From Candidatus Hydrogenedentota bacterium (GTDB taxonomy: Bacteria; Hydrogenedentota; Hydrogenedentia; Hydrogenedentales; SLHB01), in contig JAIBAQ010000020.1 in NCBI GenBank assembly GCA_019695095.1, positions 1-50,235 on the forward strand: 50,235 bases of DNA, written 5' to 3'. Position 1 is the stretch's first letter, and every line of letters starts with the position of its first letter. Under the pieces are notes generated by a model. The model was not told where the DNA came from and did no database searches. It was given only the letters and a program-made list of their open reading frames with translations. Both the position numbers and the translations under genes were made by a program. Shown here in pieces: positions 1-50,235 of the stretch.

Positions 1-572
1 TCTTCAACCTCTTCCGGCGTGTAGAAGACTGAGCAGTACACCATCAGGCTCTTGTTCTCGACGGCGTTGTAGCGATTGAACCATCTAAACGGATTGTGAC
101 CCGACAACGCGTCCAAGCGACGGCCCATCGCGACCGCGTTGGGCGCTTCCACCAGCAATGTACCCCCGGGACGCAACACGCGGGCAATCTCTTGAAGTAC
201 CGAGAAGGGGTTGTAGAGGTGCTCGATAACGGACGCGAATAAAACCAAATCGAAGAAGGAGTCATCGTACGGAAGGCGCTCGCTGTCCACGTTGCAGGCG
301 ACAGACACGACACCTCGCGCTTTTCCCTTCTCCACGTCGTCACCCAAATCCACCGCGTGCAGTTCCTCGGCGAAGCGCTCGCGGATGACAAGTCCGGCAC
401 CCGCCACGTCGCCCCCGCCGCCGATGTCGAGGCAGCGGCGCTGCTTTGACGTGACATGGCGGTTGAGTAGCTCCAGCACCATGCGGTGTCGCCGTTCATG
501 GAACCGGCGGTATGCGTCGTGATTGTGGTTTTCCAAGGGAGTAATCCTGAATCGCGGGATATGGTAACACAA
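1..572 (-). CDS. Class I SAM-dependent methyltransferase (C-terminus cut off by window edge)
   Basis: The reverse-strand frame reads a Rossmann-fold methyltransferase. Motif I is CLDIGGGGDVAGAG, followed by an acidic strand end (HAVDLGDD), then FFDLVLFASVIEHLYNPFSVL and the post-motif LRPGGTLLVEAPN, as in Methyltransf_11/UbiE-like enzymes that move a methyl group from S-adenosylmethionine. The substrate cannot be told. The frame runs off the left edge, so the C-terminus is missing. No ATG sits at the obvious N-terminus: a TTG at 572 (MCYHIPRFRITPLENHNH) or a TTG at 536 are the candidates, and the first ATG at 482 would remove coding-looking sequence. The family call is secure; the start is not. 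Glycan genes lie at the far end of the window, so an envelope role is possible but unsupported here. Confidence 0.8.
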   Translation of the reverse strand, partial: MCYHIPRFRITPLENHNHDAYRRFHERRHRMVLELLNRHVTSKQRRCLDIGGGGDVAGAGLVIRERFAEELHAVDLGDDVEKGKARGVVSVACNVDSERLPYDDSFFDLVLFASVIEHLYNPFSVLQEIARVLRPGGTLLVEAPNAVAMGRRLDALSGHNPFRWFNRYNAVENKSLMVYCSVFYTPEEVE

Positions 573-666
573 GTGGCGACAGCTACCGTGGAACCCCCTC
601 GATACGCGGCACGAACCGGACCTGCAACTATACGGCCCTCGCTCGGATAAGCTATTATCCAGCAGT

Positions 667-1593
667 ATGATGCGGATCGAGAGGATTACAGACCTCCCCA
701 AGAACTTCGATGAGTTCGTGGTGGAGATTGCCGGGGGACTCGCCGGGTTGTACGGCCCCGCCGCCGCTGAGGCATACGCTGAGAATGGTCCGGCCGGGGT
801 TGCTGCCTCCCTTGCGCACCCGCAGGTGACCGGCTACGCAGCCATCGGAGAGGAAGGCGCCGAGGCCCTGCTCATCGGCGTAATCCGCAATGACCTCGCC
901 CATATATCCTTTATCCACGTCCTGAGCCGGTGCACGGGTAGAGGCCATGAATCGCAGCTCACGGAATGGGCGGTCAACCGTTTTCGGGATGCCGGACTGT
1001 CGGGGATCGTTGCCGAGGCCGTGCCACTTTGTTCGCTGACATTGGACGACACCTATGCCCGCCTTGGATTTCTGCGTGTCGACCGCATGATCATGATTGC
1101 GCCGCTGACGGCCGGGGCTTTGGCCGTCGACAGTCTCCGCACCAGCCATCCCTTGGCCGAAAAGGACTGGGAAGAGGCGGCGGGAGTCGTGTTGGATGCG
1201 TACCGGGATCACCCAGGACAGTTGCTCCATTCGGAAGTGAGGAACATGGAGGCCGCGATGGCGTTTATTGCGAGCGCCACATCGGGGGGCTTCGGGCGCA
1301 CGCGCCCAGGGTTTATTCGATGCATACGCCGCGGGGGACGGATGGCGGGCGTTTTGTTTGGATGCGAAGCGGCTCCCCAGGTCGGGTTCATCCTTCAGGT
1401 TGCCGTGGCGCCGGAATTTCAGGGAAGAGGTTTCGGGCGCACCTTGTTATGCGAAGTGGCGCAGTGCTTCCGCGAAGCGTCCTACGAACGTCTTGCCCTT
1501 GGCGTTACCGAGGACAATCCCGCGCGTCGTCTGTATGAGCGGCTGGGTTTCAAGAAGTTGCGGCCAGTGACGGCCTACGCGTGGTGGCGTTAG
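667..1593 (+). CDS. Tandem GNAT-domain N-acetyltransferase
   Basis: The 308-residue protein looks like two GNAT halves. The C-terminal half carries a clear motif A: VAVAPEFQGRGFGRTLL, with the acetyl-CoA pyrophosphate-binding QGRGFG at residues 252-257, then VTEDNPARRLYERLGFKK, the usual motif B end. The N-terminal half (about 50-145) ends in DDTYARLGFLRVDRM, which resembles a degenerate second GNAT domain without a good Q/RxxGxG. GNAT enzymes move acetyl from acetyl-CoA to an amine; the target is unknown. Two ATGs (667, 670) compete. A TATTAT hexamer at 653-658 puts a possible transcription start only a few bases upstream and no Shine-Dalgarno sequence is visible, so the mRNA may be nearly leaderless. 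Confidence 0.8.
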   Translation: MMRIERITDLPKNFDEFVVEIAGGLAGLYGPAAAEAYAENGPAGVAASLAHPQVTGYAAIGEEGAEALLIGVIRNDLAHISFIHVLSRCTGRGHESQLTEWAVNRFRDAGLSGIVAEAVPLCSLTLDDTYARLGFLRVDRMIMIAPLTAGALAVDSLRTSHPLAEKDWEEAAGVVLDAYRDHPGQLLHSEVRNMEAAMAFIASATSGGFGRTRPGFIRCIRRGGRMAGVLFGCEAAPQVGFILQVAVAPEFQGRGFGRTLLCEVAQCFREASYERLALGVTEDNPARRLYERLGFKKLRPVTAYAWWR

Positions 1594-1740
1594 GCAACGC
1601 GCAATTCGTGGGCTTGACGGGCCTACTGGATTTTCACCCCGTACTCACGGCACTCTACTTGGGCGTAGACGCGCGGTTTAAGCGGAAGAGCCACGCATGC
1701 AAATGAGCGATGGAAGTCAACCCCGAAAGGCGATGCACGA

Positions 1741-2673
1741 ATGCTCAGAGTCTTTGCGATAGGTTTTGTCTTCTGCGCGGCGGTTGTGTGCGCGGAGTCT
1801 CCTTTCCCCGCCGAGTTGGAGTATCTCAACCAGTTTGCGTCCAGTGAAGACGCTATGGTTACCGGGGTGCGCCAGTATCACGTTTTGCAGCAAGCGATGG
1901 CCGACTGGGATGTGGACATCGCGGAGAGTCTCGCGGGCCAGGGAGAGAAGGAAGATGCGAGCGACCGGATGAAGCAGAGGCAGCAACGCTTCGAGCTCAT
2001 CGAGAAGGCGTACAATGTGTTGCTTGGCCACTATCCCCACAACGCGCGCGCCCAAAACTACTATGGAGAGTTCCTGTACGACTGCAAAGGCGACCAGATG
2101 GGGGCGATCAAGGCTTGGAAGATCGCCATCGCCGAGGACTCCAAACTGAGTCTTCCCTACAACAACCTGGGTATCCACTACTGCCATCGCGGCGACATCG
2201 CGCTTGGGCTGGAATATCAGCGGAAAGCCGTAGACCTCGATCCGGACAACCCCGACTACAAGTACAATCTCGCGCAGACGTACCTGATCAATTGGCCCGA
2301 GGTGCAGAAAGAACTCAAGTGGGACAAGAAAAAGGTCTTCTTCGAGGCGATGAAACTATCGCGCAGGGCGGCGGAGTTGAAGCCGGATGACTACGAGTTG
2401 CTGGAAGACTATGCCGTGAACTTTTTCGCGGCGGATCGATTTGAAGTGGAGCCCAATTGGAACGATGCGGCAAAAGCGTGGGAACAAGCGCGCGCCAAGG
2501 CCAGGCGCACCGATCAGGTCTTCTACACGTGGCTCAACGAGGCGCGTGTGCGTATCCGGCAACCCGAATACGAACAGGCCATGATTTGCCTGGATGAAGC
2601 ATTGAAGCTCGAGCCGACTAGCGACGTTGCCAAGAAACTCAAGCGTGAAGTGGAAGCGAAACTGGCTCAGTAA
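1741..2673 (+). CDS. Secreted tetratricopeptide-repeat protein
   Basis: The 310-residue protein has an N-terminal hydrophobic signal (MLRVFAIGFVFCAAVVCA, cleavage probably after the VCA). Helical TPR units follow. The clearest is at about residues 137-185 (YNNLGIHYCHRGDIALGLEY then AVDLDPDNPDYKYNLAQTYL), with another near the C-terminus (VRIRQPEYEQAMICLDEALK). TPRs form a protein-binding solenoid; the partner is unknown. AAAGG lies about 12 bases before the ATG. The signal peptidase I gene starts three bases after the stop, so the two are probably one transcript and the TPR protein may be a scaffold in the same export step. That last point is inference. Confidence 0.75.
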   Translation: MLRVFAIGFVFCAAVVCAESPFPAELEYLNQFASSEDAMVTGVRQYHVLQQAMADWDVDIAESLAGQGEKEDASDRMKQRQQRFELIEKAYNVLLGHYPHNARAQNYYGEFLYDCKGDQMGAIKAWKIAIAEDSKLSLPYNNLGIHYCHRGDIALGLEYQRKAVDLDPDNPDYKYNLAQTYLINWPEVQKELKWDKKKVFFEAMKLSRRAAELKPDDYELLEDYAVNFFAADRFEVEPNWNDAAKAWEQARAKARRTDQVFYTWLNEARVRIRQPEYEQAMICLDEALKLEPTSDVAKKLKREVEAKLAQ

Positions 2674-2675
2674 AG

Positions 2676-3308
2676 ATGGAACTACCACAGTTTATAGGAA
2701 ATCTCCCCCGCGGACGTGTGGCGTTCTACTCCGTGGTAATCATCGGGTCGCTGGTGCCCATATACGTGTTCGGAATTATGGGTGCGGTACCTTTTAAAGT
2801 GCCTTCCAGGTCGATGGAGCCCACGCTGCTGCCGGGAGACTACCTGTTTGCCACTCCCGAAGAGTACTACCACCGTGGCGACATCATCGTGCTTCGCGAC
2901 CCGACCCAGAAAGGGGCCTATCTCGTCAAACGGCTCGTGGGATTGCCGGGCGACACGATTTCGGAGGACAACGGGTATCTCTCCATTAATGGCAAGTACG
3001 CATCGGAGCCGTACCTGTTTGAACCCGTCAATTACGTTCTTGTGCCGGTCACCGTTCCGGAGAACGAGATCCTCGTACTGGGAGACAACCGTAACGAGAG
3101 CGAAGACAGCAGCCGCTGGTTGATCGATCCCGACACGGGCGAAGTCACCGTGAGCGACGAATATGGCAACAAGGGTCCCGATGGCAAGAATTACAAGCGG
3201 ACGGTGCCCATCTCATCGGTTATCGGAAAGGTCCGCTATATCTACTTGCCATTCAGCAGGGCCGGGAAAGTGGAATCCTATCCGCTGGTGAATGTGGACG
3301 GAGAATAG
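2676..3308 (+). CDS. lepB: Signal peptidase I (leader peptidase)
   Basis: This enzyme removes signal peptides from exported proteins at the outer face of the inner membrane. The 210-residue protein has one N-terminal membrane segment (residues 16-38). Box B is PSRSMEPTLLPGD with nucleophile Ser46, box D is KRLVGLPGD with general base Lys85, and box E is GDNRNESEDSSRW (136-148), so the Ser/Lys dyad is intact. The length is typical of one-TM enzymes. Translation probably depends on the upstream TPR gene, since only two bases separate its stop from this ATG. The insert between box E and the end (about 150-185) is acidic and glycine-rich, a mild peculiarity. Confidence 0.93.
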   Translation: MELPQFIGNLPRGRVAFYSVVIIGSLVPIYVFGIMGAVPFKVPSRSMEPTLLPGDYLFATPEEYYHRGDIIVLRDPTQKGAYLVKRLVGLPGDTISEDNGYLSINGKYASEPYLFEPVNYVLVPVTVPENEILVLGDNRNESEDSSRWLIDPDTGEVTVSDEYGNKGPDGKNYKRTVPISSVIGKVRYIYLPFSRAGKVESYPLVNVDGE

Positions 3309-3323
3309 TCCGGATTTCTCACA

Positions 3324-3917
3324 CTACAACTCGGGATGAAACACGCGGTTGACCGGAGTCCGGTGGCACCTCGGACACACAAGCGAACCGTCCTTGGTGC
3401 GATTGCGTGTGGCATTCTTTACGCACGCGACACAGACTACCGCTTGGCACCGTGAGCAGACCAGCCCCAAATCCGCATGCAATTCGGGGGCCTCGTTTAA
3501 GCGGCCATCGTACAACATCGGCGGCCACGGAGCCTTGCGCAGCGGTTTGCTGCACTCCATGCAGGTAGACGTCTTCACTTGCGGCGAATACAAGTTTGCC
3601 CCAATCCACTCCGGCGGACGGCGGTCCATGAGGAACGCGTGCGAGGCTTCGCAATAGGGACAAACGAATTCAGCCATCTTTCGGCCTCTCAGTTCGGGCT
3701 TGACTCGGACGCAAAGGGCCATTTCAGGTCCCGACAAGGTGACAAGCTGATGCGGGTGAATGACCAAGTGGCGGTGGCACGTGTTGCACTCCATCTCAAA
3801 CGAGCTCGTCGGACCACCGCCCCGCGTCGACCCTTCCTTGCTGCGCATCCACGCGCGGAGCGTTAAAGCCAGCACCACAACCGTGCCTGCAATCCCGATG
3901 ATCACGGAGACTTCCAT
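3324..3917 (-). CDS. Membrane-anchored multi-zinc-ribbon protein
   Basis: From the ATG at 3917 the protein has about 197 residues. A membrane helix at the extreme N-terminus (VSVIIGIAGTVVVLALTLRAW) is followed by a cytoplasmic-looking region with six CxxC pairs: CNTC, CPYC, CMEC, CSRC, CVAC and CPRC. These would make about three zinc ribbons, with histidines nearby (CNTCHRHLVIHPHQ). I recognise no named family. A TTG at 3932 would add MKSAS and has AAGGA directly against it, so the ATG is chosen on codon preference alone. The gene converges on lepB and diverges from the small membrane protein at 4017. Confidence 0.65.
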   Translation of the reverse strand: MEVSVIIGIAGTVVVLALTLRAWMRSKEGSTRGGGPTSSFEMECNTCHRHLVIHPHQLVTLSGPEMALCVRVKPELRGRKMAEFVCPYCEASHAFLMDRRPPEWIGANLYSPQVKTSTCMECSKPLRKAPWPPMLYDGRLNEAPELHADLGLVCSRCQAVVCVACVKNATRNRTKDGSLVCPRCHRTPVNRVFHPEL

Positions 3918-3981
3918 AGAGGCTGATTTCAATCCTTATTCTGTCGCGCTTCTGGCATCGCACCGGGCGTACGGACTCCAC

Positions 3982-4010
3982 TTGTCAGAACGCGACGCGC
4001 TTTCTATACT
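3982..4010 (+). promoter_or_regulatory. Sigma-70-type promoter giving a leaderless start
   Basis: TTGTCA (3982-3987), a 17-base spacer and TATACT (4005-4010). The expected transcription start is at about 4017, exactly the A of the next ATG, and no ribosome binding site precedes that gene. Confidence 0.65.
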
Positions 4011-4016
4011 GAGACT

Positions 4017-4592
4017 ATGAAACCAATACTTATTTTAGCCGCATGCGCTATCCTGGGCGCAGGTCTCGATTTCAAGGAAAACATCATATACCGGCTTGAA
4101 CTCAAGAGTTCCGCCGAGCCCGTGTATGGATACTACAAGTCCGAGGCGTCCACGCCCAAGGGAAAAGTTTACTACTTCAAAATGGTCAGTCCGGATTCCA
4201 ATGCCACGCTGCCTCCAGGTTCCTATCAGGAAAGCGAAATCGCCGACCGATTCGAAGTAAGCGATGACGAGTGGAAGCAGCTTCAGGAACAAGCACAAGC
4301 CAGAGCGGGAAACGTCAAAGTTCAGACTTCCTCCGGCGAGATATGGGTAAACGCGCACGAATTTGAACTCGCCAAACGCGCTACCCAAATGGCAGAAGAA
4401 CGTCTCAAGCGATCAAAGCCTACCGAAATCACGGAGTCAACGGAGTCGGAGCCTGTAGTCTTGACCGAACCTGCACCGAGCCCGGGTTTCCTGAAGCTGT
4501 GGGGAGGGCACATCGCGCTGGCGGCTGGTGTGGTCCTGCTCATCGGCGCGGTGGTCAAGTTCATGATACTGGGCGCGTCAGGCCGAGGCTGA
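4017..4592 (+). CDS. Small secreted or membrane protein with C-terminal anchor
   Basis: The 191-residue protein of unknown function has a short N-terminal signal-like segment (MKPILILAACAILGAGLDF). Next comes a polar domain (about 20-115) with aromatic KVYYFKMVSPDS, then a charged helix (FELAKRATQMAEERLKRSK), a Thr/Glu/Pro linker, and a C-terminal membrane helix (HIALAAGVVLLIGAVVKFMIL) ending in a short glycine-rich tail. It has the shape of a bitopic envelope protein. The ATG sits at the predicted +1 of a good promoter, so it may be translated from a leaderless mRNA. It converges on the cyclase gene, with about 50 bases between stops. Confidence 0.6.
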   Translation: MKPILILAACAILGAGLDFKENIIYRLELKSSAEPVYGYYKSEASTPKGKVYYFKMVSPDSNATLPPGSYQESEIADRFEVSDDEWKQLQEQAQARAGNVKVQTSSGEIWVNAHEFELAKRATQMAEERLKRSKPTEITESTESEPVVLTEPAPSPGFLKLWGGHIALAAGVVLLIGAVVKFMILGASGRG

Positions 4593-4641
4593 GCGGAGGT
4601 CGAGTTCGGGCGTCAGGCCGCGCGTGCTGCGGGCGGCTTCA

Positions 4642-6276
4642 CTATTGAATCGCTTCCACCTCGTAGGCGTGTACGGGTTCTTCCTTGCCCTTGAGAAGGA
4701 CGGTGCCGATGGCACGCGCTTTCACGTGGTCTTTGATGAGCTCATAGGTCGTATCCGCAACCACAACCTGTCCGGGTTCAGCCAGCGAACACAGCCGCCG
4801 CGCAGTATTGACCCGATCGCCGACAACGGTGAACTCCATGCGATCGGGCGATCCCACCAGTCCCGCGATGACCTCGCCTGTGGCAACCCCGATGCCCAGC
4901 TCAAAGGGAGGCAGGCCCGCTTGCTGGCGCTTCGTGTTCATCTCATGGTTGCGGATTTGCATCGTCACCGCGGCGGTCACCGCGCGCAAGGCGTCGTCGT
5001 CCCGGTTGAGCGGCGAGCCGAACACCGCCATGATCTCGTCGCCGATGTACTTGTCGAGCGTACCCTGCATCGAAAAGATGATCTGCGTCATCGCGGTGAA
5101 GTGCTCGTTGAGCATGTCGACCAAGGTCGATGCGGGCAGCCGTTCCGCGATGGGTGTGAAGCCTCGAATATCGCAGAAGAACGCCGTGACCACGCGCTTG
5201 GTGCCGCCAAGCTCGAGCGCGCCTTCCTTGCGCATGATCTCTTCGACAATTGACGGCGACAAGAAGCGTCCGAGATTTGCGCGCTTCTTCTCCGTTTCCA
5301 CCATGCGCTGATAGAGACGCACATTGTCGATGGCGAACGCGGCCTGCGCGGCAACCGACGCGAACAATTCCAGGTCTTCCTGGTTAAACGTATGGGTTGT
5401 GCTGCGCGTGTCGACGTAGATTGAGCCAAGGAGTCGATCTTCGATGCGCAGCGGCACGCACATCGCGCTGCGAATCTGCTGGCGGATGATGCTTTCGCTC
5501 CCGCTGTATTGTTGGTCGTCGCTGGTCATCAGCACGGGTTCACCCGACATCGCGGCGCGGCCCGCAATGCTCATACTCGGAGATCCCGCGCGCATATCCT
5601 GCCCCATCTCGCGGGCAACGCTGACGCGAAGTGCGCCCGTGGCTTCTTCTCGCACCATCAGAAAGCCCCGGTCCGCGCCCGTGACTTCCATGGCCGTATC
5701 GAGAACGGCGGACAACCGCTTCGAGATGTCGAAGTCCGAAGCGAGCAGTTTGCTGGCCTGATAGAGCGCGGAAAGCCTGCGGAAGGCGCGGCTCATGGTC
5801 AGAACGTCTTGCTTGGCGGTTTCCTGTGCGACGGCCTGCGCCTGGGGCTGCCCGCTGGTTGCCTGCTTGCCAATCATGGTGAGTGTGCTGCTAACGCGAT
5901 CCATCTCGTCGCGAATCTTGGCCAGATCCTGAACCAGAGACGATGGCGAAGAGGAATCCGGTTTGGGAGCCTGGCCGGGGTCGTCAGCAAGGTAGACGAG
6001 CAGGCAATTGCCGCCGAGACGGATTTCATCGCGATCGCTGAGTACGCGCTCGACAATGCGCTGATTGTTGACGTAGGTGCCGTTCAGGCTATTGAGATCC
6101 ATGACGACAACTTGGTCGCCCCGCCGGAGGATTTTCGCGTGATGCCGGGAGACGCCTTCGATCGCCAGCGAGACGGTATTGTCTTCGGCGCGCCCCAAAT
6201 GCGTAATGGCAGCGGTAATAGGCACGGTATACTGCTGCGCGCCGGGCTGTTGAGGATCGACCAGAAGCCTAGGCAT
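4642..6276 (-). CDS. FHA-GAF-class III adenylate/guanylate cyclase
   Basis: Domains of this 544-residue protein in order: an FHA phosphothreonine-binding domain (about 20-95; GR at 28-29, SRHH 43-46, LNSLNGT 61-67), a linker, a GAF domain (about 170-325), a short coiled-coil-like signalling helix (QRMVETEKKRANLGRFL) and a C-terminal class III cyclase domain. The metal-binding aspartates are Asp369 (FCDIRGFT) and Asp413 (KYIGDEIM). The transition-state pair is Asn490 and Arg494 (VGDRVNTARR). Purine-selecting residues Lys409 and Thr483 favour ATP, hence cAMP. It looks active and soluble, gated by a phosphoprotein (FHA) and a small ligand (GAF). It has its own promoter and is insulated from rplL by a terminator. 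A CNB-domain protein at 35.2 kb is a candidate receptor. FHA binding and ATP specificity are inferred from motifs. Confidence 0.92.
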   Translation of the reverse strand: MPRLLVDPQQPGAQQYTVPITAAITHLGRAEDNTVSLAIEGVSRHHAKILRRGDQVVVMDLNSLNGTYVNNQRIVERVLSDRDEIRLGGNCLLVYLADDPGQAPKPDSSSPSSLVQDLAKIRDEMDRVSSTLTMIGKQATSGQPQAQAVAQETAKQDVLTMSRAFRRLSALYQASKLLASDFDISKRLSAVLDTAMEVTGADRGFLMVREEATGALRVSVAREMGQDMRAGSPSMSIAGRAAMSGEPVLMTSDDQQYSGSESIIRQQIRSAMCVPLRIEDRLLGSIYVDTRSTTHTFNQEDLELFASVAAQAAFAIDNVRLYQRMVETEKKRANLGRFLSPSIVEEIMRKEGALELGGTKRVVTAFFCDIRGFTPIAERLPASTLVDMLNEHFTAMTQIIFSMQGTLDKYIGDEIMAVFGSPLNRDDDALRAVTAAVTMQIRNHEMNTKRQQAGLPPFELGIGVATGEVIAGLVGSPDRMEFTVVGDRVNTARRLCSLAEPGQVVVADTTYELIKDHVKARAIGTVLLKGKEEPVHAYEVEAIQ

Positions 6277-6305
6277 GCCAGGAACTCCACACCGGGTTTT
6301 GCGTG

Positions 6306-6334
6306 ATAATACGATGCGGCGGGGAGGCGATCAA
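6306..6334 (-). promoter_or_regulatory. Predicted promoter of the FHA-GAF cyclase
   Basis: On the reverse strand, TTGATC (6329-6334), a 17-base spacer and TATTAT (6306-6311). The start falls near 6299, giving a leader of about 23 bases with a GGAG before the ATG at 6276. Confidence 0.6.
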
Positions 6335-6342
6335 CGCGCCAC

Positions 6343-6385
6343 GGAAACAAGAAACGCGGCGAGTGCCGAAACACTCGCCGCGTTT
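6343..6385 (-). terminator. Intrinsic terminator of the rplJ-rplL unit
   Basis: A perfect 14-bp stem (6352-6365 with 6372-6385) closes a six-base loop and is followed on the reverse strand by a T-rich run. It lies 24 bases after the rplL stop and separates the stalk genes from the cyclase. Confidence 0.85.
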
Positions 6386-6408
6386 GATCTGAATCGACAA
6401 AACGAGGA

Positions 6409-6810
<402 letters not shown>

Positions 6811-6904
6811 GGATTGAAACTCCTACACGTATCGGGCACACAGCCCGTATTCATTCGTTTAAGCAGCGGCGCGAGCCCCTGTGGCCCGCCTCGCCCGCAG
6901 CCGT

Positions 6905-7429
6905 CTACGCGGCGGCGCCTTCCTTCTGTTTCTTGATCTGGTCGAGCACGTTGACCAGATTACGCGGCATGGCACTGAGCACGCCGACGAAGTTGCGCAA
7001 CGGCGCGGCGATCGTTCCGACGACCTGGCCGATAAGCACTTCGCGCGACGGCAGGCTCGCCAGCGCTTCCAGTTGCGCGGGACCCAGCACCTTGCCGTCC
7101 AGGATACCTCCCGTCATGGAGACGACCGGGACGTCCTTGTTGAACTCCTTGAGAACCTTGGGCGGCGCGGCGGGATCGTTCGAGAACGTCCATGCGGTCG
7201 GGCCATCCATGAACTTCGCGGCGTCGGACAGATTCAGTTCGTCGAGAACGCGCTTGGCCAGCGTGTTCTTGTAGACTTTCATCTGGACATTCGAATCGCG
7301 AAGCTTCTTGCGTAGCAACGACACCTGGCCGGCCTTGATTCCGATGTATTTCGTCATCACGACGACCTGATGGGCTTCGATGCGCTCCTTGAGTTCGGAT
7401 ACGGCATCAATCTTTTCTTGCTTTGGCAC
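6905..7429 (-). CDS. rplJ: 50S ribosomal protein L10
   Basis: L10 anchors L7/L12 dimers to 23S rRNA and, bound to L12, represses its own operon through the leader RNA. The 174-residue protein has the family layout: N-terminal RNA-binding part (MTKYIGIKAGQVSLLRKKLR, NVQMKVYKNTLAKRVLDE), PVVSMTGGILDGKVL in the middle, and a C-terminal helix (RNLVNVLDQIKKQKEGAAA) that binds L12. The start is GTG at 7429, seven bases after AAAGGAGGTGA, a near-perfect Shine-Dalgarno. Upstream is a chaperone gene in the other direction instead of rplA. Confidence 0.96.
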   Translation of the reverse strand: MPKQEKIDAVSELKERIEAHQVVVMTKYIGIKAGQVSLLRKKLRDSNVQMKVYKNTLAKRVLDELNLSDAAKFMDGPTAWTFSNDPAAPPKVLKEFNKDVPVVSMTGGILDGKVLGPAQLEALASLPSREVLIGQVVGTIAAPLRNFVGVLSAMPRNLVNVLDQIKKQKEGAAA

Positions 7430-7458
7430 TTGCAGTCACCTCCTTTCCAAAGCGAAAT

Positions 7459-7490
7459 AAAAAACCCGCACGGTCCGAAGACAGTGCGGG
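7459..7490 (-). terminator. Leader attenuator hairpin before rplJ
   Basis: On the reverse strand, CCCGCAC pairs with GTGCGGG. One mismatch then leads into GTC/GAC closed by a TTCG tetraloop, and six Ts follow immediately. It sits between the L10-binding part of the leader and the Shine-Dalgarno, the place expected for a transcription attenuator. Confidence 0.75.
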
Positions 7491-7599
7491 ATAGGATTCT
7501 CCAAAAAATGGTTCCGTACCGCGGTCTCGGCAGGCAATTTTAAGGCCTAAAGGCCACCGGCTGTCTTCAACCAACGATTACACGGTTTCCCGTGCGGTC
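7465..7599 (-). ncRNA. Ribosomal protein L10 leader (autoregulatory 5' UTR)
   Basis: From the predicted start near 7599 the reverse strand contains the hallmark segments of the bacterial L10 leader (Rfam L10_leader): GTTGAAGACAGCCGGTG, a TTAAAATT stretch, and CCTGCCGAG, together forming the kink-turn-containing L10(L12)4 site. A strong hairpin with a T run follows directly before the rplJ ribosome binding site. By analogy with known leaders, excess L10-L12 binding should shut the operon down. Recognition is by eye from conserved segments; a covariance-model search would settle it. Confidence 0.8.
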
Positions 7600-7605
7600 G
7601 GGGAT

Positions 7606-7635
7606 ATCGTAGCAAATGGCGGGCGGCACGATCAA
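7606..7635 (-). promoter_or_regulatory. Predicted promoter of rplJ-rplL
   Basis: On the reverse strand, TTGATC (7630-7635), an 18-base spacer and TACGAT (7606-7611). It places the start at about 7599, just before the L10 leader. Confidence 0.6.
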
Positions 7636-7701
7636 ACTCTCGTCGTGGGAGGTGGGGCGCGTGGCGAATTCAGCCGTGTATCGGAGGTGTGCATCGATGG
7701 T

Positions 7702-7730
7702 TTGCGCAGTTTTCCGCGCTATGGTATGCT
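7702..7730 (+). promoter_or_regulatory. Predicted promoter of the parvulin chaperone gene
   Basis: TTGCGC (7702-7707), a 17-base spacer and TATGCT (7725-7730). This is about 125 bases upstream of the likely ATG at 7856. The -35 is only a partial match. Confidence 0.45.
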
Positions 7731-7855
7731 TCTCGGGTTAGCGCATAGACTGTAAAACCGAGAAAATCAGGTAGCCCGGCGCGGCTTGGATGCTCCCAAT
7801 TCGACTGCTGGGATTCCGTGCTGTTCGTTACCGCATAGCGAGGATCGAATCTACG

Positions 7856-8836
7856 ATGACTACACTGCGAGCGGCTGTTTTGTTGGGGCTGTTGGTGTTT
7901 GTGCCCGCATTTGCCGGGTATGCGCAGCGCGCAACTACCGTGGACCAGGTGGTGGCAACGGTCGACAAGGAAGCGATTCTGCTGAGCGATATCATGGCGG
8001 AAATCGGTCCGCAGTTGAATGAGATTCGCCGCGGCGCGACCAGCGATGCGGAATTCGATGCCGCATTGCAGAAGAAGATTAAAGCAACCTTGGATCAAGC
8101 CATTGAGAACAAGGTGTTGCTGCGCGAGGCGCAGAATATCGGTCTTAAAGTGGAAGAGGACATTGTCGAGAAGCGGCTGGACGAGTACAAGAAGCTCTTC
8201 AGCACGAATGAAGAGTTCATGAAGGAATTGCAGTCGACCGGCGAGACGCTGAGCGATCTGCGCAACAGGCTCCGCAAGCAAATGCTTGCGCGTACGATGG
8301 CAATCCGCAAGACGAAAGAGTTCGACACGTCCGTCACCGTGACGGAGTCCGAGGTCGCGCAGTATTACCAAGATCACATGGACGAGTTTAAGCACCCCGA
8401 GCGTGTGCACGCATATCAGATTTTCCTCCCCGCGAATTCGGAACCGGAAACGCGCGCGAAGGTCAAAGCGCACCTGGAAGAGTTGCGCAGCGAGATCGAC
8501 GCCGGTTCGGATTTCGAGGAGCTCGCCAATCAGTATTCCAAGGCGCCGGGCTCGGAAGACGGCGGTCTCATTGGATGGGTCGAGCGGGGCGATTTGGTGC
8601 ACCAATTGGAGGACACGGTATTCGGGTTGAAGCCCGGTCAGCTTAGTGAAATCGTCGAGACGGATGGCGGTTTTCACTTGCTGATGGTCGATAAGCGCGA
8701 AGAAGCGGGCCTTGCGCCGCTCGCGGAAGTCCGTAAGGACATCGAGCCGATACTTCGGACCGCGGCCGCGGGCGTCCACTACAAGAAATGGATCGAGGAT
8801 CTGAAGCGCCGGAGCAGCATCCAGGTGTTTATCTGA
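7856..8836 (+). CDS. SurA-like periplasmic parvulin peptidyl-prolyl isomerase
   Basis: The protein folds or isomerises proline bonds of envelope proteins. Starting at the ATG at 7856 (GAGGAT upstream) gives 326 residues with a signal peptide (LRAAVLLGLLVFVPAFAGYAQ). A 22-residue-longer start at 7790 would bury the signal. The N-terminal SurA_N region (VDQVVATVDKEAILLSDIMA to about residue 165) is followed by one parvulin domain with typical ANQYSKAPGSEDGGLIGWVE and FGLKPGQLSEIVETDGGFHL. E. coli SurA has two parvulin domains; this has one, like PrsA or the shorter SurA-like proteins. It starts the long plus-strand gene run. Confidence 0.88.
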   Translation: MTTLRAAVLLGLLVFVPAFAGYAQRATTVDQVVATVDKEAILLSDIMAEIGPQLNEIRRGATSDAEFDAALQKKIKATLDQAIENKVLLREAQNIGLKVEEDIVEKRLDEYKKLFSTNEEFMKELQSTGETLSDLRNRLRKQMLARTMAIRKTKEFDTSVTVTESEVAQYYQDHMDEFKHPERVHAYQIFLPANSEPETRAKVKAHLEELRSEIDAGSDFEELANQYSKAPGSEDGGLIGWVERGDLVHQLEDTVFGLKPGQLSEIVETDGGFHLLMVDKREEAGLAPLAEVRKDIEPILRTAAAGVHYKKWIEDLKRRSSIQVFI

Positions 8837-9040
8837 TCCTCCTGTGGACGGCGTGTCGCAGCGGCGCGGTTAAGCGCCGGTGCAGCACGCATTTACGCAT
8901 AGCATTGAAGATACGCCATGAGGATTTCTCGCGGACAGTCTGTGCGCGGAGAGCCGCCGTGGACTTTGCAGTAGAGCTTGCGAACGCTCACGCCGTGGGC
9001 TTCGCGGCGTGGGTCGTGAGAAATCCGGGATAGTGCATGT

Positions 9041-9838
9041 ATGTTGGGTCGCGCCCTCAAGATGGCTTTCTGGGTTGTGTATGACCATACCGGAAAGCTC
9101 CTGGCAGCCAATCTGCTGTGGGCGTTGATCGTGCTGGTTCCAGGTAGTATTGCCGCAAGTTGCATACTTTCGGGGAACCCTGCCGTTCAGTTGTTCTTGG
9201 GGGTACCCGGTGCGCTACTCACCGCATTGGCCGGTTTTCCGGTGATGGCGGTGGGGGTGGCTCACATGGCGAAACAGCTCATCGAGCGCAAAGACGGGTC
9301 GCTAGGGGATCTGTTCGCAGGAATCCGGCTTTATTGGCGTCGCGCAATTGGCGTCGGGGGAATACTCGCGATTGCGCTTACATGCTTGACGACAAGCGTA
9401 TGGTTCTACGCATCAAAGTTGAATGAGGTAGCCCCGATTGTGGGGTACGCCCTTAGCGCGTTGGCCTTGTGGGGAGTGCTTCTCGTGCTGCTCACGGGAC
9501 TGTATGCATTTCCCGCGCTGGCGCAGAAGCGGGCGGGGGTGGTGGCCACACTTAAACTGTCGATACTGCTCGTCCTTGCTAACCCATTTCTATCTATAGG
9601 CTTAGGGTTGCAGGTGTGCGCTCTTGGGGTCATTGCCTTGCTGTTGCCGCCGTTCTTGTTCTTTTTGTACGGGTCGGTGGTGATGGTGCTGATGTCGTCG
9701 GCCTACGAGCTCCTGGCTCGTAAGTATGCGACGCCGGACAGCGCGGAGGGGCCCACGAAGACCATCGCGCCGGATGACAGTCAGGACGATTATCTGAATC
9801 GGGGAGTTCGAGACGCTCTATTCCCTTGGAAGGGTTAG
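9041..9838 (+). CDS. DUF624/YesL-like polytopic membrane protein
   Basis: The 265-residue protein has about six hydrophobic segments (for example LLAANLLWALIVLVPGSI, IGVGGILAIALTCLTTSVWF, ALSALALWGVLLVLLTGLYA, GLQVCALGVIALLLPPFLFF). The order of segments and the GDLFAGIRLYWRRAI stretch between helices two and three resemble the DUF624/YesL family, whose function is unknown though it often sits near sugar-uptake genes in Firmicutes. The 204 bases before it hold only a 7-bp stem hairpin near 8991-9013. Function is not assigned. Confidence 0.6.
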   Translation: MLGRALKMAFWVVYDHTGKLLAANLLWALIVLVPGSIAASCILSGNPAVQLFLGVPGALLTALAGFPVMAVGVAHMAKQLIERKDGSLGDLFAGIRLYWRRAIGVGGILAIALTCLTTSVWFYASKLNEVAPIVGYALSALALWGVLLVLLTGLYAFPALAQKRAGVVATLKLSILLVLANPFLSIGLGLQVCALGVIALLLPPFLFFLYGSVVMVLMSSAYELLARKYATPDSAEGPTKTIAPDDSQDDYLNRGVRDALFPWKG

Positions 9839-9855
9839 ATTTATACGGAAGCTGA

Positions 9856-11223
<1,368 letters not shown>

Positions 11224-11251
11224 CCAGCCCCATTACAGATTGGCTTGAAGG

Positions 11252-11578
11252 ATGATGGGTAAAGGGTACGTAATCGCGCTGCTCGTCACCATCGGGTTGA
11301 CGGCTGCATACGTATGGCACCGTGATCTTCGCGGCAAGTACGAATACTATCTCGAAAACGAGAAGTATGTGCAGACGGTCCAGGACCAGCTTGAGACGTT
11401 GAAGCAGGAAGAGCAACGACTGCAGGAGCGTGTCGATGGCCTGGACAACAATGACCCGGTCGAGGTCGAGGCGGATCTCCGCCGCGATAGAAAGCTCGTC
11501 CGCCCGGGAGAGAAGATCTTCCGCGTGGAGTTGGAGCCGGACGGCAGCGCACAACAGGGAGTCGTTACCGAACCCTGA
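11252..11578 (+). CDS. FtsB/DivIC-type septum formation initiator
   Basis: This small bitopic division protein would bridge FtsL and FtsQ/DivIB in the divisome. The 108 residues contain one N-terminal membrane helix (GYVIALLVTIGLTAAYVW), a coiled coil (about 30-70, QDQLETLKQEEQRLQERVDG) and the family's C-terminal signature DLRRDRKLVRPGEKIFRVE. It is right after eno, as ftsB is in E. coli. Its TGA overlaps the probable CTG start of phoH. Two ATGs (11252, 11255) are possible. Confidence 0.82.
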   Translation: MMGKGYVIALLVTIGLTAAYVWHRDLRGKYEYYLENEKYVQTVQDQLETLKQEEQRLQERVDGLDNNDPVEVEADLRRDRKLVRPGEKIFRVELEPDGSAQQGVVTEP

Positions 11579-12582
11579 CACACGAGATCATTCTGAATAG
11601 CCAAGAAGAAGCAATAAAGCTTCTTGGGCGCAACGGAGAACTCCGGAAGCGCATCCAACAGGAAACCCCTGTTCGGATCGTCGATCGCGGCGCTAAGGTC
11701 GTTGTGATGGGCGAAGACCCTGATGCGGCCATGGTTGGGTCCATGCTGAGCGAAATGCTTGTTGCCGTACGGCGCGGGCACACGCCAACCGTGGCCGACG
11801 TGAGTTATGCCTTGAACGAAGCACGAACGAACCGGGGCGCACCCCTGAGCGATTTGCTCGGGGGTTCGCCCCGTCCTCTCTTGCGCACCGAGATCGCGAT
11901 TAAACCGCGAACTCGGGGCCAAGTCCGTTACCTTGAGGCCATCCGGAACCACGGCGTCACCCTGGCGATCGGTCCGGCGGGTACGGGGAAGACGTACCTG
12001 GCGATGGCGGCGGCGATCAGCGCCTTGCTCAACAAAGAAGTGAACCGGCTTATCTTGACGCGTCCCGCGGTCGAAGCGGGGGAAAGCCTTGGATTTCTGC
12101 CGGGAGACTTGCAGCAAAAGGTCAATCCGTATCTACGACCCTTGTACGACGCGCTGTATTCGATGGTGGATGTCGAGCGTGCCCGCCGGTTGATTGAACG
12201 CGAGGCGATTGAAGTGGCGCCTCTGGCTTTTATGCGCGGCCGCACGTTGGACCACGCGTTTGCCATTCTCGACGAAGCGCAGAACACGACTTCCGAGCAG
12301 ATGAAGATGTTTCTCACACGGCTTGGCGAAGGTTCGCGAGCCGTGGTCACGGGGGACATCACGCAAGTCGACTTGCCCAAAGGCACGACTTCGGGCCTTG
12401 TGGAGGCGAACCGCATTCTGAAGCACACGCCGGGCATTGCCATTGTGCGGCTGGATCGCGCCGACGTGGTGCGGCATCCGTTGGTGCAGGGAATTATCGA
12501 CGCCTACGAAGCGGCGGGCGCACAAACCGATTCGGAGACGCAGCACCATCACAGCGTCCTGGAACGCGGTGGGCGGCAATGA
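11575..12582 (+). CDS. phoH: PhoH-family ATPase (probable CTG start)
   Basis: PhoH/PhoL proteins are cytoplasmic P-loop ATPases tied to RNA metabolism and usually encoded next to ybeY. The Walker A motif is GPAGTGKT (133-140 from the CTG) and the Walker B-like segment is AFAILDEAQNT (DE at 233-234). The first GTG/ATG in frame (11704, 11707) would start the protein inside the N-terminal KH-like domain. The frame upstream clearly codes for it (EEAIKLLGRNGELRKRI, TPVRIVDRGAKVVVMGEDPD), and the frame has no ATG, GTG or TTG there. The CTG at 11575 overlaps the ftsB-like stop as CTGA, with AGGGAG about 13 bases upstream; ATT at 11590 is the alternative. With CTG the length is 335, normal for the family. 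The family is certain; the start is inferred. Confidence 0.88.
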   Translation: MTHEIILNSQEEAIKLLGRNGELRKRIQQETPVRIVDRGAKVVVMGEDPDAAMVGSMLSEMLVAVRRGHTPTVADVSYALNEARTNRGAPLSDLLGGSPRPLLRTEIAIKPRTRGQVRYLEAIRNHGVTLAIGPAGTGKTYLAMAAAISALLNKEVNRLILTRPAVEAGESLGFLPGDLQQKVNPYLRPLYDALYSMVDVERARRLIEREAIEVAPLAFMRGRTLDHAFAILDEAQNTTSEQMKMFLTRLGEGSRAVVTGDITQVDLPKGTTSGLVEANRILKHTPGIAIVRLDRADVVRHPLVQGIIDAYEAAGAQTDSETQHHHSVLERGGRQ

Positions 12583-15053
12583 TATTCGGGAAGTATCTAC
12601 GAAAGAGGCAACGGCTCAGCGGTGGAACGTACCGCGGGCAGTCGCAGCAATCGCTGACGTATCGCGAACGCCAATTGAAGCGGGGCGCGTTGGCGCTGGC
12701 GTTTATCGTGCTGTTGCTGGGCGTGACGAAACGCCTGACCACCACTTCGGAAATCCGCGTGCCCGACAAGGACGGAATTCCCGCCGACGAAACCATCATC
12801 GCGGAGATCGGTTTCCAGAGCGAAGACACGGCGAGTACGCGCGAGGCCAGGGAAGCGGCGGCAAGCAAGGTTCCGGATGTTTTTCGCGTTAACGACGAAG
12901 CGGTGCGATCTCAGTTGGAACGGTTCGACGCGATGGTTTCGGAACTTAAAGCGCAGCGCGAAGGACTTGAGGCGGAGCTGCGCGATCAGCTTAAGCCGGG
13001 CGTACGTGAGCAAGCCCTGAACGCGACGCTCTCGCGCGTGGTCAAGGCGCATGCCGAGAGTCTCATCGCTTCTTCGCAGTCCTTGAGCGCCATTGGCGAC
13101 GCAAACCTGTTGGCAACGTGGCTGATGCCCAAGCCCGAATGGGTTCGCTCCGTGATTTCCGCGAAGGGAGATGAAGGCAATAGCCGCCCGACGCCGATGG
13201 AGTTTGCCAATCTCGATCAACTGACGCGCATCGCAAAGAGCGGTCTCGAATATGTGCTGTCGTACGGGATACTCAAACCCGGTGAGACCGGAAGCGGATT
13301 TTCGTCCAAAACGTCGGATCGCCAGATTCTGGTGCTGCGCGAGCGTCCGCTTGCGGGGCAGTTCGAAGAAGAAGAGATTCCCCTGAATCAGGCGCTGAAG
13401 CTTGGCGAGGCGCGTGACACGTTGAAGGAACGCATTGCCAAGGCCGACGAGGGACTTCAGTCGGTTGCAGGAGATGCCGCCGCCGATCGGGTGTCGATTC
13501 AAGATGCCGCCGAAGAAGTGGCCCAACTTTGCCTGGCGGACACGTTACGGTTTGATGACGAAGAAACACGCGTGCGCCGCGAAACGGCCCGTATTTCGGT
13601 TGAACCCGTTATGAAGGAGTTCGTGCCGGGCGAAGAGATCATTCGTCTCGGTGTGAAGTGGACGCCTCAAACGCGGCTGGACGTGCAAACGTACTTGGCG
13701 GAGAAGTCCCGCTTCGACAAGCAGACGGCCAACGTTTTGGGTACGTTCCTTGGGCACATGATTCTCGTTGGCATCATCTTGGGCGGTCTGGAGCGGGCAT
13801 TGCCGATTCTGGCGCCTAAACGAAAGATGCCGCTGCGCGATTTCATGCTGGTGCTTCTGGTGTTATGCGCAACGATCTTGATTGGGCGCGTGATCGCCTA
13901 CTTTGACGACAGCGGATTTCTTGTGCCCGCGATGGCAGCGGCCATTCTGCTCGCGATTCTGACGAATGCCCGGCTAGCGGGACTCGTCAGTCTTCTGATC
14001 GCCATGCTGGTTTCGATTCAATTCGACAACAATTGGCGGGCCATGGTCATCCTGTGCACGATGTCGTTTACGGGGATTCTGAGCATTACGGTGGTGCGCC
14101 GCCGCAGCGATATGGGCAGCGCCGCCGTCAAAGCAACCATCGTGGGCATACTCGCGATGGTTGGCATTGCACTCGCGCAGGATTCGCTCTTTAGCGAAGC
14201 GACCTTCCGAGGCTTGCTTGCCATCGCGCTGAACGGCTTGGTCTGTTTGTTCATTGTGCCGGGGCTCCTGTCGCCGCTGGAACGGCTTTTTGGGATTACC
14301 ACCGACATTCAGTTGCTCGAATACTCCGACCTTAACAACCACATCCTCAGCCGGTTGGCGATGGAAGTCCCCGCGACCTACGCGCATTCCCTGATGCTTG
14401 GGCAGTTGGCGGAGGCGGCCGCGGATGCCATCGGCGCGAATGGATTGCTCGCGCGCGTGTGCGCGTATTACCACGACATCGGCAAACTGCGCCGGCCCGA
14501 GTATTTTGTCGAGAACCAGACCGGCGCCAACGTGCATGACGGCCTCTCGCCGCGATTGAGCGCGCGCGCAATCGCTTCGCATGTGTCAGAGGGCGCAGAA
14601 ATGGCGCGCAGCCTGCGGCTGCCGAAACCGTTGATCGACGCGATCTACGAGCATCACGGCACGTGCCTCATCAGCTTCTTCTATCAGGAGGCGGTGGCGC
14701 AGCAGAAGCACGGCGGCGTTATCGAAGCGGACTTCCGGTATCCGGGGCCGCGTCCGCGCAGCCGCGAAACCGCGATTCTCATGATATGCGACGCGGTGGA
14801 ATCGGCGGTACGTACGCTGAAGAATCCCAATGAGGAGCGCATCCGCGAGCTGATCGACCGCATCATCTCCAACCGGGCTTCCGACCGGCAGTTTGACGAA
14901 TCGGACCTGACCCTGAAAGACTTGGACACGATCGCCGAAGTGCTGACAAGGCGTATAATGACCTCGCAGCACCGTCGTATTACCTATCCCGACCAGACTC
15001 CTAAACCGGAAGCCACAAACGTGATTGCACTCTCGGGAGGACAGGACAAGTAA
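12579..15053 (+). CDS. 7TM-HD phosphohydrolase (PgpH-like c-di-AMP phosphodiesterase)
   Basis: The 824-residue protein has an N-terminal membrane helix (about 35-52), a large extracytoplasmic domain (about 60-385), seven packed helices (about 390-575) and a C-terminal HD domain. The metal ligands are visible: His603 (TYAHSL), His632-Asp633 (YYHDIGK), His668 (SHVSEG), His692-His693 (YEHHG) and Asp738 (CDAVES). This is the PgpH architecture; characterised PgpH hydrolyses cyclic di-AMP. Whether this organism makes c-di-AMP is not shown in the window. It starts in a 4-bp ATGA overlap with phoH and ends in a TAATG junction with ybeY, so all three are translationally coupled. Confidence 0.9.
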   Translation: MIFGKYLRKRQRLSGGTYRGQSQQSLTYRERQLKRGALALAFIVLLLGVTKRLTTTSEIRVPDKDGIPADETIIAEIGFQSEDTASTREAREAAASKVPDVFRVNDEAVRSQLERFDAMVSELKAQREGLEAELRDQLKPGVREQALNATLSRVVKAHAESLIASSQSLSAIGDANLLATWLMPKPEWVRSVISAKGDEGNSRPTPMEFANLDQLTRIAKSGLEYVLSYGILKPGETGSGFSSKTSDRQILVLRERPLAGQFEEEEIPLNQALKLGEARDTLKERIAKADEGLQSVAGDAAADRVSIQDAAEEVAQLCLADTLRFDDEETRVRRETARISVEPVMKEFVPGEEIIRLGVKWTPQTRLDVQTYLAEKSRFDKQTANVLGTFLGHMILVGIILGGLERALPILAPKRKMPLRDFMLVLLVLCATILIGRVIAYFDDSGFLVPAMAAAILLAILTNARLAGLVSLLIAMLVSIQFDNNWRAMVILCTMSFTGILSITVVRRRSDMGSAAVKATIVGILAMVGIALAQDSLFSEATFRGLLAIALNGLVCLFIVPGLLSPLERLFGITTDIQLLEYSDLNNHILSRLAMEVPATYAHSLMLGQLAEAAADAIGANGLLARVCAYYHDIGKLRRPEYFVENQTGANVHDGLSPRLSARAIASHVSEGAEMARSLRLPKPLIDAIYEHHGTCLISFFYQEAVAQQKHGGVIEADFRYPGPRPRSRETAILMICDAVESAVRTLKNPNEERIRELIDRIISNRASDRQFDESDLTLKDLDTIAEVLTRRIMTSQHRRITYPDQTPKPEATNVIALSGGQDK

Positions 15054-15574
15054 TGTTGAGCCTAGCCGTCCGAAACACAACGCCCCATCCGAACACCTAC
15101 GCAAAAGAAGACCTGCGAGTGCTTGCCCGGCGCGTGTGCGCGGGAGAGCGGATCACCGACAACGTCGAGATTAGTCTTTGGCTGTGCAACGACGACCAGA
15201 TTCGCGAATTGAATCTAAAATACCGCAACGAAGACGAGCCCACGGACGTGTTGTCGTTTCCTCAAGAGGAAGCCTCGACGTCCAAGGACGAGACTGAGCC
15301 CCGTCTTCTTGGGGACATCGTGATCTCGCTGGACACCGTGCTGGCGCGTTCTCCGAATCCCAAGGCCATCCGCCAGGAAGTGCGGCTTCTGTTTTGCCAT
15401 GGATTGCTGCATCTCTTGGGCTATGACCACCCCGACGAAAAGCAGCGCCAAGTCATGGCCATGAAGCAGGCGGAGTATCTCCGTCTCCCTCTCGAGAGTG
15501 TTTGGATTCAACATCATGGCCACGGCGCCGATTCGCCGCGCAAGCGAGGAACGAAGAAACTTGGACGACGCTAA
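15053..15574 (+). CDS. ybeY: Endoribonuclease YbeY (rRNA maturation factor)
   Basis: YbeY is a zinc-dependent RNase acting in 16S rRNA 3'-end maturation and ribosome quality control. The 173-residue protein has the substrate loop YRNEDEPTDVLSFPQEE, then LLGDIVIS, and the zinc triad His116, His120 and His126 in HGLLHLLGYDHPDEK. Its TAATG start overlaps the HD gene, and its last part overlaps the next gene by about 60-77 bases, unusually long for such operons. The C-terminal tail beyond the triad (basic, HGHGADSPRKRGTKKLGRR) is longer than usual and may exist because of that overlap. Confidence 0.95.
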   Translation: MLSLAVRNTTPHPNTYAKEDLRVLARRVCAGERITDNVEISLWLCNDDQIRELNLKYRNEDEPTDVLSFPQEEASTSKDETEPRLLGDIVISLDTVLARSPNPKAIRQEVRLLFCHGLLHLLGYDHPDEKQRQVMAMKQAEYLRLPLESVWIQHHGHGADSPRKRGTKKLGRR

Positions 15575-17060
15575 GCGACCGCCGCGCCGGGCGGGTTCCC
15601 GGAGCGCCCAGGTGGCGTTCCTCGGCGCGGCATTTCTGGTAGGGATTGGGATGTTCTCCGCATACGGAACGCCTCCGCTCGACGGCGCCACCATCGATCC
15701 TGCGGCAATGACCGAGCCCGCGCAGTCGTGGACAGAGATCTTTCCGCCGCAGATCTTGCTTGTAGTGTTTGTGCTGCTGTGTTGCTCGGCGTTCTTCTCG
15801 GGATCGGAAACGGCGTTCTTCTCGATCCACAAGATTCGCCTGCGCAGCATGCGCGAAGAAGGTAGCGTGGGCGGCGCGCTTGTCGCTAAAACCATGGACC
15901 ATCCGGGCCGCCTGCTGACGACTATTCTTGTGGGCAACACAATCGTCAATGTGCTCATCGGTATCTTTCTGGGGTCGCATGTTCAGGATCTTCTTAGCTA
16001 CTACTTCCCCACGCTGCCCGAGGCTGGCGCGTACGTGCTTGCGGTGGCGCTATGCACGTCCGTGCTCGTGTTCTTCGGCGAAATCTCTCCGAAGGTATTC
16101 GCGGTGCGTATGAGCGAGCGAATCGCTCGCGTGGCGGTGTTCCCCCTGCTTGCCGCGGATCGAGCGCTTGCGCCCATTCGCGACAGTCTGCTGTGGATGA
16201 CCGAGGCGCTGTTTCGACTCACGCGATTCCGGCAATTGCACGCCGCGCCGTTTATCACCGACGACGAATTGCGGACGGTGCTCACCGACGGGGAAGCCCA
16301 GGGCGTCATCGAAGACGACGAGCGGCAGATGATCGAAGGCATTCTCGAATTCAGCGACGCGCAATTGCGCGAAATCCTCGTGCCGCGCCCCGATGTCATT
16401 TCACTGTCCGAAGACACCACCGTGGCCGAGGCGCTCGATACAGTCCGCCAACACGAGTATTCACGCATGCCCGTGTATAGGGATAGCCTCGATACCGTGG
16501 TTGGCGTGTTGCTCGCGAAAGACCTCATCCCCTGCATTGCGCGCGGCGAGTTGCAGCGGACTATCAAAGGACTCATCAAACCGGTTCATTTTGTGCCTGC
16601 GATGATGACGGTGCAGCAATTCGTTGCGGACGCGCAACGCCACCGCGCGCACTTGGCCGTCGTGGTCGACGAATACGGCGGAACCGCGGGCATTGTCACG
16701 CTCGAAGACGCCGTCGAGCAGGTCGTCGGCGAGATCATGGACGAAGACGAGCAGGAAGAGCCGGGTTACTTGAAGCTTGGCGAGTCGGAGTATCAAATCG
16801 AAGGCGGCATGCCGCTGGACGAGTTGAGCGAGTTGCTTGGCGTGGACCTTCAAGACGATGAACACGAGACGCTCGGCGGCTTTCTAATGGCCAAGAGCGA
16901 GAAGATCCTGGAATCCGGCGACGAAATCGACTACGAAGGCGTCCGATTCACTGTCGAAGCCTGCGACGGGAAGCGCGTATCCAGCGTGCGCGCGTACATC
17001 TCCAAACGAGACCCGCAGGAAACGGAGCCCACCGCAGGCTCCGAGGCGGGTGCGACATGA
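15516..17060 (+). CDS. CNNM/CBS/CorC-HlyC membrane protein (first copy)
   Basis: A DUF21 (CNNM) membrane domain (about 70-260; FFSGSETAFFSIHKIRLRSM, FFGEISPKVFAVRMSERIAR) is followed by two CBS domains (about 275-395; VPRPDVISL, EYSRMPVYRD, VVVDEYGGTAGIVTLEDAVE) and a C-terminal CorC_HlyC transporter-associated domain (about 420-500). The family is linked to Mg2+/Co2+ homeostasis, with CBS sensing nucleotide. The usual start would be near the first DUF21 helix. This protein has an extra N-terminal stretch of about 60 residues with a hydrophobic segment. ATG 15516 is chosen over GTG 15498; either lies inside ybeY. Confidence 0.9.
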   Translation: MATAPIRRASEERRNLDDAKRPPRRAGSRSAQVAFLGAAFLVGIGMFSAYGTPPLDGATIDPAAMTEPAQSWTEIFPPQILLVVFVLLCCSAFFSGSETAFFSIHKIRLRSMREEGSVGGALVAKTMDHPGRLLTTILVGNTIVNVLIGIFLGSHVQDLLSYYFPTLPEAGAYVLAVALCTSVLVFFGEISPKVFAVRMSERIARVAVFPLLAADRALAPIRDSLLWMTEALFRLTRFRQLHAAPFITDDELRTVLTDGEAQGVIEDDERQMIEGILEFSDAQLREILVPRPDVISLSEDTTVAEALDTVRQHEYSRMPVYRDSLDTVVGVLLAKDLIPCIARGELQRTIKGLIKPVHFVPAMMTVQQFVADAQRHRAHLAVVVDEYGGTAGIVTLEDAVEQVVGEIMDEDEQEEPGYLKLGESEYQIEGGMPLDELSELLGVDLQDDEHETLGGFLMAKSEKILESGDEIDYEGVRFTVEACDGKRVSSVRAYISKRDPQETEPTAGSEAGAT

Positions 17061-18316
17061 CGCCCATTACCGCATTCGCCATCTTGTTTGTCGCCGTGAT
17101 CTTTACGGCCATGTTTGCCGGATACGAAACAGGCTTTGTATCGGTGAATCCGATCCGACTGCGCTTCTTGGCGGAAGAGGAACACCAGAAACGCGCGGCG
17201 CGGCTCCTGCGATACCACTCGCATCCCGATCAGATGCTGACCATGTTGCTGATCGGAACGAACATTGGGACCGTCGCCGCGACACTCGCCATCAGCAGGA
17301 GTCCGCTCGGCGAATTGGGCGCGATGCTCATTGTCACGCCGCTGCTTCTGCTATTCGGCGAAATCGTGCCCAAGAGCGTGTTTCGCATGCACCCCAACCG
17401 GTTGTCGCTGGCGCTGCTCCCGGCGGTTGAACTTGCGTACGTGCTCCTGTCGCCGCTGGCCGCGCCGGTGTCGTGGCTGACCCGCGCCCTGTTCCGCACG
17501 GCGGGCGCGCGTGAGCAGCACATCAGCCCCCTGATGGCCACGCGCGACGATGTGCGCGTGCTGGTCGATGAGAGCGCCGATCACGGAACCATCGAGCCGG
17601 AAGAGCGCCGCATGATTCATTCCGTGATCAATCTTCAGGCGACGCAGGCCAAGGAGATCATGGTGCCGCGCATCGATATTCAGGCGCTGCCCGACACGGC
17701 CACGCGGCAAGAACTGGTGGATCTCCTCGTGGAATCGGGCCGCACGCGCATTCCGATCTACCGCGAATCGATCGACGAGGTCATCGGCGTGGTGAGCGCT
17801 CACGAAGTGTTGTTGGACACGACGCCCGATAATCCGGACATCACACGGTTTATCCACGAAGTGAAGCATGTGCCCGATTCCATGAAGGTCGACGATCTGC
17901 TCCAGGAGCTGCGGAAAACGAAGCAGCATCTTGCGATCGTGACGGACGAATACGGCGGCACGGACGGGCTGGTCACCATTGAAGACATTCTGGAAGAGAT
18001 CTTCGGCGACATCATGGACGAGCATGACCGTGAAGAAAGCCAAATCCATCAGGTGGGACAAAACGCCTACGTGATCGACGCGCGAACGTACCTCGAAGAT
18101 GCCTCCGAGGCTGTGGGAGTCGCCATCGAAGACGACGAAGTGGAGACGGTCGGCGGTTGGGTCATGCATGTGGCCGGGCGGATACCCTTGCAGGGAGAGG
18201 TTATCACGCACGGCAGGTTCCGAATCACGGTACTTGACGCCGGGGGCAATTGTATTGCCAAGATCAGGCTGGAACTGCTGCCTGAACCCGGCACAGGGGC
18301 TTCCGCGAACAAGTAA
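17057..18316 (+). CDS. CNNM/CBS/CorC-HlyC membrane protein (second copy)
   Basis: This paralog of the gene before it starts in a 4-bp ATGA overlap. Its 419 residues hold the DUF21 domain from the first residue (AGYETGFVSVNPIRLRFLAE, LLFGEIVPKSVFRMHPNR), two CBS domains (about 200-320; VPRIDIQALPD, VTDEYGGTDGLVTIEDILEE) and a CorC_HlyC domain (about 330-410; YLEDASEAVGVAIEDDEVET). The architecture is the same, but sequence identity by eye is modest outside the CBS signature, so the duplication looks old. The pair may form a heteromeric transporter or regulator; that is inference. Confidence 0.9.
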   Translation: MTPITAFAILFVAVIFTAMFAGYETGFVSVNPIRLRFLAEEEHQKRAARLLRYHSHPDQMLTMLLIGTNIGTVAATLAISRSPLGELGAMLIVTPLLLLFGEIVPKSVFRMHPNRLSLALLPAVELAYVLLSPLAAPVSWLTRALFRTAGAREQHISPLMATRDDVRVLVDESADHGTIEPEERRMIHSVINLQATQAKEIMVPRIDIQALPDTATRQELVDLLVESGRTRIPIYRESIDEVIGVVSAHEVLLDTTPDNPDITRFIHEVKHVPDSMKVDDLLQELRKTKQHLAIVTDEYGGTDGLVTIEDILEEIFGDIMDEHDREESQIHQVGQNAYVIDARTYLEDASEAVGVAIEDDEVETVGGWVMHVAGRIPLQGEVITHGRFRITVLDAGGNCIAKIRLELLPEPGTGASANK

Positions 18317-18369
18317 TCGATGTATCGCCGCTGAATTCCGCGCGGCACAACCACGGGGACTCCAGAATC

Positions 18370-19137
18370 GTGAAATTGCTGGTGGCACTGCGTGTGGGTT
18401 GGCGCATGCTGGCGTTGGCCGTTTGGACGCTGTCGCTGTTTTCGCTCCGCCTGGTCAGTAAAATGCTGGGTTTGTACTCCCTTTCGCTCGATCAGCGGAC
18501 TACGCGCCGCTTGCTCTACCGCTGGGCGGGAGGCGTGGCGCGCATCGTGAACATGAAGCTGGAAGTGCGCGGAACGCCGCCGTCGCCGCCGTTCTACCTC
18601 GTCACCAATCATCTGAGTTATATCGACGTGCTGCTTCTTGCGCGCACGGCGGGCTGCGTTTATGTATCGCGCGCCGATGTCGAACAGTGGCCGGTCGTCG
18701 GTTTCATCGCGCGCATGATGAACACCTGCTTTATCGATCGCGCGCGTGTGCGCGACACGAAGCGCGTTAACGACCTTATTGCAGGACTGCTCGACAAGGG
18801 ATACGGCGTGCATATGTTCGCCGAGAGCAAGATCGCGCAGGATGCGCAGATACACCCGTTCAAACCGCCGCTGCTGGAGCCGGCCGTCCAAAAGGGTTGC
18901 GCCGTGCACTATGCGGCAATCTCGTACAGCACGCCGGTGGGCAGTCCGCGCGCCGCGGATGTCATCATTTGGAAAGACGGCGTCTCGTTTATGGGCAACA
19001 TGATCAATGTGCTCGGCCTTCCCGGGTTCAGTGCCGTCATTAGTTTTGGCGACAAGCCCATCCAAGGTGACGACCGCAAAGAGCTGGCTGACAAGTTGTA
19101 TCGCGCTGTACTCGAGCGCTTCACGCCCGTGGGTTGA
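18370..19137 (+). CDS. PlsC-type 1-acylglycerol-3-phosphate O-acyltransferase (first copy)
   Basis: PlsC-family enzymes add an acyl chain to lysophosphatidic acid or related lysolipids at the inner membrane. The 255-residue protein has an N-terminal hydrophobic segment (residues 3-35), the catalytic HX4D motif NHLSYID (His81, Asp86), the substrate loop CFIDRARVRD and a FAESKIAQDAQIHPFK block matching motif III (normally FPEGTRS). Here the GT of EGT is replaced, as in some lyso-ornithine or atypical acyltransferases. The start is GTG at 18370, 53 bases after the CBS gene. The exact substrate is uncertain. Confidence 0.82.
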   Translation: MKLLVALRVGWRMLALAVWTLSLFSLRLVSKMLGLYSLSLDQRTTRRLLYRWAGGVARIVNMKLEVRGTPPSPPFYLVTNHLSYIDVLLLARTAGCVYVSRADVEQWPVVGFIARMMNTCFIDRARVRDTKRVNDLIAGLLDKGYGVHMFAESKIAQDAQIHPFKPPLLEPAVQKGCAVHYAAISYSTPVGSPRAADVIIWKDGVSFMGNMINVLGLPGFSAVISFGDKPIQGDDRKELADKLYRAVLERFTPVG

Positions 19138-19148
19138 GGCTGAGCTCC

Positions 19149-19961
19149 GTGAACGACACAGGTCAGGAAGCGCTTCCCCTGAAAGGAGAAAAGCCAGGGC
19201 TTGCCGATGTGCTCCGTGTTATTCGGCGAGTGACATTGATTGCCGCATGGACCGTGGGGCTGTTCTTGGTCCGTCTTACCTTTATGCCGCTATCGATTGT
19301 GGCGCGCGTGACTGAGCGGCGCATGCGTCAGTCGATACTCCGGCTGTGGGGCCGCGGTATCGCGCGGATCGCGGGGATGCGCATCGAAGTGGTCGGGACT
19401 CCACCCGCTCCGCCCTTTCTTCTGGTTTCGAATCATCTCAGCTACGCGGACATCGTCGTATATGCGCAGTGCCTGGGGTGCTTGTTCGTGTCCATGGCGG
19501 AAGTGAGTTCGTGGCCGCTGATCGGGTGGATAAGCAAAGGGATGAACACCCTATTCATCGACCGAAAGCGTATGCGAGATGCGCGTCGCGTCGCGGAGTT
19601 GATTCAAGCTTCGCTTCACGAAGGCAACGGCATGCTGGTGTTTCCCGAGAGCGTGACAAGTCCCGGTGAAACCGTGCTCCCCTTCAAGCCCGCACTGTTG
19701 GAGCCTGCCGTTGCGATAGGGCTTGGCGTCCACTACGCAACGCTGCGCTACGCCAACCCCGGCGCCGTTCCTCCCGCCTCGATTGCCGTATGTTGGACGG
19801 ACAACACACCATTTGGTGTGCACGTGTTGAGGTTGTTGCGCGTGCCGCGATTCGAAGCGCGCGTGATCTTCGGCTCTGAACCTATTGCCGCCGATGACCG
19901 GAAGGAGCTTGCCGCGCGGTTGCGCGACGCAGTTGCTGCGCAACTTGATCCCGTGGAGTAA
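19149..19961 (+). CDS. PlsC-type acyltransferase (second copy)
   Basis: This tandem paralog of the gene before it has 270 residues from the GTG at 19149. That start has GAGG eight bases upstream; a TTG at 19134 overlapping the previous stop is the alternative. The HX4D motif is NHLSYAD, the substrate loop is TLFIDRKRMRDARR, and motif III is LVFPESVTSPGETVLPFKP, again with PES in place of the classical PEGTR. The shared departure suggests both copies belong to one subfamily, perhaps acting successively on the same lipid. A bidirectional-looking hairpin follows. Confidence 0.82.
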   Translation: MNDTGQEALPLKGEKPGLADVLRVIRRVTLIAAWTVGLFLVRLTFMPLSIVARVTERRMRQSILRLWGRGIARIAGMRIEVVGTPPAPPFLLVSNHLSYADIVVYAQCLGCLFVSMAEVSSWPLIGWISKGMNTLFIDRKRMRDARRVAELIQASLHEGNGMLVFPESVTSPGETVLPFKPALLEPAVAIGLGVHYATLRYANPGAVPPASIAVCWTDNTPFGVHVLRLLRVPRFEARVIFGSEPIAADDRKELAARLRDAVAAQLDPVE

Positions 19962-19996
19962 AGTAAAAGGCGCCTCCGCCGAAACGGAAGCGCCTT
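19961..19996 (-). terminator. Hairpin terminator between convergent genes
   Basis: AAGGCGC (19967-19973) pairs with GCGCCTT (19990-19996), with an inner CCG/CGG. Read on the reverse strand it is followed by TTTACTTT, so it best serves the DUF6807 gene. It could also end plus-strand transcription. Confidence 0.65.
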
Positions 19997-20016
19997 GATG
20001 GAATCTCAATACCGGG

Positions 20017-21231
20017 CTATTTGCCTTCGCCCCAACTGACCTTCGGCGGCTTTGCATAGTCGGCAAAGCGATCCTCGATCTTCGCGTCCGCGGCCCCGCC
20101 GCTATGCACCAGGATGCGGTATTTGAACGTGAGCGTTTCGCCCTTCTTGAGCGTGTAATCGCCGTTCAGCCGATTCGAGTCTTTCTCGGTGAAATACGAA
20201 AGGCCGAAACAGTTTGCTCCCAGGAGCCCGTAGTCGCGCACGTGCCAGCACGTTGGATAACGCAGGTTCGACGGATTGTCGAACACCGTGACGCCGCGTA
20301 CGCCAACGCCTTCGATGGTGCCGGAGTAGTCACACCAGGGCGAAGCCTTGCCCCAGCACGCTGCCCCTCCCACACGGCCCCCATCAAGCGTAATCGTTCC
20401 GCCGTTCTTCTCATTCAGGCAGTCACGCATGCGCAGGGCGACAATCCCACCTTCCTTGGTGTCCTTAAAGAGCACGTCACCCTCGGTAGCCGTGAACGTG
20501 ACTGTTACGTCGAACAGGCGCGAACTGGCAGGTGTCGGATAGAACCGATATTCGCGTTCTTCCGCGAGGATAGGCTTCTTCTCTTTATCAACCCAGGAAT
20601 TCTTGGCATGAATCCAGCCGTACGCGTCGCCAGAACCGTGCGTAACCTCCCCGCTGACTTGGTAGCCGGAGTTTTCGCCCTCGGCCCAGCAGTCGACGCC
20701 GTTCACGTCGCCATAAGCGCTCCAGAAGGACTTGTGGTGCGGGTGGTCTTCGGATAGTTCCTTTTCGCCCACTGGCCAATCGCGCGTGATGGTTGCGCCG
20801 CCCTCGGAAAGCAACGGCCACAAGAAAGGTTTCTTGTAATCGTTCGAGTGGTAATAGGCGGTGAACAACTCGTCGTCAATGAAGACTTCCAGTTTGCCGT
20901 TGTCTTCAATGCGAACGCGAGGTGGGTGCTTGTCGTCGTTCACTTTGACCGTGTACGTGTGCTTTGTATTTGGCATGGCGCCCTCCGGAAGGAAAACGAA
21001 CTCGCCGTTGCGGACTGTCCCCGGAAATTCCTTGCCGGTCTTGCCCTCTTGGACACGAATGGCAAGGTTGTCGGCGACAGTCCCGTCAAAAGGTAGCGAC
21101 AGCGGAACATGGAGACTGGTTTGCGAACCCGATTCAAGCAGGATGGTGCGTCCATCAAGCGAATCGGCCGCCATGCCAGGCATCGCTGCCGAGATTAGAA
21201 CTGCAAGTGTCCACACCAATCGAGTATTCAT
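20017..21231 (-). CDS. DUF6807 ('PmoA family') secreted protein
   Basis: The 404-residue protein has a signal peptide (VWTLAVLISAAMPGMAA). Conserved DUF6807 features include the catalytic-looking DHPHHKSFWSAYGDVNG, FYHSND-like AYYHSNDYKKPFLWPLL, and late motifs DNPSNLRYPTCWHVRDYGLL and FGLSYF. Databases label this family 'methane oxygenase PmoA', but it is unrelated to particulate methane monooxygenase and its true role is unknown. It is frequent in Planctomycetes-like polysaccharide degraders, where it accompanies Gfo/Idh/MocA oxidoreductases like the one at 25.6 kb. A carbohydrate-related role is inference. Confidence 0.82.
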   Translation of the reverse strand: MNTRLVWTLAVLISAAMPGMAADSLDGRTILLESGSQTSLHVPLSLPFDGTVADNLAIRVQEGKTGKEFPGTVRNGEFVFLPEGAMPNTKHTYTVKVNDDKHPPRVRIEDNGKLEVFIDDELFTAYYHSNDYKKPFLWPLLSEGGATITRDWPVGEKELSEDHPHHKSFWSAYGDVNGVDCWAEGENSGYQVSGEVTHGSGDAYGWIHAKNSWVDKEKKPILAEEREYRFYPTPASSRLFDVTVTFTATEGDVLFKDTKEGGIVALRMRDCLNEKNGGTITLDGGRVGGAACWGKASPWCDYSGTIEGVGVRGVTVFDNPSNLRYPTCWHVRDYGLLGANCFGLSYFTEKDSNRLNGDYTLKKGETLTFKYRILVHSGGAADAKIEDRFADYAKPPKVSWGEGK

Positions 21232-21259
21232 TCTGAGTCTCCCTGTGCGAATCGGTCGC

Positions 21260-22018
21260 TTATCTCAACGATGCCGCTTCTTCCAGAACACGGTCATACC
21301 AATCGATCTCAACCGCTTCGATGCCGCGAAGAATCATCGGGAACTCCGATGTCTTCAATTGCTGAAACAGGGCCGCGCCACGCCGCAGAATCTCATGGCC
21401 TAGCGTGAACCCCGCCAATTCCTCTTCATCATACAGATCCGGGCGCGATTCCATCAGCGCGCGTGAATTGTCCATGATCTCGACGGTAGCCGTCAGCAAC
21501 TTCACGTTGGACAAACACGTGAACAACTTCAGCACTTCCGTCCGGAATCGAATGACTTCTTCCTTGGGCACGTGCGCGATCATCTGAATCATCGTTTCGC
21601 GTTTGGCCACGTCGCGTGGCGTTAAGCCGCGCGCGTGCGCATACTTCAGCATCTCGCCCTCGAGGCGGCGCGTTTCGAGATACGCTTCCAGCGAATGCGC
21701 GCCCGCCTTTACCGCCGATGGGAACATCACGCCAAGCTTCCATACCGTCTTCACCGCCATCATCATCAGCGGGGTCAGGCGCCGTGGCGACCGAATGACG
21801 ACTCCCATGTGATCGAACGCCGCATCCAGTTTCATGCGCTGTTGCGACTCGGGATAAATGCACTCCAGAAAGTAATCGCGCAACAGCTCAATCTTACGCT
21901 CGGAGACGGCTCGAAACTCGCCGAATCGCCGTACATTCTCAAGCAGATACCGCCCGCGCAATTGCTCGCGGTATCCATCGATTACGGCGTATTTTAGAGT
22001 CGCATTATCGGCAGGCAT
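21260..22018 (-). CDS. Conserved-looking helical protein of unknown function
   Basis: I do not recognise this 252-residue protein. It has no signal peptide and is nearly all helix by composition. Charged amphipathic stretches (KIELLRDYFLECIYPESQQR, LEGEMLKYAHARGLTPRDVA) flank a moderately hydrophobic segment (LTPLMMMAVKTVWKLGVMFP, about 81-100) that could be peripheral to the membrane. It starts at ATG 22018 and lies 28 bases upstream of the DUF6807 gene on the same strand, so the two could share a transcript. Codon use matches the neighbours. Confidence 0.55.
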   Translation of the reverse strand: MPADNATLKYAVIDGYREQLRGRYLLENVRRFGEFRAVSERKIELLRDYFLECIYPESQQRMKLDAAFDHMGVVIRSPRRLTPLMMMAVKTVWKLGVMFPSAVKAGAHSLEAYLETRRLEGEMLKYAHARGLTPRDVAKRETMIQMIAHVPKEEVIRFRTEVLKLFTCLSNVKLLTATVEIMDNSRALMESRPDLYDEEELAGFTLGHEILRRGAALFQQLKTSEFPMILRGIEAVEIDWYDRVLEEAASLR

Positions 22019-22182
22019 GGCAACTTCTGCTTTGCAGGCGCTGGAACACGAGCTTGCGCCAACTCCATCACTTTAGCACAGCTTGCCCGCCCGGGGCGAT
22101 TGTCGCAATCTGCGGTTATGATGACATCGCGAGGTGCTCGCCACGCGCACTGTGTCCGTATTGGATTAATGAGTTATCTATA

Positions 22183-22211
22183 TTGACAATCAGAGTGCTT
22201 GGTGGTATAAA
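22183..22211 (+). promoter_or_regulatory. Near-consensus sigma-70 promoter of a small RNA gene
   Basis: A perfect TTGACA (22183-22188), a 17-base spacer and TATAAA (22206-22211). The expected start is at the first G of GGG at 22218. It is one of the two best promoter matches in the window, and no open reading frame with a credible start follows. Confidence 0.8.
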
Positions 22212-22217
22212 TCTTTT

Positions 22218-22286
22218 GGGTCCGAAACTTGGCTCGTCTGAGTAGTAGGACTCACCCGGGAGCTGAAGAAGCTCCCCCTTTCTTTT
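22218..22286 (+). ncRNA. Predicted structured small RNA (~69 nt), unknown family
   Basis: Between a near-consensus promoter and an intrinsic terminator the transcript folds as one long stem-loop. GGGU (22218-22221) pairs with ACCC (22254-22257), CC (22222-22223) with GG (22248-22249), ACU (22227-22229) with AGU (22244-22246) and GCUC (22232-22235) with GAGU (22240-22243), around a GUCU loop. Small internal loops separate these helices. The terminator hairpin follows directly. No ATG occurs in it. It matches no RNA family I recognise. Its 3' end meets the stop codon of the convergent DUF3800 gene, so it could be antisense to that mRNA's tail or independent. Confidence 0.6.
22258..22286 (+). 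terminator. Intrinsic terminator of the small RNA
   Basis: GGGAGCT (22258-22264) pairs with AGCTCCC (22270-22276) around a five-base loop, then CCTTTCTTTT. The T run exists only in the plus direction, so it serves the small RNA and not the convergent gene. Confidence 0.75.
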
Positions 22287-23055
22287 ATAGACGGACTACT
22301 CCAAAGGGAACGGATGGTGAAGCAAACCTGCAAAGAATTGGCTGCAGGCGAGTGAAGTACTTTGCGCCTCCCGTCTTCCGCATGTATCGGCAGGGATTCT
22401 GGAATTGGTAGAGTACGTAAGCAGCCACGTCACATGCTTGAATGAAGTATGAGTGTTTGGAGTCTCGCATAATCGGATCTTCGATCAGATTCACAATCTG
22501 AAGATTCCTTGATCCCGTTCCGTAATGTTGTTGATTGGGTACAGGGTTGTACCGCCTCATCCGTCTCAGAAGGTTGCGTAACTTCAGTTCATCGGTATGG
22601 TCACAAACGACGATGCCCTTTTCCGGAAGGTTGCGACTGCCTCGGAAGTTGCCGGCTGTAATGGTATTCTCGAATCGTTGAATGAGCGCTTCCCATCCGT
22701 GCGTAAACACATCATAGCCAGGCGATTTGCGGTTCTTGTCGACTATCACGTTGATGATGTCAATCTTCGGAATCCGCGCGAGTTCGTCGCAGACGGCGCG
22801 AACTATGGCGAGGCGGTCGTTTCTTGCTATCAACGCATACGACTTTGGGGGCTTGTTAATCATGCGAGCGGCATGGATCTCATCACGAAGCCGCAGCCCG
22901 TACTGAACTCTCAATCGACGTCGAAGGGCTACAAAGAGGGCCAACGTTGACTGCCAGTCTTGTTCATGCACGATGAGCCCAGATAGAGCGAAGCAAGTAC
23001 TTGGAGATCCCACCAGACCCGGATCGCCGCTTTCATCTACGTACATTATGTACAT
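22285..23055 (-). CDS. DUF3800 protein
   Basis: The 256-residue protein (from ATG 23055) opens with the family hallmark MYIMYVDESGDPG. It has further conserved acidic spots in LRDEIHAARM, IVVCDHTDELKLRNLLRR and SYFIQACDVAAYVLYQF. DUF3800 proteins are scattered among bacteria and phages; the spaced acidic residues suggest a metal-dependent, RNase H-like fold, but no function is proven. Base composition is visibly less GC-rich than in neighbouring genes, consistent with recent acquisition. A longer start at 23127 adds a stretch with no family similarity. Its stop codon lies in the T run of the small-RNA terminator and it has no good terminator of its own. Confidence 0.82.
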   Translation of the reverse strand: MYIMYVDESGDPGLVGSPSTCFALSGLIVHEQDWQSTLALFVALRRRLRVQYGLRLRDEIHAARMINKPPKSYALIARNDRLAIVRAVCDELARIPKIDIINVIVDKNRKSPGYDVFTHGWEALIQRFENTITAGNFRGSRNLPEKGIVVCDHTDELKLRNLLRRMRRYNPVPNQQHYGTGSRNLQIVNLIEDPIMRDSKHSYFIQACDVAAYVLYQFQNPCRYMRKTGGAKYFTRLQPILCRFASPSVPFGVVRL

Positions 23056-23296
23056 ATCCGACCCCCCGAAGATAGGAGTACCATTGTACCATGATGGCCA
23101 TGCCGATTGTGCGCGCGTGAAGGACATGGAGCTTGGCAGCCTGTTTCCGGTGACTCACAAGTTACAGCCGCAGATTGGGCGGGCTTCGGCGCATCTAGAG
23201 AGAATGTGGTACACTTCAGCGGGGTAAAGGGGCGAATCAAAACGTAAGGGCTGTGGCCCGTCTTCTTCGGCGACGGATAATGGAGGTCCGGGGAAG

Positions 23297-24286
23297 ATGC
23301 GCTATCTACTTGCCCTATCAATTTTTGTGGCGGCCTTGGGCGCCGGTTGTCCATCGGGAGATCCCGGATTGCCACCCGGAGGTGACGATACCGGCGGTGG
23401 GGGCGGAGTAGACGGCATTGTCAACGGCAGCCTCGACGGAGCCCAGATCTTCCCTTCTGACAATCCGTGGAACACACCCATCGACACGCTTCCTGTCGAT
23501 CCGAATTCCGATACGTTGATCGACAGCATTGGCCGGGACGACCACCTTCACCCCGATTTCGGCGCGAACTGGAACGGCGGTCCCTTTGGCATACCGTACA
23601 TTCTTGTTTCGGGCGACACGCCGGGCAAGGCGGTCGAGTTTGAGTACGACGACGAGAGCGATCACGCGTTGTATCCGATTGCCCGCAACACACCGATCGA
23701 GGGGGGACCCAATTCCAGCGGCGACCGTCACATGATCATGATTGATCAAGACAATTGGATCCTCTACGAACTGTACAGCGTGTATCCTCCCGCGCACTCG
23801 GGCGCTCCGTACAGCGCGGGGTCCGGGGCCATCTTTGACCTAAGCAGTAACGACGTGCGTCCGGCGGGATGGACGTCGGCGGATGCCGCGGGCTTGCCGA
23901 TTTTTCCGGGCTTGGTGCGATACGACGAGGTCGTGGAACAAGGCGAAATCACGCACGCGTTGCGTTTTACCGTAAACCATACGCGGCGTGCGTATGTGTA
24001 CCCAGCGCGGCACTTCGCGAGCAACAATACAAGCGCGTCGCTGCCGCCGATGGGGATGCGTGTGCGGCTCAAAGCGAGCTTCGATATCTCCGGCTATCCG
24101 GATTCGGTGAAAGTGATTCTGCGCGCCTTGAAGAAGTACGGAATGATGGTGGCCGACAACGGCAGCGACTGGTACATCTCGGGCGCGCCGGATGCGCGGT
24201 GGGACGATGACGAACTGAACACGTTGAAAGAACTCACCGGAGACGATTTTGAAGTTGTGCAGATGGGGACTATCGTTACGGATTGA
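23297..24286 (+). CDS. Secreted lipoprotein of unknown function
   Basis: The 329-residue protein has a lipoprotein signal with lipobox LGAGC (Cys18), then a Gly/Asp/Pro-rich spacer (about 20-45). The globular domain (about 50-329) starts at IFPSDNPWNTPIDTLPVD. Conserved-looking blocks include GDRHMIMIDQDNWILYELYS, HALRFTVNHTRRAYVYPARH, MGMRVRLKASFDISGYP and VADNGSDWYISGAPDARWDD. I have seen similar proteins annotated as hypothetical in soil actinobacteria and myxobacteria but cannot name a domain. GGGGAAG lies just before the ATG. It is divergent from DUF3800 across 240 bases in which I see no convincing promoter. Confidence 0.7.
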   Translation: MRYLLALSIFVAALGAGCPSGDPGLPPGGDDTGGGGGVDGIVNGSLDGAQIFPSDNPWNTPIDTLPVDPNSDTLIDSIGRDDHLHPDFGANWNGGPFGIPYILVSGDTPGKAVEFEYDDESDHALYPIARNTPIEGGPNSSGDRHMIMIDQDNWILYELYSVYPPAHSGAPYSAGSGAIFDLSSNDVRPAGWTSADAAGLPIFPGLVRYDEVVEQGEITHALRFTVNHTRRAYVYPARHFASNNTSASLPPMGMRVRLKASFDISGYPDSVKVILRALKKYGMMVADNGSDWYISGAPDARWDDDELNTLKELTGDDFEVVQMGTIVTD

Positions 24287-24306
24287 AGCGACGAACAGAC
24301 CGAGCG

Positions 24307-24714
24307 TTACGGTTTGCGGCGCAGAATGTAGAACGATCCGCTCGCTTTTGCGACGAGATCGTCGCCCGAACGGACCTCGGATTCGAGGAACGCAATTCGA
24401 TTGCCTTGACTGATAACACGCGTCTCGCAGGTGACGCTGCCCGCTGACACGGCCTTGATGTACGTCATCTTTACTTCGAGGGTCGCGCAGTCGAGTCCAT
24501 CTTCCAGACCCGCGAGCACGGCAAGCGCCATACTCGTGTCGGCCAGCGTGTACTGCGCTCCGCCGTGCAACACACCGCCCGCGTTAAGGTGGCGAGGCGT
24601 TATCTCCAGGTGACAAATCGAATGCCCCGGCTCGACAAGCGAGACCGTCATGCCGACCATGCCCGCGAAATAGTCCGCGAGAATGTCATTGACGTTCTGC
24701 ATATCCAACTTCAT
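24307..24714 (-). CDS. PaaI-type hot-dog thioesterase
   Basis: The 135-residue single hot-dog-fold protein would hydrolyse acyl- or aryl-CoA thioesters in the cytoplasm. The family signature is complete: HLNAGGVLHGGAQYTLADTS, with the catalytic Asn/Gly and Asp positions of PaaI/YbgC-like enzymes, then LEVKMTYIKAVSAGSVTCET and GSFYILRR. The ATG at 24714 has GGGAGAT eight bases upstream; a start 60 residues earlier would overlap the divergent gene and lacks family similarity. The substrate is unknown. It converges on the lipoprotein gene. Confidence 0.87.
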   Translation of the reverse strand: MKLDMQNVNDILADYFAGMVGMTVSLVEPGHSICHLEITPRHLNAGGVLHGGAQYTLADTSMALAVLAGLEDGLDCATLEVKMTYIKAVSAGSVTCETRVISQGNRIAFLESEVRSGDDLVAKASGSFYILRRKP

Positions 24715-24822
24715 GGACCCATCTCCCCAAATCCAACGCGGCGCGTCCACAATACTCCATCTCGCGCGTGGATGCATCCGTTCGCATTGAATTGTGCCCG
24801 CCAAAGCGCCCAAACTCCCGCC

Positions 24823-25542
24823 ATGGGCAAAGCGAAAAGCAGAACTCTTGAAGTCGATCTTTATCCATCGTTGCGCGACTATCTCGAAGCGCAAGGATAC
24901 ACCGTGCGCAGCGAAGTGAACGGCTGCGACGTAGTCGCCCAGAAAGGCGACGACCTCATCGTCGTCGAACTGAAGCGCGCGTTCGGTATTGCGCTGCTTG
25001 TTCAGGCGACCGAGCGTCAGCGGATCAGCGATTCGGTCTATGTCGCGATTCCGCGTCCGGGCGAGAGCTTATGGTCCAAGAAATGGAAAGGAATCCGCCA
25101 TCTTCTGCGGAGGCTCGAGCTCGGATTGATACTGGTCGCGCCACGTTCCCGAGCGCGTAAAGTCGAAGTCGTGTTTCACCCGACGCCGTTTGACCGCAAG
25201 AAACGCAGCCAGAAACGGCGCGCCGTACTTGAGGAAGTCGCGGGGCGTTCCGGCGACTACAACCAGGGAGGCAGCACGCGGCGCAAACTGATGACGGCGT
25301 ATCGCGAGAGCGCCGTCCGCATCGCCGTTTGCCTGGATCGTTTGGGGCCGCTTTCGCCGAAGACGTTGCGTGCCTTGGGAACAGGCCCGAAGACGACGGG
25401 CATTCTCTACGACAACGTTTACGGTTGGTTCGAGCGCGTTGACCGAGGCGTGTATGCGCTGAGCGCGCAGGGCAGGAAGGACCTTGCGCAGTACGCGGAC
25501 CTTGCGGCGGCGTTCGCGGCGGAATTGAGCGAGGCAAAATAA
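24823..25542 (+). CDS. DUF2161 protein, PD-(D/E)XK nuclease-like
   Basis: The 239-residue protein begins LEVDLYPSLRDYLEAQGYTV, then EVNGCDVVAQKGDDLIVVEL with KR following. The glutamate, the aspartate in CDVVA and the ELK motif match a PD-(D/E)XK nuclease core (E..., D, ExK), as noted for DUF2161. The C-terminal half (about 150-235) resembles a winged-helix-like module (LGPLSPKTLRALGTGPKTTG). It could act on DNA, but no role is established. The ATG at 24823 is chosen because the preceding 86 open codons lie opposite the thioesterase gene and show no similarity. Confidence 0.78.
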   Translation: MGKAKSRTLEVDLYPSLRDYLEAQGYTVRSEVNGCDVVAQKGDDLIVVELKRAFGIALLVQATERQRISDSVYVAIPRPGESLWSKKWKGIRHLLRRLELGLILVAPRSRARKVEVVFHPTPFDRKKRSQKRRAVLEEVAGRSGDYNQGGSTRRKLMTAYRESAVRIAVCLDRLGPLSPKTLRALGTGPKTTGILYDNVYGWFERVDRGVYALSAQGRKDLAQYADLAAAFAAELSEAK

Positions 25543-25573
25543 AAAGGCAGGGAGCGGTTTCCCACTCCCTGCC
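25541..25573 (-). terminator. Intrinsic terminator of the Gfo/Idh/MocA gene
   Basis: GGCAGGGAG (25546-25554) pairs perfectly with CTCCCTGCC (25565-25573). On the reverse strand the stem is followed by TTTTTATTTT. The T run overlaps the stop region of the convergent DUF2161 gene, so one hairpin may serve both. Confidence 0.85.
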
Positions 25574-25587
25574 GATTCACGCGACGC

Positions 25588-26985
25588 TTAGCAGGGAAGC
25601 TCCCAGCCCTTGCGGTATTCTTTGCTGACGATTTCAGAGGCGTTGCGGACGTTCGTCACAACACCCTTCTTGTTGTCCCAGCGAAGTTTCTTGCCGGACT
25701 TCACCACCAGGTTACCGAAGTTGACCATTTCGGTAAACGGACCCGCATAGTCGAAGTTCGAGCAGGAGGGTTCGCCGCCCTTGCAGGCGTCGATCCAGTT
25801 CTGCGCGTGGTCTTCGCCAGGAATGCGCGGAAGGTATGGATCGGGCTTCTTGTAATCCTTCATCTTCTCGTCGGGCATGAGGCGCGGATTACCGCCGTAT
25901 TCGCCCTGGGTGATGACGCCCTTCTCTCCGACGAGGAAGGAACCGTTCATGTTCTCATCGCCCAGCACCTGGTTTTCAGGAATGCCGGCAGGACGCTTCG
26001 GCCGGTTGTAGATCTCTTCGCCGGTCTTCTCATCCTTCCAGTGACCGTCATACCAGTACACGTCGACCGGGCCCATGTCTCCGCGCGCCGGGAACGAGTA
26101 CTTGATCGTGCTGGAGATCGGGAAGGTCTCTTTGTTGCGGCCCTTCTGCCACACGACTTCCACCGTGTAGTACGGGGCTTCCACCAACTTCAACGACATG
26201 TACACCGGGTCCATGATGTGGCAGGCCATATCGCCGAGCGAGCCGCCGCCGAAGTCCTGCCACGCGCGCCAATCGTGCGGGCAATACGCTTTGTTATACG
26301 GACGCCACGGGGCCGCGCCGATCCAGCGATCCCAATCCAGATTCTCGGGCTGAACCATTGGCGGCATGGGTTCGCCAAGGCCCTGGTTCTTCCACACGGG
26401 ACGATGCGTCCACACGTGGGCTTCTTTGACCTGGCCGATAGCGCCCTTCTCGATCATCTCGCACAGCTCGCGTACGCCATTCCCCGAATGTCCTTGATTG
26501 CCCATCTGGGTGGCGACCTTCATCTCGCGGGCCGTGTTCGCCAGAAGGCGCGCCTCGGCGACCGTATGCGTGAGGGGTTTCTGCACGTACACGTGCTTGC
26601 CGAGCTTCATGGCCATATACGCGGCGGGCGCATGGGTGTGGTCGGGAGTCGAAATCGTTACCGCGTCGATTTCCGGCATCTGCTCGAGCATGATGCGATA
26701 ATCGTGGTATTGCTTCACGTTCGGGATGCGGGCAAACGCCTCCTTTGCGCGGTCCCAATCCACGTCGCACAGGGCGACCACGTTTTCCTTCGTGCACGCC
26801 ATGATGTCGCTCAGGCCCTTACCGCCCGCGCCAATCGCCGCGCAGTTTAGTTTCTCGTTTGGAGAGAGTTTCCGTGGCACGACCTTTGCCGTGTTCGGCG
26901 CGGCGGCGGCCTTCGAAAAGGTCATAACCGCCGAAGTCGTCGTTGCCATGAGAAACGCTCTTCGAGTCAGAACATGCTTGCCCAT
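25588..26985 (-). CDS. Tat-exported Gfo/Idh/MocA-family oxidoreductase
   Basis: The 465-residue NAD(P)-dependent oxidoreductase belongs to the glucose-fructose oxidoreductase family. A twin-arginine signal (LTRRAFLMATTTSAVM, Arg8-Arg9) predicts export in folded form with its cofactor. The Rossmann domain is seen in LNCAAIGAGGKGLSDIMACT. The family EKP motif appears as YVQKPLTHTVAEARLL, where Gln replaces Glu, as is frequent in these secreted members. The substrate-domain block FGGGSLGDMACHIMDPVYM is also present. Such enzymes are abundant in Planctomycetes and Hydrogenedentes and probably act on sugars or inositols. The nearby DUF6807 gene fits that setting. Substrate unknown. Confidence 0.92.
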   Translation of the reverse strand: MGKHVLTRRAFLMATTTSAVMTFSKAAAAPNTAKVVPRKLSPNEKLNCAAIGAGGKGLSDIMACTKENVVALCDVDWDRAKEAFARIPNVKQYHDYRIMLEQMPEIDAVTISTPDHTHAPAAYMAMKLGKHVYVQKPLTHTVAEARLLANTAREMKVATQMGNQGHSGNGVRELCEMIEKGAIGQVKEAHVWTHRPVWKNQGLGEPMPPMVQPENLDWDRWIGAAPWRPYNKAYCPHDWRAWQDFGGGSLGDMACHIMDPVYMSLKLVEAPYYTVEVVWQKGRNKETFPISSTIKYSFPARGDMGPVDVYWYDGHWKDEKTGEEIYNRPKRPAGIPENQVLGDENMNGSFLVGEKGVITQGEYGGNPRLMPDEKMKDYKKPDPYLPRIPGEDHAQNWIDACKGGEPSCSNFDYAGPFTEMVNFGNLVVKSGKKLRWDNKKGVVTNVRNASEIVSKEYRKGWELPC

Positions 26986-27070
26986 ACGTTGAATCCCCTA
27001 TTGCCGTGGTAGCCGCTACCCACTGTTTGTATGCGTCGCGCGAGCGGATGATTCCTTCGCCGAACACGTT

Positions 27071-27100
27071 ACTATAGGATTCAAGGAGCGGCCTTCGCAA
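27071..27100 (-). promoter_or_regulatory. Candidate promoter of the Gfo/Idh/MocA gene
   Basis: On the reverse strand, TTGCGA (27095-27100), an 18-base spacer and TATAGT (27071-27076). The leader would be about 80 bases. The match is moderate. I see no gene, repeat or other signal in the remaining intergenic sequence between 27101 and 27528. Confidence 0.45.
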
Positions 27101-27528
27101 CCGCGTCGCGCTCGCGGGGTTTAACGCAAAGTCGTAAGGATGTTTCAATCTGGCGGTCTACTCGCTCTGCGGGAGGCAGTCGCAATTCTTGCTGTAAGGT
27201 GACTTTGTTGAGGAAGTCAACGCGCCACGCTCATTCAACTCCCATCCTGTTCATCTTGTGAATCCTTGTTAAAGAATGGAATTGAGGTCTTTCCATTGTA
27301 GCTTTGGGAAGGTCCCTGTTCCGCGCACACGCAGAATCCTGGAATTCGGCTTCCAGGGAACCCTTGAGACTTTCCGGGGATAACAAGAGAAACAAAAAAT
27401 ACCCCCCTCAACTCCCGGAATTGCCGCATGGCGCCGGGCGCCGGATGGTCGCCATCGACTCCGCCGGGAGGCTTGTTGTGCCCCTCGACGGGCGCGGGGC
27501 GATGAAGTTTATGTTGTTAGCCGCCAAA

Positions 27529-27537
27529 TGCTATAAT
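27529..27537 (+). promoter_or_regulatory. Extended -10 promoter of the Pro/Ala-rich secreted protein
   Basis: TGCTATAAT is a perfect extended -10 (TGn plus TATAAT). The -35 region (TTATGT, 17 bases upstream) is poor, which extended -10 promoters tolerate. The start would be near 27544, about 78 bases before the gene. Confidence 0.6.
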
Positions 27538-27621
27538 GAGCGGCTGTGTCGCGTTTTCTTTTGCGATTTTGTGGATAGGACTCCCCGGATCACCGTGATC
27601 CTGGGTGGAGGATATGTATAC

Positions 27622-30501
27622 ATGCGGTGGATGAGTTTAGTAGTACTGTTGTTGGTTGCGTCGGTCTGCGTGGCCCAGGAGGCGCCCGCTCCGGCTCCGC
27701 CTGCTCCAGCACCCGAGGCGGCGCCTGCGCCAGCACCGGCACCTGCTGAACCGGCGCCAGCACCGGCTCCGGCACCCGCCGAACCGGCCCCAGCGCCCGC
27801 CCCCGCGCCAGCACCAGAGCCAGCGCCTGCTCCCGCGCCTGAACCTGCACCCGCTGCGCCCGCTGAGCAACCGCCCATGGCGGAACAGCCTGCGGCACCA
27901 GCACCGGCTCCGGCACCCGCCGAACCGGCCCCAGCACCCGCACCCGCACCAGAGCCCGCGCCTGCACCGGCACCGGCACCGGCCCCAGAGCCCGCGCCCG
28001 CGCCACCCGCTGCCCCGGCAGCGCCCCAACCCATCGCCAATCCAGCCTTGCCAACGCTTGAGCGCGTCTTCGGAGAAATGGTGAAACTCGATCCGAACTT
28101 GGTGGCGCAAGTGAAGGCGTTGGAACCGGGCAAGCTCCAGTTTGTCGACGCCAACCAGGACGGCAAGCCGGAAGAGGTGTGGTTTATCGATCCGTCGCCT
28201 CGCATTCCCGCGGAATACCAGCCGGTGCTTGTACGCGCTATCGACGAAGACAACGACCTCGATAACGGCCGCGAACCCGATATGGACAGCGACGTATATG
28301 TCGCCGATTGGAACGCGGATGGCATCGCCAATGCGGTGGTCGATTACACGGACATCAACGACGACCAGCAGTTAGACGAAACGGCGTTTTACTTTGCGGG
28401 AGGGCGGTTCGGAGCACCTGAAAACGCGCTCATGGTGTGGTGGGGCAAGGACATTGGTGGAGACCACCTGCTTTGGTACAACGTCGCCTACACGTATTTC
28501 CAGGACCTGTGCCAGTGGCACTCCCACTTCAGCGGTGACGAGATGTTCAGCGCCTTCATTCTGACGCCGGACACGCCCGAGTGGGTTCCCGTATTCGAGA
28601 ATCCCTTTGTGTTCTATGACCGCGACCGGGACACGGCCAGCGAAGAGACCATTCGCTATGAGTTTGTTGATGGCGCGTTGAAATCCTACCGGCACAGCTT
28701 TGACGCAGACAACGACAGCACCCGCGAACTGCCGCATGACTACGACGTTTCCATTAGTGCTTACGCCCCCGAAAACACGCGCATGGCCGACACCGACACG
28801 CAGCGCTTGACCTTGCGCGGCGTGCAGACGCAACCGCTATTGACACACCCGGCCGCAGCAGCCATGGGCGCTGGAATCCCGTGGACCATCAAAATGCTGA
28901 CCTGGGACGAGAACGACGATAACGTCGATGGAGACGGCAAAGCCGATCGTAACGAGCGTTGGGAAGGCATCATTGCGAAGGGGGCTGAAGGATTCCCGCA
29001 AGTTGGCGGACCCAGTTGCGGCGCTTTCAACAAGCGGTACGAGCTTGAGCCCGCCAGCAAAACGCCCATCCGCGTGTATTTCCGGCCCGCAGACCACCGC
29101 ATCCATCTTTTCGGCGCGAAGAAGTCGTGGATCGATGTCGACGCCAACGAAGATAGCCAGTCCGACATGAAATACGACATGACCGATTCCAACAACGACG
29201 GAATCGTGGACACGTGGGCCATCGATATCGATTGCGATGGGAAGGCCGACGATACGTGGCAGGCCGCGGATGCGTCCATCGTCGATTTGGGCTGGAACTG
29301 GGGCGAGGTAAACACCACGCACACGGGCGCATTGGCCGCCGACGCGCCCGCCTTGTTTGCGCTGTCGCAACGTCTGGAACAGGCCTTGGCCGCCAAGGGA
29401 ACCGACCCGGCAACGGACCCGGTTGTCCAATTGGTACGCTCGGGTTTTGCATCCCCCGCGTTTGACGACGCGCGCCGCCGCAAGTACATGAGCAGCGAAG
29501 AAACGCGCGTTTATTATTTCGGTCTTATTCGTGACCGCATGATTGTCGCGCTCAAGAAAGCGCACGACAATGCCGCATTCTGGCAGGGCCTCAACGAAGC
29601 GCGCAGCCGCGGCGACTACGGCAAGATGCGGGAATTGGTAGAGAAGGAATTTGCTTTGGCGGAAGCGTTGCCTGCCTACCCGGATTGGGTTGCCGGCAAG
29701 ATGAACGAGCTTCCTGCCACGCCGCGGGTCGCGTGGGCGCAGGATTGGCTGCCCGACCAAATCGGCTGGGAATCGGAGAAGATTGCCTACCGGACCGCCT
29801 GGGGGCAGATCGATTTCTTCGGCAAGAAAAAAGACGCGCTCCTGCTGCCGACTCTGAAGTCGGAAGAGGGCATTGAACGCGAGCAGGATTGGGGCATGGA
29901 CAGCCTCTTCGTGCGCGACACGGCAGGTTGCGGCGGAGTGACGCTTTACGTCAACGGCAAAGGTTTCCCCGTTCGCAGCCCGCAAGGAGTCGGCGCGGCG
30001 ACATTTACGAAAGGCTTGGTGGAACAGACCAACGACAAGGTCACCGTCGAGGTCAAAGGCGCGAATGTCGGACCTGAAGGCGCAACGTATACCGTACGCC
30101 TGCGATTCACGGCATTCGCGGGACGCGCGGATTCCGCAGTAGAAGTGTTGGTCGAAGGTGGCGCGCCCGAAGACAAGATTGAACTGGGTATCAGCCTGAC
30201 CCGGTTGTCGCGCCAGGACTTGGTGGTGGACACGGCGGCCGGAGTGTTCGGCGTGAAGGGCGAGCAGACCTTCAACGTGGGACCCATCGGGATGGGGGTC
30301 GTGTACCCGGTATCCCGTTTCCTGCGAGTGTCCAACCCCGCGAGCGAGAACGAAGTTGTCCTCAGCATCGACAAAGGGACTCCGCTCGTCTATCACATCA
30401 TTGCCGATTGGCAGCGAGGCCGTCAGTACCCGGTCGCGCCGTCCACCGGCGATTGGCTTGAAGAACTGCGGCGCCTTTCGCAACTGGTTGGGTTAAAGTA
30501 G
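27622..30501 (+). CDS. Large secreted protein with Pro/Ala/Glu linker and calcium-loop repeats
   Basis: The 959-residue protein runs from ATG 27622 with GGAGGAT nine bases upstream. An open frame reaching back to 27304 starts before the promoter and is discounted. The signal peptide is MSLVVLLLVASVCVAQ. Residues 19-142 are almost only Pro, Ala and Glu, a stiff extended linker. Several Asp/Asn-rich loops like EF-hand or thrombospondin-3 calcium sites follow (DANQDGKPEEVWFID, DWNADGIANAVVDYTD, DENDDNVDGDGKADRNE, DSNNDGIVDTW, DIDCDGKADDTW). The C-terminal 250 residues are beta-rich (GVTLYVNGKGFPV, VYPVSRFLRVSNPAS), possibly DUF4861-like, with low certainty. It is probably surface-exposed or periplasm-spanning. 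Function unknown. Confidence 0.78.
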   Translation: MRWMSLVVLLLVASVCVAQEAPAPAPPAPAPEAAPAPAPAPAEPAPAPAPAPAEPAPAPAPAPAPEPAPAPAPEPAPAAPAEQPPMAEQPAAPAPAPAPAEPAPAPAPAPEPAPAPAPAPAPEPAPAPPAAPAAPQPIANPALPTLERVFGEMVKLDPNLVAQVKALEPGKLQFVDANQDGKPEEVWFIDPSPRIPAEYQPVLVRAIDEDNDLDNGREPDMDSDVYVADWNADGIANAVVDYTDINDDQQLDETAFYFAGGRFGAPENALMVWWGKDIGGDHLLWYNVAYTYFQDLCQWHSHFSGDEMFSAFILTPDTPEWVPVFENPFVFYDRDRDTASEETIRYEFVDGALKSYRHSFDADNDSTRELPHDYDVSISAYAPENTRMADTDTQRLTLRGVQTQPLLTHPAAAAMGAGIPWTIKMLTWDENDDNVDGDGKADRNERWEGIIAKGAEGFPQVGGPSCGAFNKRYELEPASKTPIRVYFRPADHRIHLFGAKKSWIDVDANEDSQSDMKYDMTDSNNDGIVDTWAIDIDCDGKADDTWQAADASIVDLGWNWGEVNTTHTGALAADAPALFALSQRLEQALAAKGTDPATDPVVQLVRSGFASPAFDDARRRKYMSSEETRVYYFGLIRDRMIVALKKAHDNAAFWQGLNEARSRGDYGKMRELVEKEFALAEALPAYPDWVAGKMNELPATPRVAWAQDWLPDQIGWESEKIAYRTAWGQIDFFGKKKDALLLPTLKSEEGIEREQDWGMDSLFVRDTAGCGGVTLYVNGKGFPVRSPQGVGAATFTKGLVEQTNDKVTVEVKGANVGPEGATYTVRLRFTAFAGRADSAVEVLVEGGAPEDKIELGISLTRLSRQDLVVDTAAGVFGVKGEQTFNVGPIGMGVVYPVSRFLRVSNPASENEVVLSIDKGTPLVYHIIADWQRGRQYPVAPSTGDWLEELRRLSQLVGLK
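27757..27794 (+). repeat. 38-bp direct repeat, copy 1, in the Pro/Ala linker
   Basis: These 38 bases recur exactly at 27898-27935, 141 bases (47 codons) downstream. A longer degenerate CCx-GCx periodicity surrounds both copies. The repeat encodes linker sequence of the PAPAPAEPAPAP type. Confidence 0.85.
27898..27935 (+). repeat. 38-bp direct repeat, copy 2, in the Pro/Ala linker
   Basis: Exact copy of 27757-27794 in the same reading frame. Together the two copies could let the linker change length by whole codons through recombination. Confidence 0.85.
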
Positions 30502-30531
30502 GCCCCGCTTTTAGTGATTCCATCTGTCCTA

Positions 30532-30563
30532 CGTGTCCTCCACGAACCAACGCGGAGGACACG
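30532..30563. terminator. Perfect 10-bp stem hairpin between genes
   Basis: CGTGTCCTCC (30532-30541) pairs exactly with GGAGGACACG (30554-30563) around a 12-base loop. No strong T run follows (TTGCTTGA). It ends four bases before the -35 of the next promoter, so it may be a terminator of the upstream gene or a regulator site for the downstream one. Confidence 0.55.
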
Positions 30564-30567
30564 TTGC

Positions 30568-30596
30568 TTGACACCCCCTCGAATGCTTCCTAGAAT
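30568..30596 (+). promoter_or_regulatory. Sigma-70 promoter of the HDOD gene
   Basis: A perfect TTGACA (30568-30573), a 17-base spacer and TAGAAT (30591-30596). The start is near 30603, which rules out the earliest possible start codon of the next gene at 30600 and leaves a leader of about 114 bases. Confidence 0.75.
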
Positions 30597-30716
30597 GAAG
30601 TGCTCTGCGATGAGATGGAAGGCCTGGCGCAGCCATCAACCTGCACGGGGTTGGCCGTCGTTTGCCCGACAATTACACAGTTTTACGCTCATAACGCCAC
30701 AGGATTATCCCTCCAC

Positions 30717-32174
30717 ATGACTTCGAATCACGGCGACGTTCGACCCGGCGGCAGTAAGAAGAGTCTGCTCAGCAAGCCCACTTCCGAGGCAACTTCCTCG
30801 GGAGGAAGCGCATTGCGGAAATCTACCGACCCCGCGTCCAAGCGCCGTATCGGCCAGTTGCTGGTCGATTCGGGACTGGTAGACGAGCGTCAGCTCCAAC
30901 GCGCGCTGAAGGTACAGGAAGAAAAGGGCGGCAAGATCGTCGAAATCATGATTGCGCAGGGCTCCCTGGATACCGATCAGTTCGTGGAGTTCCTGGCCCG
31001 GCAGCCGGGTGTGGCAAGTTTAGACCTGTCGCATTACGAAGTGGCGCGCGACCTTGTTCAACTCGTGCCGCGCGAGATCGCGGTACGCCATGAACTGTTC
31101 CCGATCGACCGGCTTGGGCGGCTATTGACCATCGGCATGGTTTGTCCGCTCGACTCCAATACCATTCGCGAAATCGAAACCATTACCGGTCTTCGCGTGA
31201 AAGCTCTTTTGTGTTCCGCACATGACATTCGAGAAGCCATTGAGCGGTACTATCCGCAGGCCGATCCCGAAGTCTCCACGGAAATCTCGCTGGCTACGTC
31301 TTCCGCATCGGAAGATGTGCATGGTCTCAAAGCGCCGATCCGGTTGCGCAACGTTGCCGCGCTCATACACGAGGTCGACACGCTGCCCGCGCTGCCCGAG
31401 ACAGTCAAACGTGTGCAGGAAGCGACCCTGGACCCGCTAAGCTCCGTGCGCGACGTCGCCGACATCATCGTCCTGGACCCGCCAATCGCGGCGAAGGTGC
31501 TGAGCGTCGCCAACTCGGCGGCATACGGTTTCCCGCAGCGTGTGGACGATATCTCTCTTGCGGTCGCGTTGTTGGGACTCCGTGAGACCTACTCCATCGT
31601 ATTGTCCGCGGCCGTCGTGAATATGTTCGAGAAGTCGAAGAAATTCGACTACAAGAGTTTCTGGGTTGAGTCGATGTGCTGCGCCGGCGCGACGCGCATA
31701 GTCTCGAAAGCGGCGCGGCGCAAGCATCAGGTTGGTGTATTCTCTGCAGGACTGCTGCACGACATCGGGCGGCTCGCGCTTTCCGAGATTGTGCCGGAAC
31801 TCTACGCAAAGGTCCCCAAAGAGTTGTCGTCGCTTGAACTGGTCGCGGCAGAAGAAGAAATCATCGGGCTATCGCACACGGAAGCAGGGTACCTGCTGGG
31901 CGAACGTTGGGGTCTTCCGGTAGACATTGTCGAACCGATTCGCTTCCACCACCGGCCCGACTTGGCGGTCGACAGCAAAGAGAATGTGGCCATCGTATCC
32001 ATTGCGTCCGCAATGGCATACGCGCAAGGCGCGTCCATCGAAGAAAACGCTCCCATTTTCGAAGATCTGAAGCTGCCCATGACGATTCTTCGCTTGGACT
32101 TCGAATCCGCGGAAGCGATGCTGGTCGAGTACCTTAGTCTGCGCAATGCCTGTCTCAGCGATTCACTGAGTTGA
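30717..32174 (+). CDS. MshEN-HDOD signalling protein
   Basis: The 485-residue protein starts with a Ser/Lys-rich flexible tail (1-38). An MshEN-like domain (about 40-180; RRIGQLLVDSGLVDERQLQR, IDRLGRLLTIGMVCPLDSNT) follows; this type binds cyclic di-GMP in some type II/IV secretion ATPases. Then comes an HDOD domain (about 216-420; LPALPETVKRVQEATLDP, VLSVANSAAYGFPQRV). A residual HD motif is visible (LLHDIGRLAL, His348-Asp349), though HDOD proteins are normally not hydrolases. It is a cytoplasmic regulator; the output is unknown. ATG 30717 is chosen because the promoter places transcription after the longer start. Confidence 0.85.
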   Translation: MTSNHGDVRPGGSKKSLLSKPTSEATSSGGSALRKSTDPASKRRIGQLLVDSGLVDERQLQRALKVQEEKGGKIVEIMIAQGSLDTDQFVEFLARQPGVASLDLSHYEVARDLVQLVPREIAVRHELFPIDRLGRLLTIGMVCPLDSNTIREIETITGLRVKALLCSAHDIREAIERYYPQADPEVSTEISLATSSASEDVHGLKAPIRLRNVAALIHEVDTLPALPETVKRVQEATLDPLSSVRDVADIIVLDPPIAAKVLSVANSAAYGFPQRVDDISLAVALLGLRETYSIVLSAAVVNMFEKSKKFDYKSFWVESMCCAGATRIVSKAARRKHQVGVFSAGLLHDIGRLALSEIVPELYAKVPKELSSLELVAAEEEIIGLSHTEAGYLLGERWGLPVDIVEPIRFHHRPDLAVDSKENVAIVSIASAMAYAQGASIEENAPIFEDLKLPMTILRLDFESAEAMLVEYLSLRNACLSDSLS

Positions 32175-32180
32175 GCGCAG

Positions 32181-33203
<1,023 letters not shown>

Positions 33204-33298
33204 GCTGTGGCCTGTTGAGACTCCATGGTAGAGAACATGACACGGCATTCACAACGGTCCTGCGACGAGGATGCCAGGGAGCGCGCCAAAGGCCGGCA

Positions 33299-35179
33299 AT
33301 GACACCGAGCGATCGTGTACATACGAAGCGGGCTGTTTGGGGAATTGCCCTGCTGATCGCGGGCTATTCCGCGATCATGCCGCTTGTCCATCTCTGGGTT
33401 GCTTGGGCTCCGCCCAAGGGAATGGCATTCACGGGCATGCACCATTCCGATACGGTTGTGTTTCTTCATTGCATGCGCATGTTCGCCACGGACTTCTATT
33501 CGCCGTTCGCAAGCTGTCACGCGGAACTCGGCGCGCACAGTGTGCGTTACTTCGCGACGCCCTTCTACTGGATCTACGGTGCCATCGGGGCGATCGGCAG
33601 GGTCTGCAACGCAAACGAGTGCATCGCGCTTGGCCTGGCGAATGGACTCAGTACCGCGGTGTTTCTCTGCGCCGTGTATACGTTCTTTCGTTCCGCAGCA
33701 CCCAGGCAGGCCCGTCTTGCGTTCGTGCTCTTTGTATTGGGCGGCGGAGTAGGCGGATTGACCTATCTCGCATCCGGCGCACTGGGATTGCATGGCAGTA
33801 CCCAGTTCGACACGTACTTCAAATGGTTCACCTTATCGCTCGTTGAAGGCAATGCCAATGTGAAGATGCCCAGGCTCTATTACACGCTTCCCTTCGCCAT
33901 GGGAATGTTTGGTCTGACGCTAACGATACGCAACGCAACCCGCTCCGCTGTGTTGCCAATGGCGGCGAGTACGCTTCTCATTGCTGTTGGATCGTTCTTC
34001 AACGTGCGATTGGCCCCGCTATTCTTTGGAACAGGCCTGCTGTATCTGTGGCTTGGCGCGGCCGGGAAACCGGTCAAACCACGCGTCGCCAATGCGTCGT
34101 TTTTGTTTGCAGGTGTTCTTCTGGGCGGTGTTGCGGGCGTGTTCGTCATGCGGTTGAGTCCCACGTTCTACAACAACGCGTTTAGCTCCGTGCGAGACTC
34201 GCTGTCCCTGGGGGCTTATGTGTTGGACACCTTGCCGTTGCTGATTGCGGCTTCCGTTGCGGTGTGGCAGACACGGTCGGACACAGGCAGGCTGGGCCGC
34301 GTCGCGTTGGCGGCGGCGGGTGGATACATCGTAGCGTACGCGGTCCTCTATGCTGCGTTTCACACGTACTACGGCACGTGGCTCATTGTGCACGATTACG
34401 CCGCGCCGATAGCCGTTTCGGACTGGGCCTTTGTGGGCGCTGGCGCGGGTGCAGTGTGGGCGTGGCGCAGGCGAGTGCCGCAGTCTGGTTGTGTCGAGGG
34501 ACACGGCTGGATCGCCATCTGGTTTCTGGCGTTTCTCGCGTTGGCAATCACGGCTTTTGGCGCGGGATGGTTCATGCGATTCACGCCATCGCGCATTCAC
34601 TGCATCCTGGGCATGCCGTTGTCGCTGCTGGCAGCGGCGGGAATTCATCGGGTTCAAGCGCGCCGGCCTGTGCTGGCGCGCGCGCTGACCGCAGTCATCC
34701 TCGTTTGCGGAATCAGCACAACATTGGTATCCGCGCTCTGCTTCATGGGTCCGTTGGGATGGAAACCGGACGCGAGTCCCTTTGCGTACATCCACGGCGA
34801 ATCCATGACACTCGCCGACGCGGAGGTCATCGCGCACATGCCGCCGGGCCGCGTACTCACGCAATACACGCCGGGACCGCAAATCAGCGATGTCATCTCG
34901 CTGCGGCCCCAGAATAGCGTTGTTCTGGGCATGGGCACGATGAACCTATCCGATCTGAGCGCCTCGGAGATGGCTGCGGCCGTGGACCGATTCTTCCAGA
35001 TTGAAACCACGGACGAAGAGCGCCGCGCCTTCGTGCGTAATTGGTGCGTGGACTACATTCTTTGCAGTGACACCCACAAGCAGGATGACGCCGTCGAGAG
35101 AGAATTGCGCAAGTCGAATTGGCTGCAACTTGATCACGAACAAGGTGGAGCAGTGTTGTTTCGCGTGATGCCCGGTTGA
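33299..35179 (+). CDS. Polytopic membrane protein, GT-C-like
   Basis: The 626-residue protein has roughly eleven or twelve membrane helices (for example AVWGIALLIAGYSAIMPLVH, LANGLSTAVFLCAVYTFF, IAIWFLAFLALAITAFGAGW, ALTAVILVCGISTTLVSALC). A C-terminal soluble domain (about 505-626) contains AEVIAHMPPGRVLTQYTPGP and WCVDYILCSDTHKQDD. An acidic HHSDTVVFLHCMRMF loop follows the first helix. The layout resembles lipid-linked-sugar GT-C glycosyltransferases or YfhO-like proteins, but I cannot place it in a named family. The start at ATG 33299 has a weak ribosome site. It is followed by the CNB gene. Confidence 0.65.
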   Translation: MTPSDRVHTKRAVWGIALLIAGYSAIMPLVHLWVAWAPPKGMAFTGMHHSDTVVFLHCMRMFATDFYSPFASCHAELGAHSVRYFATPFYWIYGAIGAIGRVCNANECIALGLANGLSTAVFLCAVYTFFRSAAPRQARLAFVLFVLGGGVGGLTYLASGALGLHGSTQFDTYFKWFTLSLVEGNANVKMPRLYYTLPFAMGMFGLTLTIRNATRSAVLPMAASTLLIAVGSFFNVRLAPLFFGTGLLYLWLGAAGKPVKPRVANASFLFAGVLLGGVAGVFVMRLSPTFYNNAFSSVRDSLSLGAYVLDTLPLLIAASVAVWQTRSDTGRLGRVALAAAGGYIVAYAVLYAAFHTYYGTWLIVHDYAAPIAVSDWAFVGAGAGAVWAWRRRVPQSGCVEGHGWIAIWFLAFLALAITAFGAGWFMRFTPSRIHCILGMPLSLLAAAGIHRVQARRPVLARALTAVILVCGISTTLVSALCFMGPLGWKPDASPFAYIHGESMTLADAEVIAHMPPGRVLTQYTPGPQISDVISLRPQNSVVLGMGTMNLSDLSASEMAAAVDRFFQIETTDEERRAFVRNWCVDYILCSDTHKQDDAVERELRKSNWLQLDHEQGGAVLFRVMPG

Positions 35180-35243
35180 ATCGCGCGGCTCGTTCACGTC
35201 AGGATGTGCGCCTGAATTTCCGGTGACAACGAAGGGCAAGGCT

Positions 35244-35687
35244 ATGAATCTTCAGCGTGTGCGTTCGTGTATTCGTGAGACACCCGTCTTCAAAGGACTG
35301 ACGCCGCGAATGATCGACCGCGTCGGCATGACGCTGCTGTGGACGGGCGAGATCATCCGGTTCTCACCGGGCCAGCCGTTGTTTGTCGAAGGAGACGAGC
35401 GCGATACCAGCGGCTGCATTCTGCTCGACGGCGACGTGACTATTACGCGGGAGGGCGGTGACCCCGTGACGTGTACGGCGCCGGAATTGTTCGGCGAGAT
35501 GCACCAGCTCGAAGAGACCGCGCAACGTACCGCCACCGTATGGGCGGCAACGGACGCGGTCGTGCTGCGTTTCGACTGGCACGAGTTCATAACCGCGATG
35601 GGGTTGCTGCTCACGCAGTCCGAACAGATTCAGTTGAAAGAAGCGTTCCTGCATCTCACGCAACGGCGCAGGAAGGGTCAGGAATAG
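35244..35687 (+). CDS. Stand-alone cyclic-nucleotide-binding domain protein
   Basis: The 147-residue protein is essentially one CNB domain: FSPGQPLFVEGDERDTSGCI at the start of the beta roll, then the phosphate-binding cassette LFGEMHQLEETAQRTATVWA. That cassette keeps the Glu that holds the ribose hydroxyl and the Arg that holds the cyclic phosphate. No helix-turn-helix follows, so it is not a CRP-type transcription factor; it would work through a partner. The ATG at 35244 is preceded by AGGGCAAGG; a GTG at 35223 is possible. A class III cyclase is encoded in the same window, a plausible ligand source. Confidence 0.85.
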   Translation: MNLQRVRSCIRETPVFKGLTPRMIDRVGMTLLWTGEIIRFSPGQPLFVEGDERDTSGCILLDGDVTITREGGDPVTCTAPELFGEMHQLEETAQRTATVWAATDAVVLRFDWHEFITAMGLLLTQSEQIQLKEAFLHLTQRRRKGQE

Positions 35688-35689
35688 AC

Positions 35690-36499
35690 CTATTCCGCGA
35701 CGACGTGCAACACCATCGGCTTTCCGTTTCGGAGCACGCGCGCCTCGAACTGTTTTTGACCCTGCAGTCGGTCTGCAAGTTCGAATATCGACGCTTCGCT
35801 GGTGATGGGAATGCCGTTTACAGACTGAATGACGTCTCCGCTCATTAGCCCCACCTTGCCTGCCAACGGTATTCCGCCAAGATTGTCGGACGTTATACCG
35901 ATGATTCTGCCGTTGGCGTCCTCCACCATTTGCGGCGCTGCCTGAAGCATCAGCGTAACCGGATCCAGCGCCTCCAGCTCGCGTTCCATTTGTTCCGCAT
36001 TGACGACAATTGCACCGTCGTTCGACTTCTTGGATTCGCTTTTCGGCGACGGAGTCGCGACGGGGGCCTCGCTCGCCCCGTCTCCAATTCGAATACGCAA
36101 CACCACGGACTTCCCTTGCCGGGTGAGATCCATCTGCAACGTTTTTCCGGGCTTGAGTTCCTTCGCTGCCTTCACCACTTCGTCGCGCATCTGGATAGGC
36201 GTGCCGTTGACCGACACGAGCACATCGCCTTCCTTCAACTCCGCCCATTTGAGGAACAGGTCATTGCTCGCGTCGCGCAACCGAACGACAACTTGCGGCT
36301 GCTTTCCCGATACCTTCATCGTCACCAAAGACGCTTCCAGTCCATCGGCAAGCGTTTGGGCCTGATCCGCGCGAATGGTCTTCATGACCATTTTGGGGGC
36401 GGGCGCAGGCGCGGCCTCGCCTCCGGACGCCACATTCGCCGCGAGCACGGTCAAGGCGAGTGCGGCAACTCCTACTCGTAACGGCACGATTACGCGCAT
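35690..36499 (-). CDS. Secreted double-PDZ protein
   Basis: The 269-residue protein from ATG 36499 (GGAAGAG upstream) has a signal peptide (VGVAALALTVLAANVASGG). A first PDZ-like unit (about 60-135; WAELKEGDVLVSVNGTPIQM), a charged Ser/Lys linker and a C-terminal PDZ (about 195-269; VGLMSGDVIQSVNGIPITSE) follow. The second is close to the GspC-type PDZ of type II secretion, but no other secretion gene is nearby. No protease triad is present, so it is a binding or scaffold protein of the periplasm. It ends three bases from the convergent CNB gene. Confidence 0.75.
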   Translation of the reverse strand: MRVIVPLRVGVAALALTVLAANVASGGEAAPAPAPKMVMKTIRADQAQTLADGLEASLVTMKVSGKQPQVVVRLRDASNDLFLKWAELKEGDVLVSVNGTPIQMRDEVVKAAKELKPGKTLQMDLTRQGKSVVLRIRIGDGASEAPVATPSPKSESKKSNDGAIVVNAEQMERELEALDPVTLMLQAAPQMVEDANGRIIGITSDNLGGIPLAGKVGLMSGDVIQSVNGIPITSEASIFELADRLQGQKQFEARVLRNGKPMVLHVVAE

Positions 36500-36515
36500 T
36501 GAACTCTTCCGGTTG

Positions 36516-36839
36516 CTATTTAGGAACAAGGGTAGCGTATGCCTTTCCAGGGTGCCACGCGCCAGCCTGAGACGGAACGTAGATCCACCAATTGTCGCCA
36601 ATGGGGTTGTCCACCGAATTCAGGCTCTTGACGCGAATCCACTCCCCGTATACTTCCTGGATCTGCACTTCGCCGATGGTACTCGTGACGGTTGCGCCGA
36701 CGGCAAACAGCGGAGGCAGGGCGGGCGCAGTGTTTGCCTGCGCATACACCGCGGCGGGCTGTGCCAGCCACATGGCGACCGCGCCACCTGCAAAACCCGC
36801 TATCAGACTGAGGGCCACACTTAACGCCATTTTCTTCAT
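36516..36839 (-). CDS. Small exported protein of unknown function
   Basis: The 107-residue protein has a signal sequence or anchor (LSVALSLIAGFAGGAVAMWL) and a small beta-type domain (about 42-107) with VTSTIGEVQIQEVYGEWIRV and NWWIYVPSQAGAWHPGKAY. AGGAAGAG precedes the ATG. It is 16 bases upstream of the PDZ gene and probably in one transcript with it. I do not recognise the domain. Confidence 0.65.
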   Translation of the reverse strand: MKKMALSVALSLIAGFAGGAVAMWLAQPAAVYAQANTAPALPPLFAVGATVTSTIGEVQIQEVYGEWIRVKSLNSVDNPIGDNWWIYVPSQAGAWHPGKAYATLVPK

Positions 36840-36939
36840 GTTTCTCTTCCTACTTGGGTGGACTCGCCGCCAACGCCCCGCGCCGGGCCAACTCCATTGT
36901 AGTGCTCAGGTTACTGGACGACAAAGCGCGTCCGGACAT

Positions 36940-37704
36940 TCACGTACCGGACGGTGTGCTTTCCGGTACATCAGACTGGGGTTCGGGCGCGGGCGTTTCG
37001 CCCCGGAAGCGCTGCAACTCCTTTGAGATAACATCCGCCATGGGCTTGAGAATGCCCTTGACGCTGATTCCTTCTTTCAGGACATTTCGCATGAACAACA
37101 CACAGAGGTCCGCCGTCGAAACAGGCGAATCGCTGCCAAGGTCTGTCATTTCAAAGGGTTCGATGGCCAGTTCGAGGCTTGAAATGGGTAACACGTTCGA
37201 ACTCAGGGCCAGCATGGCCCCATCGCACTTGAGCCTCCTGACGATGTAAGCATGCTTGGCGCTTTTGGGGGCATCCGACGCAAGGGGTTTTCCACGCAGA
37301 CGCGAAGCGTTTTCGTCGAGCTTCCCGAGATTCGTGCCCACGCCCGCCTCATGGCGCAGATTGATTCGGGCGTCCACCACCGAGATCTCTTTGATGGTCG
37401 GCGTTTCGGAAAAGACCGTGGGAAGGTCCAACTGGACGAGGATGCTCGCAAACCGCATCGCCTCGCCCTTCTTGAATTCTTTCGGGTTGTAGATGGTCAG
37501 GCCGCCGATCTCGATGGCTTCCTTGGACCAGACCACGGAGACCTCATCGACGGTGACCTCGGTGTCGTACACGTAACCGAGGCCGCGCTCAATGCCTCGT
37601 TTAAGGCCGGAGTCGAACCGTGTCCCGATGAGGATGACGCCCAACCCGATGAGGATCAGGACCAGGCCAATCGAGGTGACGATGAACTTAAGTAGCGCTT
37701 TCAC
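36940..37704 (-). CDS. AsmA-like envelope protein
   Basis: The 254-residue protein has one N-terminal membrane helix (FIVTSIGLVLILIGLGVILI). A periplasmic domain of AsmA/DUF748 style follows: VYDTEVTVDEVSVVWSKEAI, IGGLTIYNPKEFKKGEAMRF, and TIKEISVVDARINLRHEAG. These proteins belong to the bridge-like lipid-transfer superfamily, but this one is far shorter than full AsmA/TamB, so only the N-terminal module is present. The C-terminus is Pro/Glu-rich. It lies in a minus-strand group of envelope genes. Confidence 0.7.
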   Translation of the reverse strand: MKALLKFIVTSIGLVLILIGLGVILIGTRFDSGLKRGIERGLGYVYDTEVTVDEVSVVWSKEAIEIGGLTIYNPKEFKKGEAMRFASILVQLDLPTVFSETPTIKEISVVDARINLRHEAGVGTNLGKLDENASRLRGKPLASDAPKSAKHAYIVRRLKCDGAMLALSSNVLPISSLELAIEPFEMTDLGSDSPVSTADLCVLFMRNVLKEGISVKGILKPMADVISKELQRFRGETPAPEPQSDVPESTPSGT

Positions 37705-37734
37705 GATCGCTCCGCCCTTGGTTTGCCGGAGCCA

Positions 37735-38463
37735 TTAATCGAAGATGTGAGCCACGCGCCGAATCTCCGAGAACAACTCGTAGTAACTCAAGCGCCCGTA
37801 ATAGATCGCTTCCTCGGGCGTCGGCGCGCGCCACGCGGGCACGCCCGGCGAGATTCCCGGCCACTCGAAGTAGTACTTCGAGCCGATTCCTTCCAACACA
37901 AGCTTGACCGCGATCGAGTCCGCGCCAATCGCCGGCACGCCCTTGAAGAGATCGCTCTTCGGGAAAATAAAGACCGTTGCTCGCCGGAAGACCTTCAGGG
38001 CGCCCGTGGGCTCCTCCTCTACCGGCCCAAAACTGCGGCTCTGTATCGGGGCAATTGTCGTTCCGTCGGGCAATTCCAGGTGAGCGGTAATTCCGCGCAG
38101 GCGGACCGCGTCGTAGGCGACGCTCATGTCCGCGAACTGCGACTCCAGGCGGCATTCGATGACGATGTAGGCATCGGCGATGGCGAGCGCGTCGCTGTCC
38201 AAGCCCGGCTCGGCGTTGGCAGGCGCTTTTGAGGCGGCCTTCTTCACCTCGACGGCATGCGAATCGAGCCAGATGGCCCTCGAACCGCCGCCGAACAGAT
38301 CGGGATAGCGCCCCTCGCCCGCGTGGATGGTGGAGATGCCCCACGCCGGCTCAAACCGATAGCTGGCCTCGATCGGCGGAGGCGGGGCAGGCTTGCTCGG
38401 TGTCTGGCACGACGCCAAAACAACACACGCCACTACTCCCACCCAGACCTTCCTTAGTCTCAT
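37735..38463 (-). CDS. Lipoprotein of unknown function
   Basis: The 242-residue protein has lipobox LASC (Cys19) followed by a proline-rich spacer (SKPAPPPPIEA). The globular part contains SRAIWLDSHAVEVKKAASK, LDSDALAIADAYIVIECRLE, and a C-terminal YFEWPGISPGVPAWRAPTP. I do not recognise the family. It begins in a 4-bp ATGA overlap with the gene before it, so the two are translationally coupled and probably work together in the envelope. Confidence 0.65.
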   Translation of the reverse strand: MRLRKVWVGVVACVVLASCQTPSKPAPPPPIEASYRFEPAWGISTIHAGEGRYPDLFGGGSRAIWLDSHAVEVKKAASKAPANAEPGLDSDALAIADAYIVIECRLESQFADMSVAYDAVRLRGITAHLELPDGTTIAPIQSRSFGPVEEEPTGALKVFRRATVFIFPKSDLFKGVPAIGADSIAVKLVLEGIGSKYYFEWPGISPGVPAWRAPTPEEAIYYGRLSYYELFSEIRRVAHIFD

Positions 38464-39203
38464 GGTTTGTCTCCATCGGGTTGTTCAGTCGGCTCTTGAT
38501 TCGGTTTTTCCGGCTTGCTCTTCTCGGGAGTTTCGTTCAGGCGCACTTTGGGCTCCCGGGGAGTCTGCGGCGCATCCGGGCTCAGCGGAGGTTCCTTGAT
38601 CGAGCTTTCGCCGTTCTTGCCGCCGATACCGTAATTGCGCAGCGTCATCTCGCCGTCCGGGGCGCGCATCCGCACCACACCCGATGGCGTGACCTGGTCG
38701 TTGATCCAGAGGTCTACCTTCTTTTCGCCATCGACGATCTCATAGTGCTCGGCGCGCACCTTCCCGTCCAACGTGTCAATAGAGTCCATGCCCTGCGATT
38801 TACGCTTGGGAGACTTTTCGGGAGCTGCCTTCTGTGATTCGGTATCGAGCGCCAACTCGCGCGCGGGGTCGGGGGCCAGCTTCTCGATGACGCGGTGTAT
38901 GTTCGCGGGGTCACTTGTGGGGCCGGTGAGCAACATCTTGTAGATGATCTTGTAGCCGACTTCCGGCACGATCTCGAACTCTACCCAGTAGCCGTCCTTA
39001 TTGCCCACCTCTTCTTCGCCCACGATGGCCTGCCGCACCACGTATCGCTGGCCTCCTCGCGAATCGATCAGGTCATACCAGGCCCACTGGCCCACCTTGG
39101 GGTTCACCAGCTTGCCGCTGAGAAAGTCGCCCACGACACCCTGGGCGTGCGCCGCAACGCACGCCGCCGACATGCAAACTATCGCTATAACCAGTCGCTT
39201 CAT
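38460..39203 (-). CDS. Secreted protein of unknown function, first of the envelope group
   Basis: The 247-residue protein from ATG 39203 has a signal peptide (KRLVIAIVCMSAACVAAHAQ). The mature part reads as a beta-rich domain (VGQWAWYDLIDSRGGQRYVV, GYWVEFEIVPEVGYKIIYKM), resembling the outer-membrane-lipoprotein-sorting or LolA-like style of 'measured' lipoproteins, but I would not name it. A highly charged Pro/Lys/Glu tail ends it. A longer start at 39266 adds a stretch without signal character. Five minus-strand envelope genes follow one another from here to 35690. Confidence 0.65.
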   Translation of the reverse strand: MKRLVIAIVCMSAACVAAHAQGVVGDFLSGKLVNPKVGQWAWYDLIDSRGGQRYVVRQAIVGEEEVGNKDGYWVEFEIVPEVGYKIIYKMLLTGPTSDPANIHRVIEKLAPDPARELALDTESQKAAPEKSPKRKSQGMDSIDTLDGKVRAEHYEIVDGEKKVDLWINDQVTPSGVVRMRAPDGEMTLRNYGIGGKNGESSIKEPPLSPDAPQTPREPKVRLNETPEKSKPEKPNQEPTEQPDGDKP

Positions 39204-39273
39204 GTGCCCGCCTCGTATACACAGCTTCTTTGTAGGATGTATCGTATCATAGTCGGGATTTCGCACGAATACA

Positions 39274-39289
39274 CCTGGACTTCTCGCTC
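39274..39289 (+). repeat. 16-bp direct repeat, left copy
   Basis: CCTGGACTTCTCGCTC occurs here and again at 39470-39485, with the REPIN-like palindrome between them. Flanking bases differ, so the repeat ends sharply. Confidence 0.85.
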
Positions 39290-39345
39290 AGTGAATTCGA
39301 ACGTGAAAAGCCTTAGATGTCGATGACTTGGAGATTCTCCTTTTT

Positions 39346-39436
39346 CGTCTCCCCCGCGGAAGCGGGGGTCCATCTTCGTGCTTTGGATATCTGTACAAAG
39401 CGAAGATAGATTCCCGCTTGCGCGGGAATGACGGGA
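39346..39436. repeat. REPIN-like nested palindrome
   Basis: Two short hairpins in inverted orientation flank a longer inverted repeat. Hairpin 1 is CCCCCGC/GCGGGGG (39351-39357 with 39362-39368) and hairpin 2 is TTCCCGC/GCGGGAA (39411-39417 with 39422-39428). Between them ATCTTCG-CTTTG pairs with CAAAG-CGAAGAT around a 10-base centre. The right half reads as an imperfect reverse complement of the left. This is the design of REP doublets (REPINs), and the CCCGCnnnnGCGGGAATGACGG end is common in dispersed bacterial palindromes. No RAYT transposase gene is in the window. Confidence 0.8.
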
Positions 39437-39469
39437 AGGGGTGTTCTTGCTCAGCTTCTGATGCGATTG

Positions 39470-39485
39470 CCTGGACTTCTCGCTC
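39470..39485 (+). repeat. 16-bp direct repeat, right copy
   Basis: Exact copy of 39274-39289, 196 bases downstream. It lies about 75 bases before the GT9 start codon. Confidence 0.85.
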
Positions 39486-39559
39486 CTTGTGAGTTTGTGG
39501 ACGATTTCGGCGTATTCTTCCAGAGATGACTGGCGGCAGGGGTGAAACAAACGCGAGCC

Positions 39560-40483
39560 ATGAAAGCCCTAACTTCATTTGAAGAGCGGTACGGTCCGCT
39601 GACACGGCGGCTGAACCGTTTGCGCCGGGCCTGGCGGTGGCGCGCGAAGTGCGCTTCCCGCAAGCCGGCGCGCATCCTCGTGGAGACCCGGTGGCGGCTC
39701 GGCGACGAAATCATGGCGCTTCCAATCTACGAGGCGCTTAAGACCGCGTTTCCCTTCGCGCGGGTCGACGCGTGGTGCAACTACCCCGATCTGCTGCTGG
39801 ATTCGCCGTATGTGGACACGGTCTACGAAGGCACCGCGATTCCCGACGATGACGGCGTGGATCGGTACATCTTGATGCGAGGCGCGCCACGGGATCGGTA
39901 TCGGCGGGAACACTACGCCGCGTTGGCGGGCGTGCCTACGCCCGAATGTGCCCCGAGGTTGTACTACCGCGATTGGACGTCCCCGATGGTCCGTCCACAC
40001 GAAAAGACGATTGCCGTGAGTACGGGGGCATCCTGGCCTACGAAGCGCTGGCCTATCGATCTCTGGAGAGAGTTGTGCCAAGCGCTGGAAGAGGAAGGCT
40101 ACCGCCTCATTCAGCTCGGCAAGGACGACGAAATCGTCGGACTACAGGAGTCGTTTCTGGGGAAGACCGGTATTCGCGATGCCGCATGCCTGCTGCATGC
40201 CGCGCGCCTGTTCATCTGCTGCGATTCGGGCCTGATGCACCTTGCCCAGGCCGCCGGAACGCCGGCCATCGCCTTGTTCGGCCCCACGGACCCCGCGATA
40301 CTGCTACGCCCCAACGAAGGCGTCACGGCCATCACAAACGCGCGGCCATGCTTTGGGTGTTGGAACATCTCCCAGGACATGCAAAAAGAGGGCGTGTGCC
40401 CGATTCACGAACCGCAATGCCTCGGGACCATTACACCGGCCCGGGTGTTGCAGGTTGTACACGAGGTTCTTGCGCGTGAGTAG
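39560..40483 (+). CDS. Family 9 glycosyltransferase (heptosyltransferase-like)
   Basis: GT9 enzymes add heptose or related sugars to lipopolysaccharide core in the cytoplasm. The roughly 307-residue protein has the N-terminal KPARILVETRWRLGDEIMAL and PFARVDAWCNYPDLLLDSPY. The C-terminal nucleotide-sugar site contains IAVSTGASWPTKRWPIDLWR, LLHAARLFICCDSGLMHLAQ and AAGTPAIALFGPTDP, the family hallmark. Both halves of the GT-B fold are present. A GTG at 39542 would add six residues; the ribosome site is poor for either. Its stop overlaps the next gene by eight bases. Confidence 0.9.
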   Translation: MKALTSFEERYGPLTRRLNRLRRAWRWRAKCASRKPARILVETRWRLGDEIMALPIYEALKTAFPFARVDAWCNYPDLLLDSPYVDTVYEGTAIPDDDGVDRYILMRGAPRDRYRREHYAALAGVPTPECAPRLYYRDWTSPMVRPHEKTIAVSTGASWPTKRWPIDLWRELCQALEEEGYRLIQLGKDDEIVGLQESFLGKTGIRDAACLLHAARLFICCDSGLMHLAQAAGTPAIALFGPTDPAILLRPNEGVTAITNARPCFGCWNISQDMQKEGVCPIHEPQCLGTITPARVLQVVHEVLARE

Positions 40484-41528
40484 CGCATCGAAAAGAATAC
40501 GCGTGCTTTTTCTCACGCTGTATCCCGACTTGGCGGCCAGCCCCAGGTACCGCGTTGCCCAGTTCTTGCCGCATCTGCGCAAGCACGGTATGGAGTGCGC
40601 CGTCGCTTCCGCCGTTACCGAGGACGAATACTCCTGCAAAGGACGGCCACTCTGGTACCACGTGGCCGAATTGCGGCATCGAGTCGCGCAGATGCTTGAA
40701 GCCAGTCACTACGATGTGGTTTTCCTGCAGAAAGCCATTACGACTGCCTACGTGCGCGGCAATCACACGATTCTTCGCCGCCGCGCGCGGCGATTGGTTT
40801 ATGATATAGACGACGCGGTGCATCTATCTCCGCCGAGTTCGTTGCGTGGCGCGCGACGGATTGTTGAAGACCGAGCGCAGGTGCGGAAGCTCATGGCCAT
40901 GTCCGACCTTGTCCTGGCAGGAAACGCGTGGCTTCGTCAGGAGGCCGAGAATGCAGGGGGGAACGCTGTGTTTTTCCCCACCGTCGTCGATACGGATCGC
41001 TTTGTGCCCTCGCAAACTGGTTCGCCCGCGTTTCGAGTCGGTTGGATCGGGAATCCCAGCACCACACCTCATCTGGCGGCGGCCGCGGATGCATTGGAAT
41101 CGATGAACGACACCGAAGTGATTGCCATAGGAGCCGACCCGCATTCGGTTGCGTTGACGCGGGCGACCGTGGTCCCCTGGTCCTACGAAACGGAGGTAGC
41201 TTCTATACAGAGCCTCTCTGTTGGAATCATGCCTTTGCCGAAGGACGAGTGGACCCGGGGAAAGTGCGCGCTCAAGGCGCTGCAATACATGGCGTGCGCA
41301 ATACCGTGCGTGGCGACGCCTTACGGCGCTGTGACCGATATCATCCAGCACGGTGAAAACGGACTGTTCGCCGACTCAACGCAGGAATGGCGGGATGCTT
41401 TCGAACGACTGCGCGACCCGCGCGAGCGCGCTCGCATCGGCGATGCCGGAAGACAAACCGTGATTGAGCGCTTCAGTCTCGCGAGCGCCGCGCCGCGGCT
41501 CGTCGCGTTGTTGGAGGGCGTAGCATGA
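40476..41528 (+). CDS. Family 4 glycosyltransferase (first copy)
   Basis: The 350-residue GT-B protein starts at the GTG at 40476, inside the end of the GT9 gene; an earlier open frame is antisense-like and discarded. It opens RIRVLFLTLYPDLAASPRYR. The acceptor domain contains YDVVFLQKAITTAYVRGNHT and RRLVYDIDDAVHL. The donor domain has VGWIGNPSTTPHLAAAADAL and the EX7E-like region SVGIMPLPKDEWTRGKCALK with GKCALKALQYMACAIPCVAT. It resembles retaining glycosyltransferases of surface-polysaccharide clusters. Donor and acceptor are unknown. Confidence 0.88.
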   Translation: MSSASKRIRVLFLTLYPDLAASPRYRVAQFLPHLRKHGMECAVASAVTEDEYSCKGRPLWYHVAELRHRVAQMLEASHYDVVFLQKAITTAYVRGNHTILRRRARRLVYDIDDAVHLSPPSSLRGARRIVEDRAQVRKLMAMSDLVLAGNAWLRQEAENAGGNAVFFPTVVDTDRFVPSQTGSPAFRVGWIGNPSTTPHLAAAADALESMNDTEVIAIGADPHSVALTRATVVPWSYETEVASIQSLSVGIMPLPKDEWTRGKCALKALQYMACAIPCVATPYGAVTDIIQHGENGLFADSTQEWRDAFERLRDPRERARIGDAGRQTVIERFSLASAAPRLVALLEGVA

Positions 41529-42670
41529 GCGATCCCCAGATACGCGCGACGAAACGGGTCTGCTACGTGATCCCTTCCCTTGAACCCGGAGGCACGGAGC
41601 GGCAATTGATCTATCTCCTGCGGGGCTTGGCGCGCGACCACGAATTGACGGTCATCTGCACGCGCGGCCCCGGAGCCTTCATCGGCGAAGCGCGCCGTTT
41701 AGGCGCGTATGTATATTCTCTTGAAGGTTGGGGGGGCTGGGATTTCTCTCTGGGAAGAAGACTGCGGCACATTTTTCGCGCCCATCGGCCCGACATCGTG
41801 CACACGTTCCTTTTTGGTTTTGAGTTGGCGGCAAACCGCGCTGCGCGCGAAACCGGCGTCCCCGTGATTGTGTCGAGCCGTCGCGAGTTGGCGGACTGGA
41901 AGAAGAAGCGGCACTTGCGCATTCAGAAACGCGCGAACGAGTTGACGGACTGCATGATTGCGAATAGCCGGGCCGTTGCCGAATTCGCCGCCAAACAAGA
42001 AGACGAAGACGTGAGCCGATATCGCGTAATCTACAACGGAGTTGATGCGGATGCGTTCCGGAGCACCGTTGAGCAGGAAACGATTCGCGCGTGTTTCTCC
42101 ATACCGCGGGACAAGAACGTCGTCGGCATGGTCGCCAACTTCAGCCCGGTGAAGGACCACGATCTGTTTCTTGAAATGGCGGCTGTCCTGATGCGCCGGC
42201 GAGAAGACATCCATTTCTTGCTGGTCGGATCGGGTCCAAGGCAGAAGGAAATTCTCGAGAGTGTATCGCAGCGCAATTGGGAGGACCGCTTCACGCACGT
42301 GACCACGGTCGATGAAATGGCCGACCTCTACCGGGCGATGACCGTGAGTGTTTTGTGTTCGAAGATTGAAGGATTCCCCAACGCGCTCATGGAAGCCATG
42401 GCGGCGGAACGGCCCGTCGTGGCGCCTGCCGTCGGCGGCATTCCGGAACTGATTAAAGACGGCGTCACCGGCAAACTGGTCTCCGAGCGAACGCCCGTGG
42501 CGTTTGCGGACGCGGTCGAAGCCTGTCTGGAACGCCCAAACGAGTGCGCGCGCATTGTGCAGCACGCGGCCAAGTACGTGCGCGAAGAATTCTCCGTCGA
42601 TCGCATGGTGGACGCGCATCGCGCGCTCTACACGCATCTGCTTGCCAACGCCACCCGGGAAGGAGGCTGA
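41525..42670 (+). CDS. Family 4 glycosyltransferase (second copy)
   Basis: The 381-residue protein starts in an ATGA overlap with the preceding glycosyltransferase. The N-terminal glycine-rich loop is CYVIPSLEPGGTERQLIYLL. The donor domain reads VVGMVANFSPVKDHDLFLEM and LLVGSGPRQKEILESVSQRN, and the EX7E catalytic region is VSVLCSKIEGFPNALMEAMA with ERPVVAPAVGGIPELIKDG. This is the classical GT4 (Glycos_transf_1) layout. It sits in a four-gene glycan run: GT9, GT4, GT4, asparagine synthase. Confidence 0.93.
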   Translation: MSDPQIRATKRVCYVIPSLEPGGTERQLIYLLRGLARDHELTVICTRGPGAFIGEARRLGAYVYSLEGWGGWDFSLGRRLRHIFRAHRPDIVHTFLFGFELAANRAARETGVPVIVSSRRELADWKKKRHLRIQKRANELTDCMIANSRAVAEFAAKQEDEDVSRYRVIYNGVDADAFRSTVEQETIRACFSIPRDKNVVGMVANFSPVKDHDLFLEMAAVLMRRREDIHFLLVGSGPRQKEILESVSQRNWEDRFTHVTTVDEMADLYRAMTVSVLCSKIEGFPNALMEAMAAERPVVAPAVGGIPELIKDGVTGKLVSERTPVAFADAVEACLERPNECARIVQHAAKYVREEFSVDRMVDAHRALYTHLLANATREGG

Positions 42671-42673
42671 CGC

Positions 42674-44566
42674 ATGTGCGGAATCTGCGGTATGGCGTAC
42701 AGCGATCGATCCAGGGCTCCGGAAGTGGCGAGGGTAGCGGCCATGAACGCGGCCTTGAGCCATCGCGGCCCCGATGACTCGGGCTTGTGGGCCGACGATA
42801 GCGTCGCGCTGGCCATGCGCAGGCTCGGCATCATCGACTTGGCGCGAGGCCGCCAGCCTTTCCTGAGCGATAACGGCCAATTGGCGCTGGTCTATAACGG
42901 AGAAGTCTACAACTTCCGCGAATTGCGCCGGGAATTAGAGGAGCGTGGTCACACGTTCCGCACTCTATGCGACACCGAAGTCGTGTTGCACGCCTACGAG
43001 GAATTCGGCGACGACGCGTTGAATCGTCTGAACGGCATGTTTGCGTTTGCCTTGTATGACAGGACCAGGCAGCGTCTGCTTGTTGCACGAGATCATATCG
43101 GGATCAAACCGCTTTTCTACTCGTATCGCAACGGACGTCTGCTGTTTGCATCCGAGTTGGATGCCTTGCTGCAATCCGGGCTTATCGACGGGACCATGAA
43201 TCCCGCAGCTTTGGACGCCTACTTCACCTACCTGTACATCCCCGCGCCCGACACCATTCTGCGCGACGTACAGCAACTGCCTCCCGGGCATAAGCTCGTG
43301 CTGGAGCGCGGCAACATACGCGTCGAATCCTATTGGGAACCGGAACTGGACCTCGACCCTACGTGGTCCCTCGAATCCTCCGCCGAACGGTACACGGAAT
43401 TGCTCCTCGAGTGTGTGCGCAACCAGTGCGTGAGCGATGTGCCCCTGGGCGCGTTTCTGAGCGGCGGCGTGGATTCGTCGGCGGTTGTGGCGGCGATGTG
43501 CGCCACCGGCGGCGCGCGCGTACAGACGTTCTCGATTGGGTTCGACGACGCCCATGCCAACGAATTGCGGTTTGCGCGCCTTGTTGCGGAACATTTCGGC
43601 ACCGATCATGTCGAAGAGATCATGAAGCCCGATGCGGTGGAAATCGCCGCGACCCTCATCCGACATTTTGGACAGCCCTTCGCCGACTCGTCCGCCGTGC
43701 CCACGTGGCTGGTGTCGCGTCTCGCGCGGCGTCACGTAACCGTTGCGTTGTCGGGTGACGGCGGAGACGAACTGTTCGCGGGCTACACGTGGCTGCACAT
43801 GGCGCGCAATGTGCATCGATACCGGCAAGTCCCCGCACCCGTGCGAAGAACCGTCGACGCGGCCCTCGGCTTCGTTCCGAGTTCGCCCATGGCAATGAAG
43901 GTTCGCCGGTTCAGCCGCGATTCGTTCTTGGCGCCGCTTGAAGCGTACCGCCGCAGGCAAACGTGTTTCGACGCAACCCAACGCGCCCGCTTGTTCCAGC
44001 CAGATGTGGCGGACCGTGTCGCCGCGTGCGGCGTTGACCGCTTTCGGGAGCACGCCGACCGCGCATCGAGTCTCGACTACGACAACTGGATGCTGCGGCA
44101 GGATTTTGTGATGTACCTGCCCGACGACATCCTGACCAAGGTGGATCGCATGAGCATGGCGGTGTCGCTGGAGGCGCGCGTTCCCTTGCTCGACCTGCGG
44201 ATGGTCGCGTTCGCGAACAGCTTGCCCTTGCCCCTGAAACTCGACGGCGGTATATCGAAGCGCGTCGCGAAGAAAGCCCTCAGCAACTTTCTTCCGGCCG
44301 ACGTCTTGAAGCAGCGCAAGCGTGGATTTGCGGTTCCGATTCAACGTTGGTTCCGCGAAGAACTGCGCTCCCACTTCCAGGATTGCGCGCTGTCATCCGA
44401 GTCGCGATTGCGCGGCTACCTCGCGCCGGATGCGGTGAAAGGACTCTTCGACGCGCATGTGGCGCGCCAGGATGACCTTGGTCATCATCTGTGGGCGGTG
44501 CTCATGTTCGAGCATTGGTTACGGTACGCGGAGTCTATTCCGGGTTTCTCGCCCGCGTTGCCGTGA
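42674..44566 (+). CDS. asnB: Asparagine synthetase (glutamine-hydrolysing)
   Basis: AsnB makes asparagine, or in glycan clusters amidates an aspartyl or uronic-acid group, using glutamine nitrogen. The 630-residue protein has the N-terminal class II amidotransferase domain with nucleophile Cys2 (MCGICGMAYSD), ALSHRGPDDSGLW and LVYNGEVYNFRELRREL. Its synthetase domain has the PP-loop SGGVDSS (263-269), LSGDGGDELFAGY and DILTKVDRMSMAVSLEARVP. GGAGG lies seven bases before the ATG, three bases after the GT4 stop. Placement with glycosyltransferases suggests it modifies a surface glycan; that is inference. Confidence 0.95.
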   Translation: MCGICGMAYSDRSRAPEVARVAAMNAALSHRGPDDSGLWADDSVALAMRRLGIIDLARGRQPFLSDNGQLALVYNGEVYNFRELRRELEERGHTFRTLCDTEVVLHAYEEFGDDALNRLNGMFAFALYDRTRQRLLVARDHIGIKPLFYSYRNGRLLFASELDALLQSGLIDGTMNPAALDAYFTYLYIPAPDTILRDVQQLPPGHKLVLERGNIRVESYWEPELDLDPTWSLESSAERYTELLLECVRNQCVSDVPLGAFLSGGVDSSAVVAAMCATGGARVQTFSIGFDDAHANELRFARLVAEHFGTDHVEEIMKPDAVEIAATLIRHFGQPFADSSAVPTWLVSRLARRHVTVALSGDGGDELFAGYTWLHMARNVHRYRQVPAPVRRTVDAALGFVPSSPMAMKVRRFSRDSFLAPLEAYRRRQTCFDATQRARLFQPDVADRVAACGVDRFREHADRASSLDYDNWMLRQDFVMYLPDDILTKVDRMSMAVSLEARVPLLDLRMVAFANSLPLPLKLDGGISKRVAKKALSNFLPADVLKQRKRGFAVPIQRWFREELRSHFQDCALSSESRLRGYLAPDAVKGLFDAHVARQDDLGHHLWAVLMFEHWLRYAESIPGFSPALP

Positions 44567-44573
44567 GGCGGTT

Positions 44574-46880
44574 TCAGCGGCGTAGGAAGAGAAAACGGAG
44601 TCCGAGCAATCCGGTCGCGGCGAGGGAGAGAAACGAGACGGCCAATCCCACGTAGTGCGGCAGAGGACGGTAGCGAAATTCGATCACGTGCTCACCGGCG
44701 CGCGTCGCCACTCCTCGAAACAACCCGTTAACTTTCAGTATGGGCTGCCGTTCGCCGTCCACCCATGCCACCCAACCCGCCGAGAACGTGTCCGCAAGGA
44801 CGGTGATTCCCGGCTGCGTCGATTCGACGCGCACGATGACGTGTTCCGGGCTTACGTCCTCCACGGAACACGTTGCGCTGACGCCTTCGTCGGGGACCTT
44901 TGCGGACGCGGAATCCGCCGCCAACAGTTCCAGACCATCCGAAAACGCGTCCACAACGCATTCCCGTGCGGGATCGAGGGAAGGATCCGCCAGGGCGTCC
45001 AATGCCGCCGTGAGACCTACGGCCACGCGCCAGCGGGGCGTCCAGTAGGAACGAGGCAAGGCGTCTTCATTGAGGAATATCCGCACGTCTTCGCCGGACG
45101 CCGGGAGTTCACGGAGCCGCGCGCCACGGGTGCGAAAGATGGGCTCACGCAAGAGCCCCTGAGGCGTCGCCAGCAGGACGCGCGCCGCCATGAATCGCAG
45201 CAGACCCGGCTGCGCCGCGTCAGGCGACACGCCATTGCCCGAGGTTCGCGTTAGCGGGGTTGGATTCGGTACCAGCCGCTCCCACCACTGCGCTTCGTCC
45301 TTCGTGACCGGCAGATCGACCCCGCCAATCAGGCTCAACGGATAGATGAACCCCAGATTGCCGTTGAGTGAAACGTCGAGATCGCGTGTCGAAAAGAACG
45401 CGCGCGCGCCCGCCGCCTGAACGCGGGCCGTATCAAGGACGGTAGCGTGCAGCGTGTAACACCCGGGCGCGTTCTGGCGCGGATGCCGGTACTGGGTTTT
45501 GCCAGCCGAAGTGAGGTCCACAAAGAGCAGGACGGCCAGGGCCAATATCGTAACGTTGCGCAGCCAGTGCTTGCGCCAGATCAGGAACGGTCCGACGATC
45601 ATGAACATGGCCAGCATCTTTCCGCGCACTTCGCCGCCAAAGCCCACGGCGACGAAGACAATGACGGCCATCATCGCGACCGCAGGAAAGAAGATGGACG
45701 GCGCGCGGAAGTTCTGTTTCGGCACGAGCACACGATCCGCGCCGAGGGATACCAGCATGGCGATTCCAAAGATTGCGGGATGCAGCAGGGCAAGACGCGG
45801 AAAGCTCAACGGGAGCCGGATGGGCAACAGAGTGGCGACTGCAATCAGTACGGCGGTCGCCCCGAAGAAGAAGCCTACTTCACGCCAGCGGTGTCTGTGA
45901 AACAAGGCGGCGGGGATTAGCGCCAAGGCCGGAATGCCCACGTACCCGAGCCGGGGAAGCATTCCGCCCGTCGGCGCGAACACTTGGGCCAGCAACTCGC
46001 CTGGCGCGGTGTAGGGCTGCGCGGCCACCGTCATGTTCCAGAGTGTCTGGGAGGGATCGGCGGTGGCGAGGGCGTAGTTCAGGGATGGCAGCCACTGCAC
46101 GGCGGAAACGCCCAACGCCACGGCGGGTATGGACAAGGTCAACTTGACGCGTGTCAGGAAAGGCGGCGCCAACGGGTTGTGCGGGAAAACGGCTATCAGG
46201 GCCAAGTATGGGACCGCCAACAGAGCCGCCGCGACCGCCAGGGCATATACCCCGGACAAAATGAGCAGCGCTCCAATGACACCCGCAAGCACGGCCATCG
46301 CGCGGTCGAAGTGATATGCAAACTCGCGAACGGCCCAGAAGAACAGCGGCAGCCAAACCAGCGCGTCCGCGACCGGAGGACGTGTGACGCCTCCCGCGGC
46401 AAAACCGCAGAACGCATACACAATTCCCCCCAGCAGGGCCGGGAGATGACCCACGCCCGTGGCGCGCGCCGCCAGCACGAAAAAGAGCCCCATGAGGAAC
46501 AGGCAGAGAAACCCGTGCAGGGCCATGGCTTGCTCAAGGGGGGCGATAAGAAAGACGGCATTCAAGGGTTGGAACAGGCCCAATCGAGCGTCCGTGTATA
46601 CGGGGGTGCCGCACAACTGCCGGCTGTTCCACATTGGGAAATGGCCCTTTTGCATGGACCCAAAGGCAAAGTCATACGCGGGGTAATAGAATTGATAAAG
46701 ATCGCTGTTTTCGTAGGCCTCGTGGGGGCCGCCCGGGGCAATAAAGGCCGCATTCCAATAGATCGGCGCCAACGCCACGAATACGAGCGCGACCAGCAGC
46801 ATCGGGCGGAACGAATACCGATACGGCGAGTCAGTCTCCAGGAAGGTTAGCTTCAGATTTCCGGAAAGCTCGGCGATCAC
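44574..46880 (-). CDS. YfhO-family polytopic membrane protein
   Basis: The 768-residue protein has about twelve membrane helices in its N-terminal two thirds (PMLLVALVFVALAPIYWNAA, HGFLCLFLMGLFFVLAARAT, LPALLGGIVYAFCGFAAGGV). A soluble domain (about 510-725) and two closing helices (LAVSFLSLAATGLLGLRFLF) follow. The SDLYQFYYPAYDFAFGSMQK and FPMWNSRQLCGTPVY loops are the YfhO/GT-C hallmark. YfhO proteins are proposed to glycosylate lipoteichoic acid or membrane components. It starts with GTG at 46880 and converges on asnB with seven bases between stops. Confidence 0.88.
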   Translation of the reverse strand: MIAELSGNLKLTFLETDSPYRYSFRPMLLVALVFVALAPIYWNAAFIAPGGPHEAYENSDLYQFYYPAYDFAFGSMQKGHFPMWNSRQLCGTPVYTDARLGLFQPLNAVFLIAPLEQAMALHGFLCLFLMGLFFVLAARATGVGHLPALLGGIVYAFCGFAAGGVTRPPVADALVWLPLFFWAVREFAYHFDRAMAVLAGVIGALLILSGVYALAVAAALLAVPYLALIAVFPHNPLAPPFLTRVKLTLSIPAVALGVSAVQWLPSLNYALATADPSQTLWNMTVAAQPYTAPGELLAQVFAPTGGMLPRLGYVGIPALALIPAALFHRHRWREVGFFFGATAVLIAVATLLPIRLPLSFPRLALLHPAIFGIAMLVSLGADRVLVPKQNFRAPSIFFPAVAMMAVIVFVAVGFGGEVRGKMLAMFMIVGPFLIWRKHWLRNVTILALAVLLFVDLTSAGKTQYRHPRQNAPGCYTLHATVLDTARVQAAGARAFFSTRDLDVSLNGNLGFIYPLSLIGGVDLPVTKDEAQWWERLVPNPTPLTRTSGNGVSPDAAQPGLLRFMAARVLLATPQGLLREPIFRTRGARLRELPASGEDVRIFLNEDALPRSYWTPRWRVAVGLTAALDALADPSLDPARECVVDAFSDGLELLAADSASAKVPDEGVSATCSVEDVSPEHVIVRVESTQPGITVLADTFSAGWVAWVDGERQPILKVNGLFRGVATRAGEHVIEFRYRPLPHYVGLAVSFLSLAATGLLGLRFLFLRR

Positions 46881-47088
46881 GGTAGGCGTCCGGAATACGA
46901 TTGAATGCGAGAGACGGTCGTCCAGGATCCTGGAACGGCAAAAGCCATGATTACGTCTCCCGCGGCGCTTGGGCCGGTCAAACTATCCACTCCACCTGAA
47001 ATCGTAACACCGGGGTTTAGGCGCTTTCCATCGAACGGGGTAATTCATGGTAAGATTCCAGGGAGAAACATCGTCCTGGGGAAGGGTA

Positions 47089-49080
47089 ATGAGGAAGAAT
47101 AGAAGCGTGCGTGAGTGTGGAAGCCGGTTGCTCTGGTTAGGAATTGCGGCAGTAGCCTTATGCGGAACGGCATGGGCAGTGCCTATAGGATACACGGATT
47201 GCGAAGGCTATACCGTTATCTTCGACTCGGACAACCCGCCCGCGTGGGCCGTACAACCTCTTGTTCCTTCCCACCGCGCCAAGTTCAATCAGATTACGTT
47301 CAACGTCACCTACCTCGACGTTACCAACAATAACAACATCGGATTCGACGACCCCGCTTTGGGTACAGCGCGCCGCGACGTCGTGGACCGTGTGCTCGAA
47401 TACTTGGGCGATGTCCTCAACGAATCCAGCCCGGCAACGTGCGATATCGTGTTTAATGTCTCAGAGACGGACGGAACAAGCTTCTTGGCGTCTGCGGGGC
47501 CGTATTTCTCGGTTTCTCCAAATGGGTTTAGCAGCGGATTTGCCCATCAGCACATCACCACGGGTGTAGACCCCAGTGGCAGCGTCGCAGACGTTACGTG
47601 TACGGTCGACTTCGGCTGGCCTTGGTACACAGCGGCGGCAACTACAGTCCCTGGCGGACAATACGACCTCTTCTCCGTCCTGTTGCACGAAATGACGCAT
47701 GGTCTCGGAATCTTGTCGCTTTCAAACGCCAGCGGGACCAGCAAGATCTCCGGAGGAAACCCGGGCGTCTACTCGAAGTGGGACGACTACATGGAGACAG
47801 GCACCAGCGGAACCGTCATCTTCAATAACACGACGACGGTCTTCGTCGGCAATACGTCGTACCTTACCGGCAGCAACGGCGGACTGGTCTTGGATTGTCC
47901 CTTCGGCAATGCCGCGTACGGCGGTACGCGCCCACCCTTGTATGCGCCTTCGCCATTCGTGTCGGGAAGCAGTCTGAGCCATTGGTCGGACGGCATCGGT
48001 AGCGCGTACGTGATGAAACGCAGCATTGCTTCCGGCGTGGCAATTCGCACGTATGCGCCGGTCGAAGTTGCTGTCCTCAAAGATATTGGCTATGTGAATG
48101 CCGAAGCTCCGACCGCGCCGGACGTCGATTTCGCCTCGGCCACGTATACGATCGCCGAAGGAAACAGCACGGCCTCGCTTACCGTTTCGCTCTCCGAGGC
48201 GCCTGGCCCCGGCAATACGACAACGGTCGACTACGCGATTACCGGCGGCTCTGCCGAAGCGGGCAAAGACTATACCCTCACCAGCGGCACGGTGCAGTTC
48301 AATGCCTTCGACTCATCGAAAACAGTCAATATCCAGATTCTCGACGATGCGTTCCGGGAACCGAACGAGACCGTTGTGGTCACGCTGTCGAATCCCGTGT
48401 ACGGCGTCCTGACGGGGACCAACAATCCTGCAACCTTGACGATTCAAGACACCGACCCCTTGCCGGGTGTCGATTTCTCCAGCGCGACGTACTCGATTGG
48501 CGAATCGGGATTGGCCGCAACCCTGGAACTGCGCCTCACCGACGCGCCTGGCACCGGCAACACAGCCGTGGTCACGTATACGACCAGTCCGGGCACGGCA
48601 ACATCGGGTGTGGACTACCCGGCGGTGAGCAATACGGTTACGTTCGGAGCGGCGGAGACCGTCAAGACCTTTAATGTACCCATCACCAACGACACGAAGC
48701 ATGAATCAAACGAGACATTCACGGTGACCTTGAGCAATCCATCGAGCGCGATTCTGCTGAATGTGCTGAATCCTGCAACCGTGACCATTACTGACGACGA
48801 TCCCGATACGGATGCGGACGGTATTTCCGACGCAGATGAGTTGTCGGGCCTGTTCGGTTACGTGACCAACCCCAACCGAACCGATACGGACTATGACACG
48901 ATCCCGGATTGGGTGGAGATTCAGGGATTGAACGGACACCTAACCGACCCGACCGATGCGGACTCCGACAACGACGGCGCGCCCGACGGCGTGGAAGTCT
49001 ATTTCGGAACCGACCCGCTCGACCCCTTCGATACGGCGGCGTTCCCGACAATTTCCGTACCTCGTTTCGAAGAGAGGTAA
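47089..49080 (+). CDS. Secreted zinc metalloprotease-like protein with Calx-beta domains
   Basis: The 663-residue protein starts at ATG 47089 (GAAGGG upstream); an open frame from 47047 adds no signal. The signal peptide contains LLWLGIAAVALCGTAWA. The first domain (about 30-340) carries the HExxH zinc motif LLHEMTHGLGILS (His200, Glu201, His204), like other secreted HExxHGLG proteins; the third ligand is not evident. Two Calx-beta domains follow (about 343-455 and 459-570; VDFASATYTIAEGNSTASLT, VDFSSATYSIGESGLAATLE). Asp-rich thrombospondin-3-like calcium loops come last (DDDPDTDADGISDADE, DADSDNDGAPDGVE). Probably a calcium-dependent extracellular hydrolase or adhesin. Confidence 0.85.
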   Translation: MRKNRSVRECGSRLLWLGIAAVALCGTAWAVPIGYTDCEGYTVIFDSDNPPAWAVQPLVPSHRAKFNQITFNVTYLDVTNNNNIGFDDPALGTARRDVVDRVLEYLGDVLNESSPATCDIVFNVSETDGTSFLASAGPYFSVSPNGFSSGFAHQHITTGVDPSGSVADVTCTVDFGWPWYTAAATTVPGGQYDLFSVLLHEMTHGLGILSLSNASGTSKISGGNPGVYSKWDDYMETGTSGTVIFNNTTTVFVGNTSYLTGSNGGLVLDCPFGNAAYGGTRPPLYAPSPFVSGSSLSHWSDGIGSAYVMKRSIASGVAIRTYAPVEVAVLKDIGYVNAEAPTAPDVDFASATYTIAEGNSTASLTVSLSEAPGPGNTTTVDYAITGGSAEAGKDYTLTSGTVQFNAFDSSKTVNIQILDDAFREPNETVVVTLSNPVYGVLTGTNNPATLTIQDTDPLPGVDFSSATYSIGESGLAATLELRLTDAPGTGNTAVVTYTTSPGTATSGVDYPAVSNTVTFGAAETVKTFNVPITNDTKHESNETFTVTLSNPSSAILLNVLNPATVTITDDDPDTDADGISDADELSGLFGYVTNPNRTDTDYDTIPDWVEIQGLNGHLTDPTDADSDNDGAPDGVEVYFGTDPLDPFDTAAFPTISVPRFEER

Positions 49081-49152
49081 CTCAATCGTCGGCGCGGCCG
49101 GGGTACATGGCTTAAACCGGACACCTGGCAGTACCGCGACTATCGTTTGAGG

Positions 49153-49172
49153 CGCAGCCGCCCTCGGCTGCG
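49153..49172. terminator. 8-bp GC-rich hairpin after the metalloprotease gene
   Basis: CGCAGCCG (49153-49160) pairs exactly with CGGCTGCG (49165-49172) around CCCT. No T run follows, so termination is uncertain. The rest of the 249-base gap before the next gene shows nothing I can name. Confidence 0.4.
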
Positions 49173-49329
49173 ATTCAGCGCGCTGCGGTTACAGGCCTGC
49201 GGCGCTACCCATATGTCCTCACATCGTTTTCCTTCTTCCATCCCTTGACGCAGGCCCGTGAGCCGCGTAGGATGACGCGGGGTGTATTCGGTTTCCACAG
49301 GAATAGAGTGCAACGGGACTGGAGTTGCG

Positions 49330-50235
49330 ATGGAAGCCACGAGTTTGTCCGTCGTCTTGGTGACGCGTAATCGCGCATCTCTCCTGACGATGGCTCTGGC
49401 GCATTTGGAACAGCAGACGTTTCCTGCCGCTCGCTTCGAGATTGTGCTGGTCGACGCGGGCAGCACAGATGGGACGCCCGAGGTCATGCAGCGATACGCG
49501 GCGGGCGCGCCGGTTCGCATCCGTACGTTGCGCACGGAGGACACAAACACCTCGCGCGCGCGCAACACCGCCATCAAAACCGCCACGGGCCGTTGGGTCT
49601 TGTTTCTGGATGACGACCTTTTGGCGGGACCGGGTCTCGTAGAGAGCCATGTGGCGGCGCAAGAACGCGCGGGCGGCGAGTGTGCCGTGATTGGCAAGGT
49701 TGACATGCATCCCCAGGCCGATACGAAGGTCTTCCTCGGAGAACGCGAACTGGGACGCAGGCGGAACTTCCTCAAAGACCAACCCCTGCGCTTTCTCGAT
49801 TGGCGGCTCTGGAACCTGAGTCTTCCGCGCAACCTGTTGATTGAAGCGGGCGGGTTCGACGAGGAATTCTCGGTGTCTGGGCTCGACGATATCGAGTTGG
49901 CGAATCGCTTGGAGCAGCAGGGACTGCGTGGATATTACTGCGACGACGCTTGCGCCTACCTCTGGATGCCGTTGAATCTGGAAGAGCAGCGCCGCCGGTA
50001 CTATGCCGAAGGTCATACGCTTCCCCGCGTGATGGAGAAGACCCAATCGGACATGGTCCGTAACCGGTATCTCGGCCCTCTGCGCTGGGGTCTTCCGGGA
50101 CCCGCGCAGGTGATGCTGCCGGTGTACCGCCGCGCGTGTATGTTGCTGGCAAGCAACACGCGGCCTTTCGGCTACATGTGCCGCCGGATTCTGATGCATG
50201 CCATGCGCGAAGGGTATCGCGATGCCCTGCGCGGA
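49330..50235 (+). CDS. Family 2 glycosyltransferase (3' end outside window)
   Basis: The frame is open from the ATG at 49330 (GGAG five bases upstream) to the window edge, 302 codons. It is a GT-A fold inverting transferase: SVVLVTRNRASLLTMALAHL at the start, FEIVLVDAGSTDGTPEVMQR with the conserved DxxSxD-like segment, NTSRARNTAIKTATGRWVLF, and the metal-binding LFLDDDLLAGPG. A catalytic DD appears in FSVSGLDDIELANRLEQQGL. The far C-terminus (MREGYRDALRG) continues past the window. The acceptor is unknown; it joins the other glycan genes upstream. The longer minus-strand open frames in this region are shadows of it. Confidence 0.9.
   Translation, partial: MEATSLSVVLVTRNRASLLTMALAHLEQQTFPAARFEIVLVDAGSTDGTPEVMQRYAAGAPVRIRTLRTEDTNTSRARNTAIKTATGRWVLFLDDDLLAGPGLVESHVAAQERAGGECAVIGKVDMHPQADTKVFLGERELGRRRNFLKDQPLRFLDWRLWNLSLPRNLLIEAGGFDEEFSVSGLDDIELANRLEQQGLRGYYCDDACAYLWMPLNLEEQRRRYYAEGHTLPRVMEKTQSDMVRNRYLGPLRWGLPGPAQVMLPVYRRACMLLASNTRPFGYMCRRILMHAMREGYRDALRG

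Follow-up and report, generated by a model that had tools for sequence, protein, structure and literature searches.

Organisation of the locus

The window, i.e. the whole stretch of 50,235 nucleotides analysed here (contig JAIBAQ010000020.1 of a Candidatus Hydrogenedentota bacterium), carries a compact transcription unit on its plus strand, placed between a gene for a 252-aa protein (21260-22018, minus strand) and a DUF3800 gene (22285-23055, minus strand). The unit opens with a -35 box TTGACA (22183-22188) and, after a spacer of 17 nt, a -10 box TATAAA (22206-22211), which together show 11 of 12 matches to the sigma-70 consensus; the expected start of the RNA is near G22218. This promoter is missing from the listing of a promoter scan, as the scan demands a -10 box that ends in T. 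The small RNA, designated as a type (a) DUF3800-associated RNA on the basis of a leave-one-out covariance model and covariation, is about 67-69 nt long (22218-22286, plus strand) and ends in an intrinsic terminator (22258-22286), which is made up of a 7-bp stem, GGGAGCU-GAAGA-AGCUCCC (22258-22276), and a T-rich tail, CCTTTCTTTT (22277-22286), with the T-run on the plus strand only. The T-run overlaps the stop codon of the DUF3800 gene (22285-22287).

A first-pass annotation made from the sequence had described a TTGACA-17-TATAAA promoter, a plus-only intrinsic terminator and an RNA 3' end lying on the stop codon of the convergent DUF3800 gene, and all these elements were found in place when the coordinates were checked. 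Its suggestion that such a unit is hard to obtain by chance also held good: the window has a single case of a promoter with at least 11/12 matches followed by a terminator within 20-90 nt, and 40 Markov shuffles gave none. At the equivalent position of the homologous RNAs described below, the promoters have a mean of 9.0/12 matches versus 6.3 in shuffled sequence. The RNA is probably transcribed from this sigma-70 promoter of its own, and the element is almost certainly a non-coding RNA gene in its own right, bounded by a promoter and a terminator of its own, and specifies a real and conserved RNA. A riboswitch or leader was ruled out, since the next plus-strand gene lies 1 kb away, beyond DUF3800, and so was antisense control of DUF3800, since the overlap of the RNA with the coding sequence is confined to the stop codon. 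The genome of the window has one copy of the type (a) RNA.

The 252-aa protein has no match in Pfam or NCBIfam. Its orthologues in three relatives (L012-L014; 57-64% identity) adjoin a DUF6807 gene, and a search of these three genomes with the window protein found no DUF3800. A locus DUF3800-RNA-DUF6807 shared with G001 was considered and ruled out, the DUF6807 proteins being paralogues of only 23% identity.

The DUF3800 protein

The protein has 256 aa if it starts at MYIMYVDESGD and 280 aa if it starts at the first ATG (23127), and belongs to the Pfam family PF12686 (E=5e-16; 60.2 bits, above the cut-off of 21). An AlphaFold2 model with a mean pLDDT of 93.7 and a pTM of 0.91 was compared with the PDB using Foldseek; the best matches were RNases HII (E down to 1e-4, probability 1.0), with further matches to RNase H2/H3 and, weakly, to Argonautes, and a search of the PDB by sequence yielded none. 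TM-scores of about 0.4 and identities of 11-14% with RNase HII denote kinship of the fold only, the two proteins having in common a D-E pair on the first strand. DUF3800 is accordingly modelled as an RNase H fold protein with RNase HII as its nearest relative. The residues D7, E59, H61, D152, Q206 and D209 are invariant across 31 sequences, and E8 is nearly so. DUF3800 has been described as a nuclease of the RNase H fold that occurs with some Cas12 and type VI-F loci and was earlier tied to putative ncRNAs (PMC10910872; PMC12669027). PADLOC placed the DUF3800 of the window convincingly in no defence family.

Distribution of the RNA beside DUF3800 genes

A BLASTN search with the RNA against the genome of the window and 59 relatives, a check proposed in the first-pass annotation, gave chance-level matches only (best 0.015 per genome); the best match (L004) was rejected as a homologue because the 3' strand of P1, described below, is not kept. 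Homologues were reached only through DUF3800 or through a covariance model. The DNA behind the DUF3800 genes of relatives in the same phylum has the same kind of unit as the window, on the strand opposite to the gene, in L032 and L033 and, less strictly, in L034; the RNA of the last looks similar, falls below the model threshold and was left out of the counts. Of the 68 genomes of the phylum, 17 had DUF3800 in a Pfam search; behind most of these genes lies a structured RNA with a promoter and a terminator, the RNAs being of several types.

Scans of the genome and viral collections with the single protein gave no confirmed match. A DUF3800 alignment query, with which 84,980 genomes were scanned, led to 37 loci; the same query was without success on viral contigs, unlike on genomes, and a BLASTN search with the consensus RNA against plasmid and phage collections found none. 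The type (a) RNA lies behind DUF3800 in Deltaproteobacteria, Gammaproteobacteria (including Rhodanobacter glycinis), Acidobacteria, Planctomycetota and Hydrogenedentota. The unit adjoins the gene at 16 loci including the window (among them L063-L073, L076, L083, L084 and L097) and additionally in the phage contig L122, the chromosomal loci having been reached mostly through the protein. The protein-independent tests are therefore the search of the phylum with the covariance model and the pattern scans of viral contigs, both presented below. In the window and the homologous loci, the terminator lies at or adjoining the DUF3800 stop codon. In two Planctomycetota (L072 and L073), the DUF3800-RNA module is situated directly behind a topoisomerase VI B gene, and in L072 it stands between the B and A genes.

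Conserved secondary structure

The conserved structure comprises two helices. In P1, GGGUCC (22218-22223) pairs with GGACUC (22248-22253), the 3' strand being supported by alignment and covariation; in P2, CUUGG (22228-22232) pairs with CUGAG (22238-22242) around the loop CUCGU (22233-22237). An internal loop separates them, with GAAA (22224-22227) opposite UAGUA (22243-22247). The long stem-loop and terminator proposed earlier are present; the four stacked helices proposed with them are replaced by P1, P2, the internal loop and a separate terminator. In P2, the conserved pairing is not that of the energy minimum computed from the RNA of the window alone.

A gap-free alignment of 15 RNAs across P1 and P2 has 98.8% of its cells paired, with two-sided changes in all five P2 pairs. 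Extension to 22 RNAs gave two-sided compensatory changes in 8 of 11 pairs (five of five in P2, three of six in P1) and 97.9% of cells paired, in an alignment that was fitted to the model, whereas that of 15 RNAs was not; the covariation score was reached in none of 500 shuffles, and slid partners fail. P1 and P2 are recovered by RNAalifold without a prior structure. A covariance model (R2) built without the window matched the window at 22216-22285 with E=2.5e-9, the E-values of such models being rough, and found otherwise nothing notable. Both conservation and covariation, the test named in the first-pass annotation, were hence observed.

The possibility that promoter, hairpin and terminator came together by accident can draw on the folding energy, which for the RNA 22213-22290 is -27.7 kcal/mol with a z of merely -2.26; it is equalled in 7 of 200 shuffles and by itself constitutes weak evidence. 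Such an accident is refuted by the covariation and conservation, together with the leave-one-out match and the promoter-terminator shuffles given above, and its probability is negligible.

The GA and GUA of the internal loop are nearly invariant in the alignment (consensus GA(A/C)-(A)GUA), and the loop may resemble a G-bulged (loop E-like) motif. An interpretation of GAAA and CUGAGUAG as parts of a hammerhead-like element was dropped, the intervening strands being too short for the helices needed.

RNA types and their association with DUF3800 clades

The RNA region of the window has no match in Rfam up to E=10, in agreement with the initial impression that no known RNA family was matched, and the Rfam DUF3800 families have none in five other type (a) loci up to E=1. 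The Rfam families DUF3800-I (RF02969), -VI (RF02915), -VII (RF02967) and -IX (RF02968) are likewise structured RNAs beside a DUF3800 gene. Rfam recovered DUF3800-VII behind the gene in the sister genomes L039, L054 and L057, and in L036 it recovered DUF3800-VI on the upstream side, so that known types are detected at these loci. In its three loci, DUF3800-VII takes the same convergent, stand-alone position ending at the DUF3800 stop as the RNA of the window; it forms a junction fold, whereas the RNA of the window is a single two-helix hairpin with a separate terminator, and despite the shared geometry the latter was not filed under DUF3800-VII because it does not match the RF02967 model. Eleven DUF3800-associated RNA families were reportedly published in a 2017 paper. 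The type (a) RNA has the traits of DUF3800-associated RNAs, namely adjacency to the gene across genomes and a covarying secondary structure, and appears, from these comparisons of sequence and structure, to be a family new relative to the Rfam models. The literature searched yielded no published function for RNAs beside DUF3800 genes.

When mapped onto a tree of 52 DUF3800 proteins, 13 RNA groups, assigned by eye from the RNA sequence before the tree was built and not blind to the locus, require 12 changes, which is the minimum, against 33.7 in shuffles. The RNAs are co-inherited with the protein clade by clade: every type assigned is confined to one DUF3800 clade, and type (a) corresponds to a single clade (95% SH-aLRT) whose hosts span phyla and include one phage. 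Such tracking is predicted for a co-inherited protein-RNA pair and speaks against a mere local terminator. The RNA is thus very probably a dedicated partner of the DUF3800 protein; the convergent position noted at the outset stands, and the gene is in all likelihood more than a mere neighbour.

Other RNA types were also observed behind DUF3800. A second family unrecognised by Rfam occurs in Bacillota, Latescibacterota, Bacteroidota and Actinomycetes (L085-L094, L096; viral L134-L145); this Bacillota-type RNA reads GAACCAC-UGAAA-hairpin-CGUAG-GUGGUG, with P1 doubling as the terminator, and is solo in phages too. A third type, found in Bacteroidota and one spirochaete (L074, L075, L077-L082), is exemplified by GUCGACUUGGU...AUCGGGCCGCAA followed by a terminator and exceeds the gathering score of no Rfam family. 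At least four more convergent types lie behind Hydrogenedentota DUF3800 genes (L042-L045, L047-L050, L053, L058, L062), each on its own protein clade, and gave no match to the Rfam DUF3800 families up to E=1 in the scanned loci (L045 being outside the scan).

Solo copies in chromosomes and phages

A search of the 68 Hydrogenedentota genomes with the covariance model gave nine strong matches, of which three lie beside a type (a) DUF3800, all three belonging to the training set of the model, and six do not. Chromosomal contigs with a solo type (a) RNA are L101 and L104-L107. The solo RNA of L104 has HEPN and nucleotidyltransferase genes as neighbours, and that of L105 the NYN gene of the PADLOC candidate HEC-09, while at L106/L112 a tandem of one type (d) and two type (a) RNAs adjoins an Eco57I-like restriction-modification gene; in L106 (450-1750; G043:C113), the tandem is on one strand and is without DUF3800. 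Most genes next to type (a) loci on chromosomes are not defence genes. Most solo members have in common a compensatory A-U pair within P1, which implies that the solo copies are kept and are not decaying.

Two RNA patterns, neither of which constrained P2, were run against viral contigs. All five P2 pairs were present in 11 of the 18 matches, where 0.0074 would be expected per match at even base composition, and ten matches passed the covariance model. Nine of the ten RNA-positive contigs are without a detectable DUF3800, the viral contigs being often short or partial and some maybe mis-binned. The remaining phage contig (L122), found by the RNA pattern and not by the protein, has a type (a) RNA that ends on the DUF3800 stop, with a terminase gene adjacent. 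Solo RNAs of L117, L124 and L127 lie near terminase, portal or anti-repressor genes, and that of L130 (5220-5376) lies directly behind a tRNA-Met gene, with which it is possibly co-transcribed. In the viral contig L125 (480-580), a Bacillota-like RNA is followed directly by a type (a) RNA. The Bacillota type itself was found in 12 viral contigs, three of them with DUF3800 (two locally identical), and several of the others are beside endolysin, head, exonuclease or integrase genes.

These copies bear on two further explanations. The unit might act in cis only, as a promoter-terminator block that keeps transcripts from entering or leaving the DUF3800 gene, with the hairpin protecting a short RNA. 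The placement of the terminator exactly at or adjoining the stop codon, in the window and in the homologous loci, agrees with such a role; however, P1, P2 and the internal-loop sequence are conserved beyond what a terminator needs, and the solo copies retain the fold, including the shared A-U pair, where there is no DUF3800, which makes a purely local function very improbable. Alternatively, DUF3800 and its RNA could form a mobile element of their own, an RNase H-fold recombinase with its RNA, of which the solo RNAs would be remnants. The patchy spread across phyla, the compactness of the unit and a perfect 10-bp inverted repeat flanking it (22106-22115 and 23168-23177) are in keeping with this. 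About one such repeat pair per 1.4 kb is, however, estimated to arise by chance, so that the repeats were rejected as element ends; moreover, the genome of the window has a single RNA copy, the solo RNAs retain their fold without decay, and the two Planctomycetota have one insertion site in common, behind the topoisomerase VI B gene. A mobile element is consequently regarded as very improbable.

Probable function

The best reading, favoured by us somewhat above an even chance, is that DUF3800 and the RNA form a ribonucleoprotein in which the RNA controls the nuclease and that the solo phage copies are mimics of this RNA. The RNA would be transcribed from its own sigma-70 promoter toward the DUF3800 gene, ending at the stop codon of the latter, and RNA and protein would travel together across phyla, as a two-gene module of about 1 kb. 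The RNA would bind DUF3800 most likely via the hairpin formed by P1, the internal loop and P2, and the bound RNA would set the nuclease activity of the protein, an antitoxin-like restraint being the favoured direction. We infer the binding, the control of nuclease activity and its direction alike. Phages with the RNA only would use it as a mimic against a host-encoded DUF3800 and would gain from a proteinless RNA by having the host nuclease neutralised or misloaded, as with pseudo-ToxI and the RNA anti-CRISPRs (Racrs).

Pseudo-ToxI is a documented phage RNA mimic acting on ToxIN (PMC3475682). ToxIN and other type III toxin-antitoxin systems resemble the DUF3800 module in pairing an RNA with a nuclease-like protein and in having RNA mimics carried by phages (PMC3475682). 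Type III antitoxins, however, consist of tandem repeats and are located upstream of, and co-transcribed with, the toxin, whereas the RNA of the window is a single unit on the opposite strand with its own promoter, and the predicted RNase H fold of DUF3800 is unlike that of type III toxins. Racrs are phage RNAs acting on CRISPR effectors (PMC10651486); like the solo type (a) RNAs, they are solitary and phage-borne with the cognate protein in the host, but they mimic CRISPR repeats and not DUF3800 RNAs, so that the analogy extends to the solo copies only.

The RNA might instead be an activating cofactor or guide-like scaffold needed by the DUF3800 nuclease, in which case the phage RNAs would, like RNA anti-CRISPRs, be dead-end mimics. 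The RNase H fold, as in RNA-guided nucleases, the weak Argonaute matches and the occurrence of DUF3800 with Cas12a2-like effectors (PMC10910872) are compatible with this, and the solo phage copies fit a cofactor mimic as well as an antitoxin mimic. No variable guide segment was seen, however, the P2 loop having five bases, mostly starting with C, and the RNA ending in a terminator; an activating role is considered unlikely. The lack of any visible guide-like variable part tips the balance slightly towards an antitoxin-like RNA over a cofactor.

The restraining role of the RNA is, taken singly, held to have a little less than an even chance. The lack of tandem repeats and the convergent rather than co-transcribed arrangement would argue against an antitoxin. 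In a Legionella transposon screen of which the RNA was not a part, a DUF3800 gene scored essential (PMC7811196), an outcome more in line with a protective DUF3800 than with a toxic one and hard to square with a simple toxin; it is mainly for this reason that our confidence is moderate. Against the best reading stand also the solo RNAs in chromosomal contigs, the lack of a convincing PADLOC family, the mostly non-defence neighbours of the chromosomal type (a) loci and the short, partial or maybe mis-binned state of some viral contigs. It is also tentatively suggested that DUF3800 and its RNA constitute a widespread anti-phage ribonucleoprotein module of bacteria with one RNA type per clade, which phages may counter with solo mimics, some of them back to back with a second type.

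The present analysis adds at least two RNA families unrecognised by Rfam, i.e. type (a) and the type found in Bacillota and other phyla. RNA types that strictly match protein clades, an RNase H fold and the many solo copies in phages together lead to a concrete question, namely whether DUF3800 may be an RNA-controlled nuclease of which phages carry mimics of the controlling RNA.
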